34,725 nucleotides of DNA from Acidobacteriota bacterium. GTDB lineage: Bacteria; Acidobacteriota; Terriglobia; Terriglobales; Acidobacteriaceae. The notes below the pieces were generated by a model. That model searched no databases. It saw only the letters and a program-made list of their open reading frames with translations, and had not been told where the DNA came from. The DNA lies in contig QIAL01000318.1 of the NCBI GenBank assembly GCA_003225535.1, positions 1-34,725 of the forward strand, read 5' to 3'. The position numbers and the translations under genes were made by a program. Position 1 is the stretch's first letter, and every line of letters begins with the position of its first letter. Shown piece after piece: positions 1 through 34,725 of the stretch.

Positions 1-1103
1 CCATTCTGAAAAATGGTTCTGGCCCGACCATCATGCTGCGGACCGAACTCGATGCGCTGCCCGTAGAAGAAAAGACCGGGCTGCCCTATGCCAGCAAGGT
101 ACATACCAAAGACGATGCCGGCCGCGACGTTCCCGTGATGCACGCGTGCGGCCACGATCTGCACATGGCGGCGATTCTGGGAACAGCCGAGATCATGGCG
201 CGCAGCAAGAACACATGGCACGGCACGCTCATGCTGATTGGCCAGCCCGCCGAAGAAGGTTTTGGGGGGGCCAAGGTCATGATCAACGATGGCTTGTTCA
301 CGCGCTTTCCCAAACCGGATGTGGCCGTGGCTTTGCACGTCGGGAACACGTTTCCGGCAGGGGTAGTGGCAATCACGCCCGGCGTATACAACACGAACGC
401 CGACTCGGTACGGATAACGATTTACGGCAAGGGTGGGCATGGCGCATCGCCCAACACGACGATAGATCCCATCGTGATCGCCGCGCGAACCATTCTCTCC
501 CTGCAGTCGATCGTTTCCCGGGAGGTGAAGCCGGGCGAAATGGCGATTGTCACGGTCGGCTATATCCGGGCAGGAACGAAGAACAATATCATTCCCGACC
601 AGGCTGAAATGGGGCTGACCGTGCGGACCTACAAACAGGAAGTACGCAAGCAGATTCTCGCTGCCATCACGCGCATCACAAAAGGTGAAGCCGCTGCGGC
701 CGGCGCTCCTCGCGAACCTTTGATCGATCGCTATCAAGGAGATGATTCGGTGTATAACGATCCGGCATTGGCCCAGCGACTCAAGGCGCCCCTTGAGGCC
801 GCATTGGGCAAGGACAATGTTGTCATCGCTGAGCCCATCACACCGTCGGAAGATTTCTCCTACTACGTGGAGGAAGGCGTACCCGGCTTCTATTTCAGCC
901 TGGGAGGCGCCGATCCCGGTAAATTCGCCGAGGCCAAAGCATCGGGAAATCCTTTGCCTTCGAATCACTCTCCCCTGTTTGCGCCTGACCTTGATCCGGC
1001 GCTGCATACCGGGATTACAGCGGAAGTTGCGGTGCTGCGTAATCTCTTGAACACCTCGCCCGACGATCTGCACAAATTGACTGCCCAGCCCTCGTCTCAC
1101 TAA
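1..1103 (+). CDS. M20 family amidohydrolase (hippurate hydrolase/ILR1-like), 5'-truncated by window edge
   Basis: This is a zinc-type M20 peptidase/amidohydrolase of the kind that cleaves N-acyl amino acids. The reading frame is open from base 3 with no start codon in the expected place, so the gene begins before the window. Visible family signatures in order are the metal-site block HACGHDLHMA (about nt 141-170), the catalytic-glutamate block GQPAEEGFGG (about nt 240-270), a histidine in LHVGN (about nt 335-350), the dimerisation-domain start GKGGHGASP (about nt 428-455) and the C-terminal SEDFSYY (about nt 847-867). The ATG at 33 lies inside the conserved first metal-binding region (LRTELDALPV), so it is not the true start. 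The substrate cannot be read from sequence. The following genes start from their own promoter. Confidence 0.9.
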   Translation, partial: ILKNGSGPTIMLRTELDALPVEEKTGLPYASKVHTKDDAGRDVPVMHACGHDLHMAAILGTAEIMARSKNTWHGTLMLIGQPAEEGFGGAKVMINDGLFTRFPKPDVAVALHVGNTFPAGVVAITPGVYNTNADSVRITIYGKGGHGASPNTTIDPIVIAARTILSLQSIVSREVKPGEMAIVTVGYIRAGTKNNIIPDQAEMGLTVRTYKQEVRKQILAAITRITKGEAAAAGAPREPLIDRYQGDDSVYNDPALAQRLKAPLEAALGKDNVVIAEPITPSEDFSYYVEEGVPGFYFSLGGADPGKFAEAKASGNPLPSNHSPLFAPDLDPALHTGITAEVAVLRNLLNTSPDDLHKLTAQPSSH

Positions 1104-1126
1104 AATCCTCGTGTCCAGATGCGTGT

Positions 1127-1146
1127 ATGTACAACTGTATTGACAT
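1127..1146. promoter_or_regulatory. Imperfect inverted repeat overlapping the brnT -35 (candidate BrnA operator)
   Basis: The arms are ATGTACAA (1127-1134) and TTGACAT (1140-1146), complementary apart from one extra base in the left arm, separated by CTGTA. The right arm contains the -35 hexamer. BrnA antitoxins are DNA-binding autorepressors, so a dyad over the promoter is where an operator would be expected. That it binds BrnA is inference. Confidence 0.35.
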
Positions 1147-1169
1147 AACGGCATTTTCTCGATTAACAT
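1140..1169 (+). promoter_or_regulatory. Sigma-70-type promoter of the brnTA operon
   Basis: A perfect -35 hexamer TTGACA (1140-1145) is followed after 18 bases by TAACAT (1164-1169), a 4/6 match to the -10 consensus; a 17-base spacer gives TTAACA instead. It lies 25 bases before the brnT ATG, giving a short leader. No other promoter-like pair was seen in the gap. Confidence 0.5.
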
Positions 1170-1193
1170 CGACCTTGTAAGACTGGCGCCGCC

Positions 1194-1532
1194 ATGCGCT
1201 TTGAATGGGACGAAGCGAAGAATCAGCGGAACCTGGCGAAGCACAAAGTCCGTTTCGAAACCGCGGTCCTGGTATTCGATGACGCCTACTCATTGACGCA
1301 GCGCGACGAAACGACGGACGAAGAAGAACGCTGGATCACGCTGGGATCGATCGCACCGAGTGCGGTACTTTTCGTCGTTCACACGTGCTTCGAGCATGCT
1401 GGCGAAGAAGTCTTACGAATCATATCGGCGCGCGCAGCAACACGGCCTGAAAGGAGAGCTTATGAGGAAGCTAAACAAGGAGCAAAGAAGAGACATCGCC
1501 GCCATCGCCGCCATGAAAGACGAGGACATTGA
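1194..1532 (+). CDS. brnT: BrnT family type II toxin, with C-terminal extension overlapping brnA
   Basis: BrnT is a RelE-fold ribonuclease toxin that inhibits translation and is neutralised by BrnA. The start FEWDEAKNQRNLAKHKVRF, the middle RWITLG and the ISARAATRPERRAYEE segment near residue 90 are the standard BrnT pattern. The predicted protein has 112 residues, whereas family members usually end shortly after the RRxYEE motif, near 90-95. The extra tail is very basic (rich in K, R and H) and is encoded in the roughly 70 bases that overlap brnA in another frame. The ATG at 1194 is the only sensible start. The tail could be a benign out-of-frame read-on or could affect toxin activity. The pair sits between unrelated metabolic genes, as mobile toxin-antitoxin modules often do. 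Confidence 0.88.
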   Translation: MRFEWDEAKNQRNLAKHKVRFETAVLVFDDAYSLTQRDETTDEEERWITLGSIAPSAVLFVVHTCFEHAGEEVLRIISARAATRPERRAYEEAKQGAKKRHRRHRRHERRGH

Positions 1533-1779
1533 TTTTTCGGATATCCCCCTCGTCTTGGACTGGAGCGGGGCGGAGGTTGGCAAGTTCTACCGCCCGCCAA
1601 AGAAAGCCATTACGATTCGACTGGACACTGACGTCCTCGATTGGCTGAAGGGGTACGGGCGCGGTTACCAGACGCGGGTCAATTTGCTTTTGCGGCACGC
1701 GATGGCGAACTCCGGCGGAAGGACTGCGAAGGGCAACCGAGAAGCTAAACGAACCCGCCGCGCTCACGCCGCGAGTTGA
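1462..1779 (+). CDS. brnA: BrnA family antitoxin
   Basis: BrnA binds and neutralises BrnT and represses the operon. The chosen ATG at 1462 is preceded by AAGGAGAG (1451-1458) at good spacing, giving 105 residues. A longer frame opens at 1360 but lacks such a site and would add non-homologous residues. The segment DIDFSDIP near residue 20 is the BrnA hallmark. The C-terminal half (KKAITIRLDTDVLDWLK, then GYQTRVNLLL) is the ribbon-helix-helix-like DNA-binding domain. The gene starts inside brnT, so the two are translationally linked. It ends 11 bases from the convergent mqnE stop codon. The last 20 residues are basic and low in complexity. Confidence 0.9.
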   Translation: MRKLNKEQRRDIAAIAAMKDEDIDFSDIPLVLDWSGAEVGKFYRPPKKAITIRLDTDVLDWLKGYGRGYQTRVNLLLRHAMANSGGRTAKGNREAKRTRRAHAAS

Positions 1780-1790
1780 GGCAAAACGAT

Positions 1791-2975
1791 TCAGACCGCA
1801 ACTGTGACGGAAGTCTCAGTGCGTGTGACCGGACGGTAGAGCGTGTCGCGCTCGATGGGGACTCGCCCGGCCGCGCGGATTAGCCGCTCCAACTCCTCGC
1901 GTCGCATGCCCTGCGGTGTAGTAGCCCCGGCGTCGTGGTAGATCTTTTCCTCGATAACCGTGCCGTCCATGTCGTCGGCGCCGAAGCGCAACGAGATCTG
2001 CGCGATCTTGGCGGTCATCATCTGCCAGTACGATTTGATGTGCGGGAAGTTGTCGAGCACGAGCCGGCTGACCCCAATCTGCTTGATGTCGAGCATGCCG
2101 GTGGTCTTTGGCAAATGCTGCAGCGGCGTGTTGTCGGGATGAAAAGCCAACGGGATAAACGTCTGGAAGCCGCCGGTTTCATCCTGCAATGCACGCAGCT
2201 TGAGCAGATGGTCCACGCGATCTTCGTCGTTCTCCACGTGACCGTAAAGCATGGTCGCATTCGACTTCAGCCCAACTTGATGTGCGAGTTTCGCAGTGTC
2301 GAGCCACTGATCGCCGTCAATCTTGTGATCGCAGATGATATGCCGCACGCGGTCTGCAAAAATCTCAGCGCCGCCGCCCGGCAATGAATCCACACCTGAG
2401 GCCTTGAGTTGCTCGAGCGTCTCGCGAATTGACAGTTTTGCCCGCCGCGACAGAAAGGCAACTTCCACCATCGTGAATGCTTTGAGATGTACTTGCGGAA
2501 AACGTTGTTTCAGGCCCGAGCAGAGGTCCAGGAAATACTGAAATGGCAGGTCGGGATGCAGCCCGCCGACAATGTGAAACTCCGTAACCGCCTCAGAGTA
2601 CCCCGAGGCCGCGGTTTCAAACGCTTCTTCCAGCGCCATGGTGTAAGCGCCCGGCGCATCTTTCTTCCGCCCAAAAGCGCAGAGCCGGCAAGCGGCCACG
2701 CAAACATTCGTTGGGTTGATATGGCGGTTGACGTTAAAGTATGTCTTGTCACCGTGCATGCGCTCGCGCACGGCGTTGGCCATCCAGCCTACGGCGAGGA
2801 TGTCGCCGCTACGGTAAAGCGTCAGCGCGTCGTCGACGTTGAGCCGCTCGCCGGCCAATACCTTGTCGCAGATCGGCTGCAGCCGGGGATCATCTGTCTG
2901 GAAATCGTGCAAAGGACCCATCCGTTTGATGATACCAAGGAACGGGCCCTTCCTTCGATTTTGAACATTGTTCAC
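1791..2975 (-). CDS. mqnE: Aminofutalosine synthase MqnE (radical SAM)
   Basis: MqnE is a radical SAM enzyme of the futalosine route to menaquinone; it joins SAM-derived adenosine to the enolpyruvyl-benzoate product of MqnA and releases CO2. The 4Fe-4S motif is CVAACRLC (Cys92, Cys96, Cys99), preceded by HINPTNVC as in this family and its relatives MqnC and CofH. GGLHPDLP and FHPDNTPL are further family blocks. Length (376-394 residues) is normal. Two starts are possible: GTG at 2975, or ATG at 2921 just before MGPLHDF; neither has a strong ribosome-binding site, so the first 18 residues are uncertain. It lies 24 bases behind the small lipoprotein gene on the same strand. MqnC is the main alternative, but the motif spacing and LxAFHPDN block favour MqnE. 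Confidence 0.88.
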   Translation of the reverse strand: MNNVQNRRKGPFLGIIKRMGPLHDFQTDDPRLQPICDKVLAGERLNVDDALTLYRSGDILAVGWMANAVRERMHGDKTYFNVNRHINPTNVCVAACRLCAFGRKKDAPGAYTMALEEAFETAASGYSEAVTEFHIVGGLHPDLPFQYFLDLCSGLKQRFPQVHLKAFTMVEVAFLSRRAKLSIRETLEQLKASGVDSLPGGGAEIFADRVRHIICDHKIDGDQWLDTAKLAHQVGLKSNATMLYGHVENDEDRVDHLLKLRALQDETGGFQTFIPLAFHPDNTPLQHLPKTTGMLDIKQIGVSRLVLDNFPHIKSYWQMMTAKIAQISLRFGADDMDGTVIEEKIYHDAGATTPQGMRREELERLIRAAGRVPIERDTLYRPVTRTETSVTVAV

Positions 2976-2999
2976 TGAACAAGGTTCGTCCCAGAGACG

Positions 3000-3356
3000 T
3001 CAGCGGCTCACGACCACACGGTCCTGAATCTGGCTGTACTCGTCTTCCGAGAGGATGTTGCGGGTCACGAGTTGGTGGGCGCTCGCATACGGACGCTCCG
3101 CAATAATGCGGTCGGCCTGTTGGGGGGTGACTCCGGGCAGTGACGCCAGATCATCTTTCGAAGCTTTGTTCAGATCGACGGTTTTCTTGTTGCTGAGCCC
3201 TTCTTTTACGCCTTGGGCAACGGCCTTGGTGTCCCGCTTGACGGCAGCGGTTTCTTCGGCGGTCTTCTGCCGGATTTGGTCGGGGCTTTGATTCGTGCAA
3301 GCCGCACACAGGCTTAACAAGAGGAGAACGGCTGCAAAAGAGACGCGTGAAATCAT
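3000..3356 (-). CDS. Small lipoprotein with ComEA-like helix-hairpin-helix domain
   Basis: The predicted 118-residue protein begins with a hydrophobic signal and a lipobox LCAAC, with Cys20 as the lipidated residue. After a charged helical linker (residues 25-55) comes VDLNKASKDDLASLPGVTP, a classic helix-hairpin-helix opening of the ComEA/T2SK type, ending with YASAHQLVTRNILSEDEYSQI. Such domains bind DNA in competence proteins, but many are found in small envelope proteins of unknown role. The ATG at 3356 was chosen because it starts directly before the signal peptide; a longer frame to 3410 would bury it. It is probably co-transcribed with mqnE, 24 bases downstream. A function in menaquinone synthesis is not implied. 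Confidence 0.75.
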   Translation of the reverse strand: MISRVSFAAVLLLLSLCAACTNQSPDQIRQKTAEETAAVKRDTKAVAQGVKEGLSNKKTVDLNKASKDDLASLPGVTPQQADRIIAERPYASAHQLVTRNILSEDEYSQIQDRVVVSR

Positions 3357-3487
3357 GATATTCCGATGCCACAAGATGGAAGTCGGTTGTCGACGGACGA
3401 GAATCACCACCCATCCTGCTGACGCAAAACGGCATCTATACTGTGCAATCCTTTGCGCGCCCGATTCAGCAGACGGAGGGAATAATT

Positions 3488-4285
3488 ATGCGAAGCATTC
3501 TTGCAGCACTATTTTCGGTGGCCCTGCTGTGCGGAGCCGCGCTCGCTCAGCAAACACCGCCACCTAACCCTGACACCCAGACGCCCCGCTCCGACGAGCA
3601 ACCCAACCGGCCCACGCAGCAGGGCCAATCTTCCGCTCAACCAGCGGCGAATCAGCAGCCAAGCTCGAGCGGTATGAAAATTGCCCCCGGCAGCGTGATT
3701 CCAGTGCAGTTGTCTAAAACCGTCGATGCCAAGAAGGCGAAAACAGGTGACGAAGTGGTCGCCACAGACAGCGGCGATGTGCTCGTGCCCAAAGACACGA
3801 AGGTGATCGGGCATGTCACCGAGGTCCAGGCGCGCAACAAAGAGCAGAAGCAATCCGAACTTGGCATCGCCTTCGATCACGCGGTGGTAAAAGGCGACCA
3901 GATGCAGTTGCCGATGTCGATTCAGGCCGTGATCGCCCCGCCTTCCAACAATTCAGGCGGCGCGGCGGCTCCGGAAACGCCACCTTCAGCCGCCGGTGGA
4001 GGCTCGGCAAGCTCTCCTATGGCCGGCTCACGCGCGGGAGCCTCAGGAGCAAGCCCAAGCTCGTCATCTCAGCAGAACTCTCCTCCAGGCGCCGCGTCCG
4101 AATCTTCGCCTCAAGGCGAGGCGCGTCCACCGATCACCGGGAACACCCAGGGAGTCATCGGCATGTCTGACGTGAAACTGGAATCAGCTTCGCAGAATTC
4201 GCAGCAGGGATCGCTACTGACCTCGGAGAAGAATAACGTCAAGATCGAGAAAGGGACGATGATGCTTTTAAGGGTAAATCAATAG
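3488..4285 (+). CDS. Secreted low-complexity protein of unknown function
   Basis: This 265-residue protein has a signal peptide (MRSILAALFSVALLCGAALA, then QQ), a Pro/Gln/Ser-rich stretch to about residue 60, a compact domain from about 62 to 145 (starting KIAPGSVIPVQL, with TGDEVVAT and VIGHVTEVQAR), a Gly/Ala/Ser/Pro-rich linker, and a short C-terminal KIEKGTMMLLRVNQ. The compact part resembles a beta-rich domain common in acidobacterial exported proteins, where a promoting/inhibiting extracellular role has not been established. The ATG at 3488 follows GGAGG (about 3476-3480); an in-frame codon at 3443 would misplace the signal peptide. It is divergent from the lipoprotein gene and ends at a strong terminator. 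Confidence 0.75.
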   Translation: MRSILAALFSVALLCGAALAQQTPPPNPDTQTPRSDEQPNRPTQQGQSSAQPAANQQPSSSGMKIAPGSVIPVQLSKTVDAKKAKTGDEVVATDSGDVLVPKDTKVIGHVTEVQARNKEQKQSELGIAFDHAVVKGDQMQLPMSIQAVIAPPSNNSGGAAAPETPPSAAGGGSASSPMAGSRAGASGASPSSSSQQNSPPGAASESSPQGEARPPITGNTQGVIGMSDVKLESASQNSQQGSLLTSEKNNVKIEKGTMMLLRVNQ

Positions 4286-4308
4286 AGCTTGTTCGGCTCA
4301 GAATTTCC

Positions 4309-4345
4309 GCGCACGCAAACCGAGTTTGCGTGCGCCAATTTTTTT
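4309..4345 (+). terminator. Rho-independent terminator after the secreted-protein gene
   Basis: A perfect 12-bp stem (GCGCACGCAAAC at 4309-4320 with GTTTGCGTGCGC at 4324-4335) closes a CGA loop and is followed within three bases by seven T residues (4339-4345). It starts 23 bases after the TAG at 4285. There is no T-run on the other strand, so it works for plus-strand transcription only. Confidence 0.93.
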
Positions 4346-4378
4346 GTACGATCAACAACGCGACAGCTGAGGCCGTGT

Positions 4379-6082
4379 TCAGTGGGCGGCGGCGGCAAAG
4401 GCGTTGAAACCCTGCTTGCGCTGCTCGGCTTGTTTCGGATAGTCACCCAGCCACACATATTCAGGCTTGGTCTGGAGCAATGACAGCTTGCGCAGGTAGA
4501 CTTCCGGAACGCCCTTCACAAAGCTCTTGCTTTGTACCGCGTCTCGCATCTCTGTGGCCGAACGCTGCGACTTCGCGATGTAGGCCTCCAGGGTATCGTC
4601 GTTCACGGTCTGGATGCCGAGGTCGAGACAAACCTGGTCCCGCATCTTCAGGAATGCCTGCAGCAATTCCGAGGGATTGGCATCGGGCATGCAAATACCG
4701 AGTGCCTTCGACCGCCGCATCAGGGAACTAGCAGCCTGCGGCTTGCGATCCGAGAAGGAAAGCGTCCAGAAATTCTGCAGGCAGCTCAGAATTGAGCACT
4801 TTAATGGCATGGGAGCCTTCCCTTTGGGGAAGATCTGGCTCAGTTCGCCGAAACAGTGATGGCGAGTGTGCGCAAACAGCCGGCAGAAGCTAGGCGGCTG
4901 GTTCGGCGAATCGGACACCAGAGAGAAATCCAGCAGGCGCGTAAAGCCCATCCCCTCGAACACCCGCGTGTAGCGGTCGAGCGCCTCCAGATCGAGCATC
5001 GGAAACTGTGCCGGCGTCGCCGGCGGAAACGAGAACGACGTAGCCATATTCTTCAGCACCCGGCTCTTCATCGTTGCGAAGGTGAAAAGAATATGGATCC
5101 AGCTGCCGAACCGCCAGAGAATTATTAAGAGAAGAACGCCCAGCCAAATCAACGATGCAACAGGCGCCGAGTGCCGCCCGCGGCGGCCGTATCGCGCCTG
5201 CAAGCCCTCGTATTCGGCTTTTGAAACGGGTTGCCATCCTTGCTGAGTCCACAACGTGTTCGGTCCTGATGCGAGTTTGTCGCCGGAGAGCCGAATGTTC
5301 CTGGTTCCGTACGAGAGGAAGTCAAAGCGCAATCCGCCTTTCTGCACGGGAAAGCACTGCAGCGTCAGATTGAAAGTGCTCTCGCCCAGAGCGATGGGCA
5401 AGGTTGCTTCGGCTCCGCTCGATTCGTACCCCGTCAGAAGTTTGTAGTGCCAGCCTGCGTCCTTGAAAGTCTTCCGTGACGCCTTGCTCAGAAAGCCATC
5501 GTCCTCGTCGCCGCCGCTGTTTTCGTCGTCGGTCGCATCGTCAGACGTCAACGTGGAATTGCTGGGGCTCTGAGCCCGCGCGGGTGCCTGGGGTAACGGC
5601 GCGGGCACCGGGACAAATTTTTCTCCGTCCCACCGTGTTCCCACCCACTCGCCGCTGATCGAGGCAAGAGGAGTTAGCTGCAGATGGCCCTCCGACAAGG
5701 TCCAAGGGCCGTAGGTTACCGTTTTCTCGGGAAGGCTAAATCGATCGAGTTGTCCTGAGGCCCGCAGGTGGTAAGCAACGACATCCTGTTTGTTGAAATC
5801 GGAGAGACTACCCGCGAGAAGCGCGAGGTATGCGTACTTTGGACCGTCCAACTTCGACTGCAAAACGTTGCGGGAACGTCCAGTACTATTCAAAGTCAGG
5901 AAGAGGAAGGCATCGTGGTCGTTCCAGAAAACCACGGTCTGCGCCATGCGCTGTCCTACGGTGTAGCGCTTCGGCCACATCACGAATGTCGTGACCGCGG
6001 CAGCAACCACCGCCAAAAGGACGAGAATCGAGATTGCCTTCTTTTTGTCCAAGATACGCTTCCTCGGGGGGAAAGTTATCAC
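4379..6082 (-). CDS. Unrecognised two-pass membrane protein (567 residues)
   Basis: I do not recognise the family. Two membrane segments are clear: residues 16-36 (AISILVLLAVVAAAVTTFVM) and about 307-336. The basic N-terminus and positive residues after the second segment suggest a periplasmic domain at 37-306 and a cytoplasmic domain from 337 to the end. The periplasmic part has an acidic disordered stretch at about 179-196 (DDATDDENSGGDEDDG) after a Pro/Ala-rich linker. The C-terminal part is mostly helical, with several cysteines and histidines but no known catalytic motif. The start is GTG at 6082 with no clear ribosome-binding site; no later start would keep the first membrane segment. 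It stands alone, convergent with the terminator region. Confidence 0.8.
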   Translation of the reverse strand: MITFPPRKRILDKKKAISILVLLAVVAAAVTTFVMWPKRYTVGQRMAQTVVFWNDHDAFLFLTLNSTGRSRNVLQSKLDGPKYAYLALLAGSLSDFNKQDVVAYHLRASGQLDRFSLPEKTVTYGPWTLSEGHLQLTPLASISGEWVGTRWDGEKFVPVPAPLPQAPARAQSPSNSTLTSDDATDDENSGGDEDDGFLSKASRKTFKDAGWHYKLLTGYESSGAEATLPIALGESTFNLTLQCFPVQKGGLRFDFLSYGTRNIRLSGDKLASGPNTLWTQQGWQPVSKAEYEGLQARYGRRGRHSAPVASLIWLGVLLLIILWRFGSWIHILFTFATMKSRVLKNMATSFSFPPATPAQFPMLDLEALDRYTRVFEGMGFTRLLDFSLVSDSPNQPPSFCRLFAHTRHHCFGELSQIFPKGKAPMPLKCSILSCLQNFWTLSFSDRKPQAASSLMRRSKALGICMPDANPSELLQAFLKMRDQVCLDLGIQTVNDDTLEAYIAKSQRSATEMRDAVQSKSFVKGVPEVYLRKLSLLQTKPEYVWLGDYPKQAEQRKQGFNAFAAAAH

Positions 6083-6168
6083 GGACAGAAGGGGATGATC
6101 ATGGTACTTAAGTCATTGAACTACGAAGCAGGCTTGGATGATCGTAGCGTGGCGAAACGCACGCTCCA

Positions 6169-7032
6169 TTAACGCCGCAGCAGCAGGTCGGCGGCCACGA
6201 ACACGAAGAACAGCACCGAGATCACGCCGTTCATCGTGAAGAAGGCAGCGTTGAGTTTGGAAAGATCGTTGGCCTTCACCAGGGAGTGTTCGTATAGCAG
6301 GAGGAGAATCACGACGCCGACACCAACTGCCGCAAGCTTCCCCATTCCGAAGACGATCAGAAGTGTGACGAGGAATCCCACCATAGCTACATGAAAGCCG
6401 CGGGCGACCCAGAGCGCGCCTCGAACACCGAGATAGCGTGGAATGGAGTGCAATCCCGCCTGCTGATCGAATTCATAATCCTGACAGGCATAGAGCACGT
6501 CGAATCCTGCGACCCAGAACGTGACGGCTGCCGTCAGCAGCAAGATTCGGGGATCAAGAGATCCGCGCACCGCGATCCACGCCGCCGAGGGCGCGATCCC
6601 AAGCGCAAAACCCAGCACAACATGAGACCAGCGCGTCACTCGCTTGGTGTAGGAATAGAGCAGCAACACGGCCAGTGCAACCGCCGAGAGCAGCAAAGCA
6701 AGACGATTGAGTTGGCTGGCCGCCAGCACAAAAATGAGGCAGGAAACCACGACGAACGTGACCACAAAGCCCGGCGACAGATGCCCGGCAGGAAGGGCAC
6801 GGGTGCTGGTGCGCGGATTCGCAGCGTCGATCGCGGCATCGGCCCACCGGTTGAACGCCATGGCGGCCGAGCGTGCCGCCACCATGGCGACGACGATCCA
6901 CAGAAGTTGGTGAACGGTAGGAAATCCTCCTGCCGCAAGCATGGCACCGCAGAGAGCAAACGGGAGCGCAAAGATGGAGTGCTCCCACTTGATCATCTCC
7001 AGCGTTACCCGCAGATCATGCAGGACAGGCAC
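6169..7032 (-). CDS. mqnP: UbiA-family prenyltransferase, probably menaquinone (futalosine) MqnP
   Basis: This integral membrane enzyme transfers a polyprenyl chain to an aromatic acid. The two Asp-rich Mg-diphosphate motifs are present: NRWADAAID (residues 61-69) and DVLYACQDYEFD (178-189). Around them are about eight or nine hydrophobic segments, and the length of 287 residues fits 4-hydroxybenzoate polyprenyltransferase-like proteins. In organisms with the futalosine pathway this subgroup is MqnP, which prenylates 1,4-dihydroxy-6-naphthoate; the mqnE gene 3 kb away supports that role. UbiA of ubiquinone synthesis is the alternative, but nothing else here suggests ubiquinone. The GTG at 7032 is taken as start because the family begins about here (LRVTLEMIKWEHSIFALPFAL follows); there is no obvious ribosome-binding site. 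Confidence 0.85.
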   Translation of the reverse strand: MPVLHDLRVTLEMIKWEHSIFALPFALCGAMLAAGGFPTVHQLLWIVVAMVAARSAAMAFNRWADAAIDAANPRTSTRALPAGHLSPGFVVTFVVVSCLIFVLAASQLNRLALLLSAVALAVLLLYSYTKRVTRWSHVVLGFALGIAPSAAWIAVRGSLDPRILLLTAAVTFWVAGFDVLYACQDYEFDQQAGLHSIPRYLGVRGALWVARGFHVAMVGFLVTLLIVFGMGKLAAVGVGVVILLLLYEHSLVKANDLSKLNAAFFTMNGVISVLFFVFVAADLLLRR

Positions 7033-7476
7033 GAGTCGATTGTAAAACAGAGGGCTCAGGGGTCAGGGTCTTGGGTGTTAGGTATTGGGCCTTGCATCAA
7101 CAGTTCCCGGCAGGAGTGTTTGCCTGCATAGGTAGAGCCCCATGAGCGCCACCTTAAGGCACGATTCGTTTGCGGTAGGCGGTCAACCCATCCCGGCGGA
7201 AATCGGCAGGCCCTGACTGGAACGTTTGGCTTCCCACAAGCCGACTTCTGGCCCGAAGTAGTGTCCCGCCTCGCGCCGCGACTTACTCCGTGTCGATGCT
7301 GCTTCTTGCTGGCAATGATCAAAGCGAACGACTCGCGAGATCACCTGCCCACACCCGCCCCAGCAAGGTTTTCTGCTTACGCTTTTATTCTGCCGCGCTG
7401 TTTACGGACTGACTTTTCGTAAGGGACGATCGGGAATGCTGCGACGGAATTACGAGGTAAAACCTCTTGCTGCCTG
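7033..7476. other. 444-base non-coding gap with strong secondary structure
   Basis: I see no convincing gene here. The first 60 bases hold a C/T-run of CCTAACACC-like repeats (minus strand), similar to 13702-13735. From about 7109 to 7270 the sequence folds well. On the minus strand GGCGGGA (7270-7264) pairs with TCCTGCC (7115-7109) using one G-U, enclosing a hairpin with stem GGCTT/AAGCC (7228-7242). The plus strand would have an A-C mismatch at the wobble, so a minus-strand transcript fits better. This could be a small RNA or the leader of the prenyltransferase gene. A specific RNA family could not be assigned. Confidence 0.35.
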
Positions 7477-8088
7477 TTAGCCGCAAAGGCGCTCCGAGCC
7501 TACCCACAGTTGAGCCAGATCTCTGAGGCTGTGTTTGTAAGTACGCGTTACCAAGTATTCCTTCCCACCTTTTACACGAAGCCTGTACTCCCCCGTCGGT
7601 AAAGGTTGGATCTCCTCCACGGCCGAAATATTCACGACGACCGAGCGGTGGATGCGAATAAAACCGTAGGGTTTGAGCTTCTCCGCCATGGACGAGAGGG
7701 ACTCGTGCACTAGATAGGGATTAGGGTGGTGTTGCAACGAAACGTAATTACCTTCGGCTTGCACCGCCAAGATGTCGGCTAAATCCAAGAGTAGGATGCT
7801 ACCCTTTGCCTTGAACGCCAGTCGTGGCGACTGTCGTTTTGCTATCATCTCGAACTGCCGCAAGACTCGCATGAAGTTTGCAGCATCAACTCGGGTTACT
7901 GCAAGCAATGATGTATCTGCAGCTTCGCAGAACTCGTCGGCTGTCAATTCAAGAGTGTAATCCCGTTTACTCTTGGAGGAGCAAATCGTAGCTCCCCGCA
8001 GTGGCCTGGCCGAAACGTCCGCTTTAGCGTGATGAACAAACATCTCGCGTCCAATCGCCTTCTGATCCTGAATTTCACTGACGCTCAT
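7477..8088 (-). CDS. Stand-alone LytTR-domain DNA-binding regulator
   Basis: The C-terminal half (about residues 89-193) is a LytTR DNA-binding domain: ILAVQAEGNYVSL, then FIRIHRSVVVNISAVEEI and YLVTRTYKHSLRDL are the usual blocks. There is no receiver domain with a phospho-acceptor Asp, so it is not a classical response regulator; the N-terminal 88 residues match nothing I recognise. LytTR proteins bind direct repeats and activate nearby transcription, often for exported factors. The ATG at 8088 is preceded by AAGGGG at about 8 bases. It lies 81 bases downstream of an exported-protein gene on the same strand, so the two may be co-transcribed. No histidine kinase is present in the window. Confidence 0.87.
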   Translation of the reverse strand: MSVSEIQDQKAIGREMFVHHAKADVSARPLRGATICSSKSKRDYTLELTADEFCEAADTSLLAVTRVDAANFMRVLRQFEMIAKRQSPRLAFKAKGSILLLDLADILAVQAEGNYVSLQHHPNPYLVHESLSSMAEKLKPYGFIRIHRSVVVNISAVEEIQPLPTGEYRLRVKGGKEYLVTRTYKHSLRDLAQLWVGSERLCG

Positions 8089-8169
8089 GATGGAACCCCT
8101 TAGTCGCTCGTTTCGATTTACTGCTACCGAAGTGAGAATGACGAGTGCATTGCTTCTAGATGAAAGGTC

Positions 8170-8901
8170 CTACATAACCGGAGCAGCGGATCCGTCTGAC
8201 CACCTGCCCACAGGAACCATGAACACGTCGATTGGTTCCGGAGCGCCACGGAACTGTGGATTGAGCATGACGGGAGACTTGGGTAGATCGGCACCCCAAG
8301 CGACCCCGTCCATGAGTGGAGTGTAAAACATCAGGTGAGCCATCCAGCGGTGATCACCAGCATCGGTTAGGTACTGGTCTTTCGACATCATGTAGCTCAT
8401 AGCTCCAGGCTCCAGGGGCGGCAGTTCCTTTTTTTCGTATGCGGCTTTGAGAGCATCAATCACCTGCGCTTTTGACTTCCCAGCCAGAATCATCTCCGTC
8501 CTCTTGTAGGTAAGTGGCAGGACGGATCGCGCGCCCGGCGGATTAAAGCAGAGCGGACCTCGAAGTTTAGGGTTCCAAAAATTAGCGGCATCCTCACCAT
8601 TGAATGGGCCCATCCACCCTCGCTCCACGGCGCACACGAAACCGTTCTTGCCTTCGACGGCAGTCTCGTAGCCATGCCGTCCGAGGACCAGAATCGTTGC
8701 GTCGCGGGATATGGCCTCGGGTGCCGCGCTTCGAGCCAAGGCAATCTCGGCATTGCGATCCGTCATAAGGTACTGCTCGACCGGAGCCATACTCGGATAC
8801 AACATTTGACGATCCTGTGCCCGCGCCTGCCATGCCGCGTCCAGGATAAGAATCAGCGCGAAGCCTAGAGAGGCAATCGCCTGGAATCTCTTTCGGTTCA
8901 T
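8170..8901 (-). CDS. Secreted protein of unknown function
   Basis: The predicted 243-residue protein has a signal peptide (starting MNRKRFQAIASLGFALILIL and ending near ARAQ). The mature part contains ILVLGRHGYETAVEGKNGFV and RGWMGPFNGE, two Cys residues (in FVCAVERG and PLCFNPPG) that could form a disulfide, and a C-terminal HRWMAHLMFYTP segment. I recognise it only as a recurring exported protein of acidobacteria without assigned function. The ATG at 8901 has AGGAGG six bases upstream; the GTG at 8904 would be too close to it. A TetR-type operator and a hairpin lie in its leader, so the neighbouring TetR repressor probably controls it. Confidence 0.75.
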   Translation of the reverse strand: MNRKRFQAIASLGFALILILDAAWQARAQDRQMLYPSMAPVEQYLMTDRNAEIALARSAAPEAISRDATILVLGRHGYETAVEGKNGFVCAVERGWMGPFNGEDAANFWNPKLRGPLCFNPPGARSVLPLTYKRTEMILAGKSKAQVIDALKAAYEKKELPPLEPGAMSYMMSKDQYLTDAGDHRWMAHLMFYTPLMDGVAWGADLPKSPVMLNPQFRGAPEPIDVFMVPVGRWSDGSAAPVM

Positions 8902-8998
8902 CACTTCCTCCTGTATTGGCTGATCTCACCGCAGTTGTTATTCAGAGGCACAGATGCGATCGTTTTTCTCCCTCCATCAGTCCCTCGTCCGCTCTTGT

Positions 8999-9031
8999 CT
9001 CGGTGACCTGCAGTCGATGCAGTTCACCGAG
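8999..9031 (-). promoter_or_regulatory. Long hairpin in the leader of the secreted-protein gene
   Basis: The stem is CTCGGTGA/TCACCGAG (8999-9006 with 9024-9031), one mismatch, then CTGCA/TGCAG (9008-9012 with 9018-9022), closing a five-base loop. It is 13 pairs with one mismatch. It begins just after the predicted transcription start and about 100 bases before the ATG at 8901. It has no T-run, so it is more likely an mRNA-stabilising structure or a second protein-binding dyad than a terminator. Confidence 0.45.
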
Positions 9032-9034
9032 CCT

Positions 9035-9076
9035 ACGAACCGGTTGGTATGTAACAATATCAACCGCTTGTTGCAA
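9035..9076 (-). promoter_or_regulatory. Promoter with TetR-like operator upstream of the secreted-protein gene
   Basis: On the minus strand TTGCAA (9076-9071) is followed after 17 bases by TACATA (9053-9048). The -10 overlaps ACATACCAACCGGTTCGT (9052-9035), which matches 14 of 18 positions of the operator at the tetR start, ACATACCGACCAGTATGT. Both sites place the same TACATA hexamer over the operator's left arm. The resulting leader would be about 140 bases. Confidence 0.45.
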
Positions 9077-9085
9077 CCGATGCTA

Positions 9086-9739
9086 TCACCCTCGCCTCCG
9101 GTTGCCCGGCGCGCGCAGGGATCGTAGCCAATCCACGATGTTTCTGATGCCCGCTTTCATCACTTTCGGATCCTGGGCATTCTTTGCCAGCGAGCCATAG
9201 CCTTCGACCATCGCGATCAGTAAGCCAGCGGCTTCAGCGGGTTCCACGTCGCGGCGAACGCTTCCGTGGGTCTGGCCCTCTCGCAAAACGGAAGCAACGG
9301 CCTCCCGCCAGGCATCGAAGATTATCGCCAGCCGTTTCCGGAATCCCGCGTCAAGAGGAGACATTTCCTGCGACAGGTTGTTCAGTTGGCAGCCGCCCCG
9401 TACATCCACGGGCCGAACGGGTATACGTTGAACTGCGCCGATCAAAGCGTCGATTGGGTCCTTGCCGCTCTGTAGCGGGCGCACCCACTTGCCGCGGACG
9501 TTGGGGGCGATGACCTCTTCGACCACTGTATATCCCAACTCTTCCTTGCTCTTAAAGTGGTAGTACAGTGCACCCTTTGTGACCTTAGCTATGGCCAGAA
9601 TGGTGTCCAGGCTGGCACTCTGGAAACCCGACCTGTAGATCTCGCGGGATGCCGCCTGCAGTAAGCGCTCCCGTGTGCGCCCAGAATCGCGCAGCAGCTT
9701 CGTCGCTATGCGTTCCGAACTCTTGCGTGCTGCCAACAT
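9086..9739 (-). CDS. TetR/AcrR family transcriptional repressor
   Basis: The N-terminal TetR helix-turn-helix spans about residues 20-68: TRERLLQAASREIYRSGF, then TKGALYYHFKSKEELG, the diagnostic recognition-helix region. The C-terminal ligand domain (about 75-210) is variable; PVDVRGGCQLNNLSQEMS is typical of the TetR_C subgroup that regulates oxidoreductases and efflux genes. Length (217) is normal. The ATG at 9739 lies inside a perfect operator dyad and only about three bases from the predicted transcription start, so the mRNA may be leaderless; no ribosome-binding site is seen. It likely represses itself and the exported-protein gene downstream. The ligand is unknown. Confidence 0.9.
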   Translation of the reverse strand: MLAARKSSERIATKLLRDSGRTRERLLQAASREIYRSGFQSASLDTILAIAKVTKGALYYHFKSKEELGYTVVEEVIAPNVRGKWVRPLQSGKDPIDALIGAVQRIPVRPVDVRGGCQLNNLSQEMSPLDAGFRKRLAIIFDAWREAVASVLREGQTHGSVRRDVEPAEAAGLLIAMVEGYGSLAKNAQDPKVMKAGIRNIVDWLRSLRAPGNRRRG

Positions 9740-9776
9740 ACCGACCAGTATGTACGTTAAATCACCTGAAAGTCAA
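9736..9776 (-). promoter_or_regulatory. tetR promoter with perfect operator dyad over the start codon
   Basis: ACATAC (9736-9741) and GTATGT (9748-9753) form a perfect 6-bp inverted repeat with a six-base spacer. On the minus strand TTGACT (9776-9771), a 16-base spacer and TACATA (9754-9749) form a promoter whose -10 lies in the dyad. The dyad also contains the tetR start codon. This layout is typical of TetR autorepression. Confidence 0.6.
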
Positions 9777-10066
9777 TCACGATCGAGTGGCCGGCCTGTT
9801 GGCTGCCTGAACCTTCTCGAATTGCGTAACCCCTTGCCCCTGCGTATGAAAAGTTGGAGAAATACTCGCTGTGGCCGTTTTGGGATCATCCCAGGAGGTT
9901 GTTAGTCCGCCACGCGTTTTCGAACTCTGAAGTGTCGGGCCTGTTGTCTCACGTAATCGTTGTGAACGTGGAACACCACATGCTCCTCCAGTACTGACTC
10001 AGCAGGAGTTTGTGACGTTGTGAGCCAATTCTGCTCTCGATTGCACACTAACTGTCCGAGCGCCGA
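9777..10066. other. Gap without recognised features
   Basis: Between the divergent tetR and HAF-repeat genes. I see only short weak dyads, such as GTGG/CCAC near 9970 and CTCCT/AGGAG near 9982-10010. No open frame with a good start was found. The promoter of the HAF-repeat gene must be here but could not be located with confidence. Confidence 0.4.
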
Positions 10067-10130
10067 GTGGTGCCTGGCGTAAATCGCCAGTCATCCCGGT
10101 ACCACGACTTTACCGGAGGAAAGAGGACAT
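10067..10130 (+). promoter_or_regulatory. Structured mRNA leader with two alternative folds touching the ribosome-binding site
   Basis: Three helices can be read. Helix 1 is CTGGCG/CGCCAG (10074-10079 with 10085-10090), loop TAAAT. Helix 2 is CCGGTA/TACCGG (10096-10101 with 10111-10116); its 3' arm runs into GGAGG (10115-10119). Helix 3 is GTGGTGC/GTACCAC (10067-10073 with 10099-10105), seven pairs with one G-U, enclosing helix 1. Helices 2 and 3 share bases 10099-10101, so they exclude each other. This is the layout of a translational switch, with helix 2 partly hiding the ribosome-binding site. It does not match any riboswitch consensus I know. Confidence 0.45.
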
Positions 10131-11408
10131 ATGAGTACGCTTACAGGGTTGCGGAATTTCTGGCTACCGTGGGTTACGACGATTGTTCTGGCTTGCTTGG
10201 GCAATGCCTTCTCACAAGTAAGCTACAAAGTTACCGATTTAGGCGCTCTGGGGAATGACAATTTGGGTTGTGCCATGTCCATCAATAATGAAGGCTGGGT
10301 GGTGATCCAGGATGCGAGCATGGTACCGGGGCAGCAGGATAACGCGGGCGGGACAATTTTAAAGGCACGCGATGCGATAGGCATCAACGGATTCCAGATC
10401 GACCTCGGCACGCTCGGAGGACCGAACAGTTGGATGAACTGGGGTGAGATCAACGACTTCGGGCAGATAGTGGGTTATTCCGAAACGGCTGTCCCAGACC
10501 CGAACGGCGAAGACGTTTGCACCTTCGGCACACACCTTACTTGTCGCCCGTTTCTTTGGCAATTTTTCCACATGAGCGCTCTCCGGACACTCGGTGGAAA
10601 TAACGGGCAGGCGAGCGCGATCAACAACCGTGGACAAATCGTAGGATTTGCAGAAGACGGTACCGTGGACTCCTCATGCCCTGCTGGCAAAACTAATAAT
10701 CGGACTCAACTGCCGGTGTTGTGGGAAAACGGCAAAGCCAAAGCCAAAGCTCTTCCTACAGGTAACGATCCAAGCGGAAATGCACTTTGGATCAATGATA
10801 AAGGCCAAATCGTAGGCTTCACGGGAGCCTGCGCTGCGACGAGTCACGCCGTTGTGTGGGACCACGACAATGTAAGCACGCTTCCTGACAACAAAACTGG
10901 CGCTGAGGCTTTCGGCAATAACAACCGGGGCCAAATTGTTGGATTCGTCGGCGCCCCCGACAGCGGAATCCCGAATGCCGCGCTTTGGCAGAATGACATG
11001 CTCATCAACCTCGGCCTTCTGCCGGGAGATCTTGGCGGCATAGCCAGCGGCATCAACGATAAGGGCCAAGTCGTGGGAAGCAACTTCGACTCGAAGGGCA
11101 ACTGGAACCATGCTTTCATCTGGCAGAACAACGTCATGACCGACCTCAACGCGCTGTTTCCTCGCAATTCCAACCTCTTCGCAGTCATGGCTAACAAAAT
11201 CAACGAACGCGGACAAATCTCGGGAATGGCAATCGTGCTCAGCGGGCCGGATGCGCTCAACATCCACGCCTTTGTGGCAACCCCAGTAAACCAAAGCATG
11301 GGCCAGTCGGTTGCAGATGTCGCACCTACACGCCCGAAATCCAATTTACCCGCGAATGTTAGCAACCAGCATTTGCAGAGATTCGGACTCGGCCGATTCG
11401 AGCAATAA
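10131..11408 (+). CDS. Secreted HAF-repeat protein
   Basis: The 425-residue protein starts with a signal peptide (about residues 1-29, ending near GNAFSQ). It carries at least six copies of the HAF-type repeat core, INxxGQIVGF: INDFGQIVGYS, INNRGQIVGFA, INDKGQIVGFT, NNNRGQIVGFV, INDKGQVVGSN and INERGQISGMA, spaced about 45-65 residues apart. Each is preceded by a short L-x-x-LGG-like turn and followed by AxLW or AFxW, from which the family is named. These repeats are predicted to form an extracellular beta-propeller-like fold; the function is unknown. The last 45 residues are Pro/Gln-rich and unrelated to the repeat. The ATG at 10131 has AGAGGA close by and GGAGG 11 bases upstream, next to the structured leader. 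Confidence 0.85.
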   Translation: MSTLTGLRNFWLPWVTTIVLACLGNAFSQVSYKVTDLGALGNDNLGCAMSINNEGWVVIQDASMVPGQQDNAGGTILKARDAIGINGFQIDLGTLGGPNSWMNWGEINDFGQIVGYSETAVPDPNGEDVCTFGTHLTCRPFLWQFFHMSALRTLGGNNGQASAINNRGQIVGFAEDGTVDSSCPAGKTNNRTQLPVLWENGKAKAKALPTGNDPSGNALWINDKGQIVGFTGACAATSHAVVWDHDNVSTLPDNKTGAEAFGNNNRGQIVGFVGAPDSGIPNAALWQNDMLINLGLLPGDLGGIASGINDKGQVVGSNFDSKGNWNHAFIWQNNVMTDLNALFPRNSNLFAVMANKINERGQISGMAIVLSGPDALNIHAFVATPVNQSMGQSVADVAPTRPKSNLPANVSNQHLQRFGLGRFEQ

Positions 11409-11864
11409 GGGGGTATTTTCGAGGCTTCCGCACCATGCATTCCAGCCGGAGATTGTGCCGGACAACATGGGTCACGCGAATATATCGACGTGACCCAGAT
11501 TGTTTTACGGCAAGAACTGGTGGGAAGAGCGAGTGGATGCGGTCACCCAAGCTGTCGAAGCCGTAACCAATGCCGCTCAAAATGCCGAGAAAGAAGAAAA
11601 AAGGAATCAGCCTGAATGGGCGGAGACCGCCTCCTGACCTGGAGTGCGGCTCACCAGCAGTATTGAATGATTTGTGGGTCGAATTCCGTTTTCTCTAGCC
11701 TACTCGTTTGTTGGCGTAATCCTCGCTACGCTCATTGACCGAGGCGAGTTGTACACGACACGGAAGCGGTCCAGAAACGGGCTTGTGAGAGGTGGTGAGG
11801 TCACTCCAAGCCACACCGCTTAAGGCGGGAATACTTCCGGCTGCGTTGTCAGGCCGACTCTATT
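11409..11864. other. Gap after the HAF-repeat gene, with a possible tiny ORF
   Basis: Mostly featureless apart from the hairpin at 11469-11496. A 45-codon frame from a TTG at 11500 to TGA at 11637 has protein-like composition (YGKNWWEERVDAVTQAVEAV, then acidic and lysine-rich). It has no ribosome-binding site and could be a gene remnant or chance. Nothing else was recognised up to the convergent phosphatase gene. Confidence 0.25.
11469..11496 (+). terminator. Terminator-like hairpin downstream of the HAF-repeat gene
   Basis: A perfect 8-bp stem GGGTCACG/CGTGACCC (11469-11476 with 11489-11496) encloses a 12-base loop and is followed by AGATTGTTTTA. It lies 60 bases after the TAA at 11408. The T-run is short and displaced, so termination efficiency is uncertain. 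Confidence 0.5.
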
Positions 11865-13442
11865 TTACTTGGAGTGCCTGCGCGTCGGGGTGGCAGGCTG
11901 AACCGCGTTGGCGGCTCGGCGCACATCGTCGTTTGTGAACACTGCAAAAAGGTACGGCTGTGATTCGAGGAAATGAGCCAGGTCACGCAACGTCAGACCA
12001 AGAGACGATAGCCGGTCCTCATCGACGAAGATCTGGCCGTTTTCCGGTTCGAAGGACGTAACCAGCTGCTTCGCCTCTGGATCAAACTTCTCGTGCAACA
12101 GGTCTACGATCGATGGTGCCAAGTGCCGGCGATCCGGCGACGATGGTTCCGGTGGCATGCCATGGTCCGCGGTCACCGCAAGGAGATAGTCATTACCCAC
12201 CTTTGCTTCTAACGCACTCAGGATCCGCTTCAACTGACGATCCATCTCGCCGAGCGTGACGCGCAGTTCGTTCGAATCAGGACCGTACTTGTGGCCCACG
12301 AAATCCGCGCCCTTGTAGTTCATCAGAATGAGGTCTGGAACGTTGTCTTCGCCGAGCGGCTCTCGCTCCATCATCGCGGCCATCGCATCGGCTTCGAATG
12401 CTGGAAACAGAGCCGAATATCGCACCGCCTGGGTCGAGTCGATTTTATGACCCATCCACTCCCCGCTCGCCGGCCACAATGTTTTCGCGTTGCGATCCTT
12501 CAGATACGCAGGCAGCCGGAAACAGTTGGGGTTTGTGGTCCAGTTGCCCGAGTCCTGATCGTAGCTTGCGAGAACGACAGGCGCTCCATTCAACTGACAC
12601 GCTCCATGTCCTGCGAGCGGCGTCGCCGCTCGGTCGATGCTGCCCTGTGCCAAGATGATCGCGCGACCAGCCGTCTCCAGTTGCCAGACGTCAGCCAGCG
12701 TCAATGCCATCAGGTCTTGCGGCATTCCTCCAGCGAAAGAGTCGTGGCGCCGGCGCTGCGTGCGCTCGTATACGCTGACCCCTGTGATTCCGTGCACGCG
12801 AGGATCGGCTCCGGTCGAGAGCGTCGAGTGCCCAACGGCTGTGTTGGTCGGAAGAAAGTTAACCTGCGCCTGAGTGAACCAGGCACTATGCTGGCGCAGG
12901 GCGGTGAGCGTTGGCATGGACGCGGCGTAGCGATCGAAATAATCCCGGCGCATGCCATCCAGGACGAGCAGCATTACCACTCGTGGTCGAGCCAAACCAG
13001 TGCGTAAAACTGGTAACACATGGCCTGTCGTCGTGGGAGGCATCTGCACGCCCAGCGCAGCCGCAAGGGTTGGCGCAACGTCCTGCTGCACGGCCGGAGT
13101 CGAGTACGTTCCCGTTCTTACCGCGGGGCCCGCAAACATCAGCGGAATCGCTACGTCATATATCCACGGCGAACCGTGCATGTACGCCACGTCGGGCCGC
13201 GTGATGAAGTCGCCTTCGCGCGGCACGATCAGGAGTTGGCCGGTTCGTCCCGGGAAGTATGCTCGAGCAAACATCTCCAAGAAGCGCTGTCGCGTCGCAA
13301 GGGTGTTTGAATCGGCTGGTGCTGCATGCTGGATCCGAGGTGCGTCGCTCCCAATAGATCGCTGGACCTGCTGGCTCGAAACCGTCCAAGTCATCGCGAT
13401 TAGGGTCAGGGTGATAGCGATCCGCGATCCTACTTTGCGCAT
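11865..13442 (-). CDS. Alkaline-phosphatase-superfamily phosphohydrolase, apparently circularly permuted
   Basis: A 525-residue exported enzyme (signal peptide about residues 1-23) of the type I phosphodiesterase/PafA-like group. The core runs in order: metal Asp162 in LLVLDGMRRDYF, nucleophile region PTNTAVGHSTLSTG (Thr201 likely), Asp380 and His384 in KGADFVGHKYGPDS, and Asp426-His427 in TADHG. The last ligand block, normally near the C-terminus (HGSP..YD..IPL.F.G, then DVAPTLAAALG), is instead at residues 88-131, before the core (His89). The C-terminus stops at about residue 510, where that block would normally follow. All expected metal ligands are therefore present but in rotated order. 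Substrates are unknown; phosphomono- or diesters are expected, in the periplasm. It stands alone, with no clear ribosome-binding site at the ATG. Confidence 0.82.
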   Translation of the reverse strand: MRKVGSRIAITLTLIAMTWTVSSQQVQRSIGSDAPRIQHAAPADSNTLATRQRFLEMFARAYFPGRTGQLLIVPREGDFITRPDVAYMHGSPWIYDVAIPLMFAGPAVRTGTYSTPAVQQDVAPTLAAALGVQMPPTTTGHVLPVLRTGLARPRVVMLLVLDGMRRDYFDRYAASMPTLTALRQHSAWFTQAQVNFLPTNTAVGHSTLSTGADPRVHGITGVSVYERTQRRRHDSFAGGMPQDLMALTLADVWQLETAGRAIILAQGSIDRAATPLAGHGACQLNGAPVVLASYDQDSGNWTTNPNCFRLPAYLKDRNAKTLWPASGEWMGHKIDSTQAVRYSALFPAFEADAMAAMMEREPLGEDNVPDLILMNYKGADFVGHKYGPDSNELRVTLGEMDRQLKRILSALEAKVGNDYLLAVTADHGMPPEPSSPDRRHLAPSIVDLLHEKFDPEAKQLVTSFEPENGQIFVDEDRLSSLGLTLRDLAHFLESQPYLFAVFTNDDVRRAANAVQPATPTRRHSK

Positions 13443-13678
13443 GCGAGCACTTTTGGCTGATTGCAGGTTGTTCAGGTCCGCGCTGATCTTAGTTCCGTCA
13501 GCAAGGATCCTGCAAGCTGCCGTGTGACGGGCTTGTACTAGAGACGCTGGCCATCTCCCCGCCGCCGCCGTATTCCGGGTGCGGTGGTCGACGATCCGGA
13601 TGTGACCGGGAGAGCCCTCTCAGCCGTGACACGCTCAATCCCGCCTCAACCCAGAAATCTTAAGTTAGCGCGTATGAT

Positions 13679-13701
13679 GGGCTCCACCCTGGGTGGAGCC
13701 C
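13679..13701. repeat. Perfect palindromic hairpin (REP-like) beyond the pcm gene
   Basis: GGGCTCCACCC (13679-13689) and GGGTGGAGCCC (13691-13701) are perfect complements with one base between them. On its right (13702-13735) are CCTAACACC and CTAGCACCC units like those near 7060-7090. No T-run follows on either strand. It lies 32 bases beyond the pcm stop, so it may end or protect the operon mRNA. The rest of the gap (13443-13678) shows nothing recognisable. Confidence 0.6.
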
Positions 13702-13732
13702 CAAGACCTAACACCTAGCACCCAGATCGCGC

Positions 13733-14389
13733 CTAAGACCCGACTCCGGGGATCAGCGGCACAAAGCGGCAAAGCTCACGGAGTTCAATGTGCAACTGAC
13801 CGTTTTCCATTCGAACCAGCCGCAACTGCTGCGAATCCTCCGATCCGACTGGAATGATCATGCGTCCGCCCTCACCCAGCTGCGTGATGAGAGCCGGAGG
13901 CATCTCCGCCGCCGCCGCCGATACCACGATCGCATCATATGGTGCTGCCTCGGGAAATCCTCGCGTCCCGTCGCCAATCACAACTTTCACATTGGAGTAC
14001 GCCAGTACCGCCAGCAGCGCACGCGCCGACTCCGCCAGAGACTCGTGGCGCTCAATCGAGATCACACTCTCGGTCAACTCAGCGAGCAAAGCCGTGACAT
14101 ATCCCGAACCGGTCCCAATCTCAAGGACCTTGTCCGTGGGCGCAAGCTTCAAAGCGTCCAACATGACAGCCACGATGTATGGTTGCGAGATGGTTTGCCC
14201 TTCCCCGATTGGCAGCGGATGATCCTCATACGCCTGGTCGCGGTACCGCTCCGGCGCAAACTCGTGGCGAGGCACTCGCTCCATAGCAGCCAGCACGCGT
14301 TGATCAGCAATGCCGCGCTGCCGTAGCTGCGAATCCACCATCTGGCGCCGAAGGCTGGAATACAACGCGGGACTTGCGGAGAAGGTCAT
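13733..14389 (-). CDS. pcm: Protein-L-isoaspartate O-methyltransferase
   Basis: Pcm methylates L-isoaspartyl residues formed in ageing proteins, starting their repair, with SAM as donor. The family block GEGQTISQPYIVAVM (residues 62-76) is the PCMT signature. VLEIGTGSGYVTA (88-100) is SAM motif I, and GDGTRGFPEAAPYDAIVVSA holds motifs post-I and II. Length (218) is typical. The ATG at 14389 is 27 bases after the tamB-like stop codon on the same strand, making it the last gene of the bamA operon; there is no strong ribosome-binding site directly before it. Linkage to outer-membrane biogenesis genes fits a periplasmic or envelope repair role, although no signal peptide is present. Confidence 0.93.
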   Translation of the reverse strand: MTFSASPALYSSLRRQMVDSQLRQRGIADQRVLAAMERVPRHEFAPERYRDQAYEDHPLPIGEGQTISQPYIVAVMLDALKLAPTDKVLEIGTGSGYVTALLAELTESVISIERHESLAESARALLAVLAYSNVKVVIGDGTRGFPEAAPYDAIVVSAAAAEMPPALITQLGEGGRMIIPVGSEDSQQLRLVRMENGQLHIELRELCRFVPLIPGVGS

Positions 14390-14416
14390 GCAGCGTCGAG
14401 ACCTGCCTTACCGATT

Positions 14417-15124
14417 CTATTTCTTCCGCCGTCGCACGCGCACATCAAAGCTGATCACACCGTTCTGATCGCGCGTGCCCAGCACCGATATGTTGCGATT
14501 GATGTAGTACTCGCCCTGGATGATTTGTTGTGAACTCTGGGATACGTTGGTGCTGTAGCTGAGGGAGAGATTGTTGGCGAACTCCTGCTCAATCGTGATC
14601 TGTGGCCCACGGCCGGTGGGATTGGTTTCTGTGGTCAAGCCCTGCGGATCGATCTTGATCCGGCTGACTCCGAACAATTTCTGCATGCGATTGCCGACCG
14701 CCGAATTGATCGCCTGATTGATGATCAGATTCGTGGCCTCGTCGTTGAACAGGGTCTGCCCCGACTGCTGCTGCAACTGTTCCGACTCTTCACTGGTGCG
14801 TCCCAAGGCCAGCAATGCAATGATGTCCGACTTCGGCAGCGGCGGTTCGGAGCGATAGTTCACGTTCAATCTGTCGGGAGTACCCGTCACGGTCACATCC
14901 AGATCGTAGTTGCGAACGTGGGTGGTGGCTTGCAAGTTGACCTGCGGTTCGATGGCCACCGGATTAGCAAAAGTAATATCGCCGCGCTCTAAACGGAACT
15001 TGATCCCATTAAATGTGGCGTCGCCTTCGAGGATGTCGGCGCGTCCCAGCACACTTGGCCGCGCGAGAGAACCGCGCAGTCTGAGATCAGCGTCGCCTGA
15101 AAGTCTTGCGACCGCCGTCTTCAT
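14417..15124 (-). CDS. tamB: TamB-like protein, C-terminal segment
   Basis: This 235-residue segment is the conserved TamB (DUF490) C-terminus, which docks to the Omp85 partner: ILEGDATFNGIKFRLERGDI, then PLPKSDIIALLALGRTSEE, and the terminal beta-strands ending VRVRRRKK. Its ATG overlaps the TGA of the preceding segment (ATGA), so it could be a coupled separate polypeptide. However, codons upstream of that ATG in the same frame read VRTAPELQ, which looks like native TamB sequence, so a frameshift or small deletion at about 15135-15165 is more likely. It lies in the same frame as the N-terminal segment (16673-18403), so the two breaks cancel. The gene is followed by pcm. Confidence 0.85.
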   Translation of the reverse strand: MKTAVARLSGDADLRLRGSLARPSVLGRADILEGDATFNGIKFRLERGDITFANPVAIEPQVNLQATTHVRNYDLDVTVTGTPDRLNVNYRSEPPLPKSDIIALLALGRTSEESEQLQQQSGQTLFNDEATNLIINQAINSAVGNRMQKLFGVSRIKIDPQGLTTETNPTGRGPQITIEQEFANNLSLSYSTNVSQSSQQIIQGEYYINRNISVLGTRDQNGVISFDVRVRRRKK

Positions 15125-16910
15125 CTGGAGTTCGGGCGCGGTCCGGACCGCGACTGCCGGCTACGCTCCAGATACGACGCAAAGTCGAAGCCCGGCGTCA
15201 CGGCAAGCTTCGTCACTAAGACGTCACCCGAAAGAGTCGATGCCGACTTCGTACCCGCCCAATGCAATTCCATTGTGGCCATGGAACTCACACCCGGCGG
15301 ATTGCGAAGCCTGACGTCTTTACCGATCGCACTGAGGTTGAAATTGAGCTGCTGATTGTAGTTGGTGGCTTCTCCCTTGAGATCGAGCGTGCCCCCTCCA
15401 GCACGGCCCGTCAGTTGTTCGATGTAAATGCGATCGCGGGTGAACTGGAGCGTGCCATTGAGCTCGCTTAGGCCGCTCGGGATCCCGGCGTAATTGGCGG
15501 TGCCATTCTTAATCTCGATCGTGCCCTGGGGCAGCGGATCTCGCACCGTGCCACCGAGAGTCCCGTGGATTGTCGCCTGGCCGCCCGCAGTAAGGTTTGA
15601 ATCGATCCCACCAAGCAGCCGCAGATCGACGAGCCCGTCTGCCGCAATATCGAGCCGGTGCGCCTCCGCATAGTAAATGGCCCCATGTCCGGTTACATCG
15701 GTGCCCTCTCCCACGAAATGCGTTTCCGGGATCTGAAGAATGCGATCGACATAGGTGAACCGCGCCGGACCCTGATTGTGCAGCTTGGCGTACTCGACAT
15801 CGACGGCTACATCGGTCAGATTCCCATCCAGCCTCCATTGCTGCGTGTGGCGCAATGGTCCCTGCATCGTGACACTGCCAATCACGGCCGAGTGACCGGT
15901 CAATTGATCGCCGAGGTAAGCGCGCCACAACGCGTCCAGATCCAGATGATCCATATGTGCCGTGATATTGGCCGGATAATCGCCTTGCATCCCGACGGTT
16001 CCGTCCACCGTCAGCGAGCCCTTGGGGAACTGGGAATGGCCGCTTACCACAAGTTCCCGCTCCTTCGTGATCGCTTGCAGGAAAAGATCGCCGGTGAGTT
16101 CGCGATCCAGGGTCAGATTGCGCACATGCACGGCCGCACTTATTACTGGAGCTCCCAACGTTCCAGAAGCTTGCAGAGTGAAGTCGGCGCGACCCTCGAT
16201 TGGCAACTCGTCCAGGTGAATCTGGCGCACCCGCGACAAATCGAAATCCTTGCCCGCGAGATCGAGATGGAATCCACTCGCGGATGGCGCGAAGGTGGCA
16301 GTGCCAGTTACTTCCGCATCCTGGTGCGTAAGACGAATATTACTCAGTGTGGTTTCGGCTCCCCCGAAGCGAAGATCGGCATCGAACTTTTCAATCTCCT
16401 CGCCGTACGCGGAGGCATTGGTCGCGCGAATATGCCCTTGTCCCTGCGGATTAGCGCGCGTTCCGTTGATTTGCAGGCTCACGTCCGCCGTTCCAGTCAG
16501 CGGATAGTCCAAATCGGCGAGCGCTGCGGTCGAGGCAACATCGACATTGTGCAGATTGATGCGCGCCAGGTACGGACTGTTCTCGGTGAGTTTTCCTTTG
16601 TCCAGGCTTGCGCTGAATTCAAAATCGGCGCTGGTATCACCCCGCCGCAAGCTGCCGCCACGCAGCAGAAGCTCATTTGACGATAAATCTACGCTCGCCC
16701 CCAGAGAGTCCCAATGCACAGCCTTTTTGGGAGTCCGCGAGGTGGCCGGCACCGTAAACTCGAAGTCCTCCGCCACCAGCGTTCCGGCGATTCTCGGCGA
16801 GGAAAACGTTCCGCCGGCCGCGCCGCTGAAGGTCGCGTTGCCATTCACTTGAAATGGAAGGTCGGTGGGCCCGCCCAAAGCCTGAGGAAGCCGCCAACGT
16901 TCCCGCACAA
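15121..16910 (-). pseudogene. tamB: TamB-like protein, middle segment (out of frame with its neighbours)
   Basis: The frame is rich in TamB-type repeated beta-strand units (LPFQVNGNATFSGAAGG, HWDSLGASVDLSSNELLLRG, LPQGTIEIKNGTANYAG). The recognisable part begins at about 16910 with LPQALGGPTDLPF. The same frame is open upstream to 17211, but that sequence is not TamB-like and overlaps the coding N-terminal segment. No start codon with a ribosome-binding site lies near the switch point, so as it stands this part would not be made on its own. It ends SYLERSRQSRSGPRPNS and a TGA at 15121. Either the gene has been disrupted by two small indels or the assembly has errors here. Confidence 0.7.
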
Positions 16911-18403
16911 ACGATCTTGGAATCCGGCGTAGAAAGGGAGAACTGAGCGAGTTCCAGAGAGTCACTGATCCGGCGATATTTCCCCTGAATGTGCGCCGTG
17001 ATGGGTAATTCTCGAGTCGCTGGTTTCGCCGGAGGAGCGACCTCGAGGCTGACGCCAACTTCGGCATTCTGGGGGCTTCCCTTCCAATTCGCGTCCACGT
17101 TTCCGCATGCTGCTCCCGCCGGATGAAAACCGTCCAGAGGATGTGCCGAGGTGTCCATGGCAGAGGCTGCCTCGCCGACGGAAACGTCGCGTATCCGCAG
17201 GTGCACCACACCAGTCTGCACCTCCGGCGACTTCACTTTCTCACCCCTCTTGGCTGAAGGCCGTGATACTCCGATCCGAGGCAGGTCCTGCTTTTTTTCT
17301 TTTTCCGCAGAATAGGGAACGCTGTGCAGCCAGTTGTCCACTTCAGCATCGCCGGTAAACGCGCCGCCCAGCAGCTTTCCTTGCAACTTCGACAGCTTGA
17401 TCTGATCGTCGCTGAACGAATAGTCGGCAGACGCACTCGCCTTTTTGAGAGCGAATTGATCGTTCTGCCAGCCCAGATCCCGTATCGCCAGCGCTCCCGA
17501 AGTCCTGAACTCCTTCAAGGACCAATGTCCATTGCCCTTGAACTCCGCGCTGCCCTCACGTAAGTCGTTGCGACGAGCGATGGCCGCCATTTCACCGAGA
17601 TGGATCTTCGCATCGTAACTTCCATCGAGATGAGGATCGCGGAAGTTGGTGATTCTCCCGTTGGCTTCGATCGACGAGCGGCCTGAATTCCATTTCAGAG
17701 ACTTGATATCGGCGAAGGTAGGCGCGAGGCTGAAATCAAGAGCCGTCATCCAGGAAAATGGCCGCAGATCCTGAATCGCAGCGTCGACCTTGCCCAGCGC
17801 CACGTGACCGTCATACCTGCCTCGCAGGAAGGAATAATCCATCTCGACGTTCGCGCTTCGGACGTCGAAGTTGAGAGGAACCTTCTGATCGGCCCACAGC
17901 AACTCGCCGTTGCGAACCGAGAGGTGATCGATGGAAAGCGCGAAAAGCTCCTCGACAGGCGAAGGGCCAGACCCTCTCGGCAACTGTTGCAGCGACGGAA
18001 TGTTCGTAGTTGAGCCATCCGGCCCAATGACGACATGGATCACGGGACGTTCGAGAGTCAGCGATTGAAATCCGAATTGTGTGCGCAAAAATGAAATGAC
18101 TTTGACTTGTCCGACCACGCTGTCGGCATGAAGCAGAGGAGCGTCCTTCGGAGATTCCTTGCCATGCACGGTGATGTTGCGGATTTCCGCCTGTAAGTGA
18201 AAGGGAACAACGTGGAAGCTGCCGATTTCCGCGCGCCCGCCAGTGATCCGTTCAATTTCCCTGACCATCCGCTGGTGGACATAATTCTGGAATGAATTTG
18301 TCGTGCTATACCAGAGTCCCGCCAGCACGGCGATAATCATGACCCCGGCGGTGATCAGAATGTATTTCCACCAGCGCGGAGCTCTGGCGGCACGCTGCTT
18401 CAC
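16673..18403 (-). CDS. tamB: TamB/AsmA-like protein, N-terminal segment
   Basis: TamB spans the periplasm and, with an Omp85 partner, helps outer-membrane assembly and lipid transport. This segment has the N-terminal membrane anchor (residues 13-31), then the AsmA/TamB beginning (YVHQRMVREIERITGGRAEI, with FHLQAEIRNITVHG) and periodic beta-strand units. TamB-like sequence holds to about residue 505 (near nt 16890, ending TPDSKIVCAGTLAAS); beyond that the frame to 16673 is not family-like. The other frame picks up at LPQALGGPTDLPF. The GTG start at 18403 overlaps the stop of the surA-like gene (GTGA), with GAGGGAG upstream, so translation is coupled. Confidence 0.8.
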   Translation of the reverse strand: MKQRAARAPRWWKYILITAGVMIIAVLAGLWYSTTNSFQNYVHQRMVREIERITGGRAEIGSFHVVPFHLQAEIRNITVHGKESPKDAPLLHADSVVGQVKVISFLRTQFGFQSLTLERPVIHVVIGPDGSTTNIPSLQQLPRGSGPSPVEELFALSIDHLSVRNGELLWADQKVPLNFDVRSANVEMDYSFLRGRYDGHVALGKVDAAIQDLRPFSWMTALDFSLAPTFADIKSLKWNSGRSSIEANGRITNFRDPHLDGSYDAKIHLGEMAAIARRNDLREGSAEFKGNGHWSLKEFRTSGALAIRDLGWQNDQFALKKASASADYSFSDDQIKLSKLQGKLLGGAFTGDAEVDNWLHSVPYSAEKEKKQDLPRIGVSRPSAKRGEKVKSPEVQTGVVHLRIRDVSVGEAASAMDTSAHPLDGFHPAGAACGNVDANWKGSPQNAEVGVSLEVAPPAKPATRELPITAHIQGKYRRISDSLELAQFSLSTPDSKIVCAGTLAASSGFGRAHRPSISSEWQRDLQRRGRRNVFLAENRRNAGGGGLRVYGAGHLADSQKGCALGLSGGERRFIVK

Positions 18404-19020
18404 CGGGTCTGCACTCCCTCGGCGGTAGGCTCGGGCGCGCCAGGCACGCTGAGCTCGCTCTCGGAGCGCAGGGAGTGCAGCCAGGAAACCATCAACTCGC
18501 TGACTCTCTCTTCCGTGAGAAGTTCACGGATCTTGGCGGAGACTTCCTGCAGTGGAACCTCGCCAGTTCCCGATTGCTTCAACTGTGGGACGAATTGATC
18601 GTGGTAATAGGCTTCAATACTCTTGGAATCGATCTGAATCGTGGGACGCAGATGTGCATCCACCAGCCGCATAAGATCGAGCTGTTGCTGCACGTGCGCC
18701 ACCAGTGCCTTCTCTGTCAGCCCGAATTTCGTCAGTACCGCTTTCCAGCCTTCATCGGTGGCGGCATCCGGATAAAGCTGCCGCGCCTGCGCAACCTGCG
18801 CCGCCGCCTCCTCTTCCGAGGCATGCTTGATCAGCGCGGATTTCATCTGCTCTCCCAGCAACTCCTGGTCGATGAGCCGGTCGAGCACCGCCCGCCGGTC
18901 CTCCTCGGTAAAGTCGCTGAGCGACCTGGCACTCAGTAACCCCTCATAGCGCAGTGCGGCGCTCCAGTCACTTTGGAGGATGATATGGCCATTCACAGTG
19001 GCGACAATGCGGTCGATCAC
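18400..19020 (-). CDS. SurA N-domain-like periplasmic chaperone, lacking a visible signal peptide
   Basis: The start IDRIVATVNGHIILQSDW is the N-terminal block of SurA/PrsA-type chaperones that bind unfolded outer-membrane proteins. The helical core follows (residues 36-140), and the C-terminal part (LQEVSAKIRELLTEERVSEL) is the returning helix. No PpiC/parvulin domain is present, so it would be a chaperone without isomerase activity. The only usable in-frame start is GTG at 19020, which gives no signal peptide. Just upstream in frame are codons reading PAFAGE, like the end of a signal peptide, but the next in-frame codons back lead to a stop with no start codon. It lies 34 bases after bamA and overlaps tamB by four bases. 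Confidence 0.78.
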   Translation of the reverse strand: MIDRIVATVNGHIILQSDWSAALRYEGLLSARSLSDFTEEDRRAVLDRLIDQELLGEQMKSALIKHASEEEAAAQVAQARQLYPDAATDEGWKAVLTKFGLTEKALVAHVQQQLDLMRLVDAHLRPTIQIDSKSIEAYYHDQFVPQLKQSGTGEVPLQEVSAKIRELLTEERVSELMVSWLHSLRSESELSVPGAPEPTAEGVQTR

Positions 19021-19054
19021 CTCGCCCGCGAAAGCGGGACGACCCGAACAGTCA

Positions 19055-22000
19055 TCAGAATGGCTGGCCTATGCTGAAGAAAACGTTGAAACGCCGTAAC
19101 GACTGCGTGACCACCTCGGGCATCGGATTCGTGTTTAGCTGAAAATATCGGGTCGGATTCAGGCTATATCCGAAATCGAACCGCAATGGGCCTAAGGGTG
19201 TCTTGTATCGTACGCCAACTCCCACGGCGTGCGAAGTGTAATCATACCCGGAGTTATTGAAGTTGATAATGCACGGGTTGTTCGTTGTACTACTGGGTAG
19301 GCATTGTGCCGTGTCGGGCTGATGCCAGCGCATCAGGCCCTTTAGCATGTCGTGCGGCGCAGTGAAGACATTCCCCATGTCGTGGAAAATGGCAAAGCCA
19401 AATCCTTCTCCCAGGTAGGGCAGCGAAACCGGCGGGAACCGCAGTTCCAGATTGTTGACGAATACCGCCGTGCCGCCAACCGGGAAACCGGACGACGGAT
19501 CGCGCGGTCCTGCCTGATTTAACCCGAAACCGCGATGGGAGTTGCCCCCGCCCGCGAAGAATTGTTCCGGCAAGGGAATCGTAGCGAATTCGCAGGTCGG
19601 CTCCCCAGCCGAGTTTAAAGGGCAAGACCCGGGGGGCAGTACACGCGTCCCCTGGAACGGCTGCTCCAGTCCAATGCTCGTCGAGCGAGCGAATACGAAC
19701 CTGCGCTCGGGCTTACCCTTGCCGAAGGCATGGTAGGTGGAATACTGGACCAGTGCCCGGCCAAAATTCGTGGGTAGCGTGGACTCCGGCGTTTCGGAAC
19801 GCGACCCGAAGATACTCGCCGCCACCGATGAATCCAAGGTAAAGTAGTCGCCCTTCGTACTCTCCAGCGGGTTATCGCGTTTGTCGTGAATAAACGTGAA
19901 CCCGGGCCCGCCAACACGGGCAGGCAGCGACAACAACGCAATCGCCCCGGGGGAAAAATTCGTCGCGAAGTGGCTGGCCTTGACGGCCCGAAAGTCGAAG
20001 CGATACGTGATCGAGTTCGGTCCGGTACGGGTGCCGGGTTCCGTCCCCGCATTCCCGAACTGCTGCCGAAGATCGATCTTCCCCTCTAGCCGCTGCGAGG
20101 TAAACGTGGCGACGTCCAGGCTGTTGTCGTAAAAGATCGTGTAGATAAGCTTGAACTTATTGCTATTGAGTAACTTCGGCACCGTGTAGCTGATGAGTCC
20201 GCGCTGTTGCAGACGGCCGACGTGCGACTGGAACGTTATTGTCTGGTCGCGTCCGGCAAAGTTAAGCCGTGTCACGTCGAACTCTACCCGTGGGCTCACG
20301 CCAGTCTTGCCCTGTGGCGCACTCGCGCCCGCCGGCTGGCCGGTCTGAAACTCAAGTCCAAGTCCGTAGGTAAATGTGTAACGTTTGGCCTCGCGAACCT
20401 GGATCAGAATGTTTTTCAGCGGATCGTTGCCTTCCGGATTTTGCACCGCCGCATCCACCTGGCTGAATATCCCGAGGTCGTAGAGCCGGGTCTGCGTGTT
20501 CAGCAAGTCTCGCTGGCTGAGCGGCTCTCCGGCATGCACCTGCAGGTCGCGTTGCACCACGAAGTCGCGCGTATGTTCCAAACCTCCCACCATCACCTGA
20601 TCGACGGTGAAGCGTTCGCCTTCCTGAATGGAGAAGGTCACATCTTCCCGGTTGGGCTCTGTAGGGGAATGATTTGTCGCGATTTCCAGGGACGCATTGG
20701 GAAATCCATGATCGAAGTAGTAGCCCAGGATTCGCTCTCGATCATTGGCCAGGTCCTGCTCTGAGTAGGGCTGTCCGGGCTGCGTACTCAACTCGGGCAG
20801 ATCGCTGGTCTTGACCTTCTGATTGCCGACCACATGCGCCTCGCCAACCGTCGTTCGTGGCCCTTCATCGATGTGGATATGAACGGCAAGTTTGTTCGCT
20901 GCTCCCTGGTAGTTATCATCCACTTTGGTTTCAATCTTCACCGCCCGAAAACCACTGCTCTTGTAAAGGCCTTCCAGAGTCGCAACGTCATTCTTCAGCA
21001 GGTCCTCGCTGTAGCGTCCGTGACTCAAGAACCGGCTGGCCGGCTGAATCTGAAGGTAAGAACGGAGTTTCGCCGTATCCAGAAAATTCTTATTGCCCGA
21101 AATGTCGATGAGAGCCAGTTTGTGCGAAGGACCGGCGTCGATCTCATAAATGATTCTGAGTGTCTTGGGATCGTTCTCTTTCTTGATTTCCACCTTGGCG
21201 TCAAAATGTCCCCGGGTTTGCAAATAATCGAGCAGGTTCTTCATGCCCTCATTCAGCAGGTCATCGTCGACGGCATTTTCCTCGTAAACGGGGATCTCCC
21301 GCTTGAGCACGCCACGACTCACGTGATACCCGCGCGCCGAAATCAGCACCACCGGGCCGGGGTCGATCTGAAAGGTAAAATCCAGCGCATTCCTCTCTGG
21401 CCGATAAGTCTGTGCGGCGATAGACACCTGAGCGAGGGCGCGGTTCTGCTTCTGGAACTTTCTGCGCAGTCGCTGCAACGAGCCCGTCACACGGGCGGCG
21501 GTGACGCGATCGCCACTATTGATGTGGGCAATCCCCTGGACCTCAGCCGGAGACAGGCTCGAGGTTCCGGTCACTTTCACTTCCCCGATGTGCGCCTGCG
21601 GCCCGGCGTCGATGTGAAACAGAATGTCCACTTGCTGAGCGCTGGGGTTGGACGTGCTTTCCGCGGTTACTCGAGCCTTGTAATATCCGTTCTCCTGCAT
21701 CACCTGGCGGACGTTCTCGAGCGCGCGATCCAATTTGTCCTGGCCGTAGCGCTCTCCGAGCTGGAATTTCGAGGCGTTGACGATCTGGTTTGCATTCGGA
21801 CGGCTGGGCGCTCCCTCAACGTCAACGGCACCCACAAAGTAGTTCGGCGTGGTGACGAAAGCCAGCACTACGCCGCTGCCCGTGGGCGTGACTTCCGCCT
21901 GGATATCGGCAAATCGACCGGTCCCGTAGAGTGCGCGAATACTCGCGCTGACCTGGTCCCGATTCAGCGGACTTCCAACTTCTTGCGGAAGTAATTCAAG

Positions 22001-22204
22001 CAGGTGATCCCGGTCGCGTTCCGCGACACCCGGCAGATCGATCGCTACAACCGTTTTCCCCTCGTAATTTGTTCCTGGAGTCGAATCCTGCGGGACGGAT
22101 GAAGACATTGTCACTGCACCTGAAACGGGAGTGGCCCCCTGCGATAAAGCCGCCGCCCAGACGAACATTATCGCGGTCAAACATGTCGCGTACCGTCTCA
22201 GCAA
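19055..22204 (-). CDS. bamA: BamA/Omp85 outer-membrane assembly factor with seven POTRA domains
   Basis: BamA is the central barrel of the machine that folds beta-barrel proteins into the outer membrane. From the TTG at 22204, residues 1-30 are a signal peptide. Seven POTRA-type repeats can be counted at about 47-119, 121-202, 203-284, 285-359, 360-449, 450-530 and 531-607, followed by the barrel (608-1049). The loop-6 motif is HRGF (about 890-893), and the protein ends in Phe, as outer-membrane proteins do. E. coli BamA has five POTRA domains. The frame is open to a TTG at 22303, but that adds 33 unlikely residues and has no ribosome-binding site, whereas 22204 has AAGGA four bases upstream. 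It is the first gene of the operon with surA-like, tamB-like and pcm. Confidence 0.9.
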   Translation of the reverse strand: MLRRYATCLTAIMFVWAAALSQGATPVSGAVTMSSSVPQDSTPGTNYEGKTVVAIDLPGVAERDRDHLLELLPQEVGSPLNRDQVSASIRALYGTGRFADIQAEVTPTGSGVVLAFVTTPNYFVGAVDVEGAPSRPNANQIVNASKFQLGERYGQDKLDRALENVRQVMQENGYYKARVTAESTSNPSAQQVDILFHIDAGPQAHIGEVKVTGTSSLSPAEVQGIAHINSGDRVTAARVTGSLQRLRRKFQKQNRALAQVSIAAQTYRPERNALDFTFQIDPGPVVLISARGYHVSRGVLKREIPVYEENAVDDDLLNEGMKNLLDYLQTRGHFDAKVEIKKENDPKTLRIIYEIDAGPSHKLALIDISGNKNFLDTAKLRSYLQIQPASRFLSHGRYSEDLLKNDVATLEGLYKSSGFRAVKIETKVDDNYQGAANKLAVHIHIDEGPRTTVGEAHVVGNQKVKTSDLPELSTQPGQPYSEQDLANDRERILGYYFDHGFPNASLEIATNHSPTEPNREDVTFSIQEGERFTVDQVMVGGLEHTRDFVVQRDLQVHAGEPLSQRDLLNTQTRLYDLGIFSQVDAAVQNPEGNDPLKNILIQVREAKRYTFTYGLGLEFQTGQPAGASAPQGKTGVSPRVEFDVTRLNFAGRDQTITFQSHVGRLQQRGLISYTVPKLLNSNKFKLIYTIFYDNSLDVATFTSQRLEGKIDLRQQFGNAGTEPGTRTGPNSITYRFDFRAVKASHFATNFSPGAIALLSLPARVGGPGFTFIHDKRDNPLESTKGDYFTLDSSVAASIFGSRSETPESTLPTNFGRALVQYSTYHAFGKGKPERRFVFARSTSIGLEQPFQGTRVLPPGSCPLNSAGEPTCEFATIPLPEQFFAGGGNSHRGFGLNQAGPRDPSSGFPVGGTAVFVNNLELRFPPVSLPYLGEGFGFAIFHDMGNVFTAPHDMLKGLMRWHQPDTAQCLPSSTTNNPCIINFNNSGYDYTSHAVGVGVRYKTPLGPLRFDFGYSLNPTRYFQLNTNPMPEVVTQSLRRFNVFFSIGQPF

Positions 22205-22301
22205 GGTGTCCTTGGAATCAGGCGCTCTCTGACTTCGATACGTACGCCCGTTCGGTTCGTTGTATGAGTTAGGCTCAACCTCGAGCGCAGAACTCTGTTT
22301 C

Positions 22302-22366
22302 AAACCACGAAAAACGCGGAGATAGGAATCGCAATTCCATCGTGCCCTTCGTGTCTTTTGTGGTTT
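22302..22366. repeat. Fold-back inverted repeat between bamA and the MoeB-like gene
   Basis: The outer arms begin AAACCAC (22302-22308) and end GTGGTTT (22360-22366); over about 20 bases they match at roughly 16 positions. A central stem GGAAT/ATTCC (22325-22338) closes the element. It sits between divergent genes, 36 bases before a TATAAT. Part of the right arm resembles the run at 34261-34291 before dapB. It looks like a small dispersed repeat. Confidence 0.5.
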
Positions 22367-22402
22367 TCGAATCGTTCTTAAGCTCTACTCGACCCAGCCA
22401 CT

Positions 22403-22408
22403 TATAAT
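22403..22408 (+). promoter_or_regulatory. Perfect -10 box (TATAAT) before the MoeB-like gene
   Basis: TATAAT lies 23 bases before the GTG start at 22432. The best -35 candidate, TTAAGC (22378-22383), is weak and 19 bases away. Only the -10 is strong evidence. Confidence 0.45.
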
Positions 22409-22431
22409 AATTGTTTTAGAGCGCGGCACTG

Positions 22432-23508
22432 GTGACCTCTTTGGCACAGGAAACAAGGCAGAACATCGGCAACTCGAACCCGGCATCCCAACAGAACGAT
22501 CGCTACTCCCGCCAGATTCTCTTCCGCGGTATCGGCGCAGAAGGACAGCGTAAATTACAGGCCGCCCAGGTAAGCATCGTTGGCTGCGGCGCGACCGGTT
22601 CCGCCCTTGCCGGACTGCTGGCTCGCGCCGGCGTTGGCACACTGCGCATCATCGACCGCGATTACGTCGAGCCTAGCAACCTTCAACGCCAATCCCTCTT
22701 CGACGAGTCCGACGCCGCCGAATCGCTTCCCAAAGCGATCGCCGCCGCCCGCAAAATCGCCGCCTTCAACTCGCAAATTGTGGTTGAGCCAAAGGTAGAA
22801 GATCTGGTGCCTTCGAATATTCAAGCCCTGCTTGAAGGATCCGACCTGATCCTCGACGGCACGGATAATTTCGAGACCCGCTATCTGATCAACGACTATG
22901 CCGTCGAGCGGTCGCTACCTTGGATCTACTCGGCCGCCGTGGGAAGCTACGCCGTCACGCTAAATGTGGTGCCCGGGCAAACCGCCTGCCTGGCCTGTAT
23001 CTTCCCCGATTCTCCGCACGGCATGGTGGAGACCTGCGAGACCTCCGGCATTCTGAACTCCGCCGTGAACCTCGTGGCATCGATCGCCGCGACCGAAGCC
23101 TTGAAGTTTCTGGTTGCAGATGTAAAAGCCCCGGCTCTTCGTCGCACACTACTTTCGTTCGATCTCTGGACCAACGAGCACGCCGAGATTTCGGCGGCGA
23201 AGCCCCGGCCAGGCTGCCGTGCCTGCGGTGAACGCGACTTCATTCACCTGGCGGGTGAAGGACGACCGCACATCACGCTCTGCGGCAGAAATTCGGTGCA
23301 AATTCATGAGCGCCAACGCCCCATCGATTTCGCAGAGATGGACCGCCGCCTCCAGCCTCATGGCATGGTCCGCCACAACGACTTCGTCCTGAAATTCTGG
23401 CACGAGCCCTACGAGATGACACTTTTCCCCGATGGCCGCGCCATCATCAAAGGCACCACCGACACCGCGGTCGCCCGCAGCCTCTACGCACGCTATGTAG
23501 GCAGTTGA
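22432..23508 (+). CDS. MoeB/ThiF-like E1 adenylyltransferase
   Basis: The protein adenylates the C-terminus of a ubiquitin-like sulfur carrier (MoaD or ThiS type). Features in order: RYSRQILFRGIG (24-35); nucleotide loop GCGATGSALAG (51-61); DRDYVEPSNLQRQSLF (75-90); zinc cysteines in CLAC (186, 189) and CRAC (262, 265); and the putative catalytic Cys202 in ETCETSGIL. A roughly 85-residue C-terminal extension (from LCGRNSVQI to LYARYVGS) replaces the rhodanese domain found in some MoeB proteins. The extension occurs in other bacterial ThiF-like proteins; its function is unknown. The GTG at 22432 has no strong ribosome-binding site. No MoaD, ThiS or ThiG gene is next to it, so the partner is not identified. 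Confidence 0.88.
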   Translation: MTSLAQETRQNIGNSNPASQQNDRYSRQILFRGIGAEGQRKLQAAQVSIVGCGATGSALAGLLARAGVGTLRIIDRDYVEPSNLQRQSLFDESDAAESLPKAIAAARKIAAFNSQIVVEPKVEDLVPSNIQALLEGSDLILDGTDNFETRYLINDYAVERSLPWIYSAAVGSYAVTLNVVPGQTACLACIFPDSPHGMVETCETSGILNSAVNLVASIAATEALKFLVADVKAPALRRTLLSFDLWTNEHAEISAAKPRPGCRACGERDFIHLAGEGRPHITLCGRNSVQIHERQRPIDFAEMDRRLQPHGMVRHNDFVLKFWHEPYEMTLFPDGRAIIKGTTDTAVARSLYARYVGS

Positions 23509-23516
23509 TCTTGATT

Positions 23517-23578
23517 TGTCATGCTGAGCGAAGCCGTGAGGAGCAAAGCGACTCACTGCGCAGTCGAAGCATCCCTAC
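23517..23578. repeat. Dispersed acidobacterial-type intergenic repeat
   Basis: The block starts TGTCATGCTGAGCGAAGC and ends AGTCGAAGCATCCCTAC, enclosing a GTGAG/CTCAC stem (23536-23555). Elements of this form are common between genes in acidobacterial genomes. The core CTGAGCGAAGCCG recurs at about 31436-31449, and a variant at about 32939. Confidence 0.65.
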
Positions 23579-23660
23579 CCGCGAGACACCTCCCTCGTTA
23601 CCAGCAACTGACTAATCTCTGCTAATCTTCTCGTTTCGTTCGTCGATTCAAAGGGGCCTA

Positions 23661-25061
23661 ATGCACGACACCACTCGTCCCGAGCCGAGCCGCTCTTATC
23701 GCTGGGCAGTTCTTATCTTTGTCAGCCTGGCCCAGGCTGGGAACTACTACATCTATGACAGCATCAACGCTTTAGAGCGCATTTTCATCGACCATCTGGG
23801 CTTCTCTGCCACCCAATTCGGATGGCTCAATGCCAGTTATAGCGTGGCCGCCGTCGCAACGCTCCTCGTCGGCGGGATCATCATCGATCGAATCGGAACC
23901 AAAAAGTCCATCCTCGCCTTCGCAGTGATCTGCTTTCTGGGAGCGGCGCTCACCGCATCCAAGGGAAGCGCCCCCGTGATGATCGCCGGACGCACCGTGT
24001 TAGGCCTGGGCGCTGAGTCGATGATCGTAGCCGTCACTACGGCACTTGCGAAATGGTTCAGAGGGAAAGAGCTGAGTTTTGCCTTCGGCATCAATCTCAC
24101 GATTGCCCGGCTCGCATCCGTGGCCGCCGACAACTCCCCCACCTGGGCCAATCGTGCCTTCTACCCCGCCGGGCCAACGGGGCAACCCAGCTGGCAGAAC
24201 CCCCTGCTGATCGCGGTGGGCGCCGGGCTCTTTGCAATCCTCTGCTCAGTCATGTACTGGATACTGGAGAGTCGAGCGGAAAAGCAATACGCACTGGGGA
24301 AAGCCGGTTCGGTAGACAGAATAGACTTTGGCGAGACGTTTCGAATACGTGGCCTGAACCTTGAGCAGGCAATCCGAAAAATATGGCGCGGATTGTTAGA
24401 CCTGTTTCGCTTCAACCCATCCTATTGGTTGGTGGTTGGCCTTTGTTTCACTTTCTACTCAGCGATCTTCCCTTTTCGCACGTTTGCCATCGATCTCTTC
24501 ACCAATAAGATTCTCGCGGCCCACGGCGGTGTGCTCGCTGGCGAGGCCGCCCGCGTAACATCCTTAGAACAAGCAGGACGTTTGAACAGCCTGCTGCCTC
24601 TGGCGGCGATGATTGCCACGCCGCTGTTCGGGCTTCTCGTCGACAAGGTTGGCAAGCGCGCTCTGTTCATGATGTTTGGCTCGCTCTTGCTGATGCCGGT
24701 GTATCTCATGATCGCGTACTCCCCATCCTCGCTGTACATACCGGTTTCCATGATGGGAATTGCATTCTCATTGATCCCCGCCGTTATGTGGCCGTCGGTG
24801 GCGTACATCGTGGATCAGTCCCGGCTGGGTACTGCATACGCACTGATGACCCTGATACAACAAATCGGGTTCTTCATTCTGAACCTGTTAATCGGCAAGG
24901 CGAACGACTTTGCTCGTGCGGGCTTGGACAATCCTGGCGGATACGCGCTCGGCATGTGGATCTTCTCGATCCTCGGCTTTGTGGGAATGGCACTCGCCCT
25001 TCTTCTTCGCATACGGGAAACCGGTCCGCAGGGGCACAGGCTGGAAACCATCACGTCGTAA
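23661..25061 (+). CDS. Major facilitator superfamily transporter (MFSD1-like)
   Basis: A 466-residue membrane protein with about twelve hydrophobic segments. The MFS motif A occurs twice: GGIIIDRIGTKKS between segments 2 and 3, and FGLLVDKVGKR between 8 and 9. The first segment and loop (YYIYDSINALERIFIDHLGF, then TQFGWLNASYSV) resemble the MFSD1 group, whose animal members transport dipeptides, but the bacterial substrate is unknown. A longer loop with charged residues lies between the two halves (about 205-250). The ATG at 23661 is the natural start; AAAGGGG lies about eight bases upstream. It stands alone between a dispersed repeat and the sigma-factor operon. Confidence 0.88.
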   Translation: MHDTTRPEPSRSYRWAVLIFVSLAQAGNYYIYDSINALERIFIDHLGFSATQFGWLNASYSVAAVATLLVGGIIIDRIGTKKSILAFAVICFLGAALTASKGSAPVMIAGRTVLGLGAESMIVAVTTALAKWFRGKELSFAFGINLTIARLASVAADNSPTWANRAFYPAGPTGQPSWQNPLLIAVGAGLFAILCSVMYWILESRAEKQYALGKAGSVDRIDFGETFRIRGLNLEQAIRKIWRGLLDLFRFNPSYWLVVGLCFTFYSAIFPFRTFAIDLFTNKILAAHGGVLAGEAARVTSLEQAGRLNSLLPLAAMIATPLFGLLVDKVGKRALFMMFGSLLLMPVYLMIAYSPSSLYIPVSMMGIAFSLIPAVMWPSVAYIVDQSRLGTAYALMTLIQQIGFFILNLLIGKANDFARAGLDNPGGYALGMWIFSILGFVGMALALLLRIRETGPQGHRLETITS

Positions 25062-25124
25062 GCGACAAACTAGAGACCTAGAATTTACCAATTTACGAAG
25101 AACGCGACTCTAAATTTGGGATAG

Positions 25125-25157
25125 GGTTAAATGGTTATAGCGACCAACTGTTTAACC
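25125..25157. promoter_or_regulatory. Inverted repeat between the MFS gene and the sigma-factor operon
   Basis: GGTTAAA (25125-25131) pairs with TTTAACC (25151-25157), and TGGT (25132-25135) pairs with ACCA (25143-25146), leaving a four-base bulge and a seven-base loop. There is no T-run, so it is not an obvious terminator. It lies about 60 bases before the -10-like box of the sigma operon and could be an operator. Confidence 0.4.
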
Positions 25158-25215
25158 TCCTACACCCAAAGGGCTTTCACGATCTGGGAAGAGGTGAGCA
25201 GAATCCTAAGAACGG

Positions 25216-25221
25216 TAGAAT
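25216..25221 (+). promoter_or_regulatory. Possible -10 box (TAGAAT) of the sigma-factor operon
   Basis: TAGAAT lies about 20 bases before the ATG at 25242. No acceptable -35 is seen 16-19 bases upstream, which would fit a promoter read by an ECF sigma factor or dependent on an activator. Weak evidence. Confidence 0.25.
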
Positions 25222-25241
25222 AGCTTTCAAAAGTGGAATCC

Positions 25242-25952
25242 ATGAGTTACTTTCGTTCCGCGGCAACAGCTCGCAACCCATACAACGTAAAGATAGTTAG
25301 CCGCATCTCACGGGGTGCGGCCGGAAAAGGCAACTTGACCGACCCAGAGCAACGGCAGGCAGGCGACTTAGTCGAAGCCGAGCTGATCGAGAAGGCGAAG
25401 CTGGGAGACGCCCAGGCGTTCCAGGCCCTCTACGAGAAGCATAAGCGGCGTGTGTACTCGCTTTGCCTGAGGATGACATCGAATACCGCCGAAGCTGAGG
25501 ATTTGACCCAAGAGGCCTTTCTTCAGCTGTACCGCAAGATCGCAACATTCCGCGGCGAATCGGCGTTTTCGACGTGGTTGCATCGGCTCTCTGTAAACGT
25601 AGTTCTGATGCATCTGAGAAAGAAGAGCCTCCCCGTGGTTTCCCTGGAAGAAACCACCCAGGGTGGCGCCGAAGACGATACACCGAAGAAAGACTTCGGG
25701 GCAGAAGACATCGCGTTAGCCGGATCCATTGACCGGCTGCAGTTGCAGCGAGCAGTGGACGACCTCCCCCCCGGTTACCGGACGATTTTTGTTCTTCACG
25801 ACGTCGAAGGTTACGAACATAATGAGATTGCCCAGATCGTGGGCTGCTCGATCGGGAACAGTAAGTCCCAGTTGCACAAGGCGCGGATGAAGTTACGGGA
25901 TCTGCTCAAAATGAACCGGGCAGAAAAAGTATCAAAAACTGAGAAATCCTGA
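25242..25952 (+). CDS. ECF-type RNA polymerase sigma factor (RpoE-like)
   Basis: Sigma region 2 is at about residues 56-127 in the longer reading: [36 protein letters not shown], then [20 protein letters not shown]. Region 4 is at about 166-227: [40 protein letters not shown]. Regions 1.1 and 3 are absent, as in group IV sigma factors. A 45-residue N-terminal extension precedes region 2. The start may be ATG at 25242 or GTG at 25233; GGAA lies close before the ATG. The following gene encodes a zinc-binding anti-sigma factor, so this factor is probably held inactive until an envelope signal arrives. The target promoters cannot be told from the window. Confidence 0.93.
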
Positions 25953-26078
25953 AGCCCACCTACAGGCAACAAAGTAGTAGACAGAGCCAGCGAAGACTGG
26001 CAGCGGGCGGCCAGACAGAAAGTGCAAGCATTTTGAAGTGGCAGTACACTGAGGCAGCAGAGGCTTGGGGAGAGTTGT

Positions 26079-26711
26079 ATGACTTGCGTTGAGTTGCAAG
26101 AGAGCCTGGCGGAGAACGAAAGCGGTAGCAGCGCCGAACAACGAGATCATCTTCGCAATTGTCCCGCATGCGCGAAATTGGTGGCAGAACTGCTTGTCAT
26201 CGCCTGCTCGGCAGGCGATATGCGCGCGGCGCATGAACCGGATCCCCGCGTCTGGAAATCCATCGAAGCTTCTTTAAGACGGGAGGGGCTGATCCGCCCA
26301 CAACGCAGAAGCCTCTCCCTTCTTCCGTCTTTGGGTAGTCAATGGAGTTGGGCTCGTTGGATGGCACCCGCGGCGGCACTCCTGTTGATCAGCCTCGGCA
26401 TTTACCTCCGGCAGCACTCCCAGACAACGGACACTGGCGCCCAGAACATCACCGCTCCCGCAACCGTTGTTTCCGACGCAGCCATCGCCGGACTGAACGA
26501 CGACGACCTTCTGCAAGAGGTCGGGCTGCAATCTCCCGCTCTGCAGGAACAGTACGCCGACAATCTGCGCCACGTGAATCAGTACATCCAGGATGCAAAG
26601 AATGTCGTTGCCACCGATCCGAACGACGAAGAGGCTCGCCGTACGTTGATGGAGGCTTACCAGGAAAAGGCCATGCTGTTCGAGCTGGCTTTGGATCGTT
26701 CTCTTCAGTAA
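26079..26711 (+). CDS. Zinc-finger anti-sigma factor, single-pass membrane protein
   Basis: The N-terminal domain carries the ZAS-type signature with His24, Cys28 and Cys31 (HLRNCPAC) and an early Cys3, as in anti-sigma factors of the RsrA/ChrR type. One membrane helix follows at about 94-110 (WMAPAAALLLISLGIYL). The C-terminal 100 residues would be periplasmic, mostly helical and acidic (DDDLLQEVGLQSPALQEQYA), and could sense an envelope signal. GGGGAGAG precedes the ATG at about 5-12 bases. The gap to the sigma gene (126 bases) contains a short hairpin with stem GCCAG/CTGGC (25984-25999). It is probably co-transcribed with the sigma factor and the DUF4097 gene. Confidence 0.85.
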   Translation: MTCVELQESLAENESGSSAEQRDHLRNCPACAKLVAELLVIACSAGDMRAAHEPDPRVWKSIEASLRREGLIRPQRRSLSLLPSLGSQWSWARWMAPAAALLLISLGIYLRQHSQTTDTGAQNITAPATVVSDAAIAGLNDDDLLQEVGLQSPALQEQYADNLRHVNQYIQDAKNVVATDPNDEEARRTLMEAYQEKAMLFELALDRSLQ

Positions 26712-26756
26712 CTTGGAATGTGTCGGGCGGAAAGATAAAAGGGATCTGAGAACTTT

Positions 26757-27629
26757 ATGAGCGGGCACACAATTCAACTTGCCACTATCAGCGCCATCCT
26801 GGCCGGAACCATCATGTCCGGCACGCTGCTCGCCGAAACCCACAAGGAGTACCGGTTTAATGTCGGGCCGAGAGCTGGAGTTTCCGTCAATAATCCATAT
26901 GGCTCGGTTTCGGTAAAGCCTTCGACCGGCAACATCGTCGTTATCCGTGCCGCGCTTTCTTCCGACAGGGTCGAAGTCGACAATGCATTGGTCGGCAACC
27001 GGGTTGAAGTTCAGTCCCATTTGCTTCCGGGCGCGGATGCGCAGTCCGGCCGCGTCGATTACGAGATTCTCGTCCCCGCCGACGCCAGCATCACCCTGCG
27101 TTCCAGTACCGGCAGTTTGCGCGCCGAGAAGTTGCATGGCGACGTTTCATTGGAAGGCGCGGCCGCAAGCGTCGACGTCCGCGACATCACCAACGCTCAC
27201 GTGCACATCAAGACTCTCAATGGTCCCATCACTCTGACCAACGTGCAGGATGGGCATGTCGAGATCGACTCCCTCAGTGGCAACGTAACCCTTCGCAGCG
27301 TCAACGGTCCCCTCGTGCAGGTCGTTTCCACCAGCGGCGGGATCAGCTACACCGGGGATTTCGGAGACCATGGCGATTACCGCTTCACCAGCCACAGTGG
27401 CGACATCGACGCACTCGTCCCGGGCAGCACTTCCGCCGATGTGAGCGCCCGCTCCGTCCGCGGCGAAGTGCACGACGATATCCCGCTTCAGCCCAAACCG
27501 CACACCTCTTTCGTCCTTAAAGAGGGCGTTGCCTTATGGGGTACCATGGGGCGAGCCGCCGTCTCCTCCACGGTGGTGCTGCGTAGCTTCAGTGGTAAAA
27601 TCCACCTCAGAAAACGCGCATCAGAATAG
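26757..27629 (+). CDS. DUF4097-type exported beta-helix protein
   Basis: A 290-residue exported protein (signal peptide about 1-26, ending LLAE). The rest is a run of short beta-strand units of the DUF4097/head-GIN-like kind: ITLRSSTGSLRAEKLHGDVS, VHIKTLNGPITLTNVQDGHV, VTLRSVNGPLVQVVS. This predicts a right-handed beta-helix that sits on the cell surface or in the periplasm. Such genes often follow ECF sigma/anti-sigma pairs in acidobacteria and are likely targets or modulators of the pair, though that is inference. It starts 45 bases after the anti-sigma gene, and no terminator was seen between them. Confidence 0.8.
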   Translation: MSGHTIQLATISAILAGTIMSGTLLAETHKEYRFNVGPRAGVSVNNPYGSVSVKPSTGNIVVIRAALSSDRVEVDNALVGNRVEVQSHLLPGADAQSGRVDYEILVPADASITLRSSTGSLRAEKLHGDVSLEGAAASVDVRDITNAHVHIKTLNGPITLTNVQDGHVEIDSLSGNVTLRSVNGPLVQVVSTSGGISYTGDFGDHGDYRFTSHSGDIDALVPGSTSADVSARSVRGEVHDDIPLQPKPHTSFVLKEGVALWGTMGRAAVSSTVVLRSFSGKIHLRKRASE

Positions 27630-27700
27630 CGAATCAAAGAAATCCGGACCGTTTGAAGCAGCGTTCTGGCAAGACGGTGGGCGCGAAAGGGCGTCATCGC

Positions 27701-28294
27701 GTGCAGTCCCAGCTTCCGCGTGAACACCGTCTTTCAGGCATCTTCCTGGTCGGCTTTATGGGAGCCGGGAAGACCAGTGTCGGCCGTGCTCTGGCGCGCC
27801 ATCTGAACTGGGCTTTTGAGGATCTCGATGAGCGCATTGAGCGTCTCGAACGCCGCACCGTACCTGAGATCTTCCGCGAGTCCGGTGAATCTGCATTCCG
27901 CCGGGCAGAACATGCGGCCGTGCGGGATGTGCTGACCGAACTGGAGGGAGGCGCAGTCAAAGTCGTAGCCTTGGGCGGCGGCGCGTTTGTCCAGGAAAGC
28001 AATGCGGCTCTGCTGGGAACGTCCAGCGTGCCAACGGTCTTCCTGGATGCACCGGTCGAGGAACTCTGGCAGCGGTGCTTGAAACAGGCCGGCGAAACAG
28101 GGACGGAACGCCCGTTGCTGCGCAGCATCGACCAATTTCGCGAACTTTTTGAAACCAGGCGTAAGCACTACTTGCAGGCCTCTCACAAGATTCAAACGGA
28201 AGGTCGCGCTTTCGAGGAGATTGCCGCCGAGATCGCCGCAACGCTGGGTTTGAAGAAGATCGAGATCCGGACCCAACAAGGAGAAGTCGAGTGA
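27701..28294 (+). CDS. aroK: Shikimate kinase
   Basis: Shikimate kinase phosphorylates shikimate in the chorismate pathway. The Walker A motif GFMGAGKTS is at residues 18-26 from this start. Next come the shikimate-binding DLDERIE, the FRRAE block, the GGG loop (ALGGGAF) and the lid ERPLL. The family usually begins about 6-12 residues before the Walker A. GTG at 27701 fits, with AAGGG nine bases upstream. A TTG at 27653 and a GTG at 27677 would add about 8-16 basic residues without homology. The length of 197 residues is slightly above the usual 170-180 because of a C-terminal helix. It overlaps the next gene by four bases. Confidence 0.9.
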   Translation: MQSQLPREHRLSGIFLVGFMGAGKTSVGRALARHLNWAFEDLDERIERLERRTVPEIFRESGESAFRRAEHAAVRDVLTELEGGAVKVVALGGGAFVQESNAALLGTSSVPTVFLDAPVEELWQRCLKQAGETGTERPLLRSIDQFRELFETRRKHYLQASHKIQTEGRAFEEIAAEIAATLGLKKIEIRTQQGEVE

Positions 28295-29049
28295 AGTTTG
28301 ATCTGCGGATCGTCCGCGCAATCGCCTTGCTAGCCGCTGTCTCTTTTGCGGTTTCTGCTCCTGCGGCCGACAAAAAGAACCAGGCCAAAGCTGCCCCCGC
28401 CCAAGCCGTGGATTCCGGATCTTTCGGCATATTTGTGAAAGGGCAACGGGTCGCCACCGAGACCTTCAGCATCCAGCAGCAGGCCGACTCCAGTGTCGTC
28501 AAGGCCCAAGTCAAGCAAACGGCGGGTTCTGATCCGGTGAGCCAGAAAAGTGATCTCGAAATGACCGCTATGGGCACATTGATTCGCTACGAATGGAGCC
28601 AGTCCTCCGGCGGTTCTCTTACGGTCGCCCCGAATAACGAATTCCTGCTGGAGAAGATCAGCACGGCTTCCTCTTCAAAACCCACCGAAAAGCCTTTCTT
28701 GATGCCCACCACTTCCCCAATCCTTGACAACAACTTCTTCGTGCACCGTGAAGTGCTGATCTGGCGATATCTGGCCGCAGCCTGCAAGCCGGAAGGTGGC
28801 GCTTTGAAATGCCAGCAGGACCCGGGAGACTTCGGCGTTCTTGTTCCCCAGGACGAGACCTCAGAGCATGTCCGCATGGAACTGGTAGGCAAGGAAAAAA
28901 TACAGGTTCGCGGCACCGACCGCGAACTGATGCGCCTGAATCTAAAGGGTGACGATTTTGACTGGGCCCTATGGGTCGATGAACAGGATCATTTCAAGCT
29001 CATACGAGTGGCGATCCCTGCCGATAACACCGAAGTAGTCCGGGATTAG
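28291..29049 (+). CDS. Exported protein of unknown function (DUF3108/DUF6134-like)
   Basis: The 252-residue protein has a signal peptide (residues 1-26, cleavage near SAPAA) and a charged linker, then a beta-rich domain from about residue 42 (GSFGIFVKGQRVATETFSI) to the end. The pattern of alternating strands, with QVRGTDRELMRLNL and WVDEQDHFKLIRVAIPADN near the C-terminus, resembles exported DUF3108/DUF6134-type proteins; this is pattern recognition only. The GTG start overlaps the aroK stop (GTGA), and AAGGAG lies in the end of aroK, so translation is coupled. Its presence next to aroK is probably just operon context. Confidence 0.72.
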   Translation: MKFDLRIVRAIALLAAVSFAVSAPAADKKNQAKAAPAQAVDSGSFGIFVKGQRVATETFSIQQQADSSVVKAQVKQTAGSDPVSQKSDLEMTAMGTLIRYEWSQSSGGSLTVAPNNEFLLEKISTASSSKPTEKPFLMPTTSPILDNNFFVHREVLIWRYLAAACKPEGGALKCQQDPGDFGVLVPQDETSEHVRMELVGKEKIQVRGTDRELMRLNLKGDDFDWALWVDEQDHFKLIRVAIPADNTEVVRD

Positions 29050-29095
29050 CTGTAGCTGCCCGGCGGCAGAAGCGAGACCGCCCCTGGAAAACTTA

Positions 29096-30187
29096 TTGCT
29101 ACTGGCTGACGCACGCACGGCTCGGGTCATTGTCACGGCGCTGCTGTTCGCGCTAGGGCTTGGTTTTCTCTACGTCACGCGCGAAACACTGGTCGCCTTC
29201 CTCTTCGCTATCTTTTTCGCTTACCTCATGAGCCCTCTGGTGAATAATCTGGAGAAGTTGCTCAAGGGCCGCGGCCGCGCCATTGCGGTGCTATATACCC
29301 TCCTGCTTGCGCTGGTCGTCGTGTTCTTTGTGATCGTCGGTCCCAAAGTGACACGAGAGGCGGCTCGCCTGGGCCAGGCATTGCCCGGCCTTCTCGAGAA
29401 AGTCAGCTCCGGCGAGATCACGAACCAGCTCGAGCAGCAGCATCACTGGAGTCACAACACCACCGAGGCGGTGCGGGCGTTTCTGGTCAGCCATCAGGAT
29501 GACATCACAGCCCTGGCACAGCGGATCGGTGTGCGCATAGCCGATGTCGCGAAACAGGCATGGCTGCTGTTCGTTGTGCCTCTGCTCTCGATTTTCTTTC
29601 TGAAAGATGGGCGCGGTTTCAGCGACTTCCTGCTCACCACGATCCAATCGCGCCCCCAGCGGGAGTTTCTCGAGAACGTGCTCAACGATCTGAATCAGAT
29701 GCTGGCGCACTTCATCCGCGCGCAACTCACTCTTGCGGCCCTCTCTCTTGTCGTCTACTCCTCATTTTTGGGCATCATGGGTGTGCAATATGCTTTGGTG
29801 CTGGGCACGATCGGAGGTTTGCTGGAGTTTATCCCCGTGATTGGTCCGCTGGTGGCCGCGGTCACCATTCTCGGAGTTGTGCTCCTCACCTCGCCCCATC
29901 ACTGGCTTGTGATCCTCATCTTTCTCCTTGTCTGGCGCGGGATTCAAGACTATGTGTCCTCTCCCCACATCATGGGCGAGAGCATGGAACTGCATCCCCT
30001 GGCGGCGATCTTCGGAGTCATGGCGGGAGCAGAAATCGCAGGAATCCTGGGCATCTATCTCTCCATTCCGGTCATGGCCAGCCTCCGCATCGTCTTCCGC
30101 CGTTGGCGCCTTTACACAGAGAAAAAGAAATTTGGCCCTCTCACTGCCGAATATTCGATCGGCACCCCGAGCGGTCATCGAAAGTAG
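29096..30187 (+). CDS. AI-2E family transporter (YdiK/TqsA-like membrane protein)
   Basis: A 363-residue membrane protein of the AI-2E transporter (formerly UPF0118) family. The order fits: two N-terminal helices (about 10-45), a third at about 65-85, a soluble helical region (about 90-155), then the conserved C-terminal half with GTIGGLLEFIPVIGPLVAAV, WRGIQDYVSSPHIMGESMEL and HPLAAIFGVMAGAEIAGILG. Members export small molecules or move ions; the name comes from TqsA. The start is TTG at 29096 with GGAAAA just upstream. It lies 46 bases after the preceding gene and is likely the last gene of the plus-strand group. Its last codons and stop are within a dispersed repeat. Confidence 0.87.
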   Translation: MLLADARTARVIVTALLFALGLGFLYVTRETLVAFLFAIFFAYLMSPLVNNLEKLLKGRGRAIAVLYTLLLALVVVFFVIVGPKVTREAARLGQALPGLLEKVSSGEITNQLEQQHHWSHNTTEAVRAFLVSHQDDITALAQRIGVRIADVAKQAWLLFVVPLLSIFFLKDGRGFSDFLLTTIQSRPQREFLENVLNDLNQMLAHFIRAQLTLAALSLVVYSSFLGIMGVQYALVLGTIGGLLEFIPVIGPLVAAVTILGVVLLTSPHHWLVILIFLLVWRGIQDYVSSPHIMGESMELHPLAAIFGVMAGAEIAGILGIYLSIPVMASLRIVFRRWRLYTEKKKFGPLTAEYSIGTPSGHRK

Positions 30188-30236
30188 CGCCGGCGTCCCG
30201 CTGGCTGTGTGGGAGGGCGTCTCACCCTTTCACACA
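30181..30236. repeat. Dispersed repeat copy 1 with a 12-bp hairpin
   Basis: Bases 30181-30207 (starting AAAGTAGCGC, ending GGCTG) match 31404-31430 at 23 of 27 positions. They are followed by a hairpin TGTGTGGGAGGG/CCCTTTCACACA (30206-30217 with 30225-30236), 12 pairs including two G-U. The AI-2E stop codon TAG (30185-30187) lies inside the repeat. No T-run follows. Confidence 0.6.
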
Positions 30237-30309
30237 TGCCACGACCGGAATTCCTGAGCTTTAGTAACGCCCTGACTGGCCCCAGGCACAGAACGAATTC
30301 TGCGCTTGT

Positions 30310-30315
30310 TATAAA
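30310..30315 (+). promoter_or_regulatory. Possible -10 box (TATAAA) of the asd-lysC genes
   Basis: TATAAA lies 15 bases before the asd ATG, so the transcript would have a very short leader. No convincing -35 is seen at the usual distance, so this is only suggestive. Confidence 0.25.
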
Positions 30316-30330
30316 ATTCCAAGTACTCAC

Positions 30331-31383
30331 ATGAATAAGAAGATTCCTATCGGCATTCTCGGCGCTACTGGTGTAGTCGGACAACGATTCATCCAGATGC
30401 TGGAGCACCATCCCTGGTTTGAAGTCGCGTGGCTGGCGGCTTCGGATCGCTCTGAGGGCAAGGTCTATGAAGACGCGGCTCGCTGGCGCCTGAAAACGCC
30501 CATCCCCTCCGCTGTGGCGAAAATGAAGGTGTCCCCGGCTACTCCCGAAGGCGCGCCGAAGATTATCTTCGCGGCTCTTGACTCCGCCATCGCCGCTGAA
30601 CTCGAACCTCGCTTCGCCGAGGCCGGGTGCGCGGTAGTCTCCAACTCCAGCGCGCTTCGCATGCAGGAAGACGTTCCGCTGGTCATCCCCGAAGTCAACA
30701 GCGGCCACATCAAGCTGATCGATATCCAGGGATGGCGCAAGAAGTCTGGCGGATATGTCGTCACGAACCCCAACTGCTCCGCGATCGGTTTGGTTCTGGC
30801 ACTCGCGCCGCTTCATCAGAAGTTTGGTCTAGAAACCGTCATGGCGGTCACGATGCAAGCCGTCAGCGGAGCGGGATACCCGGGCGTGGCCTCGCTCGAC
30901 ATCCTCGGCAACGTGATTCCCTTCATCAAGAACGAAGAAGAAAAGATGGAAGAGGAGACGAAGAAACTCCTGGGGAACCTCAATGGCTCCAAAATCATCC
31001 CGGGCCCCTTTGCCATGAGCGCCCAGTGCAACCGCGTCGCCGTGGAAGACGGTCACACCGAGTCGGTCTCGATTCGCCTGAAAAAGAAGGCGAAGCCGGA
31101 AGAAATCATCGCTGCATGGAACAGCTACAGAGCCGAGCCGCAGGAATTAAAGCTGCCCAGCGCTCCGGAAAAGCCGGTGGTCTACCTCGAAGCGAATGAC
31201 CGTCCACAACCGCGCTTCGACGTCGACATGGGCGCCGGCATGACGACGGCCGTCGGCCGTCTACGCCCGTGCAGCGTCCTCGACTGGAAGTTCACGGTGC
31301 TATCGCACAACACGATCCGCGGTGCCGCCGGTGCAGCCCTATTAAACGCCGAACTCCTGAAAGCCAAGGGATACCTGGGATGA
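30331..31383 (+). CDS. asd: Aspartate-semialdehyde dehydrogenase (archaeal/fungal type)
   Basis: Asd reduces aspartyl phosphate to aspartate semialdehyde, the branch point to diaminopimelate/lysine, threonine and methionine. The NADP-binding loop GATGVVG is at residues 11-17, and the active-site Cys149 is in NPNCSAIG. SGAGYPGVASLD and the C-terminal SHNTIRGAAGAALLNAE are hallmarks of the class otherwise found in archaea and fungi rather than of the E. coli type. Length (350) fits. The ATG at 30331 is the only good start. lysC follows 142 bases later, with a repeat in between. Activity in the cytoplasm with LysC and DapB is expected. Confidence 0.94.
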   Translation: MNKKIPIGILGATGVVGQRFIQMLEHHPWFEVAWLAASDRSEGKVYEDAARWRLKTPIPSAVAKMKVSPATPEGAPKIIFAALDSAIAAELEPRFAEAGCAVVSNSSALRMQEDVPLVIPEVNSGHIKLIDIQGWRKKSGGYVVTNPNCSAIGLVLALAPLHQKFGLETVMAVTMQAVSGAGYPGVASLDILGNVIPFIKNEEEKMEEETKKLLGNLNGSKIIPGPFAMSAQCNRVAVEDGHTESVSIRLKKKAKPEEIIAAWNSYRAEPQELKLPSAPEKPVVYLEANDRPQPRFDVDMGAGMTTAVGRLRPCSVLDWKFTVLSHNTIRGAAGAALLNAELLKAKGYLG

Positions 31384-31403
31384 ATCCAAGTACCGGCGCC
31401 AGA

Positions 31404-31480
31404 AAAGTAGCGCAGGCATCCTGCCGGCTGCCTGCACTGAGCGAAGCCGAAGTGTGGCGGAGGAGTCCCGCCTCCGCACG
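31404..31480. repeat. Dispersed repeat copy 2 with hairpin, between asd and lysC
   Basis: Bases 31404-31430 share the 27-base block with copy 1. They are followed by CTGAGCGAAGCCG, also seen near 23524, and then by a hairpin in which CGGAGG pairs with CCTCCG and GTG with CAC across one bulged G (about 31451-31477). It separates asd from lysC and could attenuate read-through or protect the mRNA 3' end. Confidence 0.6.
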
Positions 31481-31525
31481 TCTGCGCCATTCCGAAGGCC
31501 GATCATTCCCCACGAGGCCCGCAGA

Positions 31526-32899
31526 ATGATCGTCATGAAATTCGGCGGCACCTCAGTCGAAGACGCCAAAGCCATCGACCGCGTCGCTGCGATCGTCCAA
31601 GGACGCCTCGACAAACAACCCGTGGTCGTGGTCAGCGCCATGGCCAAGGTCACCGACACGTTGCTGACCATGGCTCGCGCCGCCGGCGAAGGAGAACGCA
31701 AGACCGCCCTCAAACTCTGCCGGTCGCTACAGGAGCGACACTACAACACAGCCAGCGAACTCCTTGGCACCGCGCGCTTCACCGAATTCCATTCCGAACT
31801 CGGCCAGGACTTCGAATCGCTCGACGAACTCCTCCGCGGCATTTCCGCCGTCGGCGAAATCACTCCCCGCACTACCGATCACGTGGCCGCATTCGGCGAG
31901 ATGCTTTCGAGCAAGATCGTCGCCGCCGCATTCGAAGCCCGCGGTTTGAAAGGCACTCACGTCGATTCCCGGGATGTGCTGGTCACCGACAGCGCCTACA
32001 TGCAGGCGGTCCCACAGTACGAAGAGACAAATCTTCGACTTCAGGAAAAGGTTCTCTCGCTCGTCAAAGCAGGACAGGTTCCTGTGATGGGCGGATTCAT
32101 CGGTTCGAACCGCGCGGGGATCACGACAACCATCGGCCGCGGAGGTTCCGACTTCTCCGCCGCCATCTTCGGAGCGGGCCTAGGCGCCGACAGGATCGAG
32201 ATCTGGACCGACGTCGACGGCATTCTTACAACCGATCCCCGAATCTGTCCGGAAGCGCGCCGGATCAAAGTCATCAGCTTTGATGAGGCCGCCGAACTTG
32301 CCTACTTCGGCGCAAAGGTTCTGCACCCGGCCACGGTTCTGCCGGCCATTCAAAAGAATATTCCCGTGTACGTGCTGAACTCGCGCAACCCCTCGTGCGA
32401 AGGCACACGCATCACCACTCGCGCCCCGCACACCAAGAACATCTTCAAAGCGATCGCCGCCAAGAAACGCATCACCATAGTCGACGTCGCCGCCCCGCGC
32501 ATGCTGCTGGCCCACGGATTTCTGCGCTCTATCTTCGAAGCCTTCGATCGCCACAAAGTCGCGGTGGATGTGGTCTCGACTTCGGAAGTCAGCGTCTCGC
32601 TCACAGTCGATTCGAATCAGGCCATTCCCGCGCTGGCGGCTGATCTCGCCAAGTTAGCCGACGTAAAATACGAAGGCCGCAAAGCTATCGTCTGCCTGGT
32701 AGGAGAAAATCTGCGCGAAACTCCTGGCATCGCCGCCCACGTCTTCCGCGAGCTGGCGGACAAAAAGATCCGCATGATCTCGCAAGGCGCCTCAGAAATT
32801 AACCTGACCTTCGTAATCGAAGAAGACGAAGTCCCCGAAGTAATCCAGCGCCTCCACAAAACCTTCTTCTCCGAACTAGACCCCGAAGTCTTCGCCTAG
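31526..32899 (+). CDS. lysC: Aspartokinase (monofunctional, with two ACT domains)
   Basis: LysC phosphorylates aspartate, the first step of the aspartate family pathway. The kinase start KFGGTSVEDAKAI (residues 4-16) and the blocks VVVVSAMAKVTDTLL, GRGGSDFSA and EIWTDVDGILTTDPRI are all present. Two ACT domains follow: about 305-370 (TIVDVAAPRMLLAHGFLRSI, then VDVVSTSEVSVSLTVD) and about 380-450 (CLVGENLRETPGIAAHVF, then MISQGASEINLTFVI). They give feedback control by lysine and/or threonine. The ATG at 31526 was chosen because it gives the normal MIVMKFGG start, with GAGG about eight bases upstream; the open frame back to 31454 is repeat sequence. The protein has 457 residues. Confidence 0.94.
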   Translation: MIVMKFGGTSVEDAKAIDRVAAIVQGRLDKQPVVVVSAMAKVTDTLLTMARAAGEGERKTALKLCRSLQERHYNTASELLGTARFTEFHSELGQDFESLDELLRGISAVGEITPRTTDHVAAFGEMLSSKIVAAAFEARGLKGTHVDSRDVLVTDSAYMQAVPQYEETNLRLQEKVLSLVKAGQVPVMGGFIGSNRAGITTTIGRGGSDFSAAIFGAGLGADRIEIWTDVDGILTTDPRICPEARRIKVISFDEAAELAYFGAKVLHPATVLPAIQKNIPVYVLNSRNPSCEGTRITTRAPHTKNIFKAIAAKKRITIVDVAAPRMLLAHGFLRSIFEAFDRHKVAVDVVSTSEVSVSLTVDSNQAIPALAADLAKLADVKYEGRKAIVCLVGENLRETPGIAAHVFRELADKKIRMISQGASEINLTFVIEEDEVPEVIQRLHKTFFSELDPEVFA

Positions 32900-32907
32900 C
32901 TTGTGTA

Positions 32908-33026
32908 GGGGCGGACGCCTTCGTCCGCCCCGCGACCCTGAGCAAAGCGAAGGGGAGCGTGCCGCACCACCGCGGCTTCAGTCGTCGAGCGCACACTCAA
33001 AACCCGCCCGGACGAATGCGTCCGGG
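32908..33026. repeat. Repeat cluster after lysC with two perfect hairpins
   Basis: The first hairpin is GGGGCGGACG/CGTCCGCCCC (32908-32917 with 32922-32931), loop CCTT. The second is CCCGGACG/CGTCCGGG (33007-33014 with 33019-33026), loop AATG. The first starts nine bases after the lysC stop and may serve as a weak terminator, but no T-run follows. The region lies between convergent genes. Elements of this form are common in acidobacterial intergenic DNA. Confidence 0.65.
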
Positions 33027-33042
33027 GCCACACAGTTTCGTT

Positions 33043-33525
33043 TTACACCGACAGCAGCCGGTCAAAGAACGACCGATACCGCTGCAACGCCACCCGCAAG
33101 GCCTCCGTCGACACGTTGTCTCCGCGATCCCACTGCTGCTCCAGTCGCGACCGCTCGTCCGCGAATACTTCCGCCAGACGCTTCATCGCCGAAGCCACCA
33201 GCCCGTCCGCCTGTTCTACAGCCTTGCGAGGCTCATCCACAAATGCCGTCTGAATCTCTTTCCACCGCGCGCGCAGGCCCTCCAATTCTTCGCCTGGGAA
33301 CAGCGGAGTGCTTCCGGCTGCTCGACTGTCAGCCACCCTGCTGTCGTTCGCGGTAAGCGTCGCGGCATTCTCGGTTCGCGAGCCTTGCTCAAAATTTCGC
33401 TCGGTCGTGATTTCCTGAGGCCCACGCGTTTCCGACACCGGCCGTTTCCCCTGCGCCAGATCGGCGGTCGTGATTTCCTGTTCATCATCAAATTCCGGCT
33501 GCTCTTTTCTCAACGGCGTCGCCAT
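33043..33525 (-). CDS. Small protein of unknown function, paralogous to its upstream neighbour
   Basis: A 160-residue soluble protein. The first 70 residues are charged, low in complexity and probably disordered. The rest (about 78-160) is a helical domain (RWKEIQTAFVDEPRKAVEQA, then STEALRVALQRYRSFFDRLL) that matches the C-terminal domain of the upstream gene product: FVD-x-P, AV-x-x-AD-x-LV and STE-x-LR-x-A-x-x-x-YR-x-x-F. There is no membrane segment or signal peptide. ATG 33525 has GAGGAG about eight bases upstream. It follows the upstream gene by three bases, so the two are co-translated. I do not recognise the domain name and assign no function. Confidence 0.78.
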   Translation of the reverse strand: MATPLRKEQPEFDDEQEITTADLAQGKRPVSETRGPQEITTERNFEQGSRTENAATLTANDSRVADSRAAGSTPLFPGEELEGLRARWKEIQTAFVDEPRKAVEQADGLVASAMKRLAEVFADERSRLEQQWDRGDNVSTEALRVALQRYRSFFDRLLSV

Positions 33526-33528
33526 CTT

Positions 33529-34092
33529 CTATGCTCCTCTTCTGTGGGTTTTAGGTTCGTCGAGCAATTCCTGAAACAGCACGCGATAATGCACCATCGC
33601 CTGCCGCAAATCTTCCGTACTAGCCTTGCCTGAGCTGTGGCGCAACGCAATGTCGTGCGCAGCGCGATAGTTGTCGACAATCACCGGATAATCCACCGAA
33701 AGATCGGCGGCCCGCTGTTCGAACGCTCCGATCGGATATCCCCGCGCCTGCATCACGTCGGTGACCAGGCTGTCGGCCAACGTGACTGCACCTTGCGGAT
33801 CATCCACAAACCGTGCCTGCACTTCGCTCCAGCCCTCGGCGAAACTGGACCGGTTCGCCGCCGATAGCGGGCGAATATTGAATTTCTCCCGCCGCTTCTG
33901 ACGGAATTCGAGCACTCCCTCAGCCTTGCGCGAATCTCCTTCCTGCCGCATGACACGGTCGTACTCCGGCCCAAAGCGCTCCTTCAGTTTCTGGCTGCGG
34001 CGCTTGCGAGACGTAACAAACGCAATCGCCGCAACCGCAATGACCCCAATCACCACAATTGCAATCACAACTGCCATTCGATTTTGATCCAT
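33529..34092 (-). CDS. Membrane-anchored small protein, paralogous domain to the next gene
   Basis: This 187-residue protein has one N-terminal membrane helix (residues 7-28), a basic stretch (RKRRSQKLKER), then FGPEYDRVMRQEGDSRKAEG, a helical region, and the same helical domain as its neighbour (about 88-178: GWSEVQARFVDDPQGAVTLA, then STEDLRQAMVHYRVLFQELL). The basic residues after the helix suggest that the domain is cytoplasmic. GAGAGGAA lies about seven bases before the ATG. The pair sits on the strand opposite to lysC and dapB. The membrane-bound and soluble versions of one domain could interact. Function unknown. Confidence 0.8.
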   Translation of the reverse strand: MDQNRMAVVIAIVVIGVIAVAAIAFVTSRKRRSQKLKERFGPEYDRVMRQEGDSRKAEGVLEFRQKRREKFNIRPLSAANRSSFAEGWSEVQARFVDDPQGAVTLADSLVTDVMQARGYPIGAFEQRAADLSVDYPVIVDNYRAAHDIALRHSSGKASTEDLRQAMVHYRVLFQELLDEPKTHRRGA

Positions 34093-34260
34093 GAATATTC
34101 CTCTCCGCGGCGCTGCTATGGGATGCCGGGCGAATGATCGCTGTTGTCAGTAAGGAATCTCAGCAGCTGTGGAAAGCGCAGTTCGGCAACAGAATGCCGG
34201 AACAATCAGGTATTTCCCCCACATTGTGCCTGCAAGCGCCCCTTTAGTCCGTCATGCTAG

Positions 34261-34291
34261 CCTCTGTGCCCATCTGTGCCCTCTGTGGTTA
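34261..34291. repeat. Short T/G-rich repeat run before dapB
   Basis: Two CTGTGCC units followed by CTCTGTGGTTAAA. A similar run (CCTTCGTGTCTTTTGTGGTT) forms the right arm of the inverted repeat near 22345-22366. Probably a dispersed repeat fragment. Confidence 0.35.
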
Positions 34292-34312
34292 AATCTTTGG
34301 AAGGACCGCACA

Positions 34313-34725
34313 ATGAATCTCCTCCTCCTCGGCCGAGGCAAAACCGGATCGCTCGTAGCCGAAGTCGCCGCCGAGCGCAGACATCACGCCCGAGTCATCG
34401 GCGCGAAAGACAACATCGAGTCCGTTGCACTCACTCCTGAAAATCTCGCCCCCTTCGACACAGTCATCGACTTCACCGCCCCGCACTGCGTCCTGTCACA
34501 CATCGAAGCGTGCGCAAATGCCGGCAAAAACATGGTGGTCGGCACGACCGGTTGGTACAAAGAGATGGATCACGTGCGCACGCTAGTCGAGCGCCACAAG
34601 ACAGGATTCATCTACGCCGCAAACTTTTCCATTGGTGTGAATCTGTTTTTCGATATCGCGCGAACCGCAGCCGCTGCCTTGAATCACGACTATTCCGGCC
34701 AGATTTTTGAGCGTCATCACGCCAC
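34313..34725 (+). CDS. dapB: 4-hydroxy-tetrahydrodipicolinate reductase, 3'-truncated by window edge
   Basis: DapB reduces 4-hydroxy-tetrahydrodipicolinate in the diaminopimelate/lysine pathway. The frame runs open off the window end after 137 codons. It begins MNLLLLGRGKTGSLVAEVA, with the NAD(P) loop GRGKTG at residues 7-12. DTVIDFTAPHCVLSHI, then VVGTTGWYK, ANFSIGVNLFF and ERHH (the catalytic His pair near residue 135) are the standard family blocks in the right order. The ATG at 34313 follows GGAAGGA by seven bases. It supports a lysine/diaminopimelate cluster with asd and lysC, although two minus-strand genes lie between. Confidence 0.93.
   Translation, partial: MNLLLLGRGKTGSLVAEVAAERRHHARVIGAKDNIESVALTPENLAPFDTVIDFTAPHCVLSHIEACANAGKNMVVGTTGWYKEMDHVRTLVERHKTGFIYAANFSIGVNLFFDIARTAAAALNHDYSGQIFERHHA

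Follow-up and report, generated by a model that had tools for sequence, protein, structure and literature searches.

An apparently circularly permuted, PafA-like family of the alkaline phosphatase superfamily conserved in Acidobacteriota

The stretch of DNA analysed here, hereafter the window, comprises 34,725 nucleotides of contig QIAL01000318.1 from an Acidobacteriaceae assembly (GCA_003225535.1), and carries on its minus strand an ATG-initiated open reading frame (ORF) of 525 aa without internal stops (Table 1). To one side of this gene lies a 425-aa ORF (positions 10131-11408, plus strand), in which repeated 'INDxGQIVG'-type motifs are visible by eye and whose sole Pfam match, to DUF3466, is slightly under the cut-off. 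To the other side, a TamB-like sequence on the minus strand (14417-18403) extends across two ORFs (235 and 696 aa), both matched by the Pfam TamB model; a 576-aa ORF lies upstream of these in another frame, a frameshift being possible, and an Omp85/POTRA gene (19055-22303) adjoins the TamB-like ORFs.

The best Pfam model of the 525-aa protein is that of the nucleotide pyrophosphatase/phosphodiesterases (NPPs; PF01663, E 3.6e-32), which covers only residues 156-435, and PF01676 and PF00884 also exceed their cut-offs. The best NCBIfam model is the PafA alkaline phosphatase equivalog NF042991, at 165.4 bits against a curated cut-off of 650 bits, such that membership of the PafA equivalog is not met. 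This match falls into three stretches, and a search of the genome with the PafA model places model positions 34-216 at window positions 12480-12995, 256-440 at 11958-12479 and 453-549 at 13014-13307. Similarly, PafA itself (5tj3) is the top match in a plain search of PDB sequences, in three pieces and in rotated order: query residues 148-229, 356-507 and 62-141 correspond to chain positions 13-96, 270-431 and 448-527, respectively. In the same search, the displaced block alone matches 5tj3 with an i-Evalue of 6e-4.

The original prediction, made from the DNA alone, had located His89, Asp162, Thr201 and Asp426 in this protein and claimed that an HGSP-type block, which in PafA-like enzymes comes last, stands ahead of the first metal-binding Asp. 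Both points are borne out in the 525-aa ORF, where M88-H89-G90-S91-P92, Y95-D96 and I99-P100-L101, followed by D121-x-A-P-T-L-A, all precede D162, and by the rotated order into which the PDB and NCBIfam PafA matches split. The block does not recur before the chain terminates at residue 525. A last His near the C-terminus is the usual, though not strictly defining, order in the alkaline phosphatase superfamily; it is not met here, with His89 lying ahead of Asp162.

Table 1. Features of the permuted gene, in window coordinates, with the support for each
Feature	Position	Strand	Support
Whole permuted gene, 525 aa	11865..13442	-	ORF, PDB and NCBIfam matches
New N-terminus, hydrophobic and Sec-signal-like, residues 1-25	13368..13442	-	By eye; pLDDT below 50 over residues 1-41; weak dN/dS constraint over residues 1-49
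Moved block, residues 50-147, equivalent to canonical C-terminus	13002..13295	-	PDB, NCBIfam and profile matches
His89, PafA His486 position	13176..13178	-	His in 36/36 permuted rows
Joint, residues 144-152, old C-terminus directly into old N-terminus	12987..13013	-	Sequence and profiles
Core, residues 148-513, canonical columns about 62-457	11904..13001	-	Pfam, structural match, profile
Asp162, PafA Asp38 position	12957..12959	-	Asp in 36/36
Thr201, PafA Thr79 position (nucleophile)	12840..12842	-	Thr in 36/36
Val222 at PafA Asn100 position	12777..12779	-	Permuted rows N 26/36, V 10/36
Ile269 at PafA Lys162 position, Lys missing	12636..12638	-	Permuted rows I 11, A 17, T 8
Arg271, PafA Arg164 position	12630..12632	-	35/36
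Cys282, putative disulfide with Cys307	12597..12599	-	Invariant, 36/36
Cys307, putative disulfide with Cys282	12522..12524	-	Invariant, 36/36
Asp380, PafA Asp305 position	12303..12305	-	36/36
His384, PafA His309 position	12291..12293	-	36/36
Asp426-His427, PafA Asp352-His353 positions	12162..12167	-	36/36

We compared profiles of 36 permuted proteins, with the window's placed first, and of their blocks alone, with a profile of 20 canonical proteins, of which one is plasmid-borne and 19 come from genomes of the same phylum as the window. Residues 145-509, the permuted core, aligned to canonical columns 62-457 with 100% probability (E 2.7e-52), and the moved block to columns 462-558 of 575 with 99.6% probability (E 1.2e-24), which, as profile matches go, is far above chance. 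Since the two matches nearly abut, there is neither loss nor duplication past the canonical signal region. The same split recurs in a canonical-profile search of 16 carrier genomes, for example, as 40-428 plus 433-525 in genome G560 and 40-433 plus 431-525 in G599; the core match of the window gene stops earlier (40-401, plus 432-525). In the window protein, the canonical C-terminal end, GHVLPVLR, is joined to the first core strand, ARPRVVMLLVLDG, with no linker. Every part is thus present once and in rotated order, as a natural permutation demands. The original prediction would have been refuted had residues 50-145 proved to be an unrelated domain in homologues; these instead show the canonical C-terminal block, and its profile match rules out an unrelated N-terminal domain. 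The further inference of a true permutation rather than two fused partial domains is supported, as the canonical protein is covered once, cut at columns 457/462. Judged by these sequence comparisons, the protein is a circularly permuted relative of PafA and PhoK within the alkaline phosphatase superfamily.

AlphaFold2 modelling on 21 permuted sequences gave a pLDDT of 81.3 and a pTM of 0.82 for the full chain, with pLDDT below 50 in 77 of the 525 residues (mainly 1-41, 218-228, 230-244 and 516-525) and ten-residue means of 82-96 over residues 71-150 and 72 over residues 61-70. Folded alone, the block attained a pLDDT of 68 and a pTM of 0.47, its residues 16-49 (window residues 58-91) falling below 50. 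A predicted block that is confident in the full chain and poor in isolation is what would be expected if it needs the core; further, with roughly 15% of the chain disordered, a loosely attached block would, we infer, hardly permit a pTM of 0.82. The core model matches PafA 5tj3 with a Z-score of 26.7 over 353 residues (3.6 A, 24% identity), followed by PhoK/SPAP (Z 23.7) and phosphonoacetate hydrolase (Z 18.8). Together with the Pfam models above their cut-offs, this satisfies membership of the superfamily by core fold. PafA and PhoK/SPAP (3q3q, 5xwi), which have the same block at the C-terminus, are the best matches in both sequence and fold. In contrast, the NPPs match the core with a Z-score of 16.5 or lower, and the window order is rotated relative to theirs. 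As structural aligners preserve chain order, only the core and not the placement of the block is tested by these matches, and support for where the block sits comes from pLDDT and pTM alone. The order-preserving TM-score against 5tj3 is 0.51.

An alternative is that a C-terminally truncated enzyme gained an extra C-terminal piece in front, yielding two fused partial domains without a single rotated fold. The block is indeed separable in sequence and poorly modelled on its own, and its contact with the core has not been shown by coordinates. Nevertheless, we give this reading little credence, for the piece in front is the very segment (462-558) that begins just past the end of the core match (457), its His is invariant, its dN/dS is as low as that of the core (see below), and the pTM, with so few residues of low pLDDT, leaves by inference little room for a loose block. 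A single permuted chain hence remains the preferred reading.

The positions of PafA Asp38, Thr79, Asp305, His309, Asp352, His353 and His486, which we take to be the metal ligands and the nucleophile, bear the same residues in 36/36 permuted and 58/58 canonical rows, and His89, at the His486 position, is presumably a metal ligand. The Thr/Ser nucleophile and six metal-ligand positions that mark the superfamily are thus present in all 36 permuted rows. While the permuted family shares all metal and nucleophile positions with PafA, it differs from PafA and PhoK/SPAP in its rotated chain, the loss of the Lys162 position, the variable Asn100 position and the invariant Cys282 and Cys307 (36/36), which may form a disulfide. 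Lys at the PafA Lys162 position is found in none of the 36 permuted rows (I 11, A 17, T 8) against 57 of the 58 canonical ones, the remaining one having a gap; presumably, the permuted family resembles the NPPs in this absence. Asn at the Asn100 position is retained in 26 permuted rows and replaced by Val in ten, including the window's, against Asn in all 58 canonical rows; Arg is kept at the Arg164 position in 35 of 36. The PafA site-residue criterion of Lys162, Arg164 and Asn100 is hence not met. The title of PDB entry 5too, a T79S, N100A, K162A, R164A mutant, points to the importance of these three residues in PafA.

Given the loss of the Lys162 position and the ten rows with Val for Asn100, PafA-like monoesterase activity cannot be assumed, and we infer that the former shifts substrate preference away from that of PafA. 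The new N-termini of the permuted proteins resemble export signals by eye, with lipobox-like cysteines in L075, L078, L079 and L080. The family most likely comprises exported, metal-dependent phosphoryl hydrolases with a Thr nucleophile and a specificity altered from that of PafA, although export and chemistry are inferred and there are no activity data. The same losses at the Lys162 and Asn100 positions could also be read as signs of a permuted protein that is catalytically dead or repurposed for a binding or regulatory role, more so as a full canonical paralogue is also kept in most carrier genomes searched (see below). This appears unlikely in light of the invariant nucleophile and metal-ligand positions and of the selection acting on the gene, which leaves a working hydrolase as the favoured interpretation. 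Relative to the window gene, ten pairwise estimates of dN/dS (by the Nei-Gojobori method, with ratios from printed values) ranged over 0.09-0.26 for the moved block, 0.11-0.22 for the core and 0.34-1.15 for residues 1-49. Both block and core are under purifying selection, and a block dN/dS as low as that of the core implies that the block is maintained as part of the protein.

The rotated order, whose conservation in homologues the original prediction had left to be established, recurs in 36 distinct proteins, the 35 others sharing 40-94% identity with that of the window. A scan of named genomes yielded nine loci with this order at 77-94% identity, all from metagenome-assembled genomes (MAGs); L043 and L046 are cut at contig ends and L045 has a masked stretch. 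Two of 45 genomes in the window's genus carry the permuted gene (E <= 1e-30): that of the window itself and G023, which is the same record as L038 of the named-genome scan. The larger searches scored just the top candidates of each genome (three in the 396-genome phylum and 399-genome class samples, eight in the 193-genome class), and their counts are therefore lower bounds. In the phylum sample, at least 21 of 396 genomes match at E <= 1e-25, at least 15 with the permuted order (counting the window's own genome and a broken copy in G484) and six with the canonical one. The class of G761 has matches in at least 28 of 193 genomes (E <= 1e-40), with an intact permuted gene in 25 (26 copies), a gene truncated at a contig end in G801, the broken one in G484 and a canonical one in G749. 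In the window's class, at least 25 of 399 sampled genomes match (E <= 1e-25), of which 23 are canonical, one, the window's own, is permuted, and L060 is unclassified, with no C-terminal block found there. Coverage beyond Acidobacteriota is limited to the named-genome contig scan and the plasmid, viral and PDB searches. Nine plasmid records match, none across more than 80% of the query; the order was checked in two, those of Vibrio THAF190c and Alisedimentitalea, and is canonical in both. No relative was found in the viral contigs searched.

Individual loci present further variations. The broken copy of G484 (G484:C32:163299-164409; L084, L092) has its reading frame split in two and lacks a portion of the moved block, its His included. 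G755 has two permuted copies of differing subclades, G755:C57:12604-14028 and G755:C18:12514-13959, one falling in the window-type clade and the other in that of family f37. L041 (QHOS01000207.1), a copy with 80% identity that sits on a 3.3-kb contig of a Verrucomicrobia-labelled MAG, could reflect transfer or misbinning. In G026 (L029), a match running through stops had suggested an intermediate of tandem duplication, but it proved over-extended, and the locus has no tandem copy. A canonical paralogue, as a separate match of at least 345 bits, is present in 13 of the 16 carrier genomes searched; a canonical match is absent from G599 and G580 at E <= 1e-10 in the canonical-profile genome search. 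In the window's genome, a canonical PafA relative is apparently split over two contig ends (G000:C318:3-623 and G000:C1018:6065-6286).

An assembly chimera or annotation artefact of metagenome bins might be suspected from the fragmentation of the window genome (1086 contigs, 85% complete) and the MAG provenance of all nine named-genome loci. Yet the identical order is seen in independent assemblies, among them that of G560, a carrier on a single 7.5-Mb contig whose permuted gene is 82% identical to the window's, and it is kept by homologues as distant as 40% identity. For the family, these refute an artefact, to which we assign practically no weight against a genuine permuted gene.

In a quick tree without bootstrap, for which 36 permuted and 58 canonical rows were rotated to a common order, the permuted rows are separated from the canonical ones by a branch whose SH-aLRT is 100. 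No canonical-order row lies inside the permuted branch of this 94-row tree, and a single change suffices for the order label, compared with a mean of 29 after shuffling. The permuted stem is long (1.61), and the meeting of long branches (L088 and the permuted rows) calls for caution. When the core of the window protein serves as the BLAST query, scores are 302-783 bits for full-length permuted ORFs and at most 134 for canonical ones. As far as sequence trees and scores can tell, the permuted genes form one branch apart from the canonical ones, probably with a single origin. As PafA, PhoK and other acidobacterial relatives all have the canonical order, we infer it to be ancestral. The window-type subclade, the branching of which is poorly resolved, mixes families f1, f31, f61, f71 and f97, a Pyrinomonadaceae MAG and the MAG labelled Verrucomicrobia; this mixture suggests, by inference, horizontal transfer. 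The window gene has a G+C content of 0.60 and a GC3 of 0.68, like its neighbours.

Gene neighbourhoods, compared over about 6-8 kb on either side as contigs permitted, revealed no neighbour cluster common to more than two window-type loci. The window and L039 have in common Omp85-like and ThiF-like genes several kb off, and a different cluster is common to G755 and G531. The permuted gene of five family-f37 genomes is flanked by DPPIV/S9 peptidase-type and creatininase-type genes, in some with an intervening ORF (Pfam assignment was run on the copies of one genome). The neighbours give no pointer to a substrate.

The fold and chemistry of AlgX and the DHHW proteins differ from those of the alkaline phosphatase superfamily. 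They are the nearest analogue in kind, being circularly permuted SGNH hydrolases with the esterase active-site order naturally rotated to H-S-G-N (PMC9487903). PafA homologues in Acidobacteria were noted earlier, and the term 'permut' is absent from the text of that source as far as it was accessible to a term search (PMC8812569). In the open-licence literature, no natural permutation in the alkaline phosphatase superfamily was among the matches listed, subscription papers and preprints being outside this scope. The chemistry inferred here is familiar for the superfamily; its setting on a rotated chain has no counterpart among those matches.

Direct observation extends to the rotated order and its conservation, to the invariant site residues and to purifying selection; around these we propose the following scenario. 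A single old event, probably in Acidobacteriota (age and place are both inferred), would have rotated a PafA-like gene, moving the C-terminal part with the last metal-binding His ahead of the first strand of the core, fusing the old C-terminus directly to the old N-terminus and opening new termini between the last helix region of the core and the block. The export signal, if such it is, would have ended up ahead of the moved block. The rotated chain is predicted to rebuild the normal alkaline phosphatase fold with a complete two-metal site, closure of the fold being an inference, and Thr201 would attack the phosphoryl group to form a phospho-threonine intermediate, regenerated by water, although this chemistry too is inferred. 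Even without an experimental structure or activity data, we hold it highly probable that one rotated PafA-like gene with a rebuilt fold and working site is the best explanation of the whole. The broader proposition, that this is the first recognised naturally permuted family of the superfamily, of one origin, spread vertically and horizontally in soil Acidobacteriota, often beside PafA paralogues, and of a new substrate class through the Lys loss, we regard as evenly balanced.

Enzyme evolution and catalytic promiscuity both have a standard model in the alkaline phosphatase superfamily. Being kept in dozens of related genes, the rotation is evidently a natural redesign that works. As a stable, conserved rearrangement in which a metal ligand comes first rather than last, it would allow one to ask, in a natural case, whether this fold is constrained by the order of the chain, the order of folding and the assembly of the active site. 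The PafA profile detects such a protein only piecewise and far under its cut-off, and the family would add uncharacterised, apparently exported phosphohydrolases to the cycling of phosphorus in soil.
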